This document shows positions 1-64,000 of a stretch of 64,000 bases of DNA, in pieces (the stretch's first letter is position 1; each line of letters opens with the position of its first letter). The DNA is from a virus. The translations under genes were made by a program, and so were the position numbers. A model generated the notes under the pieces. That model was not told the DNA's origin, searched no databases, and was given only the letters and a program-made list of their open reading frames with translations. The stretch is taken from positions 109,308-173,307 of the IMG/VR virus record IMGVR_UViG_3300043395_001986, one strand, 5' to 3'.

Positions 1-117
1 GGTGATGGATTTAGTGGAAGTGTATATGGAATTGGAAATGTAACAACATTTAGTTCATCGGTAGATTATAGATTATCTTCATTGGCATCTACAACTGATG
101 CGGGTGTTTGGGTATAA
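1..117 (+). CDS. C-terminal end of a tail-fibre-type protein (partial)
   Basis: This is the 3' end of a gene that begins before the window; 38 codons are visible, ending in TAA at 115-117. The visible part carries the element GIGNVT followed by FSSSVDYRL. The same element recurs in the two long fibre genes downstream (DNA copies near 2355, 3210, 5285 and 6217). I infer another tail-fibre-type protein. Unlike the two long fibres it does not end in an S74 chaperone domain, so it may be a fibre section rather than a tip. Its start and total length cannot be seen. Confidence 0.7.
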   Translation, partial: GDGFSGSVYGIGNVTTFSSSVDYRLSSLASTTDAGVWV

Positions 118-135
118 TAAAATAAAAATCGCACA

Positions 136-609
136 ATGAGTATAGAATTTACAGGTGGTTTTACAATTACGCAAGGTGGAATTACACCTGAAATAGGTAA
201 CTATTATTTATCACCGTCATATACACCTGCTATTAATCAAGGTGAAATTACAATTCCAAAGCATGATAATGGGACGTGGACATTGGATTTTAATGATGTA
301 AATGAAAATACTGGAAATGCTATTTACATTAATAAATTTGATTCTAATAATAATGATAATAGTGTGTATTTAACTCAATTAGTAGGTAATCATACACATT
401 TAACATTTACACAAAATTCATATCATATAACATTTGATTGTACTAATCAGGCTTGGCAAGATGGTGGAGTGGGTGGACCAAATTCTAATCAGGTTTTGCA
501 TGACCCAACTTTTGGAAATGCACCACAAAACTCAATTAGTATTATTTCAACTTCGGGTGTAACATTTAATAATATCGACCCTGTTGGAATTACAATTCAA
601 GTAATTTAA
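136..609 (+). CDS. Small virion-associated protein, function unknown
   Basis: The 157-residue product is rich in Gly, Thr, Asn and beta-branched residues and has no predicted membrane segment or signal peptide. Its texture (MSIEFTGGFTITQGG at the N-terminus, many NNN/DN turns) looks like a beta-rich structural or fibre-accessory protein. It lies 18 bases after the partial fibre gene and is closed by a strong terminator at 641-662, so it is probably co-expressed with that fibre. I recognise no family. A fibre chaperone or a receptor-binding adhesin are both possible, and nothing in the sequence decides between them. Confidence 0.6.
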   Translation: MSIEFTGGFTITQGGITPEIGNYYLSPSYTPAINQGEITIPKHDNGTWTLDFNDVNENTGNAIYINKFDSNNNDNSVYLTQLVGNHTHLTFTQNSYHITFDCTNQAWQDGGVGGPNSNQVLHDPTFGNAPQNSISIISTSGVTFNNIDPVGITIQVI

Positions 610-640
610 TCTTTTTATTTTAAATAACAATATTTATAAA

Positions 641-662
641 GGTACTATATAGTACCTTTTTT
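641..662 (+). terminator. Rho-independent terminator after the first fibre operon
   Basis: A perfect 16-base palindrome (GGTACTATATAGTACC, 641-656) is followed directly by six T. It separates the 157-residue protein gene from the next fibre gene at 697. A TATTTATA element (631-638) sits just upstream of the hairpin. Confidence 0.85.
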
Positions 663-696
663 CGTTGTTAAATAACAATAAAAACGTTCCATACAT

Positions 697-1233
697 ATGG
701 CTCAACAAAAAATTATACTGAAACGCTCTGCCGTTCCTGGTAGAGTACCCGATACGTCTTCAATAAATTTAGGTGAAGTAGCAATAAACACCTATGACGG
801 TAAACTATATTTCAAAAAATCAGGTTCAGTTGAGTCAGTAGAAACGATTTTAACAACGAACACAATTACAAGTGGTTCGATACAAGTTTCCGAAGATATT
901 ACAGCACAAAGAGACCTTTATGTAATTAGAGATATTATTACTATTGGTGATATTGATGCGGGTGGAGATGTTAGTGGTAGTGGATTATCAATCAATGATA
1001 CTGTCCAAATTACACATAATAATATACAACTATCTGGTTCAATGGCATTAACCGGTAGTATGGTAGCAAGTTCATTTAGTGGTGATGGTAGTGGTTTAAC
1101 AAATATAGTAGTAGACCTTTCAACTGCACAATTAAATGAAGTGGATGCTAATAATATTCCACCTCGTTCTTTTGCAGAATTATATGTAGGATGTGCAACA
1201 TTAGACATAGTAGATTTGGATTTTAATAATTAA
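697..1233 (+). CDS. Short tail-fibre-like protein
   Basis: The 178-residue product begins with IILKRSAVPGRVPD, followed by SINLGEVAINTYDGKLYFKK. This resembles the N-terminal attachment segment commonly seen on fibre and appendage proteins of T4-like marine phages (ILKRS...P....L..GE.AINT.DGK.YFK). The middle contains a SGSMALTGSMVASSFSGDGSGLTNI block like those in long fibres, so it seems to be a short fibre or an N-terminal fibre segment. It lies between a terminator and the 882-residue fibre gene, with a late-type TATTTATA box right after it. The receptor specificity cannot be read. Confidence 0.65.
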   Translation: MAQQKIILKRSAVPGRVPDTSSINLGEVAINTYDGKLYFKKSGSVESVETILTTNTITSGSIQVSEDITAQRDLYVIRDIITIGDIDAGGDVSGSGLSINDTVQITHNNIQLSGSMALTGSMVASSFSGDGSGLTNIVVDLSTAQLNEVDANNIPPRSFAELYVGCATLDIVDLDFNN

Positions 1234-1235
1234 CA

Positions 1236-1243
1236 TATTTATA
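1236..1243 (+). promoter_or_regulatory. Late-type promoter box TATTTATA
   Basis: TATTTATA ends 20 bases before the ATG of the 882-residue fibre gene. The same box at nearly the same spacing precedes the structural genes at 8544, 10243, 13451 and 23397 and the endolysin gene at 59630. A late-promoter role is inferred from this distribution. Confidence 0.55.
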
Positions 1244-1263
1244 CAAAACGATAAAAGATATAG

Positions 1264-3912
1264 ATGGCAACTTTTATACTGAAAAACAATAGCGGTTCTA
1301 TAACAGCAGGACAATTGGAATTTAACCCAGAAAGCAAATCATTAGCATTAGGTGATGGTTCCAAAGTAATTAATATAGCAAAACTAAACGATGTTAATAG
1401 TGGGAGCTTCAATATAAGTGGTGACTTATTTGTAAGTGGAAACGCTAATATTGTTGGTAATTTAACATTCGGAGATAATTCGGGAGCAGATACTGTCACT
1501 GTCGTTGCATCTTTATCATCATCTTTAATACCAGAAGGAAATAATGTACATGATTTAGGTAGTACAACAAAATACTGGAAAACAGGTTATATAACTGCAA
1601 TTACGGGTTCATTAAGTGGCTCTGTTAATGGTATAGATATTACCCCATTTAGCGCATCGGTATCGACATCAATTGGTAATTTAAATAATACATCTTCTAA
1701 TCATGAAAATAGAATTTTAAATTTAGAACAACATAGTGGTAGTGTTAATCAATTTACAGCATCCATAACTGCATCATTTAATACAACAAGTGGTAGTTTA
1801 AATGTAGTAAGTCAATCATTATTAAATGTATCAACTTCATATGTTGCAACTTCTCAATCATTAAATTTAGTAAGTTCATCTTTATTAACATTTAGTGCAT
1901 CTCAATATAATGCAGATAGTACATCATTTGATAGTAGATTAGATTTAGTAGAAGCAACGGCATCATATCTAAACACATCATTCAGCACTTCGGTAGATAG
2001 TAGATTGGATTTGATAGAACAAACAGGTTCTAATCATGAAAATAGAATTCATATTTTAGAATTATCACAATCTGCATTTGATACAGCAATTGAATTAGAT
2101 TCTACTAATGTAACTATTTACGGAAATTTGACGGTACAAGGAACACAGACGGCAATTCAATCCAATATTTTAAATGTAAAAGATTTAAACATTACAATTG
2201 CAAGTGGTTCTACCAATTCAGCAGCTGCAAATGGTGCCGGTATTAATATAGATGGTGCAAATGTAACAATGAGTTGGAGTGATGCAAATCAAAGAATAGA
2301 ATTAAATAAAGATTTTGCAGCAACCGGTTCAATAAGTTCATCAACAATTAATGGTATTGGAAATGTAACATTATATTCTGCATCAGTAGATAGTAGATTA
2401 GTTAGTTTAGAATTAACCGGTTCTAATTTTAGTACTAAAATAGCTAATTTAGAACAACATAGTGGTAGTGTTAATCAATTTACAGCATCCATAACTTCAT
2501 CATTTAATACAACATCTCAAAGTTTAAATTTAGTAAGTGCATCGTTATTTACATTTAGTGCATCTCAATATTTAGCAGATTCATCTTCGGTAAATAATAG
2601 ATTAATTAATGTAGAATCAACTGCATCATATTTAAATACAACATTTAGTTCTTCGATTAGTAATAGAACAACTTTATTAGAACAAACTGCATCTTATTTA
2701 AATACAACATTCTCAACATCAGTAGATAGTAGAATAGATGCATTAGAAAACTTTAGTGGTTCTGAATATAAAAATGATAGTAGTTCATTTGATACAAGAA
2801 TTAGTGCAAGTACATTAACATTTAACGATACAACGGGTCAAACAGGAATTGATTTTACACACAATGGCACACAGGTTAGTGCAATTGCAAGTGGATTAAG
2901 TACCACTTCAAATGTACATTTTGCCAGTGTAACCGCATCAAATAGTATTAGTGCATCTGGGACAGTTTATTGTGATACATTAGTAGCAAGTACATTGGTA
3001 GGTGCAACTTTACCTGTATTGGAATATGAAACAAATGGTACTTTGGGCAATCTTTTAATTAAAGGTGCAACTTCAAAATCAATTCAAGTTGTAGATACAA
3101 TTACGTTCACCGGAATGACACAAAATGGTATTGACCAATATAGTGCAACTGGTTTATATATGACAGGTTCTATTACTGCATCATTAGGATTTAGTGGTAG
3201 TGTTTCTGGTATTGGAAATGTAACATTATTTAGTTCATCAATTGACCAAAGAATTAAAGATGCAACTAACGAACAATATATTGCTGGGTTTGCAACAACA
3301 GCATCATTGCAAATAGTAAGTGCAAGTGCATGGGGAGCATTCCAAAGTGCAAGTTCTTATAGTGGAAGTTTTTATACAACTATAAATAATTTGAGTTCAT
3401 CTGTATATACATTCTCATCTTCAATTGATAGTAGAGTAGATACATTAGAAGGAACAACACATACTCACTCTAATAAAGCAAATTTAGATACAATAAATCA
3501 AAATTTAGGTACAACATCAACTGGTGTTCAATTTGCATCATTGGGTGTTGGAACTGCACCTGATGCAACTTATGAATTTAAAGTAGCAGGTGATATAGCA
3601 GCAAGTGGTGATATTGTTGCATTTAATTCTTCCGATGAAAGATTGAAAGAAAATATAAAACAAATTGAAAACGGATTAGAAAAAATAAATAAAATTTCTG
3701 GTTATGAATTTGATTGGAATGAAGATTTGCAAAAGGCAAGAAAAGGACATGATGTAGGTATACTGGCACATGAAATTGAAGAAATTCTTCCAGAAGCAGT
3801 GACTAGAAGAGATAATGGTTATTTAGCAGTAGATTACGAAAAAATAATTCCACTTTTAATACAATCTGTAAAAGAATTATCAGCTAAAGTAAAGGAATTG
3901 GAAAATAAGTAA
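1264..3912 (+). CDS. Long tail fibre with S74 intramolecular chaperone
   Basis: This 882-residue fibre consists mostly of short Ser/Thr/Asn-rich repeats (SVDSRLDLIE, SSFNTTS, TASYLNTTFS) interrupted by the GIGNVT(L/Y)SSS element. The last ~94 residues form a peptidase S74 (endosialidase chaperone) domain. S790-D-E-R-L-K795 matches the family's Ser...Lys dyad at the autocleavage site, followed by GYEFDW and DVGILAHEIEEILPEAV. In this family the domain drives trimerisation and then cuts itself off. The shaft should therefore end near residue 789. The gene is preceded by a TATTTATA box. No enzymatic domain is recognisable in the shaft, so receptor binding by the fibre is inferred. Confidence 0.85.
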   Translation: MATFILKNNSGSITAGQLEFNPESKSLALGDGSKVINIAKLNDVNSGSFNISGDLFVSGNANIVGNLTFGDNSGADTVTVVASLSSSLIPEGNNVHDLGSTTKYWKTGYITAITGSLSGSVNGIDITPFSASVSTSIGNLNNTSSNHENRILNLEQHSGSVNQFTASITASFNTTSGSLNVVSQSLLNVSTSYVATSQSLNLVSSSLLTFSASQYNADSTSFDSRLDLVEATASYLNTSFSTSVDSRLDLIEQTGSNHENRIHILELSQSAFDTAIELDSTNVTIYGNLTVQGTQTAIQSNILNVKDLNITIASGSTNSAAANGAGINIDGANVTMSWSDANQRIELNKDFAATGSISSSTINGIGNVTLYSASVDSRLVSLELTGSNFSTKIANLEQHSGSVNQFTASITSSFNTTSQSLNLVSASLFTFSASQYLADSSSVNNRLINVESTASYLNTTFSSSISNRTTLLEQTASYLNTTFSTSVDSRIDALENFSGSEYKNDSSSFDTRISASTLTFNDTTGQTGIDFTHNGTQVSAIASGLSTTSNVHFASVTASNSISASGTVYCDTLVASTLVGATLPVLEYETNGTLGNLLIKGATSKSIQVVDTITFTGMTQNGIDQYSATGLYMTGSITASLGFSGSVSGIGNVTLFSSSIDQRIKDATNEQYIAGFATTASLQIVSASAWGAFQSASSYSGSFYTTINNLSSSVYTFSSSIDSRVDTLEGTTHTHSNKANLDTINQNLGTTSTGVQFASLGVGTAPDATYEFKVAGDIAASGDIVAFNSSDERLKENIKQIENGLEKINKISGYEFDWNEDLQKARKGHDVGILAHEIEEILPEAVTRRDNGYLAVDYEKIIPLLIQSVKELSAKVKELENK

Positions 3913-3913
3913 A

Positions 3914-3921
3914 TATTTATA
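3914..3921 (+). promoter_or_regulatory. Late-type promoter box TATTTATA
   Basis: The box begins two bases after the stop codon of the upstream fibre gene and lies 45 bases before the ATG at 3967. The spacing is longer than at most other late-type boxes. Confidence 0.4.
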
Positions 3922-3966
3922 ATAAGTAAAAACATTTTTAATCGTCTTAAAAAAAAGGTAAACTAG

Positions 3967-6900
3967 ATGGCACTTAAATTTAGACGTGGGACAACCGCAC
4001 AGAAATCAGGTTCGTTAGCAGTAGGAGAACCATATATTAACTATGACCTACAAACATTACAAATAGGAACGGACCAAGGAGATGTAACATTGTCTACAAC
4101 AAGTCCAACTGCAACATCAGCAGTAGCATCTATTTCCGCATCAAACTTTTTATCAGCTTCTTATTTAGAAATTGTAAATGATGCAAATATTAAAGGAAAT
4201 GTAACTATTGGTGGTACAATTCAAATTGGTGATAATACATCGGATACTATTAATGTAGTAGCATCATTGAGTTCTTCACTTATTCCGCAATCAGATAATA
4301 CCTATGATTTAGGTTCTCTTTCTAAATCTTGGAAAGACCTTTATATATCTACTGGTTCAATTAAATTTGTATCAGCAGGTACAATAGTAGGTTCATTATC
4401 AACAAATGCATCGGGATTACAATTAACAAACGATATATATGTTGCAAGTGATGGTAACACAGGTGTTAGAGTTGGTAGAGGTGCTGGAAGTAATACAACA
4501 TTTAATACTGCATTAGGTTATGCAGCATTAAACAGCAATACAACTGGACAATCAAATACAGCAGTAGGCGCAACGGCATTAACATCAAATAAATCTGGTG
4601 ATAGTAATGTGGCAGTTGGTACAACCGCATTATCATTTAATGAAGCTGGAAGTGATAATACTGCAGTTGGTACTCAAGCATTATATAAAAATGCGGGATA
4701 TCAAAATACAGCAGTAGGTAAAGAAACATTATTTAATAGTATTTCTGGTTCAGGCAATACTGCAGTCGGTGCAATTGCATTAAAAAGAATTGGTGATAAT
4801 GGCGGAAATAATACAGCAATTGGTTACCTAGCTGGACAATATGCAAGTGGTTCATCAAATTCAAACGTATATATTGGTAATGGAGCCGGTCCAACTGCAA
4901 GTGTTGAAGAAAGTGGAAAATTATATATTAACAACGCAGCAAGTAACACTCCATTAATTGGTGGTGATTTTACACAAAGAGAAATATATGTTGATGGTGA
5001 TATTATACCAGCAACAACAAATGCAAGAGATTTAGGTTCTTTAACAAATATTTGGAGAGACCTTTACATTTCTACTGGTTCAATTAAAATGGTATCAAAT
5101 GGTGTAGTTGTTTCCGTATTATCAAATACGGGAAATGGATTTGCATTAGACCAGGGTATTACTGCAAATGGTAATAGTTCATTTGGTACATCATCTGCAG
5201 CAGTAACATCGGTAACCGGTTCATTGAATGTAAGTGGTGCGGTAGCAGTAATTGGTTCAGTAAGTGCATCAACAATTACTGGTATTGGTAATGTAACAGC
5301 ATATTCATCTTCAGTAAATAGTAGAGTATCATCATTAGAATCATTCTCATCTTCATTAGGAAATGGATTTGCAACAGATGCAGAATTAGGAGTAGTAAGT
5401 GCAAGTGCATGGGGAGCATTCCAAAGTGCTTCTGCATACTCTGCATCTTTAGCAACTTCAATTAGTGCAAGTAAAGCAGAGTATACATCATTTAGTGCAA
5501 GTAATGCAACAAATGATAATACTCAAACAACAAATATAACAGCAGCTTCTGCAAGTGCATGGGGAGCATTCCAAAGTGCTTCTGCATACTCTGCATCTTT
5601 AGCAACTTCAATTAGTGAAAGTAATGCAAGTGCAGTAGGATATAGTGCTAGTGCAGCAAGTGCATTGAGTTCTGTAAGTGGTGCAGTAGCAACTTCATTA
5701 AACAATGCTAGTTCTTCTGCGTATTCAACATTTGCTAAATTAAATGGGGATAACACATTCACCGGAACACAAATTATTACTGGTTCACTTTATATAAGTT
5801 CTAATTTAATAGTTCAAGGTTCATCATCATTACAAAATATAACTGCAAGTGCAGTATCAATTGGTACTAATACTGTCATTTTAAATACAAATAACCCTGC
5901 TGTAAGATATGGTGGGTTATCGGTAACTGATAGTGGTAGTGCAGCAGGTAAGAGTGGTTCTTTATATTTTGATTCAACAGATGATGAGTGGATATTTGTA
6001 CATCAAGGAAATGCAGCAGTAACTTCATCAACAGTCATTACTGGTCCTGAAACCTATGATAATTTAGGCAACGAAACCCATTTAACTGATAATAGATTAG
6101 TTAAAGCAAAAAATGGTTTCCATATTGTTGATTCAAATATTTCTGATACTGGTACGAAAGTGAGTATCTCAAGTGATTTAGATGTAATAGGAGCAATAAG
6201 TTCATCAACTATAAATGGTATTGGAAATGTAACATTATATTCATCTTCAGTAGATAGTAGAATTATAACTAATGCAAATGCAGCAGCAGGAGCGTTCGCA
6301 AGTGCAAGTGCATATAGTTCATCTGCAGCAACTTCATTTAGTGCTAGTTTAGCAAACGTAACAGCAATTAGTAGTTCATTTGCGGCAAACACAATAACAA
6401 TAAATGGTACAGCAGTTAAATTAGGTGGTACTTTAACAACCGCACAAACTTTAGCAGGAGCAATTTCATCTTCAGCTCAGGTAAATGGTTTAAGTATTCT
6501 TTATAATTCAATGAGTATTGCTGGTACTTCAACTGCATTAGGTGGAACAATAAGTGCAGCAACAATTGGTAACGCAATTGGAGCATTTAGTTCATCAGCA
6601 CAAGTTAATGGTACTGCAATTCAAAATAATTCAATCACTATCAATGGTACATCAGTAGCATTAGGTGGTACTTTAACTACGGCTCAAACATTAGCCGGTG
6701 CAATAAGTTCATCAGCACAAGTTGACCATAACTCAACTACAAACTATTCAGCAAATAGACATATTGACCATACCGCAGTTTCAATTACAGCAGGTAGTGG
6801 TATTAGTGGTGGTGGTGATATTAGTGCAACTAGAACATTAACATTAGATACCGGTTCTGCACACTTTTTAGGTGGAGCAAGAGGAGCAATATCAGTATCA

Positions 6901-7518
6901 GATACAACTGGTGCAAGTGGTATTGATTTAACATATAATAGTGGTACGGGAGTATTGAGTGGTGTTTTAGCAAATTCGGCGATAACAATTGCAGGTAGTT
7001 CTACTTCATTAGGTGGTTCAATAAGTGCAGCAACAATTGGTAACGCAATTGGAGCATTTAGTGGTTCTGCACAAGTAGATTTAACAGCAACAACTAACTA
7101 TGGCACTTATATTAACCAAGCAGTTAAAACAACTTCTTCACCAACATTTGCTGGTTTAACAATCAATGGTTCAATTACAGCAACCGGAGATATTACTGCA
7201 TACTATACTTCTGATAGAAGATTTAAAAATAATGTTCAAACAATTCCTAACGCATTGGATAAGGTTAGAGCATTAAATGGTGTGACTTGGGATTGGGCAG
7301 AAAATACAAATGATGTAACAAAAGCAGCACCAACAACTGGTCTTATCGCACAAGAAGTTCAAGCAGTATTACCACAAGTTGTTAAGGAAAAAGAAGATGG
7401 TTTCTTGGGATTGGATTACTCAAAGATGATTGGTCTTTTAGTAGAAGCAATTAAGGAACAACAATATAAAATAGATTTATTATCCGCTGAATTAGAAGGA
7501 TTAAAAACTAAAGATTAA
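3967..7518 (+). CDS. Long tail fibre with YadA-like head repeats and S74 chaperone
   Basis: The 1183-residue product starts MALKFRRGTTAQKSGSLAVG, a fibre attachment-type N-terminus. Around residues 165-310 there is a run of NTAVGxxAL repeats, like the left-handed beta-roll head of trimeric autotransporter adhesins (YadA). Later parts repeat SASAWGAFQSASAYSASLAT and TLTTAQTLAGAISSSAQV. The C-terminal ~104 residues are an S74 domain with S1082-D-R-R-F-K1087 as the likely self-cleavage dyad, then TTGLIAQEVQAVLPQVV. It is trimeric by analogy with the families named. It ends two bases before the glycosyltransferase-like gene, suggesting translational coupling and possibly fibre glycosylation. Confidence 0.85.
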   Translation: MALKFRRGTTAQKSGSLAVGEPYINYDLQTLQIGTDQGDVTLSTTSPTATSAVASISASNFLSASYLEIVNDANIKGNVTIGGTIQIGDNTSDTINVVASLSSSLIPQSDNTYDLGSLSKSWKDLYISTGSIKFVSAGTIVGSLSTNASGLQLTNDIYVASDGNTGVRVGRGAGSNTTFNTALGYAALNSNTTGQSNTAVGATALTSNKSGDSNVAVGTTALSFNEAGSDNTAVGTQALYKNAGYQNTAVGKETLFNSISGSGNTAVGAIALKRIGDNGGNNTAIGYLAGQYASGSSNSNVYIGNGAGPTASVEESGKLYINNAASNTPLIGGDFTQREIYVDGDIIPATTNARDLGSLTNIWRDLYISTGSIKMVSNGVVVSVLSNTGNGFALDQGITANGNSSFGTSSAAVTSVTGSLNVSGAVAVIGSVSASTITGIGNVTAYSSSVNSRVSSLESFSSSLGNGFATDAELGVVSASAWGAFQSASAYSASLATSISASKAEYTSFSASNATNDNTQTTNITAASASAWGAFQSASAYSASLATSISESNASAVGYSASAASALSSVSGAVATSLNNASSSAYSTFAKLNGDNTFTGTQIITGSLYISSNLIVQGSSSLQNITASAVSIGTNTVILNTNNPAVRYGGLSVTDSGSAAGKSGSLYFDSTDDEWIFVHQGNAAVTSSTVITGPETYDNLGNETHLTDNRLVKAKNGFHIVDSNISDTGTKVSISSDLDVIGAISSSTINGIGNVTLYSSSVDSRIITNANAAAGAFASASAYSSSAATSFSASLANVTAISSSFAANTITINGTAVKLGGTLTTAQTLAGAISSSAQVNGLSILYNSMSIAGTSTALGGTISAATIGNAIGAFSSSAQVNGTAIQNNSITINGTSVALGGTLTTAQTLAGAISSSAQVDHNSTTNYSANRHIDHTAVSITAGSGISGGGDISATRTLTLDTGSAHFLGGARGAISVSDTTGASGIDLTYNSGTGVLSGVLANSAITIAGSSTSLGGSISAATIGNAIGAFSGSAQVDLTATTNYGTYINQAVKTTSSPTFAGLTINGSITATGDITAYYTSDRRFKNNVQTIPNALDKVRALNGVTWDWAENTNDVTKAAPTTGLIAQEVQAVLPQVVKEKEDGFLGLDYSKMIGLLVEAIKEQQYKIDLLSAELEGLKTKD
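5401..5467 (+). repeat. 67-bp direct repeat, copy 1 (inside fibre gene)
   Basis: Bases 5401-5467 are repeated identically at 5551-5617, 150 bases apart and in the same frame. They encode the SAWGAFQSASAYSASLATSIS unit. A shortened relative lies near 3323-3350 in the other fibre gene. Confidence 0.9.
5551..5617 (+). repeat. 67-bp direct repeat, copy 2 (inside fibre gene)
   Basis: This is identical to 5401-5467. Near-exact in-frame repeats like this allow fibre length to change by recombination; that consequence is inferred. Confidence 0.9.
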
Positions 7519-7520
7519 TA

Positions 7521-8531
7521 ATGTATGATGTTTATTATACAACTGGTTACGGAAATAAAGTAGGAGCTGGAAGTGATTTGTGGGTTAACAATTGGATTGA
7601 ATGTGTGGCTCCAAAACTTACAAAAAAATCAGTATTACTAATTCATAGAAGTAAGCCAAAAAATTACGAAGAGGGGAATGAACTTCCCCTTTCCGTTTTT
7701 TGGCAAAGTGATGACCCAATTAAATTTGATGAAATGTTGGATGAATGTGAAAATATACACATTCTACACGGACATTATTATCCATCACATGGATTAATAA
7801 GAAATCTAAATAAAATAAAAAGTTATGTAATGCATAACTCAATTGATTTGAGTTTAAAAGCTGGTTTATTCTCCGATGCACCAGGTGTACAACACTTTGG
7901 AGCAGATAGTGAATGGGAAAATAATATAATTGAAAAAGCAGAAAAAAGAATTTGGGTTGGAGTATTTGATACACCAAAACATGCTAATTATAAATTTGAA
8001 AATATCCCAAATTATTATGAGTTTATTCATAATAAAAAACTATCAGATTCAACAATAGTTGGATTTGCAGCAAGAACTGAAACACGAAAGAGAGTTTGGT
8101 ATTTAGAAAATATAAAAAGTGTAATTTTTACAAATGCTAAAATTTTAAGAGATATCTGGGAGAAAAAATATGGATGTGATTTTAGAAAATCAAAAGTATA
8201 TAATTTTGATTGGCAATTTCACACTAATTTTTTTGAAATGGATTGGGGAATAGCACATTGTGCATTTAACTATGAACCATTTGGATATGGTATATTTCAA
8301 GCCGTTGATTGGGGTAAACTTCCAATAATTAGTAATACATGGAATCCTGATTTTGGCTATCCATTTAGAGCTGATAATAAAAAAGAATTTGAAAATTGTG
8401 TTGAAAATATAAAAAAATTAAGTTACGAAGAAAAAGAAATACATTTTAATAAAATAAAAATGTTTTTATCTGATAATTATTCCGACAAAGAATTGTGGAC
8501 AAAAAGATTATTAGATATTTATATTAGTTAA
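7521..8531 (+). CDS. GT-B-type glycosyltransferase-like protein
   Basis: The 336-residue protein has a Gly-rich N-terminal segment (GNKVGAGSDLW, residues 11-21) and a C-terminal EPFGYGIFQAVDWGKLP block (252-268). The latter fits the nucleotide-sugar-binding E-x-F-G-x-G...A region of GT4-like glycosyltransferases. No signal peptide or membrane segment is visible. The start ATG is two bases after the fibre stop codon, so it is likely translated with the fibre and could modify the fibre or the host surface; that target is inference. A hairpin followed by a T-rich stretch lies inside the coding sequence at 7672-7700. The family assignment rests on short motifs only. Confidence 0.6.
   Translation: MYDVYYTTGYGNKVGAGSDLWVNNWIECVAPKLTKKSVLLIHRSKPKNYEEGNELPLSVFWQSDDPIKFDEMLDECENIHILHGHYYPSHGLIRNLNKIKSYVMHNSIDLSLKAGLFSDAPGVQHFGADSEWENNIIEKAEKRIWVGVFDTPKHANYKFENIPNYYEFIHNKKLSDSTIVGFAARTETRKRVWYLENIKSVIFTNAKILRDIWEKKYGCDFRKSKVYNFDWQFHTNFFEMDWGIAHCAFNYEPFGYGIFQAVDWGKLPIISNTWNPDFGYPFRADNKKEFENCVENIKKLSYEEKEIHFNKIKMFLSDNYSDKELWTKRLLDIYIS
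8516..8523 (+). promoter_or_regulatory. Late-type promoter box TATTTATA
   Basis: The box lies in the last codons of the glycosyltransferase-like gene and ends 20 bases before the ATG at 8544. A good Shine-Dalgarno (AAAGGAG) follows at 8530-8536. Confidence 0.5.
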
Positions 8532-8543
8532 AGGAGAAAGACC

Positions 8544-10205
8544 ATGCCAAAAACAAATTTAAGTTTAGGAAACTTATTCAGAGCAACAAAAGGAACAGCA
8601 CGTTCAACCGAAACTTCATCACTTAATAATAATAATGGTGGAGGTAGTACACAAGTATCACTATCTGATTTTGCAGTAGATTCTGTTACCCACAATCACG
8701 TATTTACTTATGTTGTAGAAGGAACATCAGAAACATTTACAACAACATTTGGTAGTGCAGGAACAAGACATAGTTCGAGAGTAGCAGGTGTATCACAAAA
8801 TTACACTGTCACAACAAGTGATGCAGCTCAATTCACTATTACGGCAACACCACCAAACTTTTCAATCAATGCACAATCAGTAACATCTGGTGCATATGCA
8901 GGGCAGAGTGCGGGATGTACAATTAGTGCAACTTATGCAGATGGATTTAATACATCAGCAACGGGATATAATGTAGCATCTACAAAAACAATATATTCAG
9001 TAGATACATACAATTCAATCAATGATGTTTATTGTGTAAGCACAGATACGCAAATTCAATTAGCAGATGGTTCATTAGTGGATGCAGGCGATGTGTATGT
9101 TGGAGATAAATTATTAGCATATGTACCTACAACTTTACCAGATGAGAGTGATTCATTTAATCCATGGATTTGGTGGAATGAAAATCAATTAGCAGGTAAT
9201 ACGCAAGAAGTTGTTGTTAGAAATGTATTTTTTAATTTTGTAGATAAATTCTATAATATAAATGATGGTTTATTAAAAGTTACAGAAACTCACCCTACAT
9301 TATGTTTGGATGAACCATCTGGTGTTTATAAGTTTAAGCAGGCAATGGATATTAGAGTTGGTGATAAACTTGTAAAATATAATAAAGATACAAACCAAAT
9401 AGAAGAAATAGTTGTAACATCAAACGCATTAGTATTAAGTTCAATAGAAGTTGTTACAATAGATGTTGAGCAAGCTGACGTTTATTTAGCAAATGGGTTT
9501 ATTTCACATAATAAAGGTTCAAACTCAATTATTCCTATTCCAAACGCAAACTTAAGAATGTATTTGCATCCACAATACTCACAATCAGTTGAAGTAAATA
9601 CAACAGACTGGTCAGACCTTTCTGGATTTAAAACAGGATTTAGACAAATTGCAACACCTACTAGAAATACAACCCCATACTATACTTGGACGTTGAATGG
9701 TAGTTCACAATATTTTTTCAAACCAGCAAATGGTTCAGCAGATGCATTAAGTACAGGTGCAACTGAATTTAATCAATCCGCATTTACATTGATTATGTGG
9801 ATTAAAACTCCTGCTACATTAGGTACTGCAACTTTATTTAGTAAAACAAATGGTTCTTCTAAAGATTATGAATTAGCAATGACTTCAACTGCTTTACAAT
9901 TGAATTCAAGTGTATTCGGAAATGTATCAGTAACACATGGTTTAAGTACATCTACATATAATATGTTGGCAGTAACATTAAGTGGCACAACAACTAAATT
10001 TTATAAAAACGGAACACAGGTAGGAACTGACCAAACAACAACGGCGGGTACTGCAAATAATTCATATCCTTTATATATAGGTGGAGGAGTTGGTACTTAC
10101 TTTAATGGTGAAATTGGTGAAGTAATATTCTATGGTGGAAGTGCATTAACAGCACAAAACATATCAGATATTTACGCTAATACCAAAGGAAGTTATGGTT
10201 TGTAA
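8544..10205 (+). CDS. Structural protein with an intein-like Hint domain and LamG-like C-terminus
   Basis: In this 553-residue protein, residues 1-163 are a Thr/Ser-rich N-part. Residues 164-323 look like a minimal intein/Hint domain: C164-VSTDTQIQLADGSLV (block A), T247-E-T-H250 (block B), and VYLANGFISHN ending at H322-N323 (blocks F/G). The residue after the Asn is K324, not Cys/Ser/Thr, so standard splicing is not expected; this is closer to bacterial intein-like (BIL) domains. No homing endonuclease fits within 160 residues. Residues ~340-553 resemble a LamG/concanavalin-type lectin fold (FTLIMWIKTP, FYKNGTQVG, YIGGG, GEIGEVIFY). The start has the SD AAAGGAG. I infer a virion surface protein that matures by self-cleavage. 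Confidence 0.75.
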   Translation: MPKTNLSLGNLFRATKGTARSTETSSLNNNNGGGSTQVSLSDFAVDSVTHNHVFTYVVEGTSETFTTTFGSAGTRHSSRVAGVSQNYTVTTSDAAQFTITATPPNFSINAQSVTSGAYAGQSAGCTISATYADGFNTSATGYNVASTKTIYSVDTYNSINDVYCVSTDTQIQLADGSLVDAGDVYVGDKLLAYVPTTLPDESDSFNPWIWWNENQLAGNTQEVVVRNVFFNFVDKFYNINDGLLKVTETHPTLCLDEPSGVYKFKQAMDIRVGDKLVKYNKDTNQIEEIVVTSNALVLSSIEVVTIDVEQADVYLANGFISHNKGSNSIIPIPNANLRMYLHPQYSQSVEVNTTDWSDLSGFKTGFRQIATPTRNTTPYYTWTLNGSSQYFFKPANGSADALSTGATEFNQSAFTLIMWIKTPATLGTATLFSKTNGSSKDYELAMTSTALQLNSSVFGNVSVTHGLSTSTYNMLAVTLSGTTTKFYKNGTQVGTDQTTTAGTANNSYPLYIGGGVGTYFNGEIGEVIFYGGSALTAQNISDIYANTKGSYGL

Positions 10206-10216
10206 TAATTTTTATA

Positions 10217-10224
10217 TATTTATA
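10217..10224 (+). promoter_or_regulatory. Late-type promoter box TATTTATA
   Basis: The box is embedded in TATATATTTATATATACAAA and ends 18 bases before the ATG at 10243. The same extended sequence recurs before 13451 and 23397. Confidence 0.6.
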
Positions 10225-10242
10225 TATACAAAAATATAAACT

Positions 10243-10491
10243 ATGAAAATAAGAGAAGAATTGTTACAACAAGTTAAACAGATTAGAACATCTGCAATTC
10301 AAATCACAACTACATTAGGTGATTTAGTAATTGATGAAAATAATATCAAGTTACAAAAAGAAGAGTTATTAAAAAACTATTCTCAATTAATTGTAAGTGA
10401 AAAAAATTTAATAGATACAATTAATAAAGAATATGGAGAAGGTAATTTAGATTTGGCAACCGGAGAGTTCACACCAACTGAACAAAAATAA
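10243..10491 (+). CDS. Small coiled-coil protein, unknown function
   Basis: The 82-residue product is strongly helical, with heptad-like spacing (LLQQVKQIRTSAIQI, LQKEELLKNYSQLI) and no membrane segment. It sits between the Hint-domain protein and the tail sheath, with its own TATTTATA box. That placement suggests a late structural or assembly role, perhaps a chaperone or a small virion component. I do not recognise a family. Confidence 0.6.
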   Translation: MKIREELLQQVKQIRTSAIQITTTLGDLVIDENNIKLQKEELLKNYSQLIVSEKNLIDTINKEYGEGNLDLATGEFTPTEQK

Positions 10492-10524
10492 AAAAACAAA
10501 GATACTTTTCAAACTAAATACATA

Positions 10525-10532
10525 TATTTATA
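10525..10532 (+). promoter_or_regulatory. Late-type promoter box TATTTATA
   Basis: The box lies 39 bases before the tail sheath ATG, which also has a clear SD (AAGGAG, 10560-10565). Confidence 0.5.
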
Positions 10533-10571
10533 TGAAGAGTATTTCTATATAAAACATTTAAGGAGAAAACA

Positions 10572-12830
10572 ATGGCAGAAAAAATAGTATCACCAGGCGT
10601 ATTTACGAGAGAAAATGACCTTTCGTTTTTAGCACAAGGAGTATCAAACATCGGAGCGGCAATCGTAGGGCCTTTCAAACAAGGACCTGCATTCAAACCA
10701 ACCATCGTAACATCACAATCTGAATTAGCAGATATTTTTGGTGTTGCAGATGGCACTTATTATACCCCGTTAGCAGCTCAAAATTATTTGAGAGAAGCAG
10801 GTAGTGTAACAATTTGTAGAGTAGCAGGTTTAGGTGGTTATACCGATCCTGGAGCAGTAATTTTAAAAGCAACAACAGCCGGAGAATCTGCATCAGTAGG
10901 TATCTTATTCAATACAATTGATGGTATCACAGGCTCAGCATTTACTTCATTTGGAAATGGTAATTTCACAATAAATGGAATATCATCTTCAGTTGTAGCA
11001 GCAAGTACAGCATCAATTGATGATGTTTTTGGTACATCTCCGTTAGGTGAAAAAGGTGCATATACAATTGGATTATTCGAAAATCACGGATTAACAATAG
11101 ATGGTACAACTACATTAACAGCAGTTAGTGCATCTCAAAATTTTGCATTTGATGCAACTTACGCATCAACACCTTGGGTTAAATCACAAGAAATTGGTGG
11201 TGAAAGATTTGATTTATTTAGAATACATACATTATCAGATGGTGATGTTGAGAATACAAGATTCAAAGTAACTATTTCTCAAATTAAGAGAGCAGGTTCA
11301 ATCGTAGGTTCTGATTATGGTTCTTTCTCATTGCAAGTTAGAAAATTCAACGATACAGATAAGAAAAGATTTATATTAGAGCAATACAACGGATTAACAT
11401 TAGACCCAGATTCTCCAAATTATATAGCAAGAGTAATTGGTGATATTTACAATACAATTGATACCGAAGGTATTAGTGGTAAAGTATCTGAAAATGGTGT
11501 TTGGAAAAACAAATCTAAATACATTAGAGTAGAAGTTAAAGATGGTAGTTTATATCCTGCAGCAGCAGTTCCATTTGGACATGGAGCATATACATTACCT
11601 GTATCAGTAAGTGCAGCAATAGGTAATATCATACCAAAAGTAACTTATTCAACAGCATCATTGAGTTCTTCTGTATATACTAGTGGTATTGATTTAGAAG
11701 GAAACACAGATAATAAGATTTATTTAAGAGCTATACCAGCAAATGCGGGTATTGGTGCAAATGAAGTATTTGGATTAGATACAAATGTTGGATTGGAGCT
11801 ATCAGTAGCAAATGATAATCCAACTCAAATTTCATATAGAAGTTTTACTATTGCATTCCAAGGTGGATTTGATGGTTTTGATGTTAGATTATCTAAAGCA
11901 AAATCAGATGATAACGATAATAGTGCATGGTTAACCGGTAATGTAGGTGGTATGTTATGTGCAGCATCTACACAAAGTGGTTCAATAGCATATTCTTTAT
12001 GTTTTAACGCATTATCTAATAAAGATGAATATGATATTAATCTATTAGTAACTCCTGGTATTGTGAGAAGTTTACATCCATCAGTAGTAACAGCAGCATT
12101 AGATATGATTGAAGCTAGAGAAGATGCATTCTATGTATTCGATGCAGTTGACCATAGTGGTGATATTTTAAGTGTAGTAGAGCAAGCAGAGGCAGTAGAT
12201 TCAAACTACGCAGGTACTTATTATCCTTGGGTTAAAACAATTGATAGTAATACTAACAAATTAATAACTATCCCACCATCAGTATTGATTCCAGCTGTTT
12301 ACGCAGCAAACGATAACGCTAAAGCTGAATGGTTTGCACCAGCAGGTTTAAATAGAGGTGGATTAGTAGGAGCAGTTGGTGTAGTTAATAGATTAACACA
12401 CGCAGAAAGAGATACATTATATGAATCAAATGTAAACCCAATCGCTCAATTCCCAGGACAAGGTATTGTAGTATTCGGACAAAAAACATTACAACAATTA
12501 CCATCAGCATTAGATAGAATTAATGTAAGAAGATTGTTAATCAACTTGAAAAAGTTTGTTGCATCTTCAGCTAGATTCTTGGTGTTCGAACAAAACACTG
12601 CTGAATTGAGAGCTAAGTTTTTAAACATTGTAAATCCATATATGGAATCAATCCAACAAAGACAAGGTTTATATACATTTAAAGTAGTAATGGATGAAAG
12701 TAATAATACTCCTGATACAATTGATAGAAATATCTTACAAGGAGCTATCTACTTACAACCAACTAAAACAGCTGAATTCATTGTAATTGATTTCAATGTT
12801 TTACCAACCGGCGCTACTTTTAACGCATAA
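10572..12830 (+). CDS. Contractile tail sheath protein (T4 gp18-like)
   Basis: The 752-residue product begins VSPGVFTRENDLSFLAQGVS, with IGAAIVGPFKQGPAF and NYLREAGSVTICRV following, the typical N-terminal signature of myovirus tail sheath proteins. The C-terminal part (GQKTLQQLPSALDRINVRRL, FVEQNT-type LVFEQNTAELRAKFL, TAEFIVIDFNVLPTGA) matches the conserved sheath C-terminal domain. Sheath subunits stack around the tube and contract to drive it through the host envelope. Its length is close to other T4-like sheaths. It is followed 45 bases later by the tube gene, the expected order. The start is supported by AAGGAG. Confidence 0.95.
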   Translation: MAEKIVSPGVFTRENDLSFLAQGVSNIGAAIVGPFKQGPAFKPTIVTSQSELADIFGVADGTYYTPLAAQNYLREAGSVTICRVAGLGGYTDPGAVILKATTAGESASVGILFNTIDGITGSAFTSFGNGNFTINGISSSVVAASTASIDDVFGTSPLGEKGAYTIGLFENHGLTIDGTTTLTAVSASQNFAFDATYASTPWVKSQEIGGERFDLFRIHTLSDGDVENTRFKVTISQIKRAGSIVGSDYGSFSLQVRKFNDTDKKRFILEQYNGLTLDPDSPNYIARVIGDIYNTIDTEGISGKVSENGVWKNKSKYIRVEVKDGSLYPAAAVPFGHGAYTLPVSVSAAIGNIIPKVTYSTASLSSSVYTSGIDLEGNTDNKIYLRAIPANAGIGANEVFGLDTNVGLELSVANDNPTQISYRSFTIAFQGGFDGFDVRLSKAKSDDNDNSAWLTGNVGGMLCAASTQSGSIAYSLCFNALSNKDEYDINLLVTPGIVRSLHPSVVTAALDMIEAREDAFYVFDAVDHSGDILSVVEQAEAVDSNYAGTYYPWVKTIDSNTNKLITIPPSVLIPAVYAANDNAKAEWFAPAGLNRGGLVGAVGVVNRLTHAERDTLYESNVNPIAQFPGQGIVVFGQKTLQQLPSALDRINVRRLLINLKKFVASSARFLVFEQNTAELRAKFLNIVNPYMESIQQRQGLYTFKVVMDESNNTPDTIDRNILQGAIYLQPTKTAEFIVIDFNVLPTGATFNA

Positions 12831-12875
12831 TTAAAAAAAGAGATACTTATATACAACGATTAAAGGATAAAAAAT

Positions 12876-13364
12876 ATGGCAGAAGTTCTAACATTTGATA
12901 AAATATTCTATACTAACTTTGAACCAAAGTTAAAGAACAGATTTATTATGGAGATTGATGATATTCCATCTTTCATAATTAAAGCAGCTCAAAGACCGAC
13001 AGTTGAATCAGAGGATGTAGAATTACACCACATCAACTTAATTAGAAAGATTAAGGGAAAAACAAAGTGGAATGATATTACAATTAAGTTGTACGACCCA
13101 ATTGTACCATCTGGAGCACAGGCGGCTATGGAATGGATTCGTACTTCACATGAATCTGTAACTGGTAGAGATGGATATGCAGACTTCTACAAAAGAACAC
13201 TAACTTTCAAAACTATTGGACCAGTAGGTGATGTAGTTGAGCAATGGAAATTAGTTGGAGCGTATATTAAAACTGCAAACTTCGGTGATATGGATTGGTC
13301 AGAACAAGACCCAATGGAAATCGAATTAACAATCAGATATGATTACGCAATTTTAGAATTCTAA
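12876..13364 (+). CDS. Tail tube protein (T4 gp19-like)
   Basis: This 162-residue protein has the conserved features of T4 gp19-type tube proteins: NRFIMEIDDIPSFIIKAAQRP near residue 20, KWNDITIKLYDPI in the middle and a C-terminal MEIELTIRYDYAIL. Rings of this protein form the inner tube through which DNA passes. It follows the sheath and is closed by a strong terminator at 13388-13414. The start has AAAGGA ten bases upstream. No sign of truncation is visible. Confidence 0.93.
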   Translation: MAEVLTFDKIFYTNFEPKLKNRFIMEIDDIPSFIIKAAQRPTVESEDVELHHINLIRKIKGKTKWNDITIKLYDPIVPSGAQAAMEWIRTSHESVTGRDGYADFYKRTLTFKTIGPVGDVVEQWKLVGAYIKTANFGDMDWSEQDPMEIELTIRYDYAILEF

Positions 13365-13387
13365 TAAGAACTAAACATAAAAAAAAA

Positions 13388-13414
13388 GGGGTACAAAAAT
13401 TGTATCCCTTTTTT
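13388..13414 (+). terminator. Rho-independent terminator after the tail tube gene
   Basis: A 9-bp stem (GGGGTACAA with TTGTATCCC, one G-U pair) with a three-base loop is followed by six T. It ends the sheath-tube unit. Confidence 0.9.
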
Positions 13415-13424
13415 ATTTTTCTTA

Positions 13425-13432
13425 TATTTATA
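13425..13432 (+). promoter_or_regulatory. Late-type promoter box TATTTATA
   Basis: The box lies between the tube terminator and the ATG at 13451, ending 18 bases before it. Because a terminator precedes it, a new transcript must start about here, which makes this one of the best-supported late boxes. Confidence 0.65.
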
Positions 13433-13450
13433 TATACAAATATATAGGTT

Positions 13451-14041
13451 ATGACATCAAAAGAATTTGTTATTTGGTTAAGAGGATTTACCGAAGGAGT
13501 ACATGAATTTAATGTAACTCCAAAACAATGGGATTATTTAAAAGAAAAATTGGCAGAAGTTAGTGATGAACCAAAGATAGGAACTCCAATTGGGATAGGT
13601 GGATGGGGAACACCAAATGGTTCACCACATATTACACCACCACAACCAATAGACCCATACAATCCATATAAAATAACTTGTACACCAGGAACAACATCAC
13701 CTGGATTTCAAGTTACAACAACACCTGGTACTACCGGATTTATTACAATTGCCAATCCAAACATAGCATCATTTGGTACAGGTAGTACGGGCATTTTAAA
13801 TACATATAATCCATCATCAACCACATATGGATATCCAAGCGGTTCTGCATGGAGTTATACAAACGCAACACAACCATATAGTACATATGATGATGATAGT
13901 GTTAACCCAAATAAAAAAATAACACCCTGTGTTGGGCATGAATTGGAATCACAGAAAGAAGAAAAAAGAATTAGTAAAAAAAGAAAAGCCAAATCAGTAA
14001 AAGAATGGGAAGAAGAAATTGATTTAGGTGGGGCAGAATAA
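13451..14041 (+). CDS. Unknown protein with conserved N-terminus and Pro/Thr/Gly-rich middle
   Basis: The 196-residue product starts TSKEFVIWLRGFTEGVHEF followed by VTPKQWDYLKEKL, a compact helical segment that I associate with small unnamed phage proteins. Residues ~50-160 are low-complexity (Pro, Thr, Gly, Tyr), and the C-terminus is highly basic and charged (EEKRISKKRKAKSVKEW). It is the first gene of the transcript from the late box at 13425 and precedes the gp26-like gene by 37 bases. A baseplate or tail assembly role is suggested only by position. Confidence 0.6.
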   Translation: MTSKEFVIWLRGFTEGVHEFNVTPKQWDYLKEKLAEVSDEPKIGTPIGIGGWGTPNGSPHITPPQPIDPYNPYKITCTPGTTSPGFQVTTTPGTTGFITIANPNIASFGTGSTGILNTYNPSSTTYGYPSGSAWSYTNATQPYSTYDDDSVNPNKKITPCVGHELESQKEEKRISKKRKAKSVKEWEEEIDLGGAE

Positions 14042-14078
14042 AAAATTTAAAAAACAAATAGTTATATAAAAAGTTATT

Positions 14079-14906
14079 ATGGAAGAAAACATTCAAATAG
14101 GAAGAGGTTCGGTTATACCAACACAGACAGTACAACCAACCGAAACAACACAAAAGAAATATGATTTCCCTACGGAAGTTATATCATTGCCATCAGAAGG
14201 TAAAGCATATCCTGAAGGACACCCATTATCAAATGGGACAGTTGAAATCAAATTGATGACAGCAAGAGAAGAAGATATCCTTTCTTCACAAAACCTTATT
14301 AAAAAGGGTATTGTATTAGAAAAATTATTTGAATCAGTTATGATTGACCCTAAATTAGCAGATGAAATGTTAGTAGGTGATAAGAATGCTGTATTAATAG
14401 TTTCTCGTATGTTAGCATATGGACCAGAATATGTTGTAGAGATGACAGACCCTTATAGTGGATTAAAACAAAAACAATCAATAGACCTTTCAGAATTAAA
14501 ACCAAAAGAAATTGATTACTCTCAATTAAATCCACAAAATAGATATACATTTACAACACCATCTGGTAGAGTAATTGAGTTTAAATTATTAACTCATAAA
14601 GATGAAAAAGATATTACTGCGGAAATTCAAGCAATGCAGAGACTAACCAAATCAGAAACATCTTTAGATTTAACAACTCGTTTAAAGAAAATGATTACTG
14701 GTATAGATGGTAACACAGATAGAGGTACAATCAATAGATATGTAGACACTCAAATGTTAGCTAGAGATACAAAAGCGTTTAGAGATAATTTAAGAAAAAT
14801 TTCTCCAGATTTAGATTTGAAATTTAACTTTGTATCAGAATCAACGGGTGAAGTGGAGGCACTTGATATACCTTTTGGGGTTGACTTTTTTTACCCTACC
14901 GAGTGA
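14079..14906 (+). CDS. Baseplate protein, T4 gp26-like
   Basis: The 275-residue protein contains ISLPSEGKAYPEGHPLSNG followed by EIKLMTAREEDILSSQNLIKKG, the hallmark of the T4 gp26-type baseplate family (LPS-G--YP, then MTA-EED-L). In T4, gp26 belongs to the central hub. This protein is somewhat longer than T4 gp26 because of an N-terminal Thr/Gln-rich extension. A second reading frame begins inside its last 26 bases, a pairing seen in this part of T4-like genomes. It is likely late-expressed from the box at 13425. Confidence 0.75.
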   Translation: MEENIQIGRGSVIPTQTVQPTETTQKKYDFPTEVISLPSEGKAYPEGHPLSNGTVEIKLMTAREEDILSSQNLIKKGIVLEKLFESVMIDPKLADEMLVGDKNAVLIVSRMLAYGPEYVVEMTDPYSGLKQKQSIDLSELKPKEIDYSQLNPQNRYTFTTPSGRVIEFKLLTHKDEKDITAEIQAMQRLTKSETSLDLTTRLKKMITGIDGNTDRGTINRYVDTQMLARDTKAFRDNLRKISPDLDLKFNFVSESTGEVEALDIPFGVDFFYPTE

Positions 14907-15093
14907 TTATAGTAAAACATTACACGAAGAAATATTCTTTTTGGTATTTCAAGGAGGTGGCGGATTTACTCATTCAGATATATACAATATGCCGGTTAAG
15001 ATTAGAAGGTTTTATGCACACATTCTAATTGATATTAAGAAAAAAGAATTGGAAGAACAAAAGAAAGCAGAAAGTAAAGTTAGGAAAAGATAA
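14881..15093 (+). CDS. Small baseplate/tail protein overlapping the gp26-like gene
   Basis: The conserved-looking part is HEEIFFLVFQGGGGFTHSD then IYNMPVKIRRFYAHIL, with a charged C-terminal helix. I chose the TTG at 14881 as start because sequence upstream of it in this frame (an ATG at 14830) lies wholly inside the gp26-like gene and looks like out-of-frame sequence. The overlap with the gp26-like gene is 26 bases, in the +1 frame, close to a run of seven T (14885-14891). The alternative is a +1 frameshift product of the upstream gene. Position and size suggest a baseplate hub assembly factor, but the function is unproven. Confidence 0.6.
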   Translation: MTFFTLPSDYSKTLHEEIFFLVFQGGGGFTHSDIYNMPVKIRRFYAHILIDIKKKELEEQKKAESKVRKR

Positions 15094-15110
15094 GTCCTAA
15101 CTTTTCTTTT
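15078..15110 (+). terminator. Terminator overlapping the stop codon of the small baseplate gene
   Basis: AGTTAGGA (15078-15085) pairs with TCCTAACT (15095-15102) and is followed by TTCTTTTT. The stop codon TAA lies in the loop. Confidence 0.7.
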
Positions 15111-15143
15111 TATATGATATTTATTAAGAGTAAAAGACTTATT

Positions 15144-15356
15144 ATGGCAAAAATAGTAATTAGAGAAAATTTTATTGATGATTTAATCGGAAAGTTTTAT
15201 CAGTCATTAGTTGATAATACAGAAAAAAGATACATTGATAGAATCAAAAAAGATGACCCGGAGCTTGCAAAATTATTTGATAAGCAAGCGGAAGCTCATA
15301 AAAAAACACAGGACGCTTTTAGAAAAGCAATAGAAAGAGCATCTGGTAAAAGATAA
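15144..15356 (+). CDS. Small helical protein before the tape measure gene
   Basis: The 70-residue product, MAKIVIRENFIDDLIGKFYQ onward, is helical and highly charged. The ATG at 15144 is preferred over one at 15114 because the latter overlaps the terminator region and the intervening residues are not conserved-looking. A near-match to the late box (TATTTATT, 15118-15125) ends 18 bases upstream of 15144, which also supports this start. It lies 14 bases before the tape measure gene. Tail assembly is a guess from position only. Confidence 0.6.
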   Translation: MAKIVIRENFIDDLIGKFYQSLVDNTEKRYIDRIKKDDPELAKLFDKQAEAHKKTQDAFRKAIERASGKR

Positions 15357-15370
15357 ACAATTTATTTTAA

Positions 15371-18300
15371 ATGGCTACATCCGTTTCAGCAGACCAAGCT
15401 AAATTAAATGATTTAGAAAAAGAATATAAACAACTTTTGGAGAAAAGAAAAGGTCTTCAAAAGGAGTTGAATGCCCTGGATAAAGATAATATAGATAAAA
15501 GAAAAACAATAATTGGTCAGATTAAAGAAATAAACCAATTAATGTATCTTTCTAAAACGTGGCAAGATGAAACTAATGCATCTATAATAAGAGGTGCAGA
15601 TGGATTTAGGTCTATTGCCGATACAATGGAAGCAGTTAAAAATTCAGCAGGAGAAAGTCATGTTGAATTTAGAGGATTAGGAGAAGGATTAAAAGAAAGT
15701 TCTTCATTTATACAAAAAATAGGATTACAACTACAAGAAGCACCAACATCATTGGCTCAAATGAGAGCAATGAGCGAAAACTCTTGGATACCGGAATCCG
15801 CAAAAGCTAGATTAGAAGATGCATTAAACATCCAAGGTCAAATGATGGAATTGCAATCGCAAATGGCCGGAATGAGTGCAGAAGATGGGGATAAGTTTAA
15901 AGAAAAATTATCACTATATACTGCATTAGAAACTAAATTAGCAGAATCATTAACACAATATCAGGGAGAATCTAAAATAGCAGCTTCTATTTTAACTGCT
16001 ATGATGAATCAAAACGAAGAATTAAATAAAAGATTGCCTATTTTAAAATTAAATCAAGCTCTTACAAAAGACCAAAAAGAAGAATTAGAAGAACAATTAG
16101 AAATTTTTAAAAAAATTAAAAATGGATTATTGGCGTTAAATGGTATTGTAAAAACAATGTTTGGAAGTATTACTGGTTTTATTGGAGTTGGTTTAATTGC
16201 ATTAGGAAAGATGTGGCATAAATTCCACGAAATATCAGAAGAGATTGGTGTAGGTATGATGGGTATGATGAAATTTAAAACCCAATTAATGTTGACAGGT
16301 GCGATATTTGGAGAAAAGGGAGCAGCGGCGGCAAAAGAATTAGCTAAACAGATGGGTAATGTTGACCAGGTTGGGTTTATGGCTTCATTGAAAGCAGGTT
16401 ATTTGGCAAACCATTTGGGAATATCGGGTCAAGAAGCAGCAACTTTATCAATGCAGTTTGGTAAAATGCAAGGAGAGAGTGTACTTGTAGGACAAAACAC
16501 AGCCTATGCAGCAGCACATTTAGCAGAAGCAAATAATGTAATGCCAAATGCTGTAATGGAAGATTTAGCAAAAAATACAGAAGTATTTGCTAAATTTTCG
16601 GCACATGGTGGATATAATATGATTAAAGCAGCAGTTCAAGCGGCTAAATTAGGTGTTAGTGTTGAAAAGACAGCGGGTATGGCAGAACATTTATTGGATT
16701 TTGAAAACTCAATAAATGAAGAAATGGAAGCAAGTGCAATGCTAGGTAGAGAAGTAAACTTCCAAAGAGCAAGAGAATTAGCATTTCAAAATGATATTGA
16801 AGGTGCAACAAAAGAAATGTTAAGACAAGTTGGTGGTATCAATGAGTTTAATAATATGAACTTATTCCAAAGACAAGCCATAGCAAAAGCAATGGGTGTA
16901 GAGGTAAGTGAATTACAAACAATGTTAGCAAACCAGGAACAAGCACAGACAGTTACTGGAAAATTACACGGAGGATTTACAGCAATAGGTGGTGCAATAC
17001 AGCATTTATTTAATAATAACTTCTCAAAGATATTAGAAGGTATGGGTGCCTGGTTGGTAATGTTTGGACATATTAAAACAATGTGGCCAGGTGTATTTGG
17101 ATGGTTAAAACAATTTGGTTCATTGGCATGGTCAATAGTTACTGGTCCATTTAGATTGTTAAAGGCATTAACAATGGGTGTGTGGAATGCAATTTCAAAT
17201 AGTGCAATGTGGACACGAATATGGACAGGAATAACAACTGCATTGGGGTCGGCATGGGCATTTGTAAAAAATGCAGCATCTGGTATTTGGAATGCTATTA
17301 TGAATAGTACAATAATGACACGAATTTGGGGAGCAGTAACATGGGCAGTTGGTGGAGCGTGGAATTGGATTAAAATGTCAGGTATGTGGATGTTGAATAC
17401 AATGTTCCCAGGAATATTAGCAAAAATGGCAGCGTTAAAAACCGCCACAATTGCACAAACTGCAGCAGAACAAACAAAAAATGCAGCAACAGCAGGTGGA
17501 GCAGCCGTTAGTACCGGTGCAAATGCAGCGGGTACGGCAGCAACGGCGGGAATGTTCTCTAGAATAAACACAGGTGCATTAATAAAAGGCGCATTTGCAA
17601 TATTAATTTTAGCAGGAGCATTATATGTTGCAGCAAAAGGATTTCAGGAGTTTGGAAGTGTTGAATGGGGAGGTGTTGCAAAAGGATTAGTAGGATTAGC
17701 AGGTATAGCTGTAATTGCAATGAGTTTAGGTGGAGCAGCAAGTCAAATGGTTATAGGTGCAGCGGCAATCGCATTATTAGGATTGGCATTGATACCGGCA
17801 GCATACGCATTTTCATTATTAGGTGGAGTTGATGCGGGTTCAATACTTGCATTTGCAGCATCTATTGCTATATTGAGTTTAGTGGTAACTGGATTGGGAG
17901 CATTAATAGCTGGACCTGGTGCACTTGTATTTGGAGCAGGTATATTAGGATTACTTGCTTTGGGTGGTGCAATTGCAGTAATGGCGAGTATATTAAGTGG
18001 AGTTCAGCCTGGCGCATTCCAAGCGGTAACTGATTTTTTAGTTGCAATAGCACCTGCGGCATTAGTAGTTGCGGCATTAGCAGCAGGAATTTTTATGTTA
18101 GGAACTTCTATAATGTTTTTAGCAACTTCATTAATAGCATTAGGAGCAGCAGGAATTTTATCTGCTCCTGGATTATTAGCTTTAATGGCGATATCGGCAA
18201 TAGCAGAAGGATTGGGAATTGATATGGGTGGAATTGTTGGCGGTGGTGGAAAGCAAGGAGAAGACCCTGTCTTATTGGAATTGCAAGGGTTACGCGCAGA

Positions 18301-18394
18301 TTTAGCAGCAGGTAAAATCGCAGTTCATATGGATGGTATGGCTGTGAGTAGAAAAATATTTAAAACCGCAGGAAATTCAAAAACAGATAAGTAA
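15371..18394 (+). CDS. Tail tape measure-like protein
   Basis: The 1007-residue product has an N-terminal coiled coil (residues ~8-60, KLNDLEKEYKQLLEKRKGLQ). A long helical middle follows, with Trp-rich repeats near 590-690 (LGSAWAFVKNAASGIWNAIM) and a very hydrophobic segment from ~730 to 970 with many Ala/Gly/Leu helices. Such large, helical, membrane-active proteins next to tube and baseplate genes are the phage tape measure type, which sets tail length and crosses the inner membrane on ejection. The C-terminal VHMDGMAVSRKIF resembles tape measure ends. T4 gp29 is shorter and not evidently homologous by eye, so this is a functional assignment. Confidence 0.75.
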   Translation: MATSVSADQAKLNDLEKEYKQLLEKRKGLQKELNALDKDNIDKRKTIIGQIKEINQLMYLSKTWQDETNASIIRGADGFRSIADTMEAVKNSAGESHVEFRGLGEGLKESSSFIQKIGLQLQEAPTSLAQMRAMSENSWIPESAKARLEDALNIQGQMMELQSQMAGMSAEDGDKFKEKLSLYTALETKLAESLTQYQGESKIAASILTAMMNQNEELNKRLPILKLNQALTKDQKEELEEQLEIFKKIKNGLLALNGIVKTMFGSITGFIGVGLIALGKMWHKFHEISEEIGVGMMGMMKFKTQLMLTGAIFGEKGAAAAKELAKQMGNVDQVGFMASLKAGYLANHLGISGQEAATLSMQFGKMQGESVLVGQNTAYAAAHLAEANNVMPNAVMEDLAKNTEVFAKFSAHGGYNMIKAAVQAAKLGVSVEKTAGMAEHLLDFENSINEEMEASAMLGREVNFQRARELAFQNDIEGATKEMLRQVGGINEFNNMNLFQRQAIAKAMGVEVSELQTMLANQEQAQTVTGKLHGGFTAIGGAIQHLFNNNFSKILEGMGAWLVMFGHIKTMWPGVFGWLKQFGSLAWSIVTGPFRLLKALTMGVWNAISNSAMWTRIWTGITTALGSAWAFVKNAASGIWNAIMNSTIMTRIWGAVTWAVGGAWNWIKMSGMWMLNTMFPGILAKMAALKTATIAQTAAEQTKNAATAGGAAVSTGANAAGTAATAGMFSRINTGALIKGAFAILILAGALYVAAKGFQEFGSVEWGGVAKGLVGLAGIAVIAMSLGGAASQMVIGAAAIALLGLALIPAAYAFSLLGGVDAGSILAFAASIAILSLVVTGLGALIAGPGALVFGAGILGLLALGGAIAVMASILSGVQPGAFQAVTDFLVAIAPAALVVAALAAGIFMLGTSIMFLATSLIALGAAGILSAPGLLALMAISAIAEGLGIDMGGIVGGGGKQGEDPVLLELQGLRADLAAGKIAVHMDGMAVSRKIFKTAGNSKTDK

Positions 18395-18396
18395 GA

Positions 18397-20541
18397 ATGC
18401 CAACATCATTAAAAGACATATATGAAAAGTGGAATTTTCCAAATAGCAGTGACCCAAAGGCAATAGATACAAAAGTGCCATCAAAGTTAGAAACTGATGG
18501 AAAGCAATTATTACATTTAGTAAAAGAGAGTCCAAAAATATACGGAACAGATATTATAAGAATTGCTAGTGGAGGGCAAGTTGATAAAGATAAAGTAAGA
18601 AGTGTTGTTGGTAAAATTGCAGGAAAAGGTAAATTAGGTGGATTTGTAAAAAAATTAATAGCACCAACTGCATATAAACCTGGGGATTTAATCGCAGATA
18701 ATAAAACAATAGACCCATTATATGAGGGAGTTCAGGAGAATGGTTCATTTGGTGGTGTGGTATTAAAATCGGTTAAACAATTTTTAAAAGATAATAAAAC
18801 ACCACAACAAATAGCTGGTAATGCATTAGGAGCAGGATTGGATTTGGCCCAAAAAGGATTAAAAGCATTAGGTAATAAAGCATTGGGTAAATTAGGAATT
18901 GGAAAAATAGATTCCGATAACCCAGTTGATGTTAGAAAGCCTTCATCTTCATATATTAGTAAAAGGTCTTTAATATTCCCATCTACTGTCGTTATACATC
19001 AAAATAAAAATGTTGGCGGTGTTGTAGGAAATCAAGAACAAAATTATTTTGTAGATGGTATTGCAATTGATGATGTATTTAACAAAAGAATTACAATTGG
19101 AACTGATTTTAAATCTATAATAGATGATACTGCAATTGCATATGAAAATGATAAAGTATTAAAATCAGATACCTACTTCAATGGTTCAATGATGCTAAAA
19201 TTTAGCAAAGATGGATATGAAGGAATGAAAGGTGTGGCTAACTATAATGAATATATAAAAGCCGAAAACACAACTAAATCAATATTATTAAAACAAAGAA
19301 AAGATTTTAATCATAATATTAGAAATAAATTTTTATCAATAGATACCGATATTAATGAAGTATTAGTATTTGCAAATGTTTCTGGTTCCGTTTTATATCC
19401 AAAGAAAACAAAATTACCTTCTGATTTTCCTTTAATTGGAACATTGGATGGTAAAGCACCAGACCCAAAAGAAAAGAAAGATATCTATGGACAAAATAAT
19501 GGTGCAATAAATTCATTCTCACAATCATTATTAGATAGTGGTAGAAGAGTAGACCAATCATATTTTGGAAGTGGTAGTATTAATGTTGATAATCAGATAA
19601 CAAAAGGAACATTAGTAAGTAATCCAAATGTATCAACTGCAAGTTTTGCATATACAAATAATAAAGATATATACGAAGGTGATAGTTCAACTATTGGAGA
19701 TGTAGAAAAGAAAATTGCAACATCAAAAGTTTTAAGACAAACATATAAAACATTACAACCACAACCAGTTAAAATAACATTACCTACATATAGTAGTAAA
19801 CCGGGAGCATTTTTAAATAAATCAAAACAAAGTATATTAAGTAAAGCGCCTTCAAATTTAAATGTAGTTATTGCAGGAATTTCGTTTCCATCTACAATAA
19901 CATCATTTCAGGATTCACTAACACCGAATTGGGATAGTGTAAATCCAATTGGAGCAGGTGTACCTTTTTATGTATTTAATAATGTTGAAAGAGAAATATC
20001 TTTTAAAATGCTTTTATATGCAGAAAATGCATCAGAAGTGGCCGCGATAAAAGATAAATATAATGCAGTAGGTAAGGCAGCGTGGAGTAAAAGAGGCCAA
20101 TATGGTGCATACGGAAATATAACAAGTCTTACAATTGGTAACCTAATTTCACAAGTTGGATTTATAAGTGCATGGACATTATCAATAGATGATATGCATC
20201 CGTGGGATATAGATGCAGGATTACCAATGGTTGCTTCAATTGATATTACATTTAAAGTAGCAACAAATAATGATACTGAAACATATAATTTATATGGATT
20301 TAGTCCAGATGTTAAAGCTGAAAACGAAGCGGTTCCAGGAGCAGCAGTTGGTAAAACACGAAGCACACTTGATCCAGAATATAAAGCGTTAGCAACTGAA
20401 AAAGAAAAATCTGATTATTTATTTTTTAAAGATAAACCAACCGATAAAGTGGCATCGGATAATACGAGAAATGTTCCACAAGAACAATTAAAAGCGAATT
20501 TAGAAAAGGATACTAAAATAAAAAAGAAAATAGGAGGATAA
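18397..20541 (+). CDS. Large baseplate/tail-associated structural protein
   Basis: The 714-residue protein begins two bases after the tape measure stop. Residues ~480-640 form a beta-rich domain (VVIAGISFPSTITSFQDSL, VPFYVFNNVEREISFKMLL, GFISAWTLSIDDMHPWD, PMVASIDITFKV). This looks like the tube-fold domains of tail-tube-initiating baseplate proteins such as T4 gp48/gp54. That relation is an inference from pattern and context. The N-terminal part is basic and low in recognisable motifs, and the C-terminus is charged and flexible. The position between tape measure and LysM-like gene fits a tail-terminal or baseplate role. Confidence 0.6.
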   Translation: MPTSLKDIYEKWNFPNSSDPKAIDTKVPSKLETDGKQLLHLVKESPKIYGTDIIRIASGGQVDKDKVRSVVGKIAGKGKLGGFVKKLIAPTAYKPGDLIADNKTIDPLYEGVQENGSFGGVVLKSVKQFLKDNKTPQQIAGNALGAGLDLAQKGLKALGNKALGKLGIGKIDSDNPVDVRKPSSSYISKRSLIFPSTVVIHQNKNVGGVVGNQEQNYFVDGIAIDDVFNKRITIGTDFKSIIDDTAIAYENDKVLKSDTYFNGSMMLKFSKDGYEGMKGVANYNEYIKAENTTKSILLKQRKDFNHNIRNKFLSIDTDINEVLVFANVSGSVLYPKKTKLPSDFPLIGTLDGKAPDPKEKKDIYGQNNGAINSFSQSLLDSGRRVDQSYFGSGSINVDNQITKGTLVSNPNVSTASFAYTNNKDIYEGDSSTIGDVEKKIATSKVLRQTYKTLQPQPVKITLPTYSSKPGAFLNKSKQSILSKAPSNLNVVIAGISFPSTITSFQDSLTPNWDSVNPIGAGVPFYVFNNVEREISFKMLLYAENASEVAAIKDKYNAVGKAAWSKRGQYGAYGNITSLTIGNLISQVGFISAWTLSIDDMHPWDIDAGLPMVASIDITFKVATNNDTETYNLYGFSPDVKAENEAVPGAAVGKTRSTLDPEYKALATEKEKSDYLFFKDKPTDKVASDNTRNVPQEQLKANLEKDTKIKKKIGG

Positions 20542-20545
20542 TTTT

Positions 20546-20827
20546 ATGAGTAGATATTATAAGCATAAAATAGAAAAAACTAAAACAGGTAAAAATATTT
20601 ATGAATTAAAGCCTGCTCCTAAATTTGATGATTCTGATAATGATATAGTTATTATCACAACAGCCGAAGACCGTTTAGATTTGTTAGCAAAAAGGTTTTA
20701 TGATGATGAAACACTTTGGTATGTTATAGCATACAATAATAATCTTACGGAAATTGATTTAAAATTAAAAGAAGGTACTCAATTAAAAATACCTTCAAAT
20801 CCGTTTACAATTAAAGATTTATTATAA
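20546..20827 (+). CDS. LysM-like small baseplate protein
   Basis: In this 93-residue product, residues ~35-85 (IVIITTAEDRLDLLAKRFYD, then LWYVIAYNN, then LKLKEGTQLKIPSNP) match the LysM-type pattern of phage tail protein X and of the T4 gp53 N-terminal region, where the fold helps build the baseplate. It lies between the large baseplate protein and the hub candidate, separated by only a few bases on each side, with a good SD (ATAGGAGG) before ATG 20546. Peptidoglycan binding is possible but a structural role is likelier. Confidence 0.75.
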   Translation: MSRYYKHKIEKTKTGKNIYELKPAPKFDDSDNDIVIITTAEDRLDLLAKRFYDDETLWYVIAYNNNLTEIDLKLKEGTQLKIPSNPFTIKDLL

Positions 20828-20828
20828 T

Positions 20829-22952
20829 ATGGGATTTCCATTTTTATCAAACCTACCTGCAGAAATTGGTAACAAATTTTACAATGTACAAAACCTATGG
20901 GATAAAGGACCAAAACCTTATATCGCGTATAGAAGTGGTGCACAATGGACTACTGCTGCAACAGTCGGTAATGACCAATGGTTAACATTTAAGTATGATA
21001 ATGCAGCAGGTAAAAGACATCCTGTATCTATATTAGGATTGGAAGTTAAGGCAAGTGGTGCAAATGGTACATTAAGAAAAGCAGAAGTAACAATACAATT
21101 TCCAAATTATGATTATATAGATTCTGAACCTTGGAAAGATTTTTTTAGAATTGGAAATACAGCTGCAGTTGTATGGGGATGGACGTATAAAGGAAGTGGC
21201 GCCGGCAATATAGACGAAGCCGGAAAAGTTTTTAATAATGTAACGGAATGGAGAAATTATGTATCATCTAAAGGTTATGAACATGAAATTATGGTTGGTT
21301 TGATGACAAACTTCGAACTGACAGTAAATTCAAACGGAACTGTCACAGTCGTATTTCATATATCATCACCAAATGAATTACCTGGTACATTAAAATTAGG
21401 AAGAGCGGATGATGAAAATAGAGGGGCATTTAATAGTGATGAAAAGAAAGATAAATTACATAAAGTATTAAATGGATTAAATTATAGTCAGAAAGACTCC
21501 GCAAATAAAGCAGAATTAAAAGCAAATTCAATTAATTTTGATTTGCCTTGGTTAGATTTTACTTATGGCAATTCTGATGAACCATATGCATCATTAGATA
21601 TTATTATAAAATCAGTTGTAAATAATTTTAAAGCAATTGTAAACCCTCAATTTGAATTTACATTTGATATAAGTGATGCGGTTGCGAGAGGGCATGAGCA
21701 TATGATTAGTATAAGTGAAAATGTTATATTTCCAAACGCCAAAGCACCTGGATTCTCACGTGAAACAGATACGGATGGAAGTAGAATGGCAGTTCCAATA
21801 GTTAGTTCACTTCAAGATTTAACCATACTTAAAGGTGGTTCTACGGAAGTAAATTTTCCTGAACCAAAATCATTAACAATATCATCAACCGAAGGAAATA
21901 TACAATTTCCTGCATATAAAGCTGGGTATATAAAAAATATTTATATGCAAATAACTTGGGTTGAAGAAACATTAAAAACTTGTGATACTATTGCGGATTG
22001 GATTGAAAAGTTATGTGATGAATTAAGATATGCAAGTTGTGATTTAATGGATGTACATTTAAGCGAAAGACCAGATGTAAATGGAAAATTAATAACAACA
22101 TTAGTTGATTTTAATTTAACACCACCAAAAGCAGATGCGCAACCATTTAATCTAAACCCTAGAAAAGCCGGAAGTGGAATTACCGATATTAGTTTAACTA
22201 CCGATATGCCAAAACAAATGGCGGCACAGGCAGTAATGGGAGAATCGTTAGCTCAAAAAAAGACAGGCGGAGTTGAGGGTAATAATTTATTTGCAAAAAA
22301 AGAACCAGATGCAATTTTAGGACCATTTAAAGAAGAAAAAGCTAGAGGTGAAGCTATTAAATCATTACAAAAAAGTGGTAAAAAAAATCCAACAGAAGCA
22401 GAGATTAAAGCAGAACAAGAAAAATTAAAAAAACAAAAAGAAACAGAAGAAGCTGCAGCAAGAGAAGCAGCAGATGAAGTTGGGTTTTGGGATTCAATAG
22501 TTAATAGTGTTACATCAGCAGTTGCAAATATATTTAACGCACCGGTGGAAGCTCAAGTTAAAATAAAAACAACCAATAACAACGGAAAGGAATGGAAAAT
22601 AGAAGGATATGCAGGGGAAGGCAGTGGTTGGTCTGGAGATGGGAAAAGTGGTAGTAGTTTATTTCCAATATTTAAACACAGAGATGCCATTACAAATATA
22701 ATAAATGGTAGAGCAGCAAACGCACCTGCGGTATTTGATGGTTCATCAATGCTTACTAATTGTGAAGTAGAAATAAAAGCAGTAGGATTTGGTGGATTAA
22801 AAAATGGATATAGAATGCAAATAGAAGGAATGCCATTTGGGTTAAAAGATAGAGGATATTTTCAATTAACAACAATATCTCATACTGTCGATAATACAAA
22901 ATGGGAAGTTAATTGTAAAGCTAAATGGAGAGTAGTTAGAAAACAACCATAA
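20829..22952 (+). CDS. Putative baseplate hub protein
   Basis: In this 707-residue protein, the N-terminal ~250 residues are beta-rich (SILGLEVKASGANGTLRKAE, VTIQFPNYDY, FFRIGNTAAVVWGW). This fits a hub domain of the gp27/gpD type in which a ring sits on the tail tube end. Residues ~505-560 are a charged helix with KQKETEEAAAREAADE. The C-terminus (GYRMQIEGMPFGLKDRGYF, HTVDNTKWEVNCKAKWRV) resembles the end of late-control-D-type hubs. No lysozyme domain is visible. The assignment follows from its place after the LysM-like gene. Identity with gp27 is not proven. Confidence 0.6.
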   Translation: MGFPFLSNLPAEIGNKFYNVQNLWDKGPKPYIAYRSGAQWTTAATVGNDQWLTFKYDNAAGKRHPVSILGLEVKASGANGTLRKAEVTIQFPNYDYIDSEPWKDFFRIGNTAAVVWGWTYKGSGAGNIDEAGKVFNNVTEWRNYVSSKGYEHEIMVGLMTNFELTVNSNGTVTVVFHISSPNELPGTLKLGRADDENRGAFNSDEKKDKLHKVLNGLNYSQKDSANKAELKANSINFDLPWLDFTYGNSDEPYASLDIIIKSVVNNFKAIVNPQFEFTFDISDAVARGHEHMISISENVIFPNAKAPGFSRETDTDGSRMAVPIVSSLQDLTILKGGSTEVNFPEPKSLTISSTEGNIQFPAYKAGYIKNIYMQITWVEETLKTCDTIADWIEKLCDELRYASCDLMDVHLSERPDVNGKLITTLVDFNLTPPKADAQPFNLNPRKAGSGITDISLTTDMPKQMAAQAVMGESLAQKKTGGVEGNNLFAKKEPDAILGPFKEEKARGEAIKSLQKSGKKNPTEAEIKAEQEKLKKQKETEEAAAREAADEVGFWDSIVNSVTSAVANIFNAPVEAQVKIKTTNNNGKEWKIEGYAGEGSGWSGDGKSGSSLFPIFKHRDAITNIINGRAANAPAVFDGSSMLTNCEVEIKAVGFGGLKNGYRMQIEGMPFGLKDRGYFQLTTISHTVDNTKWEVNCKAKWRVVRKQP

Positions 22953-22961
22953 AAAATTAAT

Positions 22962-23345
22962 ATGGATTTAGTAAAAGCATATAAGAAATTAGCAGGTAGA
23001 CAAGAACTAAATGTAATAGATGCCTATCATCCTAATCCAATTTCGGAGGATTATAAAATTGGATATATTGATAGATTTTTTGTAAGAGCAGGAAATCAAT
23101 CAAATGGAATAATAACTGAAATAGCTCCGAAATTATTTGATAAACTGCAATCGGATAAACGATTTATTACAGCTAGATTAAGATGGAAAATATCAGGACC
23201 ATATGAAACTATTTTTAATGAAGATGGTTCTGTTAAAGAATTTGGAATAATTCACGCAAACAAACGCTCAATAGAATTAGCAAAAAAAAGTATACCAAAT
23301 ATAGATACCTTTTTAGTTGATTATACAAAATTTTATAAAAAATAA
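22962..23345 (+). CDS. Small protein of the baseplate operon, unknown
   Basis: The 127-residue, basic protein (MDLVKAYKKLAGRQELNVID) is followed by a compact alpha/beta region (YKIGYIDRFFVRAGNQSNGI, RFITARLRWKISGPYETIF). The start is nine bases after the hub candidate's stop, so it shares that transcript. It has no membrane segment and no metal-binding motif. Position suggests a baseplate wedge or assembly component. I recognise no named family. Confidence 0.6.
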   Translation: MDLVKAYKKLAGRQELNVIDAYHPNPISEDYKIGYIDRFFVRAGNQSNGIITEIAPKLFDKLQSDKRFITARLRWKISGPYETIFNEDGSVKEFGIIHANKRSIELAKKSIPNIDTFLVDYTKFYKK

Positions 23346-23368
23346 TTACTTCTAAAAACAATTTTATA

Positions 23369-23376
23369 TATTTATA
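23369..23376 (+). promoter_or_regulatory. Late-type promoter box TATTTATA
   Basis: The box sits in TTTTATATATTTATATATACAA and ends 20 bases before the ATG at 23397. The surrounding sequence is almost the same as at 10211-10231 and 13421-13440. Confidence 0.6.
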
Positions 23377-23396
23377 TATACAACAATAAATTAGTT

Positions 23397-24179
23397 ATGG
23401 CAAATTTTAAACATTTAACAGATTTGGAAATCCAACAAATGACCTTTGATTGGAGATACAGAGGATTTACGGTCCTAGAATTATTAACAGAAGAACAAGT
23501 AGATGAGATTAATGATGAGTTAGAAAGACTTCGCCAAGAAAGAATAGGCACTACTACCGAAGACGGTAAAGAATGGGGAGAGTGGGACCCGTTTGCATAT
23601 CCACATAAACTATCAGCAAAGTTAGAAGCTCTATTTGCACATCCAAAAGTTTTGGAAGCGGTAGAATTTTTAATGGAAGGTGAAATTCAAGGTATGCAAA
23701 GTTGGTGTTACTTTAAACCACCAGGACAATTAGGTAGAGACCAACATCAAAACGCATTTTATACACAATGTGGTCACAATGAAATTATTAACACAGCATT
23801 AGCTTTAGATAATCACGATCCTGAAAATGGTGCAGTATGGAACTACGAAGGTTCACATAGATTGCCAGTTTTACCAATAGAAGTGGATGAGGAAAGAACA
23901 AAAACTAATCCAACATTTTGGAGAAACGAAAGAGGTAAACCTTGTGTAATGCCAGAAGGACATGATTTCCGTAAAGTAGAAGGATATTTAAGAAAAGGAC
24001 AAATAGTGTTGTTACATTCACATTGTGTACATGGTTCAGAAGCAAATAACTCAAATAGAATGAGAAGAAACTTTTTAGGTGGATACTTAAAGAAAGGTGC
24101 AAATTTTTCAACCGGTAGTCATATGAAAAGAGAACCAATTGATATGTACGAATTAAGAAAAAAACATTGGGGAGAATAA
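23397..24179 (+). CDS. Phytanoyl-CoA dioxygenase (PhyH)-like protein
   Basis: The 260-residue protein has the double-stranded beta-helix signatures of the PhyH family of Fe(II)/2-oxoglutarate oxygenases: GRDQHQNAFYTQ (H117-Q-N119), ALDNHDPENGAVWNYEGSHR, and VLLHSHCVHGSEANNSNRMR with H212 and R221 as the second metal ligand and 2-oxoglutarate arginine. The usual H-x-D becomes H-x-N, so one metal ligand is altered. It stands alone between a late-type box and a terminator, expressed as a late single gene. PhyH-like genes are common in marine phages but their substrates are unknown. Reduced or altered activity is possible. Confidence 0.8.
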   Translation: MANFKHLTDLEIQQMTFDWRYRGFTVLELLTEEQVDEINDELERLRQERIGTTTEDGKEWGEWDPFAYPHKLSAKLEALFAHPKVLEAVEFLMEGEIQGMQSWCYFKPPGQLGRDQHQNAFYTQCGHNEIINTALALDNHDPENGAVWNYEGSHRLPVLPIEVDEERTKTNPTFWRNERGKPCVMPEGHDFRKVEGYLRKGQIVLLHSHCVHGSEANNSNRMRRNFLGGYLKKGANFSTGSHMKREPIDMYELRKKHWGE

Positions 24180-24190
24180 AAAATAGATTG

Positions 24191-24214
24191 GGGAGTTTAA
24201 ATACTCCCTTTTTT
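24191..24214 (+). terminator. Rho-independent terminator after the PhyH-like gene
   Basis: GGGAGT (24191-24196) pairs with ACTCCC (24203-24208) around a six-base loop and is followed by six T. It separates the late unit from the host-type promoter at 24217. Confidence 0.88.
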
Positions 24215-24216
24215 AT

Positions 24217-24247
24217 TTTGTTTTGTCACAAAAATTTACTATATTTG
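24217..24247 (+). promoter_or_regulatory. Bacteroidota-type promoter for the family-A polymerase-like gene
   Basis: TTTG (24217-24220), 19 bases, TATATTTG (24240-24247). This matches the known Bacteroidota form (-33 TTTG, -7 TAnnTTTG). The ATG at 24252 starts only five bases after the final G, so the mRNA is probably leaderless or nearly so. Confidence 0.8.
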
Positions 24248-24251
24248 TGAC

Positions 24252-25622
24252 ATGATTTTTGTAGAAGATATAGATAGTTTGCAGGCACTTAAAGTAAAAT
24301 GGTTATCCGAAGATTGTGTAATATACCCACAATGGTCAGATAATAAACTGCATTTTTCTGAAAATAGATTATCATTCATTGTATTTTATTTTAATCAATC
24401 ATCGCAATATTACATCGTCAATATAAACCATACTGATTGTTTAGGTATGAAAATAGAAGGGTTAGACTTTTTGAATGAAAAACAAATTGGAAACCTAAAT
24501 AGAATTATTTATTGGTTTAAAGAATTTTCTCAATTATATGATATTGATAACGGAATAGATGCCGATATTTTACATATGTGTTCATTTGGTAAAGTAGCGG
24601 AGGAATATCAAATACCAAAACCATACTATAAAGATTTAGTAAATATAAATGATTCAGTTCCAATTTCAAAACAACTAGAACAAATCAAATCATTAATGCA
24701 AATATATCACACTTGCACAACTTGGAAAACATTTATAAGTGTTAAAGAATTTAGTAAATATGTAAAAGCATTTGGTGAAATAGAAAAAAATGGAATATAT
24801 GTTGATGAAGAAATATCACAACAAAGAGAAGGCAAAAGAAATCAAGATGGTTTAGTGTTTTCATCCTATAATTTTTTAACATCAACATTAAGACCTTCTA
24901 ATACATTCGGAGGAACAAACTTTTCAGCTCTTAATAAAAATACTGGAATTCGTAAGCACTTTACAAGTAGATATGGAAACGATGGTAGAATTCTAAATAT
25001 AGATTTTGTGTCCTATCATCCTCGTATTTTAGCAAATATATTTGTTGACCTATTTAAAAAACACCCAAATAGATTTTCATCACATTATTCAACAATTGAT
25101 GAAAATACAAACATATATAATTGGATTCAAAGCCAATCCATTGCTTTAAATGATATAACATATGATGAAATGAAAGTTTTAACCTTTCAACAAATATATG
25201 GTGGTATAGATGCTGAAATGAAAGAGATACCATTTTTTAATGATATTGCATTATTTACTGAAAAATTATTAGAAAATATAGATGGAAGAGGTATAGTAGA
25301 AAGTAGAATATTTAAATTACCATTGAGAGTAGTTGAATTTGGCAAAGCGATTTCGGGAACAAAAGCATTTAATTATTACATTCAGGCATTAGAAACCGAA
25401 ATAAATGTTGAAAAAATTAAAAAGGTAGTTGAGTTGTTAAGAGGTAAAAAAACAAAATTAATATTATATACATATGATGCCTTAACTTTTGATATTTATA
25501 AAGAAGAAACATATTTATTAAAAGAAATAGAAAGTATTTTAAAAGAAGGAGCATATCCTATTAAAGTTACAATCGGAAAAAATTATCAAGAGCAAAATGA
25601 ACTTAACACAAGAAAATCTTAA
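24252..25622 (+). CDS. Divergent family-A DNA polymerase-like protein
   Basis: In this 456-residue protein the last 250 residues line up with family-A polymerase motifs: RPSNTFGGTNFSALNKNTGI then RKHF (213-237, like the PolA T-G-R-L-S-S...N-L-Q-N region), motif A LNIDFVSYHPRILA with D251, motif B K308-VLTFQQIYG317, and motif C LYTYDALTFD with D409. Motif C reads Y-D-A instead of H-D-E. The N-terminal ~180 residues show no exonuclease or helicase motif. The phage also has a complete family-B polymerase (54314-56836), so this is a second, divergent polymerase or a derived protein. It overlaps the next gene by 26 bases. Confidence 0.65.
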   Translation: MIFVEDIDSLQALKVKWLSEDCVIYPQWSDNKLHFSENRLSFIVFYFNQSSQYYIVNINHTDCLGMKIEGLDFLNEKQIGNLNRIIYWFKEFSQLYDIDNGIDADILHMCSFGKVAEEYQIPKPYYKDLVNINDSVPISKQLEQIKSLMQIYHTCTTWKTFISVKEFSKYVKAFGEIEKNGIYVDEEISQQREGKRNQDGLVFSSYNFLTSTLRPSNTFGGTNFSALNKNTGIRKHFTSRYGNDGRILNIDFVSYHPRILANIFVDLFKKHPNRFSSHYSTIDENTNIYNWIQSQSIALNDITYDEMKVLTFQQIYGGIDAEMKEIPFFNDIALFTEKLLENIDGRGIVESRIFKLPLRVVEFGKAISGTKAFNYYIQALETEINVEKIKKVVELLRGKKTKLILYTYDALTFDIYKEETYLLKEIESILKEGAYPIKVTIGKNYQEQNELNTRKS

Positions 25623-28098
25623 TCAATTATTAGAAGATATTTTATTGGAATTAAGTGTGGAAGTTGGTGTAGTTGATTTGACTAACGAAGAACACTTAAA
25701 TAAATTAAAAACTCATTTATATAGAAATGGGTTAATGGAATTTATCGAGCTTTTACCAGAAGGAGTACAACATATTGTTGATGAAGCAGATGATAATAAG
25801 ATAGATAAAGTTCTTAAAATGAAAGTAAGTGGTGCCTTTGGTAAACAGGTTACTGTCGCAACTGCATTAGGTTATGAAAAAGATGATGACTTTGCAAAAA
25901 GCAACCTAAAAAGGTCAGCAAATAGAGCAGCTAAAGCATTATTAAGAACTAATAAAATTAAAATGGATGATTTGGATTTCGTAGATGCTCCAGAAAGAGA
26001 AAGCGAACCAAATATTTTTAGTAAAGAAAAGCAACCATCTAAAACTAAAAAACAAGAACCAAAACCAGAAGAACCTAAAAAAACAAAACCTACTGATAAA
26101 CCACAACCATCTGCTCAAAATCAAAAAGCAGGAGATAGTAGTTCATTTAAAGCTGCGTTTGCTTCAACCACAAAACAAAAAGGTGATAAAATAGATTCAA
26201 CATTATCCGATAAAGCAAAAGAATCGGGTAAAGCATTAGATATATGTGCTGAAAAATCTGCAAAAGTAGCTGCATCACGTGGTGTTAAAGTTAAGAAAGG
26301 ATTTATTTATTTAGAAAATGAAAAGGGCTCTAACAAATATGTTGAGGTAAATGTTAATGATTTAAAGAAAGCATTGGCAACATTATTTGCAGGTGGTAAA
26401 TTAGATGCTGCACAAAGAAAATTATTAAATCAAACAACCAAATTTGTAACAAATCCTGAAAACGGAGATGTTAAAATGTATTTTACAAGAACAGCAATCG
26501 GAAGACATCCACAACAAGGATATGAAAGTATCCAATTGGCAGCGGATAATTTACCAATGGTTAATGCAGTTAAAGAATTTGCTTTAAAAAATGGATTAAA
26601 TGTAGGTAAATCATCAGAAGGAGCAATTGGTAAAAAAGTATTTACTCCTTTAAAAATGGTACAAGCAGTAAACCCATCACAGCCAGAATCTAAATTAGAT
26701 ATAGCAGAACAAAAAGATGGTAGTGTTAAGGTTGGTAATGTGATGATGAAAAAAATGAAAATTCCTGATGTTAAAAAATTGGCACAGGCATTGGTTGATA
26801 AAGGATTGGATAAAACAGAAGCAGCTAGACAAGCAAAATATACTGTCAATCAAATTAAAGCATATAATGGAAGATTAGATGATTTAGTAACTGCAAGAAA
26901 AGATGCTGAAAAAGAAGGTAAACCTTTAACTATGGTGAACTTTGGAGATGTAACCACAGCAGAAGGAAGAAGAAAAGTGGCTAGCTCTTTATTAGAAGGT
27001 GTTACTAAAAACTTTAAAAATGAATTAGATAAATACGCAAAAGAATTTGGTAAAGATGATTTAACAAAAACTCCTGAAAATAAAGCAATATTTAAAACAT
27101 TAGAAGAGCTAAAAACGTTTAATCAAAAATACGATTTACAAACAGATGAGGGAGCAAGAAGAGCGTATAAAAAGAAATTAGATGAATTGTTATTAAATAT
27201 GGCAAATTCACCTGACTTTAAAGATTCTGTTGCGGATTTTACAGAATTAAAAGCAGGTTTACAATTCTTATCAGAAGGCAAACAGGTATTATTCCCATCA
27301 TCTGAAAATTTCAAAACAGCAGATATTATTGTATTACCAGATGATATAGATGTAAAACCTAAAAAGGGTGAAACAATAGAACAAGCTATAGCTAAAAATT
27401 TACAATTCTACAATGTATCATTAACATATGTTGGTGGGTTGAGTGTTAAGTATAAAGGAGGTGGCGGTTCAGCAGGTATTCCTAAAATTATGATGACAGA
27501 ATACAAACACCCAAATACTAAAAAAGAAATGTTAGCTGTGCAAGATATATATGGTTTAGCATATCCTAAAAATAAAGATGAGCAACAAAACATATCCGAT
27601 GGAGCATTGAAACAGGCCGAAGGTAAACTTAAAAAGTTTGTTGATTATGCAGTTAAAGCTGGTATAATTACAGCAGAAGAAGCTAAAAAGGCAATGACAA
27701 TTGGTACTGCAATTGGTACTAACATGGGTGATAAATTAACCAAAGCAGGTGTAGCAGCGTGTGGTGGTGCAAAGGGAGTTAAGAACTTTAAAAGAGCATT
27801 ACAATTACATCACTCTATGATGCATCTAACGGCATTGATTAATAATAGAGATATGGATTATACCAGATTTTCAAACTTTAATGAAGAAATTTCTGTAAAT
27901 AAAGATTCAATCGCAACAGCAGTTAAAGATGATATAGCAGATGGTGTAAGTACACCTTGTTATATGAGTCCACATCACGATCCTGGATTCACAATATCAG
28001 CAAGTAAAAAGACGGGATGTAAAGCGGCAGCACCAACAAACCAAAATCCATCACACATTGTGTCAGAAGAACCTGATTTATTAAAAAGAAAAGTATAA
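25597..28098 (+). CDS. Large protein of unknown function
   Basis: The 833-residue, lysine-rich protein is arranged as a helical N-terminus (residues 1-120, including FGKQVTVATALGYEKDDDFA), a Lys/Pro/Glu-rich linker (~135-175), then a long mixed region. The end contains HHSMMHLTALINNRDMDYT and a His/Cys-bearing tail (CYMSPHHDPGFTI, KTGCKAA). No catalytic motif or membrane segment is clear. The start lies within the polymerase-like gene, so the two are likely translationally coupled. A role in DNA packaging, head contents or replication cannot be told apart. Confidence 0.6.
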   Translation: MNLTQENLNQLLEDILLELSVEVGVVDLTNEEHLNKLKTHLYRNGLMEFIELLPEGVQHIVDEADDNKIDKVLKMKVSGAFGKQVTVATALGYEKDDDFAKSNLKRSANRAAKALLRTNKIKMDDLDFVDAPERESEPNIFSKEKQPSKTKKQEPKPEEPKKTKPTDKPQPSAQNQKAGDSSSFKAAFASTTKQKGDKIDSTLSDKAKESGKALDICAEKSAKVAASRGVKVKKGFIYLENEKGSNKYVEVNVNDLKKALATLFAGGKLDAAQRKLLNQTTKFVTNPENGDVKMYFTRTAIGRHPQQGYESIQLAADNLPMVNAVKEFALKNGLNVGKSSEGAIGKKVFTPLKMVQAVNPSQPESKLDIAEQKDGSVKVGNVMMKKMKIPDVKKLAQALVDKGLDKTEAARQAKYTVNQIKAYNGRLDDLVTARKDAEKEGKPLTMVNFGDVTTAEGRRKVASSLLEGVTKNFKNELDKYAKEFGKDDLTKTPENKAIFKTLEELKTFNQKYDLQTDEGARRAYKKKLDELLLNMANSPDFKDSVADFTELKAGLQFLSEGKQVLFPSSENFKTADIIVLPDDIDVKPKKGETIEQAIAKNLQFYNVSLTYVGGLSVKYKGGGGSAGIPKIMMTEYKHPNTKKEMLAVQDIYGLAYPKNKDEQQNISDGALKQAEGKLKKFVDYAVKAGIITAEEAKKAMTIGTAIGTNMGDKLTKAGVAACGGAKGVKNFKRALQLHHSMMHLTALINNRDMDYTRFSNFNEEISVNKDSIATAVKDDIADGVSTPCYMSPHHDPGFTISASKKTGCKAAAPTNQNPSHIVSEEPDLLKRKV

Positions 28099-28496
28099 TG
28101 GAAATGAAAACGCAGTTACTATGTACATTTACAGATAAAGTTGGTTATAAAGAAGTAATAGAAACAATTAAAAATAATTTCCAAATTGCTTTTAATTATA
28201 TTTACGTTCTTCAAAATAAAGAACTACCAAACGAATTATACATAACTTACAATATAGTAAGTGAAGATATTACTAATAAAATAAATCTAAAAACTATTTT
28301 AGTTCATAGAAAAAAACATAGTAATACTTTATACACAATTAATGCTCTTAATCAATTAGTCGTTGAGTTAAATGGAGCATTAGACCCACACTTCCAAATT
28401 GATTGGGAAAAATATAAGAATTGTATATTAGTAACAAACACAGAAGGGGTTAAAAAAATTAGCACTAGAATTTTTGATATTATCGAAATAAAATAG
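28098..28496 (+). CDS. Small protein of unknown function
   Basis: The 132-residue product starts on the last base of the preceding stop codon (TAATG), so it is translationally coupled to the 833-residue gene. It is alpha/beta in character (KTQLLCTFTDKVGYKEVIET, FNYIYVLQNKELPNELYITY, ILVHRKKHSNTLYTINALN), without membrane segments or known motifs. I do not recognise a family. Confidence 0.6.
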   Translation: MEMKTQLLCTFTDKVGYKEVIETIKNNFQIAFNYIYVLQNKELPNELYITYNIVSEDITNKINLKTILVHRKKHSNTLYTINALNQLVVELNGALDPHFQIDWEKYKNCILVTNTEGVKKISTRIFDIIEIK

Positions 28497-28504
28497 TATA
28501 TTTG
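28473..28504 (+). promoter_or_regulatory. Bacteroidota-type promoter before the DUF1599-like gene
   Basis: TTTG (28473-28476), 20 bases, TATATTTG (28497-28504), with the ATG at 28525. The -33 part lies in the end of the upstream gene. Confidence 0.75.
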
Positions 28505-28524
28505 TAAAAATATATTACTAAACG

Positions 28525-28914
28525 ATGAATAACAAAGAACAAGTATCACTTAATCAAATTTTCCAAGAACTGGAAAATGAATCCGCTATTCAATATTGTG
28601 AGAGAGAATATCCCCAGATGATGGAGGAGTTTAAAAAAATTCAATCAGAAATGTATGAAACATTCTGTAAGAAACAAAGGAATTATGGCCCTGGAAATAT
28701 TTCAGTTGGAACACCACTTACAACAAAAGAAGATGTAAAACTTTCTCTAACAGGTCTTTGGTTTAGAATTAATGATAAGGTTCAAAGATTAAAGCAATTG
28801 ATAGTATTAGGTCAACCTGATGAAGTGGGTGAATCAATACAAGATACATATCAGGACCTATCCGTATATGGTATTATAGCACAATTAGTACAAAGAGGTA
28901 AATGGGCAAAATAA
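28525..28914 (+). CDS. DUF1599-like protein (nucleotide-modification-associated type)
   Basis: The 129-residue protein has the layout of the DUF1599 family: MYETFCKKQRNYGPGNISVG, LSLTGLWFRINDKVQRLKQL and IQDTYQDLSVYGIIAQLV. The K--NYG and D----D--YG pieces are typical, and all-alpha MazG-like folds use such acidic helices. The family is found in phages and has been linked to nucleotide modification, but no reaction is established for this protein. It has its own promoter and is followed after one base by a membrane protein gene. Confidence 0.65.
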   Translation: MNNKEQVSLNQIFQELENESAIQYCEREYPQMMEEFKKIQSEMYETFCKKQRNYGPGNISVGTPLTTKEDVKLSLTGLWFRINDKVQRLKQLIVLGQPDEVGESIQDTYQDLSVYGIIAQLVQRGKWAK

Positions 28915-28915
28915 A

Positions 28916-29260
28916 ATGAATTTAGTTAAAATATTACAATCATTCATCCTTTTTATGTTGGGTGGATTTGGACATTGGTATATAATGTATTGGCAATTCA
29001 AAATGTCAAATTGGATAAAAACACCATATCCTTATGTTATTGCAGTTATTTGTACTTGGTTATGGATAAAAGCAAGTGAATATGGTGTAGCCGGATTTAA
29101 TGGTAGTATGTGGAGTAATAGATTTTTATTCTTCGTGACGGGCGTATTTGTTGGAATGGTACTATATCCATATCATTACCATCAGCCGTTTACCCTTAAA
29201 GTATTAGTGCAAGTCCTTCTGGCATTGGCTATTATAGGGGTGTCAATTTTATGGAAATAA
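28916..29260 (+). CDS. Small multi-pass membrane protein
   Basis: The 114-residue product has about four hydrophobic segments: ILQSFILFMLGGFGHWYIMY, YVIAVICTWLWI, FLFFVTGVFVGMVL and VLVQVLLALAIIGVSI. It belongs in the host inner membrane. It starts one base after the DUF1599-like gene and lies upstream of the SSB unit. It is not holin-like in any diagnostic way and sits away from the endolysin gene. Function unknown. Confidence 0.65.
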   Translation: MNLVKILQSFILFMLGGFGHWYIMYWQFKMSNWIKTPYPYVIAVICTWLWIKASEYGVAGFNGSMWSNRFLFFVTGVFVGMVLYPYHYHQPFTLKVLVQVLLALAIIGVSILWK

Positions 29261-29261
29261 A

Positions 29262-29293
29262 TTTGGAAAATTCAAATATTAGTCGTATATTTG
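29262..29293 (+). promoter_or_regulatory. Bacteroidota-type promoter for the SSB-UvsX-helicase operon
   Basis: TTTG (29262-29265), 20 bases, TATATTTG (29286-29293). It is followed at 29307-29314 by a TATTTATA late-type box, so the SSB gene may be read from both promoter classes. The ATG is at 29371. Confidence 0.75.
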
Positions 29294-29306
29294 TATAGGT
29301 TTTTGA

Positions 29307-29314
29307 TATTTATA
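29307..29314 (+). promoter_or_regulatory. TATTTATA box upstream of the SSB gene
   Basis: This box matches the late-type sequence but is 56 bases from the ATG and close to a host-type promoter. It may give late SSB expression or may be chance. Confidence 0.3.
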
Positions 29315-29370
29315 GATGGTTATAGCTATAAACCATAAACCTTAATTTTAAACTTTAAAACTTAAACAGC

Positions 29371-30216
29371 ATGAACATCAATGCAATCAAGGCTCGTCTG
29401 AATGCCTTACAAAACAACACAAAAAAATCAGACTCTCTTTGGAAGCCAGCACCTGGCAAATACATAGTTCGAATTGTTCCTTACAAATTTAACAAAGACA
29501 ATCCATTTATTGAACTATTTTTTCACTACAACATTAACAACAAAACTTATTTGAGTCCTATCTCTTTTGGTAGACCTGACCCAATCGTAGAGTTTGCAGA
29601 AAAACTTAAGAAATTAGGCGATACTGAAAACTGGAAAGCGGGTAAAAAGATGGAGCCAAAATTAAGAACTTTCTGTCCAATTTTAGTAAGAGGGCAAGAA
29701 AATGAAGGAGTTAAGTTTTGGGGATTTGGTAAGACCGTTTATGAGGAAATTTTAGCAATCATTGCTGACCCTGATTATGGTGATATTACTGACCCAATTA
29801 GTGGTAGAGATATTGTAGTAGAAGTATTAGATGGTGCGGAAATTGGTAAGAGCTACAACGAAACTCGTATCAGAGTAAAGCCAAATCAAACTAAACTTTC
29901 TGAAAATCAAGAAGTGGTATCTAAAGCATTAGATAATCAAAAAGAGATTACAGAAATTTATTCGGAATTAACTTACGCTGAATTAAAAGGTATTTTAGAA
30001 AATTGGTTAGACCCATCAAAAGCAGCAACTGACGAAGAAGCAGTAGAAGAAGAAATTGCAGCACAACCTGCTATTTCAAAACCTACAACAGCAGTAGCAG
30101 AAACCTTACAACCTACACCAAAAAAGGTAGATGAAATTAATGACCTACCTTGGGAAAAGGAAGAAGCTAAATCTACAAAAGATGATGTAGCAGCAGCGTT
30201 TGATGATTTATTTTAA
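29371..30216 (+). CDS. Single-stranded DNA-binding protein (T4 gp32-like)
   Basis: The 281-residue protein has the N-terminal LWKPAPGKYIVRIVPYKFN segment typical of gp32-type proteins, an OB-fold-like middle (VKFWGFGKTVYEEILAIIAD, DIVVEVLDGAEIG) and a flexible acidic C-terminus ending DDVAAAFDDLF. That tail normally recruits replication partners. The zinc-binding His/Cys cluster of T4 gp32 is not visible; the only cysteine is in TFCPIL. It leads an operon with UvsX, a 5' nuclease and the helicase, as expected for a replication-recombination unit. Confidence 0.88.
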   Translation: MNINAIKARLNALQNNTKKSDSLWKPAPGKYIVRIVPYKFNKDNPFIELFFHYNINNKTYLSPISFGRPDPIVEFAEKLKKLGDTENWKAGKKMEPKLRTFCPILVRGQENEGVKFWGFGKTVYEEILAIIADPDYGDITDPISGRDIVVEVLDGAEIGKSYNETRIRVKPNQTKLSENQEVVSKALDNQKEITEIYSELTYAELKGILENWLDPSKAATDEEAVEEEIAAQPAISKPTTAVAETLQPTPKKVDEINDLPWEKEEAKSTKDDVAAAFDDLF

Positions 30217-30233
30217 TAACAAAAATTTTCTAA

Positions 30234-31361
30234 ATGGCAAAAATAAGTAAACAGGAAGACTTAGCAAGTGTACTTGCAGATTCCTTAAATAAAAAATGGA
30301 AAGACCAAAAGGTAGCATTCTTTTTAGATGATGACTCCGATGGAGCACCAACGAATGTAAACGGATGGATTTCTACCGGTACTGCAATGCTAGACGTTGC
30401 AATATCAAACAGACCTTATGGTGGTTTGCCAGTTGGAAGAATTACTGAAATTACCGGTTTAGAGCAGAGTGGAAAATCTCTGCTCTCTGCCCATCTTTTA
30501 GCTGAAACACAAAAGCAAGGTGGGGTTGCAGTATTAATTGATACTGAAACTGCGGTAAGTAGAGAGTTCTTCGATGCAATTGGAGTAGATGTATCTAAAT
30601 TACTTTATGTAAGTGTAGACACAGTCGAAGATATATTTGAAACTATTGATACAATCATTGAAAAAGTTAGAACTTCTGATAAAGATAAAATAGTTACAAT
30701 CGTAGTCGATTCAGTAGCAGCAGCATCTACAAAGAAAGAGATGGAAGCTGATTATGAAAAAGACGGTTACGCAACTGATAAAGCTATTATCATTTCAAAA
30801 GCAATGAGAAAGATTACCAATGTAATCGGTAGACAGAAAATTGCAGTTATCTTCACAAACCAATTAAGACAAAAGTTAGGAGTAATGTTCGGTGACCCTT
30901 GGACTACATCGGGCGGTAAAGCATTAGCATTCCACGCTTCAGTTCGTATTCGTTTAAAGAATATGGGACAGATAAAAGCGGGCGATAAAATTATCGGCAT
31001 CAAAGTAAGAGCACAGGTAATTAAAAATCGTTTAGGACCACCATTGCGTTCTGCTGATTTCGATATCTACTTTGATAGTGGTATTGATAATTATGGCGGA
31101 TGGCTAAAGGTAATGAAAGATAGTAAGTTAGTAAAACAAGCTGGTGCATGGTATGAATATATTGATACCGATAGCGGTGAAATTATCAAATTCCAATCTA
31201 AAGATTTCATTTCTTTACTGATGGATAAAGAGGAAATTAAAGAACAAATTTATAAAAAAATCTGCGAATCAACTATCTTACAATATAAGAAAGGAGGAAT
31301 CGACCCAGATGCAGTAGAATACGCAAATGGAGATGATTTCGCAGGAGGTTTAGAAGATTAG
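30234..31361 (+). CDS. uvsX: UvsX/RecA-like recombinase
   Basis: In this 375-residue protein the Walker A motif is GLEQSGKS (75-82), Walker B is VTIVVDS (154-160), and the DNA-binding loop region TNQLRQKLGVMFGDPWTTSG follows. These are the RecA-family signatures, and phage context points to the UvsX branch that drives recombination-dependent replication. It follows the SSB gene by 17 bases and precedes the 5' nuclease gene by one base. A perfect hairpin (30462-30469 with 30478-30485) overlaps the Walker A codons. Confidence 0.92.
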   Translation: MAKISKQEDLASVLADSLNKKWKDQKVAFFLDDDSDGAPTNVNGWISTGTAMLDVAISNRPYGGLPVGRITEITGLEQSGKSLLSAHLLAETQKQGGVAVLIDTETAVSREFFDAIGVDVSKLLYVSVDTVEDIFETIDTIIEKVRTSDKDKIVTIVVDSVAAASTKKEMEADYEKDGYATDKAIIISKAMRKITNVIGRQKIAVIFTNQLRQKLGVMFGDPWTTSGGKALAFHASVRIRLKNMGQIKAGDKIIGIKVRAQVIKNRLGPPLRSADFDIYFDSGIDNYGGWLKVMKDSKLVKQAGAWYEYIDTDSGEIIKFQSKDFISLLMDKEEIKEQIYKKICESTILQYKKGGIDPDAVEYANGDDFAGGLED

Positions 31362-31362
31362 T

Positions 31363-32409
31363 ATGAAAGATTTATACAAAAAGTTACTCAACGAAGTTAC
31401 AGAAGAACATCAATATCAAGGCACATTAGGGAAAAACTCTAATGTGCTTTTAGTTGATGGACTAAATACATTCATTCGTAGTTGGACAGCAAACCCATCT
31501 CTAAATGATAATGGAGAACATATTGGCGGAATTGTTGGTTCTTTAAAAGGAATAGCATATGCAATACGACAATATAATTGTACCCGTTGTATTGTTATAT
31601 TTGATGGTAAAGGTGGGTCACAACGAAGAAAAGAATTATTTGGTGATTATAAAGCCGATAGAGGCAACAACCGATTCAGAGTCAATAGGGCATACGAAGA
31701 TATGATGTCTCAAGAAGATGAACAACAATCTATGAAAAGACAATTGGTTTCATTGGTTTCTATTTTAGAACATATGCCAGTACAGGTTATGTTATATGAT
31801 AGAATTGAAGCAGATGATGTAATAGGATATATCGCATCTCAACTCCTTAAAGAAGGAGAAGGTTGTACCATAATGAGTTCGGATAAAGATTTTTTACAAT
31901 TAGTTACTGATAATGTAAAAGTATATTCACCAACTAAAAAGAAACTCTATACAATAGATTCGGTATTAGATGAGTATGGAGTACACCCGCATAACTTTAT
32001 TAATTTTAGAATGTTAGATGGGGATAAATCAGATGGAATAGATGGAATAAAAGGATGTGGTATAAAAACCATCATTAAAAAGATTCCAATGGTGACAGAA
32101 TCAACTCAATATTCAGTTGATGATATTATATCATTTGCAGAACAAAACAAAGCAAATGGAAAGATATACACCGACATATTTGAGCAAAGAGATATAGTTG
32201 AGAGAAATTATAAATTAATGCAATTATCTGACCCGGATATAAGCGGACAAGTTAAACTAAAAATTAATGATAAATTTTTGGAAAACTTAAAAAAATTCGA
32301 TAAATTAGACCTAATAAAAGCAATGATGCATTATAAAGTTATTAACTCATTTGGTGATGTTAATAAATGGTTAATGGATTCATTTTACACAATTAACAAA
32401 TTAAATTAA
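31363..32409 (+). CDS. rnh: RNase H/5'-3' exonuclease (FEN-type, T4 Rnh-like)
   Basis: The 348-residue protein carries acidic motifs of the 5' nuclease family: LLVDGLNTFIRS, VIFDGKGGSQRRKELFGDYK, RIEADDVIGYIA, TIMSSDKDFLQLV and GDKSDGIDGIKGCG, the last being the helix-hairpin-helix-like region. In T4 the enzyme removes RNA primers from lagging strands. It stands between UvsX and the helicase, in the same operon. A terminator-like hairpin (31421-31447 followed by TTTT) lies near its 5' end. Confidence 0.9.
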   Translation: MKDLYKKLLNEVTEEHQYQGTLGKNSNVLLVDGLNTFIRSWTANPSLNDNGEHIGGIVGSLKGIAYAIRQYNCTRCIVIFDGKGGSQRRKELFGDYKADRGNNRFRVNRAYEDMMSQEDEQQSMKRQLVSLVSILEHMPVQVMLYDRIEADDVIGYIASQLLKEGEGCTIMSSDKDFLQLVTDNVKVYSPTKKKLYTIDSVLDEYGVHPHNFINFRMLDGDKSDGIDGIKGCGIKTIIKKIPMVTESTQYSVDDIISFAEQNKANGKIYTDIFEQRDIVERNYKLMQLSDPDISGQVKLKINDKFLENLKKFDKLDLIKAMMHYKVINSFGDVNKWLMDSFYTINKLN

Positions 32410-32425
32410 AACATGGAGGTAAACT

Positions 32426-32680
32426 ATGAAGTGTCTTAAAAGTACAAAAACAGGAGCAATTATCAGAGTAACTGATAAAGAAGCACACAACTCAACAAGT
32501 GAATGGAAGTATATTCCAAAATCAGAATGGAAAGCTTTAAGAAAACCTGTATCTGAAAAACAATCAGAAGAAGCAGAAAAGAAAGCAGAAACTATTTCTG
32601 AAAAAGCATTAAAACGCCAAAAGTTAAAAGACAAACAAAGACCAGCAGAAGATTTAGATAACAGATTAATGGAAAAATAA
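32426..32680 (+). CDS. Small charged protein in the replication operon
   Basis: The 84-residue product begins MKCLKSTKTGAIIRVTDKEA, then a compact region with WKYIPKSEWKALRK, and ends in a Lys/Glu-rich helix. A strong SD (GGAGG) precedes the ATG. The last base of its stop codon is the first base of the helicase start, giving translational coupling. Small proteins of this kind in phage replication operons are uncharacterised. A helicase-loading role (T4 gp59-like) is conceivable from position but not supported by sequence. Confidence 0.65.
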   Translation: MKCLKSTKTGAIIRVTDKEAHNSTSEWKYIPKSEWKALRKPVSEKQSEEAEKKAETISEKALKRQKLKDKQRPAEDLDNRLMEK

Positions 32681-34038
32681 TGGAAGCAGTAGACACACTA
32701 CAAAAATATGGTTCATCATATCAATCTAAAGTAGTAGCTGCATTTCTTACTGATTCTAAATTTTTAGAACAAGTTTACGATATAACTAATAAAGATTTTT
32801 TTGAAAGTGAAGCAAATAAATGGATTGTAAATGAGATAATAAAATATTATCCACAATTTAGAACTGCTCCATCTATTGATGTTTTTAAAATTAAAATCAA
32901 AGAAATTGAAAACGAAGCTGTACAAAAAATAATTGTTGAACAATTAAAGTATGTTTATACTTTACTTGGTTCAACTGATTTACCTTATGTTAAGCAAGAG
33001 TATTTAAAATTTTCTAAACATCAAAAATTAAAAGAAGCAATTTTTAAATCAGTTGATTTAATTAAAGCAGAAAAATTAGATGAAGTTGGTAGTATTATCA
33101 ATGATGCATTAAAAGCAGGTTTAGAGAGCAATTTCGGTTTAGATTATTTGGAAGATATTGACTTGATAATGGAAGAAACAAAAAGAAATTCAGTACCAAC
33201 TGGATGGAAAGTTGTTAACGATTTGATGGATGGTGGATTAGGACCCGGTGAATTGGGAGTTGTATTAGCACCATCGGGTATTGGTAAGACTTGGTTTTTA
33301 TCTAAATTGGCATGTGATGCATTGAAAGCAGGTAAAAATGTTTTGCATTATACATTGGAGTTATCCGAAACATATGTTGGACATAGATATTCAACCATCT
33401 TAACCGGTATTCCATCTGATAAACTTAAAGAAAGAAAAGATGAAATCAAACAAAAGGTTTCACACATTAGCGGTAAAGTTATTATTAAATACTATCCACC
33501 ACAGGCAGCGAGTACCAAAACATTACATGCCCACATTGATAAATTAGCGGGTGTAGGATTTAAACCCGATATTATTATAATTGATTATGCAGACCTTTTA
33601 AAATCTTCTCACAAAGGTAGAGATAATTTATATGCAGAATTGGGTGGGATATACGAAGAACTACGAGGATTGGGTGGTGAATTAGGAATACCAATTTGGA
33701 CAGCATCTCAAACTAATAGAGCTGCAATTGAACATGAAGTTATTCAAGCGGATAGTGTGGGTGATTCATATAAGAAAGTTCAAACTGCGGATTTTATTAT
33801 GAGTGTGAGTAGAAAGACAAAAGATAAATTAGCAAATACAGCAAGAATCCATATAGTTAAAAACCGATTTGGACCAGATGGATTAACGTTCCCGGCTAAA
33901 TTAGATACTATGGTTGGGCAAATTGATATATTTGACCAATCATCTTCGGAAGGAATGAGTGCAACAAAAGAATCAAACAACGGACAAATATTAGAAAGAA
34001 AATTATTACATAAAAAATATGTAGAAAATATGGGTTAA
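32680..34038 (+). CDS. Replicative DNA helicase (T4 gp41/DnaB-like)
   Basis: The 452-residue protein has Walker A APSGIGKT (197-204) and Walker B DIIIIDYADLL (~303), followed by the Gln/Arg-rich ATASQTNR-like segment (IWTASQTNRAAIE). The C-terminal RIHIVKNRFGPDGLTF is typical of DnaB-fold helicases. The N-terminal ~150 residues resemble the gp41 N-domain that contacts primase. It should unwind the fork as a hexamer. No primase gene (gp61) is seen in the window. It closes the operon that starts with SSB. Confidence 0.92.
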   Translation: MEAVDTLQKYGSSYQSKVVAAFLTDSKFLEQVYDITNKDFFESEANKWIVNEIIKYYPQFRTAPSIDVFKIKIKEIENEAVQKIIVEQLKYVYTLLGSTDLPYVKQEYLKFSKHQKLKEAIFKSVDLIKAEKLDEVGSIINDALKAGLESNFGLDYLEDIDLIMEETKRNSVPTGWKVVNDLMDGGLGPGELGVVLAPSGIGKTWFLSKLACDALKAGKNVLHYTLELSETYVGHRYSTILTGIPSDKLKERKDEIKQKVSHISGKVIIKYYPPQAASTKTLHAHIDKLAGVGFKPDIIIIDYADLLKSSHKGRDNLYAELGGIYEELRGLGGELGIPIWTASQTNRAAIEHEVIQADSVGDSYKKVQTADFIMSVSRKTKDKLANTARIHIVKNRFGPDGLTFPAKLDTMVGQIDIFDQSSSEGMSATKESNNGQILERKLLHKKYVENMG

Positions 34039-34192
34039 TAAGTATAATATATACTTAAAAAAAAGTTATAAAAAACACACTTTTTTTAAGTAAAATTGGG
34101 TTGTATATATTATACATCCCATATTTATTAATACATTTTCCACTTTTTTGGAAAAAAATTTTTTACATTAACTGACAAAATTACATTTTAGA
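34039..34192 (+). other. Intergenic region before RNR with two hairpins and a late-box-like site
   Basis: AAGTATA (34040-34046) pairs with TATACTT (34050-34056). GGGTTGTATA (34098-34107) pairs with TATACATCCC (34111-34120) with one mismatch. TATTTATT, one base off the late box, is at 34122-34129. No TAnnTTTG promoter is evident. The region is too short for a cobalamin riboswitch and lacks one by eye. Confidence 0.5.
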
Positions 34193-36459
<2,267 letters not shown>

Positions 36460-36460
36460 T

Positions 36461-36491
36461 TTTGTAATAAAGGTTATTATTAGTAAATTTG
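36461..36491 (+). promoter_or_regulatory. Bacteroidota-type promoter for the asparagine synthase gene
   Basis: TTTG (36461-36464), 19 bases, TAAATTTG (36484-36491). The ATG at 36496 is five bases after the final G, the same geometry as at 24252, implying a leaderless or nearly leaderless transcript. Confidence 0.8.
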
Positions 36492-36495
36492 TTAT

Positions 36496-37953
36496 ATGTG
36501 CGGAATAATAGGTGGTAATTGGTTTACATCTAAAAAGCAAACCCATACCCAATTAAATAAAATAATTCATAGAGGTAGAGATGCTTCTATCGTAGATAAT
36601 GTAGATGGTGTCTTTGTTGGGCACAATCGTTTATCAATACAGGACTTATCTTCAACTGCAAATCAACCAATGTGGAATGAAGATAAGACCGTTTGTATTG
36701 TATACAATGGTGAACTTTGGGATAGTTTTGAAACAAAAGAATTAAAAAAAGGTCTAAAAACAAAGTTCAAAACAAAATCTGATACTGAAATAATTTTAAA
36801 TGCCTATTGCGAATTAGGAACTAACTCATTTGAATTATTAGATGGGATGTTTTCATTTGCAATAGTTGATACAAAAATTCATAAAATATTTGTAGTTAGA
36901 GATTATGTTGGGGAATTACCTTTATGGTACGCAATTGATAACGATAATAAGTTAGTATTTTGTTCGGAAAAGAAAGGATTACCAATATCCGAGTTGTATG
37001 AAAAACAAGTTAAAGCGGTTTATCCTGGTACTTACATAGATTATAACTACAACACATTAGAACATTCTATAAAGACGTATTATACACTTCCTAACGAAAT
37101 TATAAATGATGATAGAGAAACTATTGTTAAAAATATAAGAGTGATGTTAGAGGAAGCGGTTAAAGTAAAAATGGTATCTGACGTTCCAATTTGCACTATA
37201 TTGAGTGGGGGTATTGATTCGGTGATAACAACTTACATACTTTCAAAAATAAACCCTAATATTGAAGCATTTGTGGTTTCAATGGGAGACGGTGATACGA
37301 AGAATGACGATATCAAATACGCTAGAATAGCTGCAAAGGAATTTGGTGTTAAGTTGCATGAAATAATATTAACTGAACAGGATGTAATTGATGCAATAGA
37401 TGAAACACTTTATGTTATTGAGCAAGCTCGTTGGCAAAATTTAGGTAGTGCAATTGCGCAAGTTGCATTAGGTAAAAAAATAAATGAGTTAGGATTTAAA
37501 GTAGTATTCAGCGGAGACCTATCGGATGAAATTTGGGGAAGTTATGGACACATCCAGGCATTTCATTACAAACCTGAAGATTATGATAAGGCTAGAAGAA
37601 AATTAGTACAGGATGTTCACAAAACTAATTTCCTAACAACCAATCAATCTATTATGTGGGGTGGGACAGTTGAAGTAAGAACTCCTTATAGTTGGAGGCC
37701 ATTTGTAGAATACACATTAAACATTCCACCACTATATCAAAAAGAAAATGGTCATATGAAACCATTATTAAGAGCAGCATTTAAAGGTGAAATATCAGAT
37801 GAACTTCTTTTTAGACCAAAAGTATTTTTCGCAAAGGGAGCTAGAACAGGTGAGTTAATAGAAAGTAGGAAAGATATTTTGAAATCTAAACTAAAAGAGT
37901 TATATTTGTATAAAGACCAATTAAACTTAAATAAATTTTTTGAATATGCTTAA
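36496..37953 (+). CDS. Glutamine-dependent asparagine synthase (AsnB-type)
   Basis: The 485-residue protein has the N-terminal class II glutaminase with nucleophile Cys2 (MCGIIGG), HRGRD (26-30), VYNGELWD and SDTEIILNAY. The C-terminal synthetase PP-loop is SGGIDS (237-242). In cells such enzymes amidate aspartate using glutamine and ATP. Relatives amidate other carboxylates. It is somewhat shorter than E. coli AsnB (554). It is followed by an overlapping GNAT gene. Why a phage carries it is unclear: amino-acid supply or an amidation step in a modification pathway are both possible. Confidence 0.88.
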   Translation: MCGIIGGNWFTSKKQTHTQLNKIIHRGRDASIVDNVDGVFVGHNRLSIQDLSSTANQPMWNEDKTVCIVYNGELWDSFETKELKKGLKTKFKTKSDTEIILNAYCELGTNSFELLDGMFSFAIVDTKIHKIFVVRDYVGELPLWYAIDNDNKLVFCSEKKGLPISELYEKQVKAVYPGTYIDYNYNTLEHSIKTYYTLPNEIINDDRETIVKNIRVMLEEAVKVKMVSDVPICTILSGGIDSVITTYILSKINPNIEAFVVSMGDGDTKNDDIKYARIAAKEFGVKLHEIILTEQDVIDAIDETLYVIEQARWQNLGSAIAQVALGKKINELGFKVVFSGDLSDEIWGSYGHIQAFHYKPEDYDKARRKLVQDVHKTNFLTTNQSIMWGGTVEVRTPYSWRPFVEYTLNIPPLYQKENGHMKPLLRAAFKGEISDELLFRPKVFFAKGARTGELIESRKDILKSKLKELYLYKDQLNLNKFFEYA

Positions 37954-38467
37954 TTTTATAAAAGCAGAAAAAGGTACAGCAGAAATGGCAAAAGCACTTC
38001 AACAGGCTTCTGCTATTATTGATTTGTATCCAGAAATATTTCCACACTTATATAAACAAAGTTTTAAGTTGGAAAAATATATTGAAAAGGGAGGTCTCAT
38101 ATTACAAGATGGAGTTGTTATTACATTTGGTAGATATGGTAGTAATGGTAAGATGAGCAGAAATGCTGTCACCTATAAAAAGAAAGGTGATTTTATTCTT
38201 CATCAAATTGCAAATATAGACCAGCATAACGGAAATGCTAAAGTAGTGTTATCCGACTTTATAGAATATTGTAAATCACAACACGCAGAAAATTTATTTC
38301 TGACAGTTAGAAAATATAATGATAAAGCGGTTAATTTTTATTATAGAAATGGATTTGTAAAAGATAGTGATATTCATTGGACATCTAAAAAAGATGGAAT
38401 TATTCCAGGCGTTGTTTTTAGATTAAGATTAGTTGCTGATAAAAATATTGAGACAGTATGTATTTAG
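37946..38467 (+). CDS. GNAT-type N-acetyltransferase-like protein
   Basis: The ATG at 37946 overlaps the end of the asparagine synthase gene by 8 bases. The C-terminal half has the GNAT pattern: LHQIANIDQHNGNAKVVLSD (motif A region, acetyl-CoA) and LFLTVRKYNDKAVNFYYRNG then FV (motif B, the hallmark N--A--FY---GF). The N-terminal part is helical. The substrate is unknown. Its tight coupling to the amidotransferase gene suggests the two act on one product or target, which is inference. Confidence 0.75.
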   Translation: MLNFIKAEKGTAEMAKALQQASAIIDLYPEIFPHLYKQSFKLEKYIEKGGLILQDGVVITFGRYGSNGKMSRNAVTYKKKGDFILHQIANIDQHNGNAKVVLSDFIEYCKSQHAENLFLTVRKYNDKAVNFYYRNGFVKDSDIHWTSKKDGIIPGVVFRLRLVADKNIETVCI

Positions 38468-39690
38468 ATTATTTTGATAAGTTTAAAGGTATGCAACCAT
38501 ACCTTTTTATTAGTCCAGAAGAATGGACACACATAAAAGCTACATTTCAAAAAGCAGATGTATGCGAATCGTTAGCGATAATAGCAATGGAATATCCATT
38601 ACCTTACATTGAAATTAGTGAAGCAGAAGCATTGAAAGAATATCAGGCTTTAAAAGGAACTAATTGGCGAGATTTATTTAAAAAGGGAGAATGGGTTCCG
38701 AGAAAAGCAAGTGAAAGTAGATACCCAATTACATTTAGAGGTGAGCAACAATTTGTAAGAAGAATAAACACCGGTAATGCGGCATCTAATCATTTTCAAC
38801 AAGCAAATCGTTGGAGTGTAGATGGGACAGTATCTCCTGGGCCAGCAAGAACTTGGAGAACTTTGGATTTTATGAAAACATTAATGGGTGCAATGTACAC
38901 TTTAAAGTTTAAAGAAATTGGAAGAAGTGAATTAAGAACAGCATTAGGTTTAAGAAAATATATTTGTTCTCAATTCAAACCAAATGTAGCAAAAGCATTA
39001 TATGATTTTTATGAATGTAAAAATGTATTAGATATATCAGCTGGGTGGGGTGACCGCCTTTGTGGTTTTTTTGCAAGTGAAAATGGCGAACATTATGTAG
39101 GTATAGACCCTAGAAAAGAAAATCATCCAATATACCAACAACAGGCTGATTGGTATAAAAAACACAATACATTCTTTGAAACTGATAAGAACGCAACATT
39201 TTATGAATCACCTGCGGAAGATTTAGACTTAACACAATACCCAGAATATTTTGATATTGTATTTAGTTCACCACCATATTTTAATGTTGAAAGATATTCA
39301 TATGATGATACACAAAGTTGGGTTAGATATAAAACAATTGATGATTGGAATACATTGTTCTTACATAAAACAATTGCTAATGTTTGGCCTACACTTAAAG
39401 TTGGTGGCATATTAGCAGTGAATATTGCAGATGTATATGCAACTTCAAAGGGAGACGGTAAAGGTTATCAAGAGATTACAAATCCAATGAATGATTATAT
39501 TAAATCATTGGGTGGAGAATATGAAGGATGTTTGGGTATGGAAATGGCAAAGAGACCTGGTTCAGCAGGAGCAGGTGCTATTATTGAAGGGGATGAAGGT
39601 AGATATACCGAAGAAGCATTGAGAAAAGCGGAAGAAGCTAAAAATAAAACATTCTGTGAACCAGTTTGGATTTGGAAAAAAATAAAATAA
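38458..39690 (+). CDS. DNA methyltransferase (amino-methylating type), first of two
   Basis: The 410-residue protein has AdoMet motif I DISAGWGDRLCG (192-203) and catalytic motif IV SSPPYF (270-275), followed by NVERYSYDDTQS. The order I-then-IV and S-P-P-Y point to an amino methyltransferase (N4-cytosine or N6-adenine). The residues after SPPYF closely match those in the protein at 57596. The N-terminal ~180 residues are unassigned and may bind DNA. No restriction gene is adjacent. It overlaps the GNAT gene by 10 bases and carries a perfect terminator-like hairpin at 38485-38508. Confidence 0.8.
   Translation: MYLDYFDKFKGMQPYLFISPEEWTHIKATFQKADVCESLAIIAMEYPLPYIEISEAEALKEYQALKGTNWRDLFKKGEWVPRKASESRYPITFRGEQQFVRRINTGNAASNHFQQANRWSVDGTVSPGPARTWRTLDFMKTLMGAMYTLKFKEIGRSELRTALGLRKYICSQFKPNVAKALYDFYECKNVLDISAGWGDRLCGFFASENGEHYVGIDPRKENHPIYQQQADWYKKHNTFFETDKNATFYESPAEDLDLTQYPEYFDIVFSSPPYFNVERYSYDDTQSWVRYKTIDDWNTLFLHKTIANVWPTLKVGGILAVNIADVYATSKGDGKGYQEITNPMNDYIKSLGGEYEGCLGMEMAKRPGSAGAGAIIEGDEGRYTEEALRKAEEAKNKTFCEPVWIWKKIK
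38485..38508 (+). terminator. Terminator-like hairpin inside the methyltransferase 5' end
   Basis: AAAGGTATG (38485-38493) pairs perfectly with CATACCTTT (38498-38506) across a four-base loop, and the T run continues. It lies at codons 10-17 of the methyltransferase, so it could terminate the asparagine synthase-GNAT transcript or attenuate the methyltransferase. Confidence 0.6.
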
Positions 39691-39694
39691 AATT

Positions 39695-40804
39695 ATGGAT
39701 AAAACTAGACCAATGTATAGCCCTGCACATGGTGCAGATTTCCCATCGGAATTATATATTTTCAATAAAACTGGAAAGACGGTAAATGGTATATACTATA
39801 ATAGTGGAGTTAATTGGAATAAAAAAGTATTTGAATATTTAACAAAATCAAATGCAAAATTAGTATTTCAAAGAAGAAACTACCAAACACTTAAAACATT
39901 TTCAATAAATGATATTTACGAAATTGATATGGGCAATGGTGATTTGGCATTGATATCATTTAATAATAGAGATTTGGAAGATATGCCGGCATTTTTAACA
40001 AAAGGTAATCAAGAAAAATCTAGTTTAAGATGTTGGATTCAATGTAGTTGTGATATAGAAAAATTCTTTAATAAGTTTCCTGATTTTAATACATTTGCTA
40101 AAAACGATAACACAGGTAAAATTCATTTATTAAAAGCAACATCCTATGGATTTGAAACCGAAGCATTTGATTTGAAAAAACCAAAGATAGATTTGGAATT
40201 AAACTATGGAACAGGCTTTACTAAAATACATAGAAACATTGTTGATACAATTAGAGGTAAGAATGATAACAATGCTAAATTAGTTTTATTGCACGGATTA
40301 CCTGGAACTGGAAAGACAACTTATTTAAAGTATTTGGCACATGAATTAGGTAAGAAGGTATTATTTTTACCGCCTGTTATGGCAGATGGTATCGTAAACC
40401 CAGATTTCGTTCCTTTTTTAATGGAGAATAAAGATTGTGTATTAATAGTAGAAGATGCAGAAAAGGTAATTGGAGACAGACAAAGTAGTGGTAGTTCAAT
40501 TGGAGTATCTAATCTATTAAATTTGAGTGATGGTATATTGGGTGATATTTTAAATATCCATATTATTGCAACATTCAATATGGATAGAGAAAAAATTGAT
40601 AGTGCATTATTAAGAAAAGGTAGATTAATTGCTGAACATAAATTTGGTAAATTAAGTGTAAATGATACCAATAAATTATTGGAAAAAATAGGAAAGGAAA
40701 CTACATCAGATACAGAATTAACATTAGCGGAAATTTATAATATAGATAATCAGCAAGATAAAACAAAAGACGAAAGACAAACTATTGGATTCAATAGATA
40801 TTAA
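39695..40804 (+). CDS. AAA+ ATPase
   Basis: The 369-residue protein has Walker A GLPGTGKTT (201-209), Walker B CVLIVEDAE (248-256), a sensor-1 ATFN and the arginine-containing ALLRKGRL. These match the BCS1/FtsH-like AAA branch common in phages. The N-terminal ~180 residues form a separate domain (YIFNKTGKTVNGIYYNSG onward) of unknown role, likely substrate-recognising. It starts four bases after the methyltransferase stop. Its targets, perhaps protein complexes to be remodelled, cannot be told from sequence. Confidence 0.85.
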   Translation: MDKTRPMYSPAHGADFPSELYIFNKTGKTVNGIYYNSGVNWNKKVFEYLTKSNAKLVFQRRNYQTLKTFSINDIYEIDMGNGDLALISFNNRDLEDMPAFLTKGNQEKSSLRCWIQCSCDIEKFFNKFPDFNTFAKNDNTGKIHLLKATSYGFETEAFDLKKPKIDLELNYGTGFTKIHRNIVDTIRGKNDNNAKLVLLHGLPGTGKTTYLKYLAHELGKKVLFLPPVMADGIVNPDFVPFLMENKDCVLIVEDAEKVIGDRQSSGSSIGVSNLLNLSDGILGDILNIHIIATFNMDREKIDSALLRKGRLIAEHKFGKLSVNDTNKLLEKIGKETTSDTELTLAEIYNIDNQQDKTKDERQTIGFNRY

Positions 40805-40805
40805 T

Positions 40806-41567
40806 ATGAAAGTTTTATATTCAATTGGCGATTCAATCACATGGGGAGCAGAATTAAATGATAAACGAAATAGATTTTCGCGTATCATAGCAGATGAATT
40901 GGGATATATAGATTTTAATTGTGCAAGTAGTGGTATATCAAATGATAGAATATTTCGAAACACTATCAGAGATATATCTAAATTTTTAAATGGTAATAAA
41001 ATATCAAACGAAGAAATTGGTAGTATAAAAGCCAAAGATATATTTGTATTGGTTCAATTTACTACACCAACCCGTTTTGATTATTTTGATGGTGATGTAT
41101 TCCTACCAGAAAGATTTTGGGATAACGATAAATGGGGATATAAAGATATACATAGAGTTACCGATAATCCATATATTATAAACCAAACAGATGCAAGAGC
41201 ATCTTATGTTAGAATGTTTCAACAGGTACTTACATTAGACTCATTTTTAGAAAAAAATAATATACCACATCTTATAGTGAATGGTTTTGTGGATTTTGAT
41301 GAGAATGATTGTATATTATTTGATGCTAGAACATGTGAGGAAAAAATATTAAAGATATTTGATACTACTGATGACTACTTTGGATTACGAAATATGTACC
41401 ATTTGTTACCAACATCCTTTAAGGAGCCTTCTTTGTATAGAAATTTAGATAATAATTGTTTTGCAGAAAGAGGACATGCAAATAAAAAAGGAAACCTAAT
41501 TATTGGTGATGTTTTAATTAAAAAAATATATGATATTCTTAAACCAAAACGCAAAGCACAAAAATAA
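40806..41567 (+). CDS. SGNH/GDSL hydrolase-like protein, copy 1
   Basis: The ATG at 40806 is preferred over TTG 40785 because it immediately gives MKVLYSIGDSITWGAEL, block I of SGNH hydrolases with nucleophile S10. A C-terminal RGHANKKGN supplies the His of the catalytic block, although the usual Asp three residues before it is not obvious. The family hydrolyses esters of lipids or carbohydrates. It is the first of three SGNH-like proteins (others at 41530 and 53240). It overlaps the next one by 38 bases. No secretion signal is present. Target unknown. Confidence 0.7.
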   Translation: MKVLYSIGDSITWGAELNDKRNRFSRIIADELGYIDFNCASSGISNDRIFRNTIRDISKFLNGNKISNEEIGSIKAKDIFVLVQFTTPTRFDYFDGDVFLPERFWDNDKWGYKDIHRVTDNPYIINQTDARASYVRMFQQVLTLDSFLEKNNIPHLIVNGFVDFDENDCILFDARTCEEKILKIFDTTDDYFGLRNMYHLLPTSFKEPSLYRNLDNNCFAERGHANKKGNLIIGDVLIKKIYDILKPKRKAQK

Positions 41568-42267
41568 AGAACTAAACTATATCCATACTCATAATACCGG
41601 AGACTCTATTCCATATAGAATAAATAATTTGGGATTTAGAGGAAAGGATTGGGAAGACGGAGAAGAAGGGCATATTCTATGTGTTGGCGATGCTTTAACT
41701 TTTGGTGTAGGTATTCCTCAAATAGAAACTTGGCCGGAAAAGTTAAGTAGAGATATTGGTACACATTATCACAATCTCAGCTGTTATGATTGGAGTAATG
41801 ACCATATTTGGTTTAATACAATGCAATATTTGCGAAGGGGCTGGGGATGGAAACCCGTCGCTATTTTTATTTTATGGACAATTTTTGATAGAAGATTCCA
41901 CTTTATGTCAGACAAAGATATTATGCATTTAGCCGTTCATAGTGGAAAGGGAAATCAATCACCAATACATACATCAATAACCGATGCCTATCTCTATATA
42001 AACAATGATGAAAACAATTCGGTTAATTTTAGTAAGAGTTTTTATTCACTAAAAGATTATTGTGAAACCGAAGGCATAGATTTCTATTGTGCGGGAGTTG
42101 TACCACAAAAAGCGAATTGGTTTGGTATAGAAATGAAGGATTTTAAGAATGAATATGAAACCTTTAAGGGTGGGGCTAAAGATGGGGTACATCCTGGTAG
42201 GGAATTTCATCAACATATTAGTGATTATTTTAGTACACAAATCATTGATAATCAACAAGTTAGATAA
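41530..42267 (+). CDS. SGNH-like protein, copy 2, nucleophile replaced by Ala
   Basis: In this 245-residue protein, NNLGFRGKDW and ILCVGDALTFGVGIPQIETW match SGNH block I, but the position of the catalytic Ser is A55 (G-D-A). The C-terminal DGVHPGREFHQHISDYF retains the D--H block. If the alignment is right, this is a catalytically dead or altered member. The ATG at 41530 lies inside the preceding SGNH gene. It may form a complex with that protein. The role is unknown. Confidence 0.65.
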   Translation: MIFLNQNAKHKNKELNYIHTHNTGDSIPYRINNLGFRGKDWEDGEEGHILCVGDALTFGVGIPQIETWPEKLSRDIGTHYHNLSCYDWSNDHIWFNTMQYLRRGWGWKPVAIFILWTIFDRRFHFMSDKDIMHLAVHSGKGNQSPIHTSITDAYLYINNDENNSVNFSKSFYSLKDYCETEGIDFYCAGVVPQKANWFGIEMKDFKNEYETFKGGAKDGVHPGREFHQHISDYFSTQIIDNQQVR

Positions 42268-42281
42268 AAAAACCACAAAAA

Positions 42282-42313
42282 TTTGGTGGTCTCAAAAAGA
42301 TTTCGTATCTTTG
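42282..42313 (+). promoter_or_regulatory. Bacteroidota-type promoter for the metallophosphoesterase gene
   Basis: TTTG (42282-42285), 20 bases, TATCTTTG (42306-42313), 19 bases upstream of the ATG at 42333. Confidence 0.75.
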
Positions 42314-42332
42314 TTTATCAAAGTTAAATTTT

Positions 42333-43100
42333 ATGAGAATAACACATATTTCCGATACTCACAATAAACACAATCATTTAACGAATGATTTGCCGGGTGG
42401 AGATATATTAATTCACTCTGGCGACTTTACATCTATTGGTAGAGAAAGTGAAGTTAGAAACTTTATTAATTGGTTAAAATTAAGAACGAATTATACTCAT
42501 AAAATTTTCATAGCCGGAAATCACGATATAACATTCCAATCTGAAAAACTATTTAGATTGAAATCGGAGTGGTTTGATAGAAAAGTATATAGTGATGAAG
42601 GAGCGTTGGGTAGACCTGAATGGTTAGAAGAATTTCTTAAAAACGAATTAGATGACTCAATCATTTATTTGGAGAATAGTTCAGTAGAGATTGGTGGTAT
42701 CAAAATATGGGGCTCACCATACTCACCAACTTTTGGTAGAGATTGGGCGTTTAATGTGAATAGAGGGCATGATGCGGCTGAATTGTGGAGTCAAATACCC
42801 ACCGATACGGATGTTTTAATTACACATACTCCAATATACGGGTATTGTGATAGAACATACAACACAAATGAAAATGTAGGATGTGCCGATTTGTATCATA
42901 GAGTGCACGAAGTAAAACCACATTTACATTTTTCTGGCCATATACACGAAGCGCATGGTTGGGGAACTATACCTTATAGAGATGAATGGGGTGATACTTA
43001 CACCTTTAATGGAAGTAGTTGTAGTTTGGAATATTTTTATCAAAATAAACCAATTACATTAGATTATAATTTTGAAACAAGAGAATTGAATTTTATATAA
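42333..43100 (+). CDS. Calcineurin-type metallophosphoesterase
   Basis: The 255-residue protein has the full motif set: D8-x-H10 (ISDTH), SGDFTSIG with D31, GNHD (62-65), a THTPIYG histidine block and GHIHEAHG near the C-terminus. These bind two metal ions and hydrolyse phospho-mono- or diesters. It is translationally coupled (TAATG, one shared base) with a cyclic-phosphate receiver-like gene, and starts a transcript with its own promoter. The substrate could be a nucleotide, a cyclic nucleotide or an RNA end; the sequence does not decide. Confidence 0.9.
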   Translation: MRITHISDTHNKHNHLTNDLPGGDILIHSGDFTSIGRESEVRNFINWLKLRTNYTHKIFIAGNHDITFQSEKLFRLKSEWFDRKVYSDEGALGRPEWLEEFLKNELDDSIIYLENSSVEIGGIKIWGSPYSPTFGRDWAFNVNRGHDAAELWSQIPTDTDVLITHTPIYGYCDRTYNTNENVGCADLYHRVHEVKPHLHFSGHIHEAHGWGTIPYRDEWGDTYTFNGSSCSLEYFYQNKPITLDYNFETRELNFI

Positions 43101-43582
43101 TGAAAGAGAGAATTTGGTTATTTTTAGACGACGTTAGAGTTCCTAATGATGAGAAATGGCAAGTAGTTAGAAGCTATGATGAATTAGTGGCTCATATCCG
43201 TTTGAATGGTTTAGAAAATTACGAAGTGATTTCATTGGACCACGATTTAGGATTTACTGCAATGGTAGAGTATTATACTAATGCAAAAGAAAATTATAAA
43301 ATAAACTACGATAACATACAGGAAAAAACTGGATTAGATTGTGCTAAATGGTTAGTAGCAGAAAGTATGAATACCGGTATTCCAATACCACAAGTATTTG
43401 TACATTCTGCTAACCCAATTGGTGCAGGAAATATTATCGGATATGTAAACAATTACTTAAAAAGTTTTTGTAAATTACCAATGGTATGTGTACAAACGCA
43501 TATACCACATCATATTCCAGAAGAGCATGTTCTAACGGAAGTAGAAAGGGAAGCACTTTGGAATGCTAAAAATAAAAAATAG
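43100..43582 (+). CDS. Cyclic-phosphate processing receiver-like protein
   Basis: The 160-residue protein has the receiver-like outline of the cyclic-phosphate processing receiver domain: LFLDDVRVPND near the N-terminus with two Asp, VISLDHDLGF with Asp-His-Asp, and FVHSANPIGAGNI. The family was predicted from genome context to handle cyclic phosphates, and experimental proof is limited. Its start shares a base with the metallophosphoesterase stop, so the two are expected in a fixed ratio. Together they may resolve cyclic phosphodiesters on RNA or nucleotides. Confidence 0.7.
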   Translation: MKERIWLFLDDVRVPNDEKWQVVRSYDELVAHIRLNGLENYEVISLDHDLGFTAMVEYYTNAKENYKINYDNIQEKTGLDCAKWLVAESMNTGIPIPQVFVHSANPIGAGNIIGYVNNYLKSFCKLPMVCVQTHIPHHIPEEHVLTEVEREALWNAKNKK

Positions 43583-43584
43583 TT

Positions 43585-43887
43585 ATGGCACCAAAAAAAG
43601 TAGAAGGTGATTTTCATATTGGAGATGGAGCACATTTGACGGTAAAAAGTTCTACTGTCGTAGAAATGCATGATTACCTAAAATTAATGACAGGAGATGG
43701 TAAAAGTGTTACTTTGGATGTAGTTATAAAAGCAGACTTCGATAAAATTCCACCACAATATCATCAGTTATTTTGTCAAATGATGATGGTAAGATATGGT
43801 GGTATGGTAAACATTTGGGATAATACACAACCATTCGCTAAACCAGAAACACCAAAGAAAAAATGGTATCAATTTTGGAAAAAATAA
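43585..43887 (+). CDS. Small protein of unknown function
   Basis: The 100-residue product has an N-terminal beta-like region (GDFHIGDGAHLTVKSST), a middle helix (DYLKLM) and a basic C-terminal end with KKKWYQFWKK. It starts two bases after the receiver-like gene, so it belongs to that transcript. No catalytic motif is visible. Confidence 0.6.
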   Translation: MAPKKVEGDFHIGDGAHLTVKSSTVVEMHDYLKLMTGDGKSVTLDVVIKADFDKIPPQYHQLFCQMMMVRYGGMVNIWDNTQPFAKPETPKKKWYQFWKK

Positions 43888-43896
43888 AACAAAGTT

Positions 43897-44109
43897 ATGG
43901 CAAAACCAGTATTCGTAATGAGATTTCGTAATTCCATGAGTGATGAAGAACAAAAGACTGTATCCGAAATAATATACAAATCGGATATGAATAATGAATA
44001 TCACATTATAGTATTAAAAAATGATAAAGATACTGATGAATTTGAAATGTTTAATGCAGATAAGATTGAAAGACAAGAATGGAATACTTTAATAAATAAA
44101 TTAAAATAA
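43897..44109 (+). CDS. Small protein of unknown function
   Basis: The 70-residue product contains a short alpha/beta unit (FVMRFRNSMSDEEQKTVSEI, YHIIVLKNDKDTDEFEMFN). It lies nine bases after the preceding gene and abuts the next. The charge-rich helix and strands suggest a small soluble protein. No family recognised. Confidence 0.6.
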   Translation: MAKPVFVMRFRNSMSDEEQKTVSEIIYKSDMNNEYHIIVLKNDKDTDEFEMFNADKIERQEWNTLINKLK

Positions 44110-44277
44110 ATGATGTACGAAATAACACAATACATTGGGATTGGTATAATCGGAACAGGTCTTTGGATGGCCTTTGAAATTTGGCGAGCACCATTGATGG
44201 AAGAACAACCAGATGGAAGTTGGAAAACAATTAAGCCGGCTAAAAAACTATCGGATTTATTTAAACGAAAAAAATAG
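44110..44277 (+). CDS. Small single-pass membrane protein (55 residues)
   Basis: The sequence reads MMYEITQYIGIGIIGTGLWM, then a basic cytoplasmic-type tail ending DLFKRKK. One hydrophobic helix (YIGIGIIGTGLWMAF) is visible. It starts directly after the previous stop codon and is followed after four bases by another small membrane protein gene. Coding is supported by tight packing in the row of small genes, not by homology. Its ATG could be the first or second of the ATGATG pair. Confidence 0.6.
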   Translation: MMYEITQYIGIGIIGTGLWMAFEIWRAPLMEEQPDGSWKTIKPAKKLSDLFKRKK

Positions 44278-44281
44278 AGTT

Positions 44282-44503
44282 ATGATAATTAGTTATGTAA
44301 TAGGTATTGGTTGTAGTTTTATAATGGCTGCAATTATTTCATTCTTTTGGGTAAGAGGAATTGATAATATGAAAAAGAATTACCCAGATTATACAGGAGA
44401 AGATTTTTTGAATTGGGGAAATGATGATAAAAAGAGTGATAAAAAGGAAAGTGGTAGTTATAAAGACCTGGAAAAATTAGGTAGAGGACGTTCAAAATAT
44501 TAA
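44282..44503 (+). CDS. Small single-pass membrane protein
   Basis: The 73-residue product from ATG 44282 has an N-terminal transmembrane helix (VIGIGCSFIMAAIISFFWV) and a charged tail with EDFLNWGNDDKKSDKKES. An upstream in-frame ATG (44213) would overlap the previous gene and add a sequence without membrane logic, so I prefer 44282. Function unknown. Confidence 0.65.
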   Translation: MIISYVIGIGCSFIMAAIISFFWVRGIDNMKKNYPDYTGEDFLNWGNDDKKSDKKESGSYKDLEKLGRGRSKY

Positions 44504-44507
44504 AATT

Positions 44508-44798
44508 ATGATACAATTTATTAAGAAAAATTACGGAAAATTAGGAATGAGTTTTGCATTAGTTATGCTAGTAATTAACTATTTCCAAAGACAAGAATTA
44601 GTACAATTAAGAAATAAACCAGAAGTTGTAGTTGGTGGTGATATTCAAAAAGCAGAATTAATTGATTCATTACAAGGCGAATTGTTTAATTCTCAAAACA
44701 TAAACGGCAGATATGAAATGAGTTTAGAGAATTTAAAAATGAAACACCCACAAGCAGCTGCAGATTTTATTTATTATATGGAGCACGAAACTGAATAA
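44508..44798 (+). CDS. Small membrane-anchored coiled-coil protein
   Basis: The 96-residue product has a short basic N-terminus, one hydrophobic segment (LGMSFALVMLVINYF) and a helical periplasm- or cytoplasm-facing part (IQKAELIDSLQGELFNSQNI). The architecture of a short N-terminal anchor followed by a coiled coil is reminiscent of spanins or lysis regulators, but the gene lies far from the endolysin. It could equally be an inner-membrane modifier. It starts four bases after the previous stop. Confidence 0.6.
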   Translation: MIQFIKKNYGKLGMSFALVMLVINYFQRQELVQLRNKPEVVVGGDIQKAELIDSLQGELFNSQNINGRYEMSLENLKMKHPQAAADFIYYMEHETE

Positions 44799-44809
44799 AA
44801 TTTTATAAT

Positions 44810-45187
44810 ATGGGAGAACAACATGTACCATTAACAATCAATGATGATGGATTGGTAACAAAAGTAGGACATGATATGGGTGGGTCCTATGAAATAAAAA
44901 CACCTAAATATGAACAATTAGAAATCCAATTTCCAAAGGTAGATGGAAATGGACAATCTATTTATGAAACGTGTATTATGTGTGGTAATGAAACTACTAC
45001 ATTAAAAAGTACACATATAGATTTTAGAACTGGATATGTAGAGGGAGCGGGACAACTATGTTGGGAGTGTTATACCGGTAAATCTAGGAGTCTTATTACA
45101 ATAGATGAAAGAACTATCATTGATACACCAAACGATGCAGAATTGGGTGCAAAGGTACGACAAATGTATTGGGATAGTAAATCATAA
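44810..45187 (+). CDS. Zinc-ribbon-like protein next to the tmRNA gene
   Basis: The 125-residue protein has two CxxC pairs, ETCIMCGNE (~residue 60) and LCWECYTG (~87), which would hold one zinc ion. Two-Cys-pair ribbons of this type bind nucleic acid or proteins. It ends nine bases before the tmRNA 5' end, so its transcript may run into the RNA island. No other family feature is recognisable. Confidence 0.65.
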   Translation: MGEQHVPLTINDDGLVTKVGHDMGGSYEIKTPKYEQLEIQFPKVDGNGQSIYETCIMCGNETTTLKSTHIDFRTGYVEGAGQLCWECYTGKSRSLITIDERTIIDTPNDAELGAKVRQMYWDSKS

Positions 45188-45195
45188 TTATATAT

Positions 45196-45567
45196 GGGGA
45201 TGCCATGGAATTGATTGCAATGTAAATGGTAGTACCACACGTAGACAAAGGAAGAAAGTCTTTAAATACTTACAAAACAATAACTGACGAAATGTCAACA
45301 ATGACCTTTGATTCTTTAATGGAATTCATCGGCGCTGATTACGCAGTAGCTGCCTAATCACAATCGGGTCGGAATACATATAACCTAGGAACAGAAGTAT
45401 CTATAAAGGTGGAAAATTAACTGAACCCAAAATCGAGTTAAAATAATGATGGCGATGAATTATCAAAACTCGCCTAATTTGTAAGTTTTGATAAAATTTA
45501 CTAAACGTGTGATATGCTGGTATTATTAGTTCTTTGTAAGACAGGGGTTCGATTCCCCTCATCTCCA
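45196..45567 (+). ncRNA. ssrA: Phage-encoded tmRNA
   Basis: The 5' strand GGGGATG (45196-45202) pairs with the 3' CATCTCC (45560-45566) to form a 7-bp acceptor stem, with discriminator A45567. The 3' part has a canonical T-arm (GGGGTTCGATTCCCC). After the 5' strand comes the typical tmRNA D-loop-like sequence TGGAATTGATTGCAATG. CACACGT (45236-45242) pairs with ACGTGTG (45505-45511), the long P2 helix. An in-frame tag reading frame ends GADYAVAA then TAA at 45355-45357, resembling bacterial degradation tags (..YALAA). The readable frame from GAC 45286 is 23 codons; the exact resume codon is uncertain. It should rescue stalled ribosomes and mark their products for proteolysis. Confidence 0.88.
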
Positions 45568-45570
45568 CTA

Positions 45571-45670
45571 AAATTAAATAGTGTGGTATCTGATACTGAC
45601 AGCTCTTTGGGAGTGATGGGTGTGAAAGCAGATTGAAAAGGGTACGACCCAACCCCACACTATTTAATTT
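45571..45670 (+). ncRNA. Stem-closed structured RNA downstream of the tmRNA
   Basis: AAATTAAATAGTGTGG (45571-45586) pairs perfectly over 16 bp with CCACACTATTTAATTT (45655-45670). Inside, ATCTG (45588-45592) pairs with CAGAT (45629-45633), CTC and GAG enclose a five-base loop near 45604, and GGG and CCC enclose TACGA near 45640. It is tRNA-sized plus a long stem, but no canonical T-loop or anticodon arm fits. Unknown function. Confidence 0.65.
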
Positions 45671-45689
45671 AAAAAAATATACAAATATT

Positions 45690-45721
45690 TTTGGAAAATT
45701 GAATTTTTTGTAGTATATTTG
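45690..45721 (+). promoter_or_regulatory. Bacteroidota-type promoter upstream of the initiator tRNA
   Basis: TTTG (45690-45693), 20 bases, TATATTTG (45714-45721). The initiator-type tRNA begins at 45747. Confidence 0.8.
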
Positions 45722-45746
45722 TATATATATAAAAACGAAATAACAT

Positions 45747-45818
45747 CGTGGCGTAGAGCAGAGGTAGCTCACAAGGCTCATAACCTTGGGGTCGCAGGTT
45801 CGAATCCCGCCGCCGCAA
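45747..45818 (+). tRNA. tRNA-Met, initiator type (anticodon CAT)
   Basis: The acceptor strands CGTGGCG and CGCCGCA leave the first pair C-A unpaired, the hallmark of bacterial initiator tRNAs. The anticodon arm CAAGG-CTCATAA-CCTTG carries CAT. D-arm GAGC..GCTC and T-loop TTCGAAT are normal. CCA is not fully encoded (the gene is followed by CA). Confidence 0.9.
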
Positions 45819-45822
45819 CAAA

Positions 45823-45900
45823 TGTTAAGGTTGAAGCCATCAACTAATAAAACCGATTGAGTGACGTATGCAGTACGGAAGAAAGCCGGACACCTTAACA
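45823..45900 (+). ncRNA. Stem-closed structured RNA after the initiator tRNA
   Basis: TGTTAAGGT (45823-45831) pairs with ACCTTAACA (45892-45900). Inside are hairpins TTGA-agcca-TCAA and CGTA-tgcag-TACG. It is tRNA-sized (78 bases) but has no T-loop consensus. A run of ten A follows. Confidence 0.6.
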
Positions 45901-45920
45901 AAAAAAAAAACCCAAAGAAA

Positions 45921-45952
45921 TTTGGTAGTTTGAAAAAAGTATCGTATATTTG
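45921..45952 (+). promoter_or_regulatory. Bacteroidota-type promoter of the giant non-coding RNA unit
   Basis: TTTG (45921-45924), 20 bases, TATATTTG (45945-45952). The next protein-coding gene is 2.2 kb downstream, so this promoter serves an RNA. Confidence 0.85.
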
Positions 45953-46910
45953 TATTGTTAAGTTTGAAACTTATAGGCAATGAAAGATACTCGGTATTCA
46001 AACTTTTAGTTCTTTAAAAGATTAAAAATACTTTACATAGTAGACTTGTTCTACATAGTAAACAACGGCCGCATATGGTCGTCAAATAAACTACGAAAGT
46101 AGGATAAAGTGGATTGTTAGGTTTACACAATCTGCGGTTTATAGGTCTTTGGACTTATGAGCTTGAGTATGCAAGTGGGGTATCATTTGAGCTTTGTACG
46201 AAAGGGTAACACTATATCGGAAGAGTTTGAATGACCGGGGTAAGTAGATACTTCGGTTGAGTTCGGAAGAACAATAAGAATAACTCATAGAACATCAGTA
46301 AGAAATATAACGCTAATCACTTTATACAATTGCGGTGTTCAATTCAAGAGGAGTCTTAAAACCAAGCCATCCGAAAGGACGTAAGGTATGTTAATGTACA
46401 GGTGGTGCTGTTATTAACCATTGATAAATCGTACCAACGATTATTGGTGAAGATTTCTTATAGAATGGTACTGACGATAGTACATCGGGTAGTTCAGTAT
46501 TCTCTCGACCAAAAGTTGAGGGAACTGGTTGGCAAACCGCTACCTGAACCCATCTACAAACCAACCCTTTTATCAAAATGAGGATTTTGACAATTCAATT
46601 TAAAAATAAAAGCTTAAGTGTTTGCCAGTTACGGACGAAAGATGTGTACATAGTAGGGAGCTGTTCCTTGCCACGATACCTTCGCAAGAGGTCTGTGATT
46701 CTTTAAAAAAACTTCTAACACCGCAAGTGTTAATCAGGTCGGCAGATTTGAAGAAGCGGAGTATAAAGAGAGTAAGACGTAACTCAAAGACTGATAGTCT
46801 CAAATCATCCACATTGTATCGGTACTACTCAAAAGGTAGTGGATAAGAAAGGAAACAATAATCTTTCTAAAGTCGGTACTCCCAATGAGGTAATCTCACT
46901 CATTTATTTT

Positions 46911-46951
46911 TTTACAATGGTTGTATATTGGTTCGATTCCAATAGTAAAAA
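46911..46951 (+). other. T-arm-like tRNA fragment inside the giant RNA
   Basis: TATTGGTTCGATTCCAATA is a perfect T-arm with consensus loop, flanked by T-rich 46911-46917 and GTAAAAA (near 46944-46950), which could pair as an acceptor stem, followed by CA. Only about ten bases separate the 5' strand from the T-arm, so there is no room for D and anticodon arms. It looks like a minimal tRNA-like domain. Confidence 0.5.
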
Positions 46952-47091
46952 CAAATAGTCCGTTTGCAATAATAGCTCGAATAGTGAGAAAGAAGCAGTT
47001 AGGACTTTAACTAAACAACAAAACCTTTGAAACTATTCACAAGTATCGTGGTCATTTTAGCATAGAGTTCAGATGTGCGAACCTCTCAAGC

Positions 47092-47109
47092 AGTTTTAGA
47101 CCTAATAAA
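47092..47109 (+). repeat. Direct repeat in the giant RNA, copy 1
   Basis: AGTTTTAGACCTAATAAA occurs here and, one base shorter, at 47151-47167. Both lie beside helix CATTTTAG 47053/CTAAAATG 47114. Confidence 0.7.
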
Positions 47110-47150
47110 AAAACTAAAATGTAGCATAGATACATCCGGTTTTGTGGGGA

Positions 47151-47167
47151 AGTTTTAGACCAATAAA
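47151..47167 (+). repeat. Direct repeat in the giant RNA, copy 2
   Basis: AGTTTTAGACCAATAAA matches copy 1 except for a missing T. It may mark equivalent loops or binding sites. Confidence 0.7.
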
Positions 47168-47476
47168 TAAACGCAATCTATACGATATGATTGCCAGTTA
47201 TGTAGTAGGCCGCTATAAGAGAGAGCTGTTCCCCTTTTTCTCTCATTTTAAATGGCTAATTTGACGAGGCTAGTATTAACCAGAGCATGACTTGGATGGC
47301 GTATTTTGAAGTTAGATTAGCTTTTTTAAAAAAACTATATTTATTATAAGATGATGAACTTGAATTTACATACGAATTGTTATCAACCGACGCTTAATGT
47401 GTGGGGTAGCATTATTATGTATAATTCAGGGGATATAAAAGGATAATAGTATAGTAGATTATATAAATTATTTGAA

Positions 47477-47507
47477 AACCCTGACTTAAAAAAGTTGGGG
47501 TTTTTTT
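47477..47507 (+). terminator. Rho-independent terminator of the giant RNA unit
   Basis: AACCCTGACTT (47477-47487) pairs over 11 bp, with two G-U pairs, with AAGTTGGGGTT (47492-47502), and seven T follow (47501-47507). Confidence 0.9.
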
Positions 47508-47515
47508 GTTTATAG

Positions 47516-47589
47516 GCTTCTTTAGCTCAGCAGGTTAGAGCGACTGACTGTTAATCAGTAGGTCCTTGGTTCGAGCCCAAGAAGAAGCG
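47516..47589 (+). tRNA. tRNA-Asn (GTT)
   Basis: Acceptor GCTTCTT/AAGAAGC is perfect. The anticodon arm ACTGA-CTGTTAA-TCAGT gives GTT. T-arm CTTGG-TTCGAGC-CCAAG. It begins nine bases after the giant RNA's terminator, so it likely belongs to a new or read-through transcript. Confidence 0.95.
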
Positions 47590-47594
47590 CAATT

Positions 47595-47676
47595 GGGAGT
47601 ATTGTGTAGCGGCAATCACTGCGGACTGTAAATCCGCTCTCATTCGAGTTCGAAGGTTCGAGTCCTTCTACTCCCA
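47595..47676 (+). tRNA. tRNA-Tyr (GTA)
   Basis: Acceptor GGGAGTA/TACTCCC. The anticodon arm GCGGA-CTGTAAA-TCCGC gives GTA. A long variable arm is present, as expected for bacterial Tyr tRNA. T-loop TTCGAGT. Confidence 0.95.
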
Positions 47677-47682
47677 CAAAAA

Positions 47683-47754
47683 GCAGGTGTCGTATAATGG
47701 CCATTACTCCTTCCTTCCAAGTAGGAGACGGAGGTTCGATTCCTCTCACCTGCT
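47683..47754 (+). tRNA. tRNA-Gly (TCC)
   Basis: Acceptor GCAGGTG/CACCTGC. The anticodon loop CTTCCAA gives TCC; the anticodon stem CCTTC/GTAGG has one T-T mismatch. T-arm GGAGG-TTCGATT-CCTCT. Confidence 0.88.
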
Positions 47755-47759
47755 CAAAT

Positions 47760-47830
47760 TGCCTCTTTGTGTAATGGTAGCACAAAAGTTTTTGGTTCTT
47801 TTAGTTTAGGTTCGAATCCTAAAGAGGCAT
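47760..47830 (+). tRNA. tRNA-Gln (TTG)
   Basis: Acceptor TGCCTCT/AGAGGCA. The anticodon loop TTTTGGT gives TTG, closed by a T-T mismatch above an AAAG/CTTT stem. T-arm TTAGG-TTCGAAT-CCTAA. Confidence 0.88.
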
Positions 47831-47835
47831 CACTT

Positions 47836-47909
47836 TGGAATATAGCTCAATTGGTTAGAGCATCCGTCTGATACGCGGAAGGTTGTAGGTTCGAGTCCCA
47901 CTATTCCAA
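47836..47909 (+). tRNA. tRNA-Ile (GAT)
   Basis: Acceptor TGGAATA/TATTCCA. The anticodon arm TCCGT-CTGATAC-GCGGA gives GAT. T-loop TTCGAGT. All arms normal. Confidence 0.93.
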
Positions 47910-47912
47910 CCG

Positions 47913-47965
47913 ATGTTTTGTAGTAATGAGGTAAGGTTAAAACTGACATACATAATACAAAACAT
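47913..47965 (+). ncRNA. Short stem-closed RNA between tRNAs
   Basis: ATGTTTTGTA (47913-47922) pairs perfectly over 10 bp with TACAAAACAT (47956-47965) around a 33-base loop. It fills the gap between tRNA-Ile and tRNA-Trp. It could be a processing signal or an independent RNA. Confidence 0.5.
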
Positions 47966-47970
47966 AAATT

Positions 47971-48041
47971 GCGGGTTTGGTGCAACGGCAGCATGTAAGT
48001 CTCCAAAACTTTTGATGGGAGTTCGAATCTCTCAACCCGTG
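47971..48041 (+). tRNA. tRNA-Trp (CCA)
   Basis: Acceptor GCGGGTT/AACCCGT with one G-U. The anticodon loop CTCCAAA gives CCA. T-arm GGGAG-TTCGAAT-CTCTC-like. Confidence 0.9.
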
Positions 48042-48049
48042 CAAACAAT

Positions 48050-48122
48050 GGCTCTATGGTGAAATGGATTATCACGCAACGCTACGGACGTTGAATTTTG
48101 GGTTCGAATCCTAATGGGGCTA
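48050..48122 (+). tRNA. tRNA-Arg (ACG)
   Basis: Acceptor GGCTCTA/TGGGGCT contains three G-U pairs. The anticodon arm CAACG-CTACGGA-CGTTG gives ACG. T-loop TTCGAAT. A34 would normally be edited to inosine by host TadA. Confidence 0.9.
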
Positions 48123-48137
48123 CTAAAACAAAATGAT

Positions 48138-48401
48138 ATGAAAACATTTAAAGATTTGGAATTTAAATCTCACCCAATGGGTATGGGAGTAATAGCTAGA
48201 GAAGATTTTCATAATGGTTATGGAGTGACCGTTGTAAAAGGACCGCACACATATGGTGGAGATAAAGGATTATATGAATTGGCAGTTTGGAAAGATGGAA
48301 CAATTCATTACGATAATCCAGTTGCAATGGGAGATGTGGTTGGATATTTAAGAGAAGAAGATGTTACCGATGCTATTTTATTAGTTCAGAAATTTGAATA
48401 A
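48138..48401 (+). CDS. Small protein embedded in the tRNA island
   Basis: ATG 48138 is chosen because the in-frame ATG at 48114 lies within the tRNA-Arg gene. The 87-residue product (MKTFKDLEFKSHPMGMGVIA onward) is a small alpha/beta protein with HNGYGVTVVKGPHTYGGDK and a C-terminal helix. It sits between tRNA-Arg and tRNA-Cys and must be cut from the tRNA precursor or transcribed with it. No family is recognised. Confidence 0.75.
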   Translation: MKTFKDLEFKSHPMGMGVIAREDFHNGYGVTVVKGPHTYGGDKGLYELAVWKDGTIHYDNPVAMGDVVGYLREEDVTDAILLVQKFE

Positions 48402-48403
48402 AA

Positions 48404-48474
48404 GGCGAGTTGGCCGAGTGGTGAGGTGGAGCTCTGCAAAAGCTTTCACATAGGTTCGATTCCTATACTCGCCT
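48404..48474 (+). tRNA. tRNA-Cys (GCA)
   Basis: Acceptor GGCGAGT/ACTCGCC is perfect. The anticodon arm GAGCT-CTGCAAA-AGCTT gives GCA. T-arm ATAGG-TTCGATT-CCTAT. Confidence 0.94.
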
Positions 48475-48481
48475 CAACATG

Positions 48482-48552
48482 GTGGTTGTAGCCTAATGGT
48501 AGGGCGAAAGTTTGTGGCACTTTATGTGAGAGTTCGATTCTCTCCAATCACA
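48482..48552 (+). tRNA. tRNA-His (GTG)
   Basis: Acceptor GTGGTTG/CAATCAC. The anticodon arm AAAGT-TTGTGGC-ACTTT gives GTG. A G lies at 48481, where the extra 5' G of tRNA-His is expected. T-arm GAGAG-TTCGATT-CTCTC. Confidence 0.93.
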
Positions 48553-48556
48553 CAAA

Positions 48557-48640
48557 GGAAGGATGGGTGAGGGGTTTAAACCAGCAGTTTACTAAACTGC
48601 CGACTCAAAAGGTCCGTGAGTTCGAATCTCACTCCTTCCG
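48557..48640 (+). tRNA. tRNA-Ser (ACT), unusual anticodon
   Basis: Acceptor GGAAGGA/TCCTTCC. The anticodon arm GCAGT-TTACTAA-ACTGC gives ACT, which reads AGU serine codons; bacteria normally use GCT here. The long variable arm fits serine. T-arm GTGAG-TTCGAAT-CTCAC. Confidence 0.85.
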
Positions 48641-48641
48641 C

Positions 48642-48782
48642 ATGAAAACAAATAAATTTGAAACTAACAAAAGAGTAAATCGTATTGTTAGAATTAGAAA
48701 AATTATTAGAGAAAATGGAGCTTGTTTAATATGTGTGAGGAGATGGAATGGTGGAATTAAAAAATATAGAACAAACTGCTAA
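48642..48782 (+). CDS. Small basic protein embedded in the tRNA island
   Basis: The 46-residue product begins MKTNKFETNKRVNRIVRIRK and contains ACLICVRRW. It is strongly basic, with two cysteines spaced C-x-x-C and many Arg/Lys. It starts two bases after tRNA-Ser and ends just before tRNA-Leu. Nucleic-acid or ribosome binding is suggested by composition alone. A longer in-frame start (48567) would lie inside the tRNA and is rejected. Confidence 0.6.
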   Translation: MKTNKFETNKRVNRIVRIRKIIRENGACLICVRRWNGGIKKYRTNC

Positions 48783-48784
48783 AT

Positions 48785-48865
48785 ACCCCGTTGGTGGAAT
48801 TGGTAGACACGCTGGTTTTAGGCACCAGTGCGAAAGCATTAAGAGTTCGAGTCTCTTATGGGGTA
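48785..48865 (+). tRNA. tRNA-Leu (TAG)
   Basis: Acceptor ACCCCGT/ATGGGGT with one G-U. The anticodon arm CTGGT-TTTAGGC-ACCAG gives TAG. A short variable arm (TGCGAAAGCA) is present. T-arm AAGAG-TTCGAGT-CTCTT. Confidence 0.93.
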
Positions 48866-48880
48866 CAAAAATAAAGTATT

Positions 48881-49336
48881 ATGAAATATAAACGGCTATT
48901 CGATAGTAAAGAAGTAGATTTAGTTGAATATGTAAAAGACTGGTTAGAGTTAAAACCAAATGCAGAAATACTGATTGGTTGTGACTCACAAAACTTTTCA
49001 GATAAAACGATATACGCTATTGTAGTGGCAATTTATGATGTGGGTAAAGGTGCACATGTTTTATATAATAGGTGGAAAACGAAAAGAGAACCAACTAGAA
49101 ATATTAGATTATTGAATGAAGTTTGGTATGCAGTTGAAACTGCCGAATATATGAAAAATGCAGGTATTCCTGAAGTTAAGTGGATTGATATAGATATTAA
49201 TCCAGACCCAAAATTCAAATCTAACGAAGTTTTAAGGCAAGCGGTGGGTTTAGTGGAAGGAATGGGATATAAGGTAAGATACAAAACTTTGGGACCTATT
49301 GCAACTTACGCAGCTGACCATTTAGTTAAAATTTAA
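48881..49336 (+). CDS. RNase H-like protein of the DUF458 type
   Basis: The 151-residue protein contains ILIGCDSQNFSDKTIYAIVV, the first strand with the catalytic Asp (G-x-D-S-Q) of the DUF458/RNase H-like family, then KGAHVLYNRWKTKREP, WIDIDINPDPKF with acidic residues, and KVRYKTLGPIATYAADHLV. It is a predicted nuclease of unknown substrate. Its place inside the RNA island suggests tRNA or RNA processing, which is inference. It has no promoter of its own and is followed by a host-type promoter at 49387. Confidence 0.7.
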   Translation: MKYKRLFDSKEVDLVEYVKDWLELKPNAEILIGCDSQNFSDKTIYAIVVAIYDVGKGAHVLYNRWKTKREPTRNIRLLNEVWYAVETAEYMKNAGIPEVKWIDIDINPDPKFKSNEVLRQAVGLVEGMGYKVRYKTLGPIATYAADHLVKI

Positions 49337-49386
49337 ACTTTTTTAGTTTTTTGGGTAGCTGTAAAAAATTTTTTGGAGTTAAAAAT

Positions 49387-49417
49387 TTTGCCACGTGCGA
49401 ATTTTATACTATATTTG
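49387..49417 (+). promoter_or_regulatory. Bacteroidota-type promoter for the second tRNA block
   Basis: TTTG (49387-49390), 19 bases, TATATTTG (49410-49417). tRNA-Glu starts at 49432. Confidence 0.82.
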
Positions 49418-49431
49418 TAACATACAAAACT

Positions 49432-49503
49432 GCTCGGTTGGACTAGGGGTTAGGTCACATCCCTTTCACGGATGTAGCACGGGTTCGAATCCCGTACCGA
49501 GTA
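49432..49503 (+). tRNA. tRNA-Glu (TTC)
   Basis: Acceptor GCTCGGT/ACCGAGT. The anticodon arm CATCC-CTTTCAC-GGATG gives TTC. T-arm ACGGG-TTCGAAT-CCCGT. Confidence 0.94.
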
Positions 49504-49508
49504 CAAAG

Positions 49509-49595
49509 GTACACTATAATTCGGTCAAGCCACATTTAGCCGTTAGTGTATTGATAGGTAAGAGAAAAAGAAGTGGCTGGGACGTTTCTCTTACC
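49509..49595 (+). ncRNA. RNA with two hairpins whose loops are complementary
   Basis: Hairpin 1: TACACTA (49510-49516) with TAGTGTA (49544-49550). Hairpin 2: GGTAAGAGAAA (49557-49567) with TTTCTCTTACC (49585-49595), 11 bp. Loop 1 contains AGCCAC (49528-49533) and loop 2 contains GTGGCT (49573-49578), so a six-base kissing interaction is possible. No protein or tRNA fits. Confidence 0.65.
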
Positions 49596-49612
49596 GACCA
49601 TATAGGTTGATT

Positions 49613-49698
49613 GGAATTTGCCCATTGTGGCCAAATCGGTTAGAAATGCCAGTCGTAAAAGTAGATGTCCACGCACCCATCTTCTACTTTCCTAAATT
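49613..49698 (+). ncRNA. Structured spacer RNA before tRNA-Thr
   Basis: AAAGTAGA (49658-49665) pairs with TCTACTTT (49683-49690). The loop contains CCAC, complementary to GTGG at ~49627. AATTT (~49615) and AAATT (~49694) could close the element. It has no T-loop consensus. The weakest of the island's non-tRNA RNAs. Confidence 0.4.
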
Positions 49699-49772
49699 GC
49701 CTTGATAGCTCAGTTGGCCAGAGCATCTGATTTGTAATCAGAGGGTCGTCAGTTCGAATCTGACTCGAGGCT
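49699..49772 (+). tRNA. tRNA-Thr (TGT)
   Basis: Acceptor GCCTTGA/TCGAGGC with one G-U. The anticodon arm TCTGA-TTTGTAA-TCAGA gives TGT. T-arm GTCAG-TTCGAAT-CTGAC. Confidence 0.95.
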
Positions 49773-49777
49773 CAAAA

Positions 49778-49826
49778 GGACTTAAATGGTCGAAGTACAA
49801 GACCGGTGTAGGTTAGTCCCACCTAC
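49778..49826 (+). ncRNA. Small pseudoknotted RNA between tRNA-Thr and tRNA-Asp
   Basis: Hairpin GTAGGT (49808-49813)/ACCTAC (49821-49826) has loop TAGTCCC, in which AGTCC (49815-49819) is complementary to GGACT (49778-49782). GGTC (49788-49791) pairs with GACC (49801-49804) between them. The result is a compact pseudoknot of about 49 bases. Confidence 0.6.
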
Positions 49827-49831
49827 AAAAA

Positions 49832-49905
49832 GGAGTGGTAGTTCAGTTGGTTAGAATGCTGCCCTGTCACGGCAGAGGTCGCGGGTTCGAGTCCCGTCCA
49901 CTCCG
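49832..49905 (+). tRNA. tRNA-Asp (GTC)
   Basis: Acceptor GGAGTGG/CCACTCC is perfect. The anticodon arm CTGCC-CTGTCAC-GGCAG gives GTC. T-arm GCGGG-TTCGAGT-CCCGT. Confidence 0.95.
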
Positions 49906-49906
49906 C

Positions 49907-49978
49907 AAACACAATTAGGTTGTATATGCAATTAGCTCGGCAACCTTTTACACCTGAAGATGTGAGATGGTTGTGTTT
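49907..49978 (+). ncRNA. tRNA-sized stem-closed RNA
   Basis: AAACACAA (49907-49914) pairs with TTGTGTTT (49971-49978). Inside, GGTTG (49918-49922) pairs with CAACC (49941-49945), and CAC/GTG form a second small hairpin (~49951-49965). Its 72-base span and 8-bp outer stem mimic a tRNA, but no T-loop or anticodon arm is present. Confidence 0.55.
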
Positions 49979-49981
49979 TAA

Positions 49982-50145
49982 AGTTGTTCTATACACTTAA
50001 CACGCTTAGTAACAAAGCAAGGCACATAGAGTTACATAGAAGCATGGAGTAATTACCCAACGCTACATTCGGACTACAAATGTGATTAAGTTCAGACGTT
50101 GTAGAGAAAGAGATGTTAAGAGTAAACTTGCAAGTTAGAACAACT
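49982..50145 (+). ncRNA. Multi-branched structured RNA, 164 bases
   Basis: AGTTGTTCTA (49982-49991) pairs perfectly over 10 bp with TAGAACAACT (50136-50145). Nested inside are CTTAAC (49996-50001)/GTTAAG (50115-50120), GTAAC/GTTAC (~50010/50030), CAACG/CGTTG (~50058/50097), ACATT-cggactaca-AATGT (~50064-50082) and AACTT/AAGTT (~50124-50135). The nesting is consistent with one folded molecule. Confidence 0.65.
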
Positions 50146-50148
50146 AAT

Positions 50149-50220
50149 GGACTCATAGTTAAATGGATATAACTACTGCCTTCTAAGCAGTTATTGGTAG
50201 TTCGATTCTACCTGAGTCTA
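50149..50220 (+). tRNA. tRNA-Arg (TCT)
   Basis: Acceptor GGACTCA/TGAGTCT with a G-U first pair. The anticodon arm ACTGC-CTTCTAA-GCAGT gives TCT. T-arm GGTAG-TTCGATT-CTACC. It starts four bases after the multi-branched RNA. Confidence 0.93.
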
Positions 50221-50225
50221 CAAAT

Positions 50226-50299
50226 TGGGAAATAGCGCAGTCCGGTAGCGTACTTGGTTTGGGACCAAGGGGTCGCAGGTTCGAATCCTGTTTTCCCAA
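50226..50299 (+). tRNA. tRNA-Pro (TGG)
   Basis: Acceptor TGGGAAA/TTTCCCA is perfect. The anticodon arm CTTGG-TTTGGGA-CCAAG gives TGG. T-arm GCAGG-TTCGAAT-CCTGT. Confidence 0.94.
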
Positions 50300-50306
50300 C
50301 ATAATA

Positions 50307-50338
50307 TTTGGTAGTTTAAAAAAATTATCTTATATTTG
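50307..50338 (+). promoter_or_regulatory. Bacteroidota-type promoter for the third tRNA block
   Basis: TTTG (50307-50310), 20 bases, TATATTTG (50331-50338). tRNA-Leu starts at 50359. Confidence 0.82.
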
Positions 50339-50358
50339 TAAAAGTTATTTGATAAGCA

Positions 50359-50443
50359 GCCTTGGTGTTGGAATTGGTAGACAAGACAGACTTAAAATCT
50401 GTTTCGCTGAAAGCGAGTGCGGGTTCGATTCCCGCCTGAGGCA
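50359..50443 (+). tRNA. tRNA-Leu (TAA)
   Basis: Acceptor GCCTTGG/CTGAGGC with two G-U pairs. The anticodon arm ACAGA-CTTAAAA-TCTGT gives TAA. A long variable arm (TCGCTGAAAGCGA) fits leucine. T-arm GCGGG-TTCGATT-CCCGC. Confidence 0.94.
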
Positions 50444-50463
50444 CGGACGGAAAAACCAAAGTT

Positions 50464-50537
50464 GGGGAAGTAGCTCAGTTGGCTAGAGCATCTGCCTTGC
50501 ACGCAGAGGGTCATGGGTTCGACTCCCTTCTTCTCCA
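50464..50537 (+). tRNA. tRNA-Ala (TGC)
   Basis: Acceptor GGGGAAG/CTTCTCC with one G-U. The anticodon arm TCTGC-CTTGCAC-GCAGA gives TGC. T-loop TTCGACT, with one mismatch in the T-stem. Confidence 0.93.
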
Positions 50538-50543
50538 CAATAT

Positions 50544-50649
50544 GCCGGAGTGGCGGAAAGAGATGTGTACAATCTTGAGACGTTCCTATTCTAGAGTGGT
50601 GGGGTAACCGAAAAGGACCCCGTGAAGTTAACCAATACTTCCTCCGGCA
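50544..50649 (+). ncRNA. tRNA-like RNA with perfect acceptor stem but aberrant arms
   Basis: GCCGGAG (50544-50550) pairs perfectly with CTCCGGC (50642-50648), followed by A and CC. The 3'-proximal hairpin GAAGT/ACTTC sits where a T-arm should be, but its eight-base loop (TAACCAAT) lacks the TTCGA consensus. A GGGG/CCCC variable-like hairpin (50601-50621) precedes it. No standard anticodon arm can be drawn. It may be a degenerate class II tRNA or a tRNA mimic. Confidence 0.6.
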
Positions 50650-50709
50650 CCTTATGGGCTTTGGTGATATAGCCATAAAGAGAGATAGATGTTTCTCATT
50701 CACTAAAAT

Positions 50710-50740
50710 AGGTAGGTGTTTCCACCACCTGCTTATTTTT
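50710..50740 (+). terminator. Terminator-like hairpin before tRNA-Met
   Basis: AGGT-A-GGTG (50710-50718) pairs with CACCACCT (50723-50730) with one bulged A and loop TTTC. TTATTTTT follows after GC. Confidence 0.6.
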
Positions 50741-50743
50741 ATT

Positions 50744-50818
50744 GGACCTGTAGCTCAGTTGGTTAGTAGCACCTGACTCATAATCAGGGGGTCATAGGTT
50801 CAAGTCCTATCGGGTCCA
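50744..50818 (+). tRNA. tRNA-Met elongator or tRNA-Ile2 (CAT)
   Basis: Acceptor GGACCTG/CGGGTCC. The anticodon arm CCTGA-CTCATAA-TCAGG gives CAT. The first acceptor pair is G-C, so it is not the initiator. An Ile tRNA with lysidine-modified C34 would look the same at the anticodon. T-loop TTCAAGT. Confidence 0.92.
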
Positions 50819-50847
50819 CAAATTATTAAAATTTAAAACATAAAACT

Positions 50848-51123
50848 ATGGAATTTTTTGGTTATTATTATTTGATTTGTTTGGTGTATTGTTTGTATAT
50901 GTCATTCAAAAAATGGAACAGAGATGTTAAAACAGGTGGGTTAGGTATTTCACCTGGTTTAGACACAATGGCTATGTTGATTATGTGTTGGGCATTGGCT
51001 CCAATTGATATATTTTTGACATGGGTTAGGGTCTATAAAGAAGCAGAAGAAGCTAGAAGAAATCAAAGTAAATTTGAAATGGATACTAAAGATTTCGAAA
51101 AAGAAAAAGGTAATATCTATTAA
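50848..51123 (+). CDS. Small membrane protein embedded in the tRNA island
   Basis: The 91-residue product has two hydrophobic segments ([18 protein letters not shown] and [20 protein letters not shown]) and a charged C-terminal helix ([20 protein letters not shown]). It lies between tRNA-Met and tRNA-Ser and probably uses the same transcript. It is inner-membrane located. No family is recognised. Confidence 0.7.
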
Positions 51124-51130
51124 TATAACA

Positions 51131-51215
51131 GGAGAGATGGCAGAGTGGTTGAATGCACCGGTCTTGAAAACCGGCATACTGAAAGGTATCTGGGGTTCGA
51201 ATCCCTGTCTCTCCG
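51131..51215 (+). tRNA. tRNA-Ser (TGA)
   Basis: Acceptor GGAGAGA/TCTCTCC. The anticodon arm CCGGT-CTTGAAA-ACCGG gives TGA. A long variable arm (CATACTGAAAGGTATC) is present. T-arm TGGGG-TTCGAAT-CCCTG. Confidence 0.95.
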
Positions 51216-51224
51216 CAAATTTGG

Positions 51225-51305
51225 AGCACGAAGAACTAACATAATCGGAGTGCTTAACCCATAAGTTGATTAAATTCAATTATAAGGTTTCCAGTGAGTT
51301 AGTTC
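51225..51305 (+). ncRNA. Pseudoknotted structured RNA after tRNA-Ser
   Basis: AGCAC (51225-51229) pairs with GTGCT (51250-51254), while GAACTAAC (51233-51240) pairs with GTTAGTTC (51298-51305); the two cross. Inside, AACC/GGTT (~51256/51286) and TTGA/TCAA (~51264) form a stacked hairpin. About 81 bases. No tRNA consensus is visible. Confidence 0.6.
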
Positions 51306-51311
51306 AAAAAT

Positions 51312-51468
51312 TGTAAGGTGGTGAAATTGTGCACACATCGGCAGACACACCCACTCGTCTCGTGGGCGCTGAGTTTGAAATAGGTAAATGAATATGGGTT
51401 GACCACAAAGCCGGCTATTTTGTTCTTTACTGAATCACAGCATGAAGGTTCGATTCCTTCCCTTACAG
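51312..51468 (+). ncRNA. tRNA-like RNA with an insertion of about 80 bases
   Basis: TGTAAGG (51312-51318) pairs with CCTTACA (51461-51467), discriminator G, then CC. A canonical T-arm (GAAGG-TTCGATT-CCTTC) is present and the 5' part reads like a class II tRNA D-arm. The CCCAC-TCGTCTC-GTGGG hairpin would be the anticodon arm but has C instead of T at position 33. Between it and the T-arm lie about 80 bases with AAATAG/CTATTT and GTAAA/TTTAC pairs that cross. It could be an intron-bearing tRNA or a tRNA-like RNA. Confidence 0.6.
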
Positions 51469-51484
51469 CCAAAATACTATATTT

Positions 51485-52051
51485 ATGAGTATGAGAATTA
51501 AACTATTTGTTGCATTACCAAGTGAGTTTCCAATAGAAAAAGCACCATTAGGAGTAGATGTTATTTATACAGGAGTTGGTAAAATAAACGCAGCAATTAA
51601 AGCTACTCAAACATTAGAAAATTTATCACCAGCAGATACTATTGTTATTAATTATGGAAGTGCAGGTGGACATATCACTATGATTAATAGTTTGTTTAAA
51701 TGTAAAAACTTTGTCCAAAGGGATATGGATGCAAGACCATTTGCTAAAAAAACAATTACACCATTTGATGAAGTTGTTTGGAATAAATTAAATTTAGTAA
51801 ATGATTCAATTGATTTTAACGGATTAGGATATCATACTTGTCATACACAAGACCGATTTGAAACATCACCAAATAGAATTTCCGATATGGAAGCATACTC
51901 AATCGCAAAAGTATGTAAGATTTATGGATTTGATTTTACAGCATACAAATATATAAGTGATAGTGGTAATCACAAAGATTGGTCAGAAAATCACAATAAA
52001 GGGATTGAATTATTTTTAGAACAATTAAAAAAAGATTTTAAAATAGGATAA
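51485..52051 (+). CDS. Nucleoside phosphorylase/hydrolase-like protein
   Basis: The 188-residue product is small for the PNP/UDP phosphorylase-like (MTAN) fold, but contains VIYTGVGKINAAIKATQTL then the NYGSAGGH turn and SDMEAYSIAKVCKIYGFDF, where D-M-E-A is the ribose/base-contacting block in MTA/SAH nucleosidases. It may cleave a nucleoside N-glycosidic bond. It follows the RNA island and overlaps the next gene by one base. A role in methylation by-product recycling, with two methyltransferases in the window, is possible but unproven. Confidence 0.7.
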   Translation: MSMRIKLFVALPSEFPIEKAPLGVDVIYTGVGKINAAIKATQTLENLSPADTIVINYGSAGGHITMINSLFKCKNFVQRDMDARPFAKKTITPFDEVVWNKLNLVNDSIDFNGLGYHTCHTQDRFETSPNRISDMEAYSIAKVCKIYGFDFTAYKYISDSGNHKDWSENHNKGIELFLEQLKKDFKIG

Positions 52052-53262
52052 TGGTTATAGAATACAACTTAAATGAAAGTTACGAAGGTGGTTTAAATTT
52101 TTTTGTTTATCAACAAAATTGTTGCACAAGAGAGGAAGCAATGTATTTTTTATTAAGTAATAATTTTGAACTTAATAAAGATTTTGTAATGCAAGACAAT
52201 ATACATCATTACAAAAAAATAGGTCTAAAATTAAATACGGAAGATTATATTAATCTTATATGGGTATCTAGAAATCAAGATAGTATTTCAAATTATGCAG
52301 CCGAAGGAATACATTTCATAAATGTATATGATTACAATCCGGCAGTTAGAGAAGGATTAGAAAAATATGCAGTTTCATCCGATAAACATGTTTATATAAT
52401 AAATTCTACATACGGCGAAGGTGGATGTATCTATGAAGATATTATGAAAATATATTCGGATAGAAATTTGAGAGGATACCATGCAACTGATAAAGTACAC
52501 TATAAAGATACACCTGGATTTATATATGATTTCGGCCTAACCGCTAGAAGATTTTTTGCATCTTCTGTACTACATAAATTACCAAAGCATGTTTTTGATG
52601 CAAAAGATAAATCTAAAAGATTTATTTTCTCTATGAGAAAAATATCATTTCAATGGAGACAAGCATTTTACAAAGTTTTAATCAAACACAAGGCATTAAA
52701 TAATCCAAAGTTTTTGGTTACTATGGCTAATATGGTGGATGATAATAAACGATATATGGACTCAAGATTTACAATGATTGATGAAACATATGGTGGGTTT
52801 TCGTTCCCAAATAATCAGGTTAAAGAAGCATGTTGGATTAAAAAATTAAGAGATGTTGAGTTTATGGGTAGAATTGATGCGGTTTTTGAATCAAATAACA
52901 TCCCACCAAATGAAACTAAAATACCAGATGGTAATTTCTTAACTGAAAAAACTTTTAATTATCTATTTAACGAATTACCATTCTTATATGTTTCAAATCA
53001 TTGTCATTTAATTCTTAAAAATGCAAAATTAGATGATTATTCGGAAGTATGGGGATTAGATTTTAATCATCCAGATTTTAATAATCATGTTTTGGATAGA
53101 ATAGATGAATTATGTAATTTATCTGATGAAGAGTTTGAAGAAGTAGTTGCTAAAGCAGAAATTGTTGCAACTAAAAATTATAAAAGATTTTTGGAATTAG
53201 TTTCCGAAGACCCGTTACCTAAATTTATACGATTATACAATGGTGAAGCATTTAATAACTAG
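52051..53262 (+). CDS. Unknown protein with a C-terminal TEKTF block
   Basis: In this 403-residue protein the C-terminal half contains GNFLTEKTFNYLFNELPFLY then HLILKNAKLDDYSEVWG. This resembles a block found in unnamed phage proteins that share features with glycosyltransferases (TEKT...PF). The N-terminal half has no recognised motif. It shares one base with the upstream gene's stop and overlaps the SGNH-like gene by 23 bases, so the three are one operon. A sugar-transfer role is only a suggestion. Confidence 0.55.
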   Translation: MVIEYNLNESYEGGLNFFVYQQNCCTREEAMYFLLSNNFELNKDFVMQDNIHHYKKIGLKLNTEDYINLIWVSRNQDSISNYAAEGIHFINVYDYNPAVREGLEKYAVSSDKHVYIINSTYGEGGCIYEDIMKIYSDRNLRGYHATDKVHYKDTPGFIYDFGLTARRFFASSVLHKLPKHVFDAKDKSKRFIFSMRKISFQWRQAFYKVLIKHKALNNPKFLVTMANMVDDNKRYMDSRFTMIDETYGGFSFPNNQVKEACWIKKLRDVEFMGRIDAVFESNNIPPNETKIPDGNFLTEKTFNYLFNELPFLYVSNHCHLILKNAKLDDYSEVWGLDFNHPDFNNHVLDRIDELCNLSDEEFEEVVAKAEIVATKNYKRFLELVSEDPLPKFIRLYNGEAFNN

Positions 53263-54283
53263 TGGGTGTTCATTTACTCGTTTAAAGCATCCATATGTTG
53301 GAAGTGATATACATAAAAGAAATTCAGCTAAAGAAGATACTGAAACATATTATACATATGCTCATCATTTAGCTAAAAAATATAATTTAGAATTACATAA
53401 CGAAGGATTTCCAACATTTGATAATGGTGGAATTGTTAATACAATTATACAAAGAGTTAATAAGCTATTAAAGAATGGAATAGCAACTGATGAAATTTTT
53501 GTGATTGCTCAATTCACAACTTCTGTTAGATATTCATTTTTAGTAGATAAGAATTTAAGTATATTAAGAGATTATGATGTTTCAAAAGTAGGTATAGGAC
53601 ATACTGCTAATTATTTAGATGAAGGGCAATCTTATTATGATAATGGATATGCTTTTTTAGGAAGTGGGTCACCACCATTACAAAACCAAGCTCAAAATAG
53701 ATTTAATAAAATATATGATGGTTTATTAGATGAAACGAATGCAACATTTTTAATGATAAAAAACATACATCATCTGCAAACATTTCTAAAATCAAAAGGA
53801 ATTAAATATGTTTGCTTTTTTATGTTAAATCAATTAGTTGATAACTCATATTATCCATTCAATCATCATAGAGATTTTAAATATTATAATGAAAATTGGA
53901 GCGATTTAAAATTTGGAGAATTGGCTTCTAAAAAATTCATACCATACAATAGAGAAAATACAGAAATTTGGAATAATTTCAATAATCAATATTGGAAAAT
54001 ATTTTTAGATGATATTGATTTTGGACCATTTTGGTTTTTTAATAATGAAGCAACAAAATATTCTGGAGTATTCGAATGGTCTTTTTCTAAATTTAATAAA
54101 GATGAATTGTTGTATACTTGGCACGAAGAAGAAAGTTCAGAATGTAAAACAAAAGATGAATTAATTAATTGGTTAAATAAAGTAGGATTTCAGGGGTATC
54201 ACCCATCGGCAGAATTGTGGAAAATATTTGTAGAAGAAGAATTAATACCACATATAAATAAAACACATCCTAATATTTTTTAA
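53240..54283 (+). CDS. SGNH-like protein, copy 3
   Basis: The 347-residue protein starts MVKHLITSGCSFTRLKHPYV, where G-C-S-F-T matches SGNH block I with S11 as nucleophile. Near the C-terminus QGYHPSAELWKIFVEE gives the His block, and EIFVIAQFTTSVRYSFLV resembles IFVLVQFTTPTRF of the copy at 40806, so the two are probably related. A large insertion fills the middle. The substrate is unknown. It overlaps the previous gene by 23 bases. Confidence 0.65.
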   Translation: MVKHLITSGCSFTRLKHPYVGSDIHKRNSAKEDTETYYTYAHHLAKKYNLELHNEGFPTFDNGGIVNTIIQRVNKLLKNGIATDEIFVIAQFTTSVRYSFLVDKNLSILRDYDVSKVGIGHTANYLDEGQSYYDNGYAFLGSGSPPLQNQAQNRFNKIYDGLLDETNATFLMIKNIHHLQTFLKSKGIKYVCFFMLNQLVDNSYYPFNHHRDFKYYNENWSDLKFGELASKKFIPYNRENTEIWNNFNNQYWKIFLDDIDFGPFWFFNNEATKYSGVFEWSFSKFNKDELLYTWHEEESSECKTKDELINWLNKVGFQGYHPSAELWKIFVEEELIPHINKTHPNIF

Positions 54284-54299
54284 TTCGGATTTTTTTTAG

Positions 54300-54307
54300 T
54301 ATATTTG
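54300..54307 (+). promoter_or_regulatory. TATATTTG promoter element before DNA polymerase
   Basis: A perfect -7 element; the -33 region at ~54277 is T-rich without a clear TTTG. The ATG at 54314 is seven bases after the final G, so the leader would be very short. Confidence 0.6.
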
Positions 54308-54313
54308 TTATAT

Positions 54314-56836
54314 ATGTATCAAAACGTTTATTATCAACGAGAAAGAAATCTTGTTCACTTATGGGATGACAAATTAGGTTACACTACATTTCGTTATCAA
54401 CCATACGCATTTCAAAAAAACCCAATGGGTGACCATACTACAATGTATGGTGATAGAGTTTCAAAGTTAACAAAGTTTCAAAAAGATGATCCAGATTTAT
54501 TTGAAGCAGATGTTCCCGAAACAACTCGTATATTAGTAGATGCCTATTATGATTCTGATTTACCATCGGAAGGTCATATTGTATTGACTTTTGATATTGA
54601 GGTTGAGATGATAACAGGTCTACCAAATACAGAAAAAGCTGAAAATGAAATTACTGCAATTGCTTTACATGATTCTGCTACCGATGAATATTATGCATTA
54701 GTTTTAGATAAAGAAGGCAAAATAAAACAAAATGTTTCTAAACAAAATAATAGGACAGTTAAAACATTTAGAAGCGAAAAAGAACTTTTAAGTGATTTTG
54801 TCACTTTGTATGAACACATAAATCCAACTATCATAACAGGTTGGAATATTGATTTCTTTGATGTTCCATATCTTTATAATCGCCTAAAAAACTTATTTGG
54901 ACCAACATACGCAAATAGATTATCACCAATAGGTGAATGTTTCTATTCACCATATAGAAAAAGATGGTCTTTTGCAGGAGTTTCTTCTTTGGATTATATT
55001 AATTTATATAAAAATTATAACTATGGGTTAGAACCATCTTATACTTTGAATTATATTGCAAAGAAGGAATTGGGTAGAGAGAAAATTGCATATGAGGGAA
55101 GTTTAGATGACCTATTTAGAGAAGATATTGAAAAGTTTATTGAGTATAATATTGTGGATGTTGAATTGGTTGTTGAATTAGATAGAAAATTACAATTCAT
55201 TGACCTTTGTAGAGGTATCTGCCACGCTGGTCATGTTCCATACGAAGATTTTGTTTATTCTTCAAAATATTTAGAAGGAGCATGTATGACCTACCTTAAA
55301 AGAAAGGGATTAGTTGCACCAAATAAACCAGCTGATAGGAAAGAAAGAATGCAAGAAATCAATGATAATAATCAAGAAAAGTTTATTGGTGCATATGTGA
55401 AAGACCCTATACCTGGAAAATATGATTGGTTATATGACTTGGATTTGACATCACTATATCCATCAATCATTATGACTCTTAATATTTCACCGGAAACAAA
55501 GGTGGGTAAGATTAGAGGATTTGATATGGAAGGGTGGGTTAAAGGAACAACAAACGAATATGAGGTAGAAAATTCGGATTTAGTTTATACACATGAAGAG
55601 TTGAAAGAATTATTGAATGACAATAATATGGCAATCTCTTCTAATGGAGTATTATATAATCAGGATAAACCAGGATTAATTCCTGATATCCTAAATTTAT
55701 GGTTCTCTCAACGTGTGGAGTTCCGTAAATTAGAAAAACAATATGGAAAAGAAGGCAACAAACAACAGCATGCTTTTTATGCAAAAAGACAGCTCGTTCA
55801 AAAAATTCTTCTTAACTCAATGTATGGTGTATTGGGACTTCCTGCTTTCCGTTTCTATGATGTGGATAATGCAGAAGCCGTTACAACAACAGGACAGACA
55901 GTTATTAAGAACACTGCTAAAATGGCAAACATCAAGTATAACAAAGAGCTTGGAACAAATGAAGATTACAACATTTATATTGATACGGATTCTGTATTCT
56001 TTTCTGCGTTACCACTTGTTAAACATCGCTTTCCAAATTGGGAAAGTTTTACGGATAGTGAATTAGCTATAAAAATTGATGAAATAGCAGGTGAAGTTCA
56101 AGAATTTCTCAATAAGTTCTACGATTTGATGGCAGATAAAATGTTTAATGTAAAAAAACATAGATTTGAAATCAAAAAGGAATATATCAGTAAAGCTGGT
56201 ATTTGGATTGCAAAGAAACGATATGCACAATGGATTATCGCAGCGAATGGATTACCTGTTGATAAATTGGATGTTAAAGGATTGGATGTAGTTCGTTCAT
56301 CATTCCCCAAAGCATTTCAGGACTTTATGGCTAGAGTATTGAGAGATATTCTTATGGGTAAGAAACAAAGTGATGTTGATGATGAAATTTTAGAATTTAA
56401 AAAGAACATTGTTAATTTACCAATTGAGCATATCGCCAAAGGAAGTGCCGTAAAAGAAATTAGTAAATATGATAAAAAGAGTAGTAAGTTGAATTTAGCT
56501 GAATTTGAGAAATCAACTCCTGCGCATGTTAAAGCAGCTATTGCATATAATCGTTTACTTAAATTTTACGATTGTCCTTTTAAATATGAACCATTAAGAG
56601 ATGGTGATAAAACAAAATGGGTATATCTGAAAGCAAATCCTCTAAATTTAGATGGATGTGCGTTTAAAGGATATGATGACCCTAAAGAAATTAAAGATTT
56701 TATAACCCAATATATTGATTATGATAGAATCTTTGAAGCCGAATTGGAAAGTAAGTTGGATGATTTCTATTCTGCATTGGGTTGGGAGAAAGTAACCGCT
56801 GAAACAAAAAAAGCGGCAGAATTTTTTTCTTTTTAG
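54314..56836 (+). CDS. Family-B DNA polymerase (T4 gp43-like)
   Basis: The ATG at 54314 is preferred over a TTG at 54305, which overlaps the promoter element. The 840-residue product has exonuclease motifs TFDIEVEM (D94, E96), TGWNIDFFDVPYL (175-187) and YNIVDVELV (278-286). It also has polymerase motif A DLDLTSLYPSI (375-385), motif B KILLNSMYGVLG (~497-508) and motif C YIDTDS (555-560). It should be the proofreading replicase of the phage fork, working with the clamp encoded next. The gene is a single uninterrupted frame, unlike the split gp43 genes of some T4-like phages. Confidence 0.95.
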   Translation: MYQNVYYQRERNLVHLWDDKLGYTTFRYQPYAFQKNPMGDHTTMYGDRVSKLTKFQKDDPDLFEADVPETTRILVDAYYDSDLPSEGHIVLTFDIEVEMITGLPNTEKAENEITAIALHDSATDEYYALVLDKEGKIKQNVSKQNNRTVKTFRSEKELLSDFVTLYEHINPTIITGWNIDFFDVPYLYNRLKNLFGPTYANRLSPIGECFYSPYRKRWSFAGVSSLDYINLYKNYNYGLEPSYTLNYIAKKELGREKIAYEGSLDDLFREDIEKFIEYNIVDVELVVELDRKLQFIDLCRGICHAGHVPYEDFVYSSKYLEGACMTYLKRKGLVAPNKPADRKERMQEINDNNQEKFIGAYVKDPIPGKYDWLYDLDLTSLYPSIIMTLNISPETKVGKIRGFDMEGWVKGTTNEYEVENSDLVYTHEELKELLNDNNMAISSNGVLYNQDKPGLIPDILNLWFSQRVEFRKLEKQYGKEGNKQQHAFYAKRQLVQKILLNSMYGVLGLPAFRFYDVDNAEAVTTTGQTVIKNTAKMANIKYNKELGTNEDYNIYIDTDSVFFSALPLVKHRFPNWESFTDSELAIKIDEIAGEVQEFLNKFYDLMADKMFNVKKHRFEIKKEYISKAGIWIAKKRYAQWIIAANGLPVDKLDVKGLDVVRSSFPKAFQDFMARVLRDILMGKKQSDVDDEILEFKKNIVNLPIEHIAKGSAVKEISKYDKKSSKLNLAEFEKSTPAHVKAAIAYNRLLKFYDCPFKYEPLRDGDKTKWVYLKANPLNLDGCAFKGYDDPKEIKDFITQYIDYDRIFEAELESKLDDFYSALGWEKVTAETKKAAEFFSF

Positions 56837-56848
56837 AAAAAAGTTTCG

Positions 56849-56856
56849 TATATTTG
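56849..56856 (+). promoter_or_regulatory. TATATTTG promoter element before the sliding clamp
   Basis: The -7 element is perfect and the -33 region is T-rich but lacks TTTG. The ATG is 21 bases downstream, at 56877. Confidence 0.55.
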
Positions 56857-56876
56857 TAAAAATTAAAACTTAAAAT

Positions 56877-57596
56877 ATGAACAAAACAAGAATTACAAGA
56901 TTTATCCAAAAGTATAATTTGGCTGGATTAGTAGAATCAGTTGCTTGGAAAGCAGGTGATAACAAATTAGTTACTCGTTTTATCTCCGATGATAAGACAG
57001 TATTAGGTGAAATTGAATTGGATAACTTTTCATTCACATCTCCGGAATTAGGAGTTTACACTACATCTACTTTATCAAAATTGCTTTCAGTAGCAGGTGA
57101 AGATGTTGAATTAGATGTACAAGAAGTTGATGGTAAAGCAATCAATTTATTTGTTAAAAGTGATGACACAAAGTTACAATTTCAGTTAGCTGATTTGGCG
57201 GTTATTCCAAATGTACCTGACTTGAAAAAACTTCCTAATTTTGATATCCAAATCAATTTTGACGGAAAATTTATTGACAAATTCATCAAAGCCAAAAACG
57301 CATTGAGTGATGTTGATACATTCACTGTCTTAACAGAAAAGGGTGAATTGAAAGTTGTATTAGGGTACTCAAATGTAAACTCTAATAGAGCTATATTTTC
57401 TGTTCAAAAAGATTTCGCAACAGAGATTAAACCAATTTCTTTTTCAGCAAAATACTTTAAAGAAATTCTTACTGCAAACAAAGAAGCAACTTCGGTTGTA
57501 TTAAATGTATCAACATCTGGTTTAGCACACGCTGAATTTAAAGTTGATGACTTTACTTCAAAATATTATTTAGTTGAAGTACAATTGACAGCGTAA
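56877..57596 (+). CDS. DNA polymerase sliding clamp (T4 gp45-like)
   Basis: The 239-residue protein has the two-domain beta-rich layout of gp45-type clamps. Segments such as VVLGYSNVNSNRAIFSVQKD and SFSAKYFKEILTANKEAT sit where gp45 has its second domain. It should form a trimeric ring that tethers the gp43-like polymerase. Its gene follows the polymerase, and the clamp loader genes are 3 kb downstream. The stop overlaps the start of the methyltransferase gene by one base (TAATG). Confidence 0.85.
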   Translation: MNKTRITRFIQKYNLAGLVESVAWKAGDNKLVTRFISDDKTVLGEIELDNFSFTSPELGVYTTSTLSKLLSVAGEDVELDVQEVDGKAINLFVKSDDTKLQFQLADLAVIPNVPDLKKLPNFDIQINFDGKFIDKFIKAKNALSDVDTFTVLTEKGELKVVLGYSNVNSNRAIFSVQKDFATEIKPISFSAKYFKEILTANKEATSVVLNVSTSGLAHAEFKVDDFTSKYYLVEVQLTA

Positions 57597-59167
57597 TGAG
57601 TTTTGAATATAATAAAAAATACTTTTACGAAAGAAACGATTGGTTGTATAGAGATGATATAAATCTCAAATACGAAAATGTTTTAAAAATGCCATTCACT
57701 CAATTTGAAGAGTGGGTGGCATATTTTCGTGCTGTTGCTGTAAAAGAATGGAATGAAACCGGTGCACCACCAAGAATAGGTGTTGATGAAGCAGAAATTA
57801 TAGAAAACTTTTCTAAATTACAAACTTATAAAGTAAATGAGTTTGAAGAAAAAGATGATGATGGAAATGAAGTAATATTCAATTTCAATAAATTTGCAAC
57901 ACCTGTTAATCAATTCTTTCCTGCGATGTATAAAACTGGTATTGGTGGTTCAACATATGAAAAGCCAAAACCATCAATATATGATGTATTTGCAAATGAT
58001 GCATATCTTCCTGAATTTGTAAAAGCGATGAGAAGATTAACACGTCAAGATGGAATGTATCGTTTTACAAAAACATTGCATCTTAATCATCCTGATTTTC
58101 ATAATTCTCATATACAAAGTGGTAAAGAATGGATTGAAGAATGGATGAGAGGTAATATTAAAGAAGGTTATGAATTTTGTTTATCTCAAGCGGATAGCAA
58201 AGTTCCATCACCACCAATTACTGCACAAGAAGTAAAAGATTTGTATAAATCCGGTATCATTGGATATCATCACATTTCATCTTTAAAAACAGCAGATTGG
58301 GGTGATAACATTGATAATTTGGTAGACCTTCCAAAGCAACCTATACAAATTAAATTATATCCATTAGGTCAAACAATATTTCCAGAAGCAACCGCTGCAT
58401 TTAGAATTGGTATGGGAACACAGGCGGCAGTAAATTTCCCACCTTTAACTGCGAAATATCTTTACCAAAAATTCACAGAACATATCAAAGAACAAGATGT
58501 GATTAATATCTATGACCCATCTTCTGGGTGGGGTGGTAGAATATTAGGAGCATTATCAGTAGATGATAGAAATATTCACTACATTGGTAATGACCCTAAT
58601 ACCGAAAACCAAATACCTGAAATAGGTAAAACTAGATATGAATATTTAGCTGAATTTTTTAACAATAAAGTTCCAGGCGCTGCTAATCCATTTTGGGGAC
58701 ATGCAAATACTTACGAAATATTCACAACGGGTTCGGAAATTATAAGTGAAGACCCTAGATTTCAAAAGTATAAAGGTAAGTTGGATTTTGTATTCACTTC
58801 TCCACCTTATTTTGATAGAGAGCGATATTCTGAAGATGATACACAATCTTTTAAAAAGTTTGCTTCATATGAGAGTTGGCGAGATGGTTTTTTAAGACCA
58901 ACTTTAACAACCGCATTTGAGTATTTGAGAAACGATAGATATATTTGTTGGAATATCGCCGATATCAAAGTTGGTAGTGATAAATGGTTTACTTTGGAAC
59001 AAGATAGTATTGATATTCTTACTGAATTGGGTATGGAGTATAAAGGAAAAATAAGAATGACAATGAGTCCAATGACAGGAATGGATTTGTCAAAAGCAAA
59101 AAATAGTATGCAAATAGGTGGTGAATTTTATAAATACGAACCAATATTTGTTTTTTATAAACCTTAA
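57596..59167 (+). CDS. DNA methyltransferase (amino-methylating type), second of two
   Basis: The 523-residue protein has motif I YDPSSGWGGRILG (306-318) and motif IV TSPPYF (401-406), followed by DRERYSEDDTQS. The block around SPPYF and the motif order match the 410-residue methyltransferase at 38458, so the two are paralogues or share an origin. The N-terminal ~290 residues differ and probably set target recognition or partner binding. It is translationally coupled to the clamp gene, suggesting that methylation accompanies replication. No restriction enzyme is adjacent. Base specificity (N4-C or N6-A) is not determinable by eye. Confidence 0.8.
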   Translation: MSFEYNKKYFYERNDWLYRDDINLKYENVLKMPFTQFEEWVAYFRAVAVKEWNETGAPPRIGVDEAEIIENFSKLQTYKVNEFEEKDDDGNEVIFNFNKFATPVNQFFPAMYKTGIGGSTYEKPKPSIYDVFANDAYLPEFVKAMRRLTRQDGMYRFTKTLHLNHPDFHNSHIQSGKEWIEEWMRGNIKEGYEFCLSQADSKVPSPPITAQEVKDLYKSGIIGYHHISSLKTADWGDNIDNLVDLPKQPIQIKLYPLGQTIFPEATAAFRIGMGTQAAVNFPPLTAKYLYQKFTEHIKEQDVINIYDPSSGWGGRILGALSVDDRNIHYIGNDPNTENQIPEIGKTRYEYLAEFFNNKVPGAANPFWGHANTYEIFTTGSEIISEDPRFQKYKGKLDFVFTSPPYFDRERYSEDDTQSFKKFASYESWRDGFLRPTLTTAFEYLRNDRYICWNIADIKVGSDKWFTLEQDSIDILTELGMEYKGKIRMTMSPMTGMDLSKAKNSMQIGGEFYKYEPIFVFYKP

Positions 59168-59171
59168 TTAT

Positions 59172-59603
59172 ATGTTTGTTAAAATTAAAAAATTAAATGA
59201 AAATGCAGTAATTCCTAAATACGCTAAAGATGGCGATGCGGGAATGGATTTAGTAGCAACATCAATTATATCAGAAACCAATACACAAATTACATATGGT
59301 ATTGGATTGGCATTGGAAATACCTGATGGATTTGTAGGATTAGTATTCCCTCGTTCTTCAATTAGAAAGACTAGATTACAATTAAGTAATTCAGTTGGTG
59401 TAATTGATAGCGGATATAGAGGTGAATTACAAGCAACATTCAATAAAATTAATAACAATTCTCAATCCGAAAATGATTACAAAATAGGTGATAGAATTGC
59501 ACAAATTATGATTATTCCATATCCTAAAATAATATTTAGAGAAGTAGAAGAATTATCCAATACCGAAAGAGGCGATGGTGGATTTGGTTCTACGGGCAAA
59601 TAG
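59172..59603 (+). CDS. dut: dUTPase (trimeric type)
   Basis: From ATG 59172 the product has 143 residues. All five dUTPase motifs are visible: DAGMDLVA, PRSSIRK, GVIDSGYRGE, GDRIAQIMI and the C-terminal RGDGGFGSTG. It hydrolyses dUTP to dUMP, keeping uracil out of DNA and feeding dTMP synthesis. An in-frame ATG at 59118 lies within the methyltransferase gene and is rejected. Length and motif order are normal for the family. It works alongside the RNR in nucleotide supply. Confidence 0.95.
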   Translation: MFVKIKKLNENAVIPKYAKDGDAGMDLVATSIISETNTQITYGIGLALEIPDGFVGLVFPRSSIRKTRLQLSNSVGVIDSGYRGELQATFNKINNNSQSENDYKIGDRIAQIMIIPYPKIIFREVEELSNTERGDGGFGSTGK

Positions 59604-59607
59604 TATA

Positions 59608-59615
59608 TATTTATA
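59608..59615 (+). promoter_or_regulatory. Late-type promoter box TATTTATA before the endolysin
   Basis: The box ends 14 bases before ATG 59630. Finding it at the lone lysis gene within a replication region supports the late-promoter reading. Confidence 0.6.
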
Positions 59616-59629
59616 AAAAAATAAATACT

Positions 59630-60466
59630 ATGATTTTAAAAAGAGGTGATAACAACGATAATGTTAAAAAACTACAAGAGAAATTACATTTAGACCCGGT
59701 AGGAAACTTTGGACCTAAAACCGAAGAAGCAGTTAAAGTATGGCAAGCAGCTCATGGTTTGGCAGCAGATGGTATTGTGGGTGATAAGACTTGGGCAATG
59801 ATTATGGGTGAAGAAGAACATGCAGAAGTTAAACAACAAGTTGCAGCAGTATCCAATTCAACAGGTCTTAATCTATCTAAATTAAAAGGACATATTCCTG
59901 ATGCAGTAATCGCAATGATTCCTGATACAGCAGCTAAGTTCCAAATTAATACTCCGTTAAGATTGGCACACTTCTTAGCACAATGTGGACACGAAAGTGG
60001 TGGATTCAGATTAACAAAAGAAAACCTAAACTATTCAGCTAAAGGTTTGAATGGTATCTTTAAGAAATACTTCCCAACTTTAGAATCAGCTCTACCTTAC
60101 GAAAGAAAGCCTGAAAAGATTGCAAACAAAGTATATGGTGGAAGAATGGGTAACGGCCCTGAAAGTAGTGGTGATGGTGCAAAGTTTTGCGGCCGTGGAT
60201 ATATTCAATTAACAGGTAGAGATAACTATACTGCATTTGGTAAAGCAATCGGGGAAGATGTAACAACAAACCCACAAGTAGTAGCTGAAAAATACGCGTT
60301 ATTATCAGCAGCATGGTTCTTCAATAAGAACAAATTACATATAATGGCTGATGGTGGTGCGACTGACGCAGTAGTAACATCAATTACTAAAAGAGTAAAT
60401 GGTGGAACAATTGGTTTAGCAGATAGAATTAAACATTTTAAAGAATACTATAATTTATTAGCGTAA
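59630..60466 (+). CDS. Endolysin: peptidoglycan-binding domain plus GH19 lysozyme/chitinase-type domain
   Basis: In this 278-residue protein, residues 1-60 form a PG_binding_1 domain (RGDNNDNVKKLQEKLHLDP, GNFGPKTEEAVKVWQ). Residues ~85-278 are GH19: AHFLAQCGHESGGF with catalytic E122, and GRGYIQLTGRDNY (188-200). It would cut the glycan backbone of peptidoglycan at lysis. No signal peptide is visible, so a holin or another pore is needed; no clear holin gene is adjacent. The preceding TATTTATA box marks it as late. A 58-residue gene overlaps its stop. Confidence 0.92.
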   Translation: MILKRGDNNDNVKKLQEKLHLDPVGNFGPKTEEAVKVWQAAHGLAADGIVGDKTWAMIMGEEEHAEVKQQVAAVSNSTGLNLSKLKGHIPDAVIAMIPDTAAKFQINTPLRLAHFLAQCGHESGGFRLTKENLNYSAKGLNGIFKKYFPTLESALPYERKPEKIANKVYGGRMGNGPESSGDGAKFCGRGYIQLTGRDNYTAFGKAIGEDVTTNPQVVAEKYALLSAAWFFNKNKLHIMADGGATDAVVTSITKRVNGGTIGLADRIKHFKEYYNLLA

Positions 60467-60642
60467 TGGCAAGTATATTAGAATTAACACAAAAAATTAG
60501 AGAAAATTTAAGAATTTTAGAAACCGAAGAAGGTATAGAAAGTTCAGTTTTGGATGAAATATGGGATTATGTAACCGAAATTGATGATATTGTATATGAA
60601 TCCGAGGAAGAAGATGGTAGATTTGAAGATATAGATGAATAA
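60466..60642 (+). CDS. Small acidic protein after the endolysin
   Basis: The 58-residue product begins MASILELTQKIRENLRILET and ends in a strongly acidic tail (EEEDGRFEDIDE). It is helical, with no membrane segment, so it is not a holin. It is translationally coupled to the endolysin through the shared TAATG and could regulate or accompany lysis; that is inferred from position only. Confidence 0.6.
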   Translation: MASILELTQKIRENLRILETEEGIESSVLDEIWDYVTEIDDIVYESEEEDGRFEDIDE

Positions 60643-60643
60643 A

Positions 60644-60675
60644 TTTGGTAGAATGGAATAATATTCGTATTTTTG
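60644..60675 (+). promoter_or_regulatory. Bacteroidota-type promoter for the clamp loader operon
   Basis: TTTG (60644-60647), 20 bases, TATTTTTG (60668-60675). The ATG is at 60695. A clean restart after the late endolysin unit. Confidence 0.78.
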
Positions 60676-60694
60676 TATAAAATAACGAATAATT

Positions 60695-61645
60695 ATGAGC
60701 TTTTTCTCTACAAACGAAACAACTAAAAAAGATAATTCACTTTGGGTAGAAAAATACAGACCTAATAAATTAAGTGAATATATAGGTAACGAACTATTAA
60801 AAGAAAAGGTGCAGGGATATCTTGATGAAAATGATATTCCACACCTTTTGCTTTATGGCAAAGCCGGGACTGGTAAAACAACATTAGCAAAACTTATTGT
60901 TAATTCGATTGAATGTGATAGTATGATTATCAATGCTTCGGATGAAAATAATGTTGAGACCGTTCGTAACAAAGTAAAAAACTTCGCAAGTGGTGCGGGT
61001 TTCAAAGGATTCAAAATCATTATATTGGATGAGTTTGATTATATGACTCCAAACGCACAAGCAATTCTCCGTAATCTAATGGAGACATTTTCAAAACATT
61101 GTAGATTTATTCTAACTTGCAATTATCATGAAAAGATTATTGAACCAATTTTAAGTAGATGTCAAACATTTGCAGTAACACCACCAACTAAAAAAGATGT
61201 TGCGGTGCATGTAGCCTCTATTTTGGAAAACGAAAAAATTAAATTTGAACCAAAAGTATTAAGTGAAATTGTTCAACAATTTTATCCAGATATTCGTAGA
61301 GTATTAAATACTTGTCAATTACAATCATCAAAGGGTGAATTGAAATTGGATAAACAATCAATTGTAAGTTCTGATTTTAAAACAAAAATAGTTGACATCT
61401 TAAAGTCGGAAGCAGATAGAAGAACAACTTATATGGAAGTAAGACAGACTGTTTTAGATGCAAAAGTAAAAAACTTTGCAGAAGTTTATTCTTACCTATA
61501 TGAAAAAGTTGATGAATATGCAAGTGGAAATACATCAAATGTAACTATTGCAATTGCAGATGGTATGTACAAAGATACCTTTGTTATAGACAAAGAGATT
61601 ATGTTTATGGCAACAATGATTGGAATTATTAATACAATAAAATAA
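60695..61645 (+). CDS. Clamp loader large subunit (T4 gp44/RFC-like)
   Basis: The 316-residue AAA+ protein has Walker A GKAGTGKT (55-62), Walker B IIILDEFD (~108-115) and the S-R-C motif (ILSRCQTF) that provides the arginine finger. [16 protein letters not shown] near the N-terminus is the classical clamp-loader start. It forms the ATPase part of the complex that opens and loads the gp45-like clamp. The small subunit (gp62-like) is three genes downstream, interrupted by a GroES-like and a zinc-ribbon gene. Confidence 0.93.
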
Positions 61646-61646
61646 A

Positions 61647-61955
61647 ATGACAGAAAATTTTAAAACAGCAAAACCATTGGGAGATAGAGTCCTAATAGAA
61701 ATTGAATCAGAAGAAAAAACAATTAATGGAATTATTATTCCAGATACGGTCAAAATGGGAGATAATAAAATAGGAAAAGTAGTATCAGTTGGTGATGGTA
61801 TATATACCAATGATGGTATTCTTATACCTATGGCAGTTAAAGTTGGTGATAGTGTTATGTTACCCGGTGGTAGTATGAGTGTATCAACTATTAAATTAAA
61901 CAACAAAGACTATTATCTTTGTAGAGAAATGGATTTATTAATGATTATTAAATAA
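61647..61955 (+). CDS. GroES-like co-chaperonin (Cpn10; functional analogue of T4 gp31)
   Basis: The 102-residue protein contains [47 protein letters not shown] and a C-terminal [17 protein letters not shown], the Cpn10 order of motifs. T4 supplies gp31 to replace GroES for folding its capsid protein. This protein probably caps host GroEL in the same way. The mobile-loop region lies around residues 20-35. Its position between clamp loader subunits is unusual. It starts one base after gp44-like and may be co-expressed. Confidence 0.88.
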
Positions 61956-61961
61956 AAAGTT

Positions 61962-62222
61962 ATGCAAAAAGGACAACCGGTACAGGAATTGGATTGGAGT
62001 AAAGCACAGGAATTACAATGTGTTAAATGCAACGGAGATATATTTTTACCAGCAGTAAAAGTAAAAAAATTAAGTAGATTAGTATCTATGTTACCAAACG
62101 ATGTTATGGGACCATATGATGTTTTTTTATGTGCAAATTGTGGGACAGTTTGTGATGAATTAATACCAGAAGAATTTAAAAACAAAGTAATAAAACCAGC
62201 AAATGGCGGAATCATCAGCTAA
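61962..62222 (+). CDS. Small zinc-ribbon protein between clamp loader genes
   Basis: The 86-residue protein has CVKCNGD near residue 20 and CANCGTVCDEL near 60, two CxxC pairs forming a probable zinc ribbon. It overlaps the start of the gp62-like gene by 20 bases, so it is co-translated. Nucleic-acid or protein binding in the replisome is likely but undefined. I do not recognise a named family. Confidence 0.65.
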   Translation: MQKGQPVQELDWSKAQELQCVKCNGDIFLPAVKVKKLSRLVSMLPNDVMGPYDVFLCANCGTVCDELIPEEFKNKVIKPANGGIIS

Positions 62223-62673
62223 TAAAAGATTAGGTCTATTTGACCATATAAATGCAGTTACATCCGTACAAGACCCAAATTATTTCAAAAAAATATCAGA
62301 AGAAGATAAAAAGACGTGGAGTAATTATATGATTATTCGTTATCTTTCTATGAGTTATGAACTTATTGAAATGATAGGGGAAATACAATCTCTTGCACAA
62401 GAAATGGAACCTGAAATTTTATACAAAACTCTTATAGATTTAGTTCCAAAGAAAAAATATTATCTTAAATGGATGAAAGGTAAAAAAACAACTGACTATG
62501 AAGATTTTTTATATGATTTGATGGTAAAAGAATACGAAGAAAGTAAAGAACATATTGAAGAATATTTGGATATTTTATATGAATCTAGAAGTGGTAGAGA
62601 ACATATTCAATCTTTATGTGAAAAATATGGAATAGATAAAAAAGAAATTACGAAGTTAAAACTTAAAATTTAA
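62203..62673 (+). CDS. Clamp loader small subunit (T4 gp62-like)
   Basis: The 156-residue protein contains LGLFDHINAVTSVQDPNYFK, YMIIRYLSMSYELIEMIGEI and LVPKKKYYLKWMKGKK. These match, in order, the N-terminal helix, the central VNR-LS...N--M block and the P-KR---W-K block of gp62-type subunits. It pairs with the gp44-like ATPase to load the clamp. Its overlap with the zinc-ribbon gene and abutment to the nuclease gene suggest a single operon from the promoter at 60644. Confidence 0.72.
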   Translation: MAESSANKRLGLFDHINAVTSVQDPNYFKKISEEDKKTWSNYMIIRYLSMSYELIEMIGEIQSLAQEMEPEILYKTLIDLVPKKKYYLKWMKGKKTTDYEDFLYDLMVKEYEESKEHIEEYLDILYESRSGREHIQSLCEKYGIDKKEITKLKLKI

Positions 62674-63546
62674 ATGGCAAAAGTTAGTTACTCTCAATAT
62701 ACAATGTGGGCAAATTGTCCGCAACAATACAAATTGGCATACATAGATGACTTGAGTGAAAGTACATCAAACATCAATACTATATTTGGTACTGCTATGC
62801 ATGAAGTTTTGCAACATTATTTGACCGTATTCTATGGTATATCCAAAAAACAAGCAAATGAAATTGACTTGAAAAAAATGTTATTGGATAGTTTACGAGA
62901 AAATTTCAAAAAAGAACAAGAAAAAGCACCGGATGGTACTATTGTTGCAACAAAAGAAGAATTAGAAGAATTTTATGGTGATGGTATAGAGATTCTTAAT
63001 TGGTTTGCAAAAAAGTCAGATACAATTTTTTCTAAAAAAGGATGGGAATTGGTAGGAGTTGAAAGAGCACTTAACATCAAAGTTAAGGAAAATGTAAACT
63101 ATATGGGATTTATAGATGTGTTATTAAAACACAAACCATCTGGTGACCATTTAATTATTGACTTTAAAACAAGTAGAAGTGGTTGGACTAAAGATATGAA
63201 AAAAGATAAAACAAAACTAAATCAGTTATTGTTATATAAACATTTTCTTTCGGAACAATATAAGATTGATATTAATAAGATTAAAGTAGAATATCACATT
63301 ATTAAAAGAAAGATAAATAAAGATTATGAATATCCAATACCACATATTTCAGTATTTGCACCTGCAAATGGAGCAATTACTGTCAAAAAAGGTGTAAAAG
63401 AATTTATGGAATTCGTGCATTCAGTTTTTAAAGAGGATGGTTCATATAATATGGAAGCAGATTATACACCAAATCCAGGAGAAAAAAATAAAAATTGTAG
63501 ATGGTGCGAATTTAAAGATAAAAAAATATGTCCTCTTTTTAAATAA
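62674..63546 (+). CDS. RecB/Cas4-like PD-(D/E)XK nuclease with likely Fe-S cluster
   Basis: In this 290-residue protein, SYSQYTMWANCPQQYKLAYI opens the fold, GTAMHEVLQHYL follows, and LIIDFKTSRSG carries the D-x(n)-D-x-K catalytic site. C15, C275, C278 and C286 form the C...CxxC...C pattern of the iron-sulphur cluster in AddB/Cas4-type nucleases. It likely trims DNA ends in recombination or repair, perhaps together with UvsX. No CRISPR array or helicase partner is nearby. It abuts the gp62-like gene and is followed by a late-type box. Confidence 0.85.
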   Translation: MAKVSYSQYTMWANCPQQYKLAYIDDLSESTSNINTIFGTAMHEVLQHYLTVFYGISKKQANEIDLKKMLLDSLRENFKKEQEKAPDGTIVATKEELEEFYGDGIEILNWFAKKSDTIFSKKGWELVGVERALNIKVKENVNYMGFIDVLLKHKPSGDHLIIDFKTSRSGWTKDMKKDKTKLNQLLLYKHFLSEQYKIDINKIKVEYHIIKRKINKDYEYPIPHISVFAPANGAITVKKGVKEFMEFVHSVFKEDGSYNMEADYTPNPGEKNKNCRWCEFKDKKICPLFK

Positions 63547-63551
63547 ATATA

Positions 63552-63559
63552 TATTTATA
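63552..63559 (+). promoter_or_regulatory. TATTTATA box before the last small genes
   Basis: The box is 28 bases before ATG 63588 and is followed by a strong SD (AAAGGAGG, 63576-63583). It may begin another late unit that includes the glycosyltransferase-like gene. Confidence 0.45.
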
Positions 63560-63587
63560 TATATAAATAAAATAAAAGGAGGAAAAT

Positions 63588-63788
63588 ATGTCAAAAGTAA
63601 AAACAAGACTTACCTCTGTTAAGGTTTTGGAAACTTTATATAATCGTTTCAAAATTCATACCATTGAAGATGAAACAAATTTACAAAAAGTAGTAAACAG
63701 AAGTTTACATTTATATGTTAAAGATGCAGATTATAGAGAGCAAATAAAACAATGTACGGAGTTACAAGTTAGTGGTTCACAATTTTAA
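63588..63788 (+). CDS. Small ribbon-helix-helix-like protein
   Basis: The 66-residue product has an N-terminal strand-like segment with basic residues (KVKTRLTSVKVLETLYNRFK) and two helices (LQKVVNRSLHLYVKD), an arrangement that resembles ribbon-helix-helix DNA-binding proteins. It could be a small regulator of the adjacent promoter. A strong SD precedes it and the glycosyltransferase-like gene follows after eight bases. The fold call rests on pattern only. Confidence 0.5.
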   Translation: MSKVKTRLTSVKVLETLYNRFKIHTIEDETNLQKVVNRSLHLYVKDADYREQIKQCTELQVSGSQF

Positions 63789-63796
63789 AAAAAGTT

Positions 63797-64000
63797 ATGG
63801 CAAAAAAGAAAATTTTGTTACTATCAGATGATTTAAGAATGACGAGTGGTATTGCAACAATTTCTCGTCAATTAGTTTTAGGGACAGTTGATAAATATGA
63901 TTGGGTACAATTAGGTGCAGCAATCAATCACCCAGAACAAGGAAAGGTATTTGACTTATCCGAAGATATAAAAAATAGAACAGGTGTAGAAAATGCTTCT
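63797..64000 (+). CDS. Glycosyltransferase-like protein (N-terminus, partial)
   Basis: Sixty-eight residues are visible before the window ends. MAKKKILLLSDDLRMTSGIA, then TISRQLVLGTVDKYDWVQLG, resembles the N-terminal Rossmann-type start of phage GT-B glycosyltransferases (LLLSDD.R..SG.a). It may modify DNA bases, as T4 glucosyltransferases do, or surface sugars. The catalytic C-terminal half is not visible, so the function is tentative. Confidence 0.6.
   Translation, partial: MAKKKILLLSDDLRMTSGIATISRQLVLGTVDKYDWVQLGAAINHPEQGKVFDLSEDIKNRTGVENAS

What the first reader, a model, noticed from the sequence alone, without database searches (positions are those of the whole stretch)
45921..47507. 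A 1.5-kb non-coding transcription unit that looks like a giant ornate RNA
A textbook Bacteroidota promoter (TTTG-N20-TATATTTG) and an 11-bp terminator bracket about 1.55 kb with no believable gene. The interval is full of perfect local helices, GNRA-type tetraloops, a three-way junction (GGG-tag-TTCAG at ~46487 with CTGAACCC at 46544 enclosing two hairpins) and interlocking 3' helices. Giant ornate RNAs such as GOLLD and ROOL are known beside phage tRNAs and can be very abundant. This one, at up to 1.5 kb and in a Bacteroidota-type myovirus, may be a new family or a distant member.
Basis: partly seen in the sequence, partly recalled or inferred. Interest (0 to 1): 0.92.

Follow-up and report, generated by a model that had tools for sequence, protein, structure and literature searches.

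The report
Giant RNA and tRNA-sensing switch
A bacterial virus carries a known type of giant cage-forming RNA (GOLLD), followed by a previously undescribed switch: a tiny peptide gene whose amino acids match the transfer RNAs encoded just after it, apparently so that the virus makes its own tRNAs only when the cell's protein synthesis stalls.

Summary
Window 46485-46902 is a full-length hit to Rfam GOLLD (269 bits, cutoff 150). A 5' domain outside the Rfam model (46009-46468) shows very strong covariation in 36 relatives. So the RNA is a new member of a known family, about 0.95 kb long.

The other ~0.6 kb is not one RNA with it. GOLLD is followed by a tRNA shrunk to a covarying acceptor/T-arm minihelix, then an optional ~200-nt RNA, a conserved hairpin, a translated micro-ORF (47351-47446) and a terminator 10 nt before a 20-tRNA island with no promoter of its own there.

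Across 27 phages the micro-peptide contains 96% of the amino acids whose tRNAs lie in that phage's island, but 52% of the others. The association holds within clades, fails in the other reading frames, and goes the same way in 12 of 12 sister-pair changes. Near its stop codon lies a segment that covaries with the terminator arm, as in attenuators.

Best reading: GOLLD heads a tRNA operon gated by an attenuator whose leader peptide senses shortage of the tRNAs the phage can supply. Experimentally untested. The window's own leader is a weak example (14 of 17).

The parts
45921..45952 (+). Bacteroidota-type promoter TTTG-N20-TATATTTG of the GOLLD/tRNA operon
   Evidence: 26 motif matches in the window vs 7.1 by chance. 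No further match on this strand until 49387. The 45914-45954 block recurs in related phages.
45963..46002 (+). Conserved leader hairpin CTTATAGGCAATGAAAGATACTCGG enclosed by AAGTTTGAA/TTCAAACTT
   Evidence: Conserved in L034, L002 and L046; role unknown
46009..46468 (+). GOLLD 5' domain (not covered by the Rfam model)
   Evidence: 36 distinct relatives, 18 helices, 97.1% of cells paired vs 77.0% shuffled and 36-43% slid; 69 pairs with changes on both sides
46485..46902 (+). GOLLD 3' domain, Rfam RF02032 model positions 1-416
   Evidence: 269.1 bits vs gathering 150, E 1.3e-75 (alignment)
46628..46633 (+). GOLLD long-range (kissing) strand GTTACG
   Evidence: Covaries with 46778-46783: GTTACG/CGTAAC, GTTGC/GCAAC, GTTTCA/TGAAAC, GTTATA/TATAAC, GTTGTG/TACAAC
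46778..46783 (+). GOLLD long-range (kissing) partner CGTAAC
46909..46951 (+). tRNA-derived minihelix: acceptor stem TTTTTAC/GTAAAAA, D-loop remnant AATGGTT, T-arm TATTGG-TTCGATT-CCAATA; replaces the tRNA-Gly found here in relatives
   Evidence: 10 variants, 13 pairs, 97.7% paired, 4 pairs with changes on both sides. Intact or eroded tRNA-Gly at the same place in relatives.
46955..47045 (+). Spacer region shared only with L077
47046..47244 (+). Element C, type 1: ~200-nt structured RNA of unknown function, optional, three sequence types in relatives
   Evidence: Conserved motifs and predicted helices in three types. No credible Rfam match.
47255..47321 (+). Element D: 11-bp covarying stem (47255-47265 with 47311-47321) around the near-invariant core GAGGC...TATTAACC(A/G)GAGCATGACTTG...TGGCGTATTTTGAA
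   Evidence: 25 distinct sequences, 98.0% paired, 8 pairs with changes on both sides vs 4.2 shuffled
47351..47446 (+). Leader micro-ORF, MMNLNLHTNCYQPTLNVWGSIIMYNSGDIKG
   Evidence: pN/pS 0.50 in frame vs 0.78 and 1.16 in the other frames; amino-acid content tracks the island tRNAs
47426..47431 (+). Antiterminator segment TCAGGG (segment 2), 18 nt before the stop codon
   Evidence: Complementary to 47479-47484. Similar position in relatives, with covarying partners.
47479..47484 (+). Segment 3 CCCTGA, 5' arm of the terminator and partner of segment 2
47474..47505 (+). Intrinsic terminator in front of the tRNA island
   Evidence: tRNA-Asn starts at 47516
47516..51216 (+). Island of 20 tRNA genes presumed to be gated by the terminator
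   Evidence: Internal promoter-like sites only at 49387 and 50307.

Best explanation
The interval is the head of a phage tRNA operon. One promoter (45921) drives a GOLLD RNA of about 0.95 kb, which from its kinship should assemble into the known GOLLD cage (inferred). Its 3' end is set by a tRNA, or in this phage by a tRNA shrunk to an acceptor/T-arm minihelix, that RNase P can cut (inferred). Downstream lie an optional structured RNA, a conserved hairpin and a translated leader micro-ORF whose last codons overlap an antiterminator. The antiterminator competes with a terminator placed directly in front of the tRNA island. When every codon of the leader is read smoothly, the ribosome covers the antiterminator segment and the terminator forms. 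When a ribosome stalls because one of the leader's amino acids lacks charged tRNA, the antiterminator forms and RNA polymerase runs on into the tRNA genes. Shown here: GOLLD identity, covariation of the RNA parts, coding signal of the leader, matching of leader amino acids to island tRNAs, and covarying complementarity between leader end and terminator. Inferred: translation of the leader, RNase P cleavage, actual stalling and antitermination, and the trigger (for example tRNA-cutting host defences).
For: GOLLD: 269 bits. 5' domain covariation 97.1% paired, 69 pairs changed on both sides. Long-range pair covaries. Minihelix: covarying stems, in the place of tRNA-Gly genes; a second, tRNA-Glu-like lineage has eroded to a similar minihelix at the same spot (L004, L015, L035, L037). 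Leader and island: in 25 phages the leader holds 95.8% of island amino acids vs 50% of the others; permutation p about 5e-5, and 1e-4 within leader-length clades. Coverage 95.6% vs 68.5% for random same-length stretches of the phage's own proteins; no within-clade association in frames +1 and +2 (p 0.42, 0.40). With 27 phages, partial Mantel controlling for GOLLD divergence p=2e-4; in 13 non-overlapping pairs of close relatives, joint changes go in the same direction 12 times and oppositely 0 times. A diverged leader in a 266-kb phage without hairpin D covers 14 of 15. Leader codons are decodable by island tRNAs more often than phage genes in 21 of 21 phages. Antiterminator segment next to the stop codon in all 21 cases, predicted to pair before the terminator 3' arm is made (P 0.88-1.00); it covaries as GTTAGAGG/CCTCTAAC, GTTAAGGG/CCCTTAAC and GTCAGGGT/ACCCTGAC. 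No promoter motif between 45953 and 49387.
Against: The window's own leader is a weak case: it lacks Ala, Glu and Arg although the island has those tRNAs (p=0.12 alone). Glu is missing from the 22-codon leaders although most of their islands encode Glu tRNA. Half of the amino acids without an island tRNA are in the leader all the same. Only 13 of 29 antiterminator matches beat shuffles at 0.05 singly, and the phages are related. At equilibrium the terminator is far more stable than the antiterminator, so the switch must be kinetic. In the 22-codon leaders the segment lies just after the stop codon and is short. The promoter scan uses one consensus only. RNase P cleavage and cage formation were not tested.
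Confidence: 0.72

Rival explanations
1. The whole 1.55 kb is one giant GOLLD-type RNA with a 3' extension. The terminator is an ordinary 3' end.
For: Single promoter and terminator bracket. Structured elements throughout.
Against: Known GOLLD ends with the 3' domain. A tRNA or tRNA-derived minihelix sits at that boundary in most relatives. Element C is absent in about half of the relatives. The last 100 nt before the terminator are coding.
Confidence: 0.1
2. The micro-ORF encodes a small functional phage protein, for example an anti-host or membrane peptide. The terminator is constitutive and the tRNAs come from leaky read-through or other promoters.
For: Conserved N-terminus MKTLTLHT and pN/pS below 1.
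Against: Length varies from 22 to 53 aa with little conservation beyond the start. Composition tracks the island tRNAs. The ORF always sits between GOLLD and terminator and its end complements the terminator.
Confidence: 0.12
3. The leader/island match is a by-product of shared ancestry: clades with long leaders happen to have large islands.
For: Leader length and island size both differ by clade; the match is weaker within clades (null mean 13.9 vs about 0, observed 21.0).
Against: Within-clade permutation p=1e-4, frame controls negative, partial Mantel p=2e-4 and 12:0 same-direction changes between close relatives, diverged lineage L189 agrees.
Confidence: 0.1
4. Regulation is by the structured elements (C and D as riboswitch-like sensors), and the leader merely couples translation to them.
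For: Element D core is almost invariant and its stem covaries.
Against: Element C is optional. The independent leader of L189 lacks D. Neither explains the amino-acid matching.
Confidence: 0.1

Closest known systems
GOLLD RNA (Rfam RF02032; cryo-EM of GOLLD env-38, PMC12286853)
   Same: 3' domain matches the model end to end. 5' plus 3' domain layout, phage location, tRNA island and upstream tRNA-Met as for env-38. Long-range pair conserved by covariation.
   Different: Sits in a myovirus of 237 kb with Bacteroidota-type promoters. 3' boundary formed by a tRNA-derived minihelix. Followed by an attenuator that fronts the tRNA genes.
ROOL RNA
   Same: Large ornate phage RNA near tRNA islands (PMC12286853)
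   Different: No ROOL match in Rfam searches
Ribosome-mediated attenuators with leader peptides (trpL, hisL, ilvL, pheM/pheST type; from general knowledge)
   Same: Short ORF, segment 2 near its end, mutually exclusive antiterminator 2:3 and terminator 3:4, in front of the controlled genes
   Different: Controls a tRNA array. The leader is not rich in one amino acid but holds nearly all amino acids that the array can serve, up to all 20. No precedent found in the paper searches.
T-box riboswitches (general knowledge)
   Same: Senses shortage of charged tRNA and controls transcription termination
   Different: T-boxes read one uncharged tRNA by RNA pairing; here a translated ORF is the candidate sensor and no T-box is found by Rfam
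tRNA-like processing signals such as MALAT1/mascRNA (general knowledge)
   Same: tRNA-shaped element directly 3' of a long non-coding RNA, suited to RNase P cleavage
   Different: Derived from a phage tRNA-Gly and reduced to acceptor plus T-arm; cleavage not shown

Membership tests
GOLLD RNA (RF02032) | Match to the covariance model above the curated cutoff | tested here: met
   269.1 bits vs 150, model 1-416
GOLLD RNA (RF02032) | Separate, less conserved 5' domain joined to the 3' domain | tested here: met
   46009-46468, 18 covarying helices in 36 relatives. Homology to the env-38 5' domain itself not tested.
GOLLD RNA (RF02032) | Phage or prophage location near tRNA genes | tested here: met
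   237-kb virus record, tRNA-Met upstream, 20 tRNAs downstream
GOLLD RNA (RF02032) | Covarying long-range pairing of the type shown to bridge subunits | tested here: met
   Five variants of the pair; that it is intermolecular here is inferred
GOLLD RNA (RF02032) | Assembly into a 14-mer RNA cage | not testable with these tools
   Needs in vitro folding and cryo-EM
Ribosome-mediated transcription attenuator | Translated short leader ORF upstream of a terminator | tested here: met
   pN/pS 0.50 in frame vs 0.78 and 1.16; translation itself not shown
Ribosome-mediated transcription attenuator | Antiterminator segment overlapping the ORF end, exclusive with the terminator | tested here: met
   Position -24 to +3 from the stop in 21 of 21, covarying partners; individually significant in 13 of 29
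Ribosome-mediated transcription attenuator | Leader codons match the product or role of the controlled genes | tested here: met
   weak for the window itself (14 of 17)
Ribosome-mediated transcription attenuator | Read-through changes on ribosome stalling | not testable with these tools
   Needs reporter or in vitro transcription-translation
Functional tRNA gene (element at 46909-46951) | Anticodon arm and decoding | tested here: not met
   No D-stem, anticodon or variable arm; ARAGORN finds no tRNA
ROOL RNA | Match to the Rfam model | tested here: not met
   No hit

The most novel reading that the evidence does not exclude
Phages with tRNA arrays carry a general translation-failure sensor. 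It is a leader peptide that evolves to contain each amino acid whose tRNA the phage encodes (all 20 where the island is complete), so that loss of any of those tRNAs, for example by host tRNA-cutting defences, switches on the replacement set. GOLLD cages are made from the same transcript, upstream of the switch, which ties the long-unexplained giant RNA to tRNA supply.
Probability: 0.6. Interest if true: 0.93.

Novelty: new variant of a known kind. Interest (0 to 1): 0.84.

Why it matters
Two open questions meet here: why phages carry large tRNA arrays, and what GOLLD RNAs do. If the attenuator is real, the arrays are conditional and respond to failing translation, which fits the proposal that phage tRNAs counter tRNA-targeting host defences (PMC10264068, PMC11555353). 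It would be a leader peptide that senses a whole set of amino acids, with the set matched to what the operon can supply; I found no precedent. It would also give GOLLD a defined operon, 3' boundary and expression logic that can be tested with ordinary reporters.

Tried and rejected
New giant-RNA family: rejected by the Rfam hit. ROOL, OLE, HEARO, group II intron: no hits in the same scans. Known RNA family for the downstream elements: no credible Rfam match. Finding element D in bacterial genomes: 30 matches to a 16-base core were all chance by flanking sequence, so no host could be named from it. Wider viral searches for D: 47 of 81 matches lacked the rest of the element; a looser pattern found nothing more. 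A leader-based pattern gave two further true leaders, L174/L190 and L186/L189, among chance hits. All-20 content alone as evidence: p about 0.003-0.02 per phage and not independent, so I rely on the match to the island instead. The observation that indels in the leader are multiples of 3 is biased by aligning ORFs only and is not counted. Annotated phage collection: only one weak relative of the GOLLD region, a 635-kb phage.

Full report
The Bacteroidota-type promoter motif occurs 26 times in the window against 7.1 expected, one copy at 45921-45952, and the terminator lies at 47474-47505. Rfam gives a full-length GOLLD match at 46485-46902, 269 bits against a gathering score of 150. The window is part of a 237,307-base virus record with one GOLLD, in a T4-like myovirus: tail fibre/baseplate, DnaB helicase and family B polymerase genes. 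The top helicase matches include Microcystis phage Mel-JY01 and Flavobacterium phage immuto; a second gene finds only these. The promoter type suggests a Bacteroidota host; this is inference.

GOLLD is larger than the Rfam model. A motif search with 20 specified bases returned 46 viral stretches; six of them look like chance matches and the rest carry GOLLD end motifs or the 5' domain. Profile searching found the same 5' domain in 66 loci, the window included. On 36 relatives below 93% identity, the 5' domain (46009-46468) has 18 helices with 97.1% of cells paired (77.0% shuffled, 36-43% when slid), 69 of 95 pairs with changes on both sides and a covariation score of 0.626 against 0.228. The long-range pair 46628-46633/46778-46783 covaries in five variants. 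A GOLLD kissing pair was shown to join subunits in the cryo-EM 14-mer (PMC12286853); that this is the same pair, and that it is intermolecular here, is inference.

The 3' boundary is a tRNA or its remnant. In 16 of about 74 GOLLD loci ARAGORN places a tRNA within 22 nt of the GOLLD end. In many more the same place holds an eroded tRNA (8-nt anticodon loops, hairpins inserted in the D-loop) or a 43-nt minihelix. Intact tRNA-Gly(TCC) is seen in L050, L059, L062 and L070. In the window the minihelix is 46909-46951. Over 10 variants its stems pair in 97.7% of cells with 11 cells changed on both sides (3.0 shuffled). A second, tRNA-Glu-like series shows the same reduction (L001 and L012 tRNA-like; L004, L015, L035, L037 minihelix). 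Decoding parts decay while acceptor and T-arm are kept, which is what an RNase P processing signal would need. Cleavage itself is inferred.

Downstream elements. Element C (47046-47244) is ~200 nt, occurs in three sequence types, is absent in about half of the relatives and has no credible Rfam match. Element D (47255-47321) is a hairpin with a nearly invariant core and an 11-bp covarying stem. It was found in 34 viral contigs besides the window, downstream of GOLLD wherever the contig reaches and was checked. A diverged D occurs in L190.

The leader micro-ORF. After D comes an ORF of 22-53 codons beginning MK.LTLHT (window 47351-47446, 31 codons). Its pN/pS is 0.50 in frame, 0.78 and 1.16 in the other frames. 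Long versions hold all 20 amino acids (L034, L052, L067, L071, L073, L074, L078, L085, L190). Compared with the tRNAs of the downstream island in 25 distinct phages with usable islands, the leader contains 95.8% of the amino acids that have an island tRNA and 50% of those that do not. Exceptions are mainly Glu (8) and Asp (3). Permutation gives p=5e-5 overall and 1e-4 within leader-length classes. Frames +1 and +2 show none within classes (p 0.42 and 0.40), and random stretches of the phage's proteins cover 68.5%. With two further phages (27), the partial Mantel test controlling for GOLLD divergence gives p=2e-4, and among 13 non-overlapping closest pairs all 12 joint changes go the same way. 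Examples: L072/L080 have tRNA-Tyr and Y in the leader where L051/L053 have neither; L057 and L070 lack tRNA-Ile and I where L075 has both. Leader codons are readable by island tRNAs more often than the codons of the window phage's genes in 21 of 21 phages.

The switch. The terminator lies 10 nt before tRNA-Asn, and no promoter motif occurs between 45953 and 49387, so the first tRNAs need read-through. A segment near the stop codon (-24 to -18, or +3 in short leaders) complements the terminator's 5' arm in 21 of 21 distinct cases, and pairs with probability 0.88-1.00 in transcripts that end before the 3' arm. Its sequence changes together with the arm: GTTAGAGG/CCTCTAAC, GTTAAGGG/CCCTTAAC, GTCAGGGT/ACCCTGAC and, in the window, TCAGGG/CCCTGA. 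Singly, 13 of 29 beat dinucleotide shuffles at 0.05. This is the layout of a ribosome-mediated attenuator. The inferred logic: smooth translation covers the segment and the terminator forms; a stall at any leader codon leaves it free and transcription enters the tRNA genes.

Limits. The window's own leader lacks Ala, Glu and Arg, whose tRNAs are in its island. The phages are related, so p-values overstate independence; the pair contrasts are the safest test. In one search segment 2 was picked as the best complement, so the pairing probabilities there are not an independent test. The terminator is thermodynamically stronger than the antiterminator, so the switch would be kinetic. No expression data were available.

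Novelty. GOLLD is known, and its tRNA neighbourhood was known (PMC12286853). I found no paper describing a leader peptide in front of a tRNA array, nor one matched to the array (the library lacks most subscription journals). I therefore rate the GOLLD as a new member of a known family and the operon as a new variant of ribosome-mediated attenuation.

Noticed in passing
45196-45568: Phage-encoded tmRNA (tag DEMSTMTFDSLMEFIGADYAVAA) upstream of tRNA-Met and GOLLD; present at the same place in most relatives.
   Followed up: partly
45579-45670: RNA hairpin closed by an 11-bp stem (AAATAGTGTGG/CCACACTATTT) between tmRNA and tRNA-Met; no Rfam match.
   Followed up: no
45823-45902: Small structured RNA (GTTAAGGT...ACCTTAAC) between tRNA-Met and the GOLLD promoter, conserved in L003 and L034; no Rfam match.
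   Followed up: partly
L034:9860-9960, L057, L075, L078: tRNA-Gly next to GOLLD with a hairpin inserted in the D-loop; ARAGORN does not recognise it.
   Followed up: partly
L004, L015, L035, L037 after GOLLD: Second, apparently independent tRNA-derived minihelix (GGTCGGT/ACCGACC acceptor), followed by a short RNA and a tRNA-Glu-like gene with a large D-loop insert.
   Followed up: partly
L189:2998-3123: Diverged leader in a 266-kb phage without hairpin D (MKTLALHTNLFNLPLYKSWSNICVFNSSIRKSSVEGSNLFT), covering 14 of 15 island amino acids.
   Followed up: yes
48881-49333: RNase H-like protein gene (PF04308) inside the tRNA island.
   Followed up: no
L001 (LR745206.1): A 635-kb phage record carries GOLLD with the same 5' domain, downstream of tRNA-Met as in the window.
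   Followed up: partly
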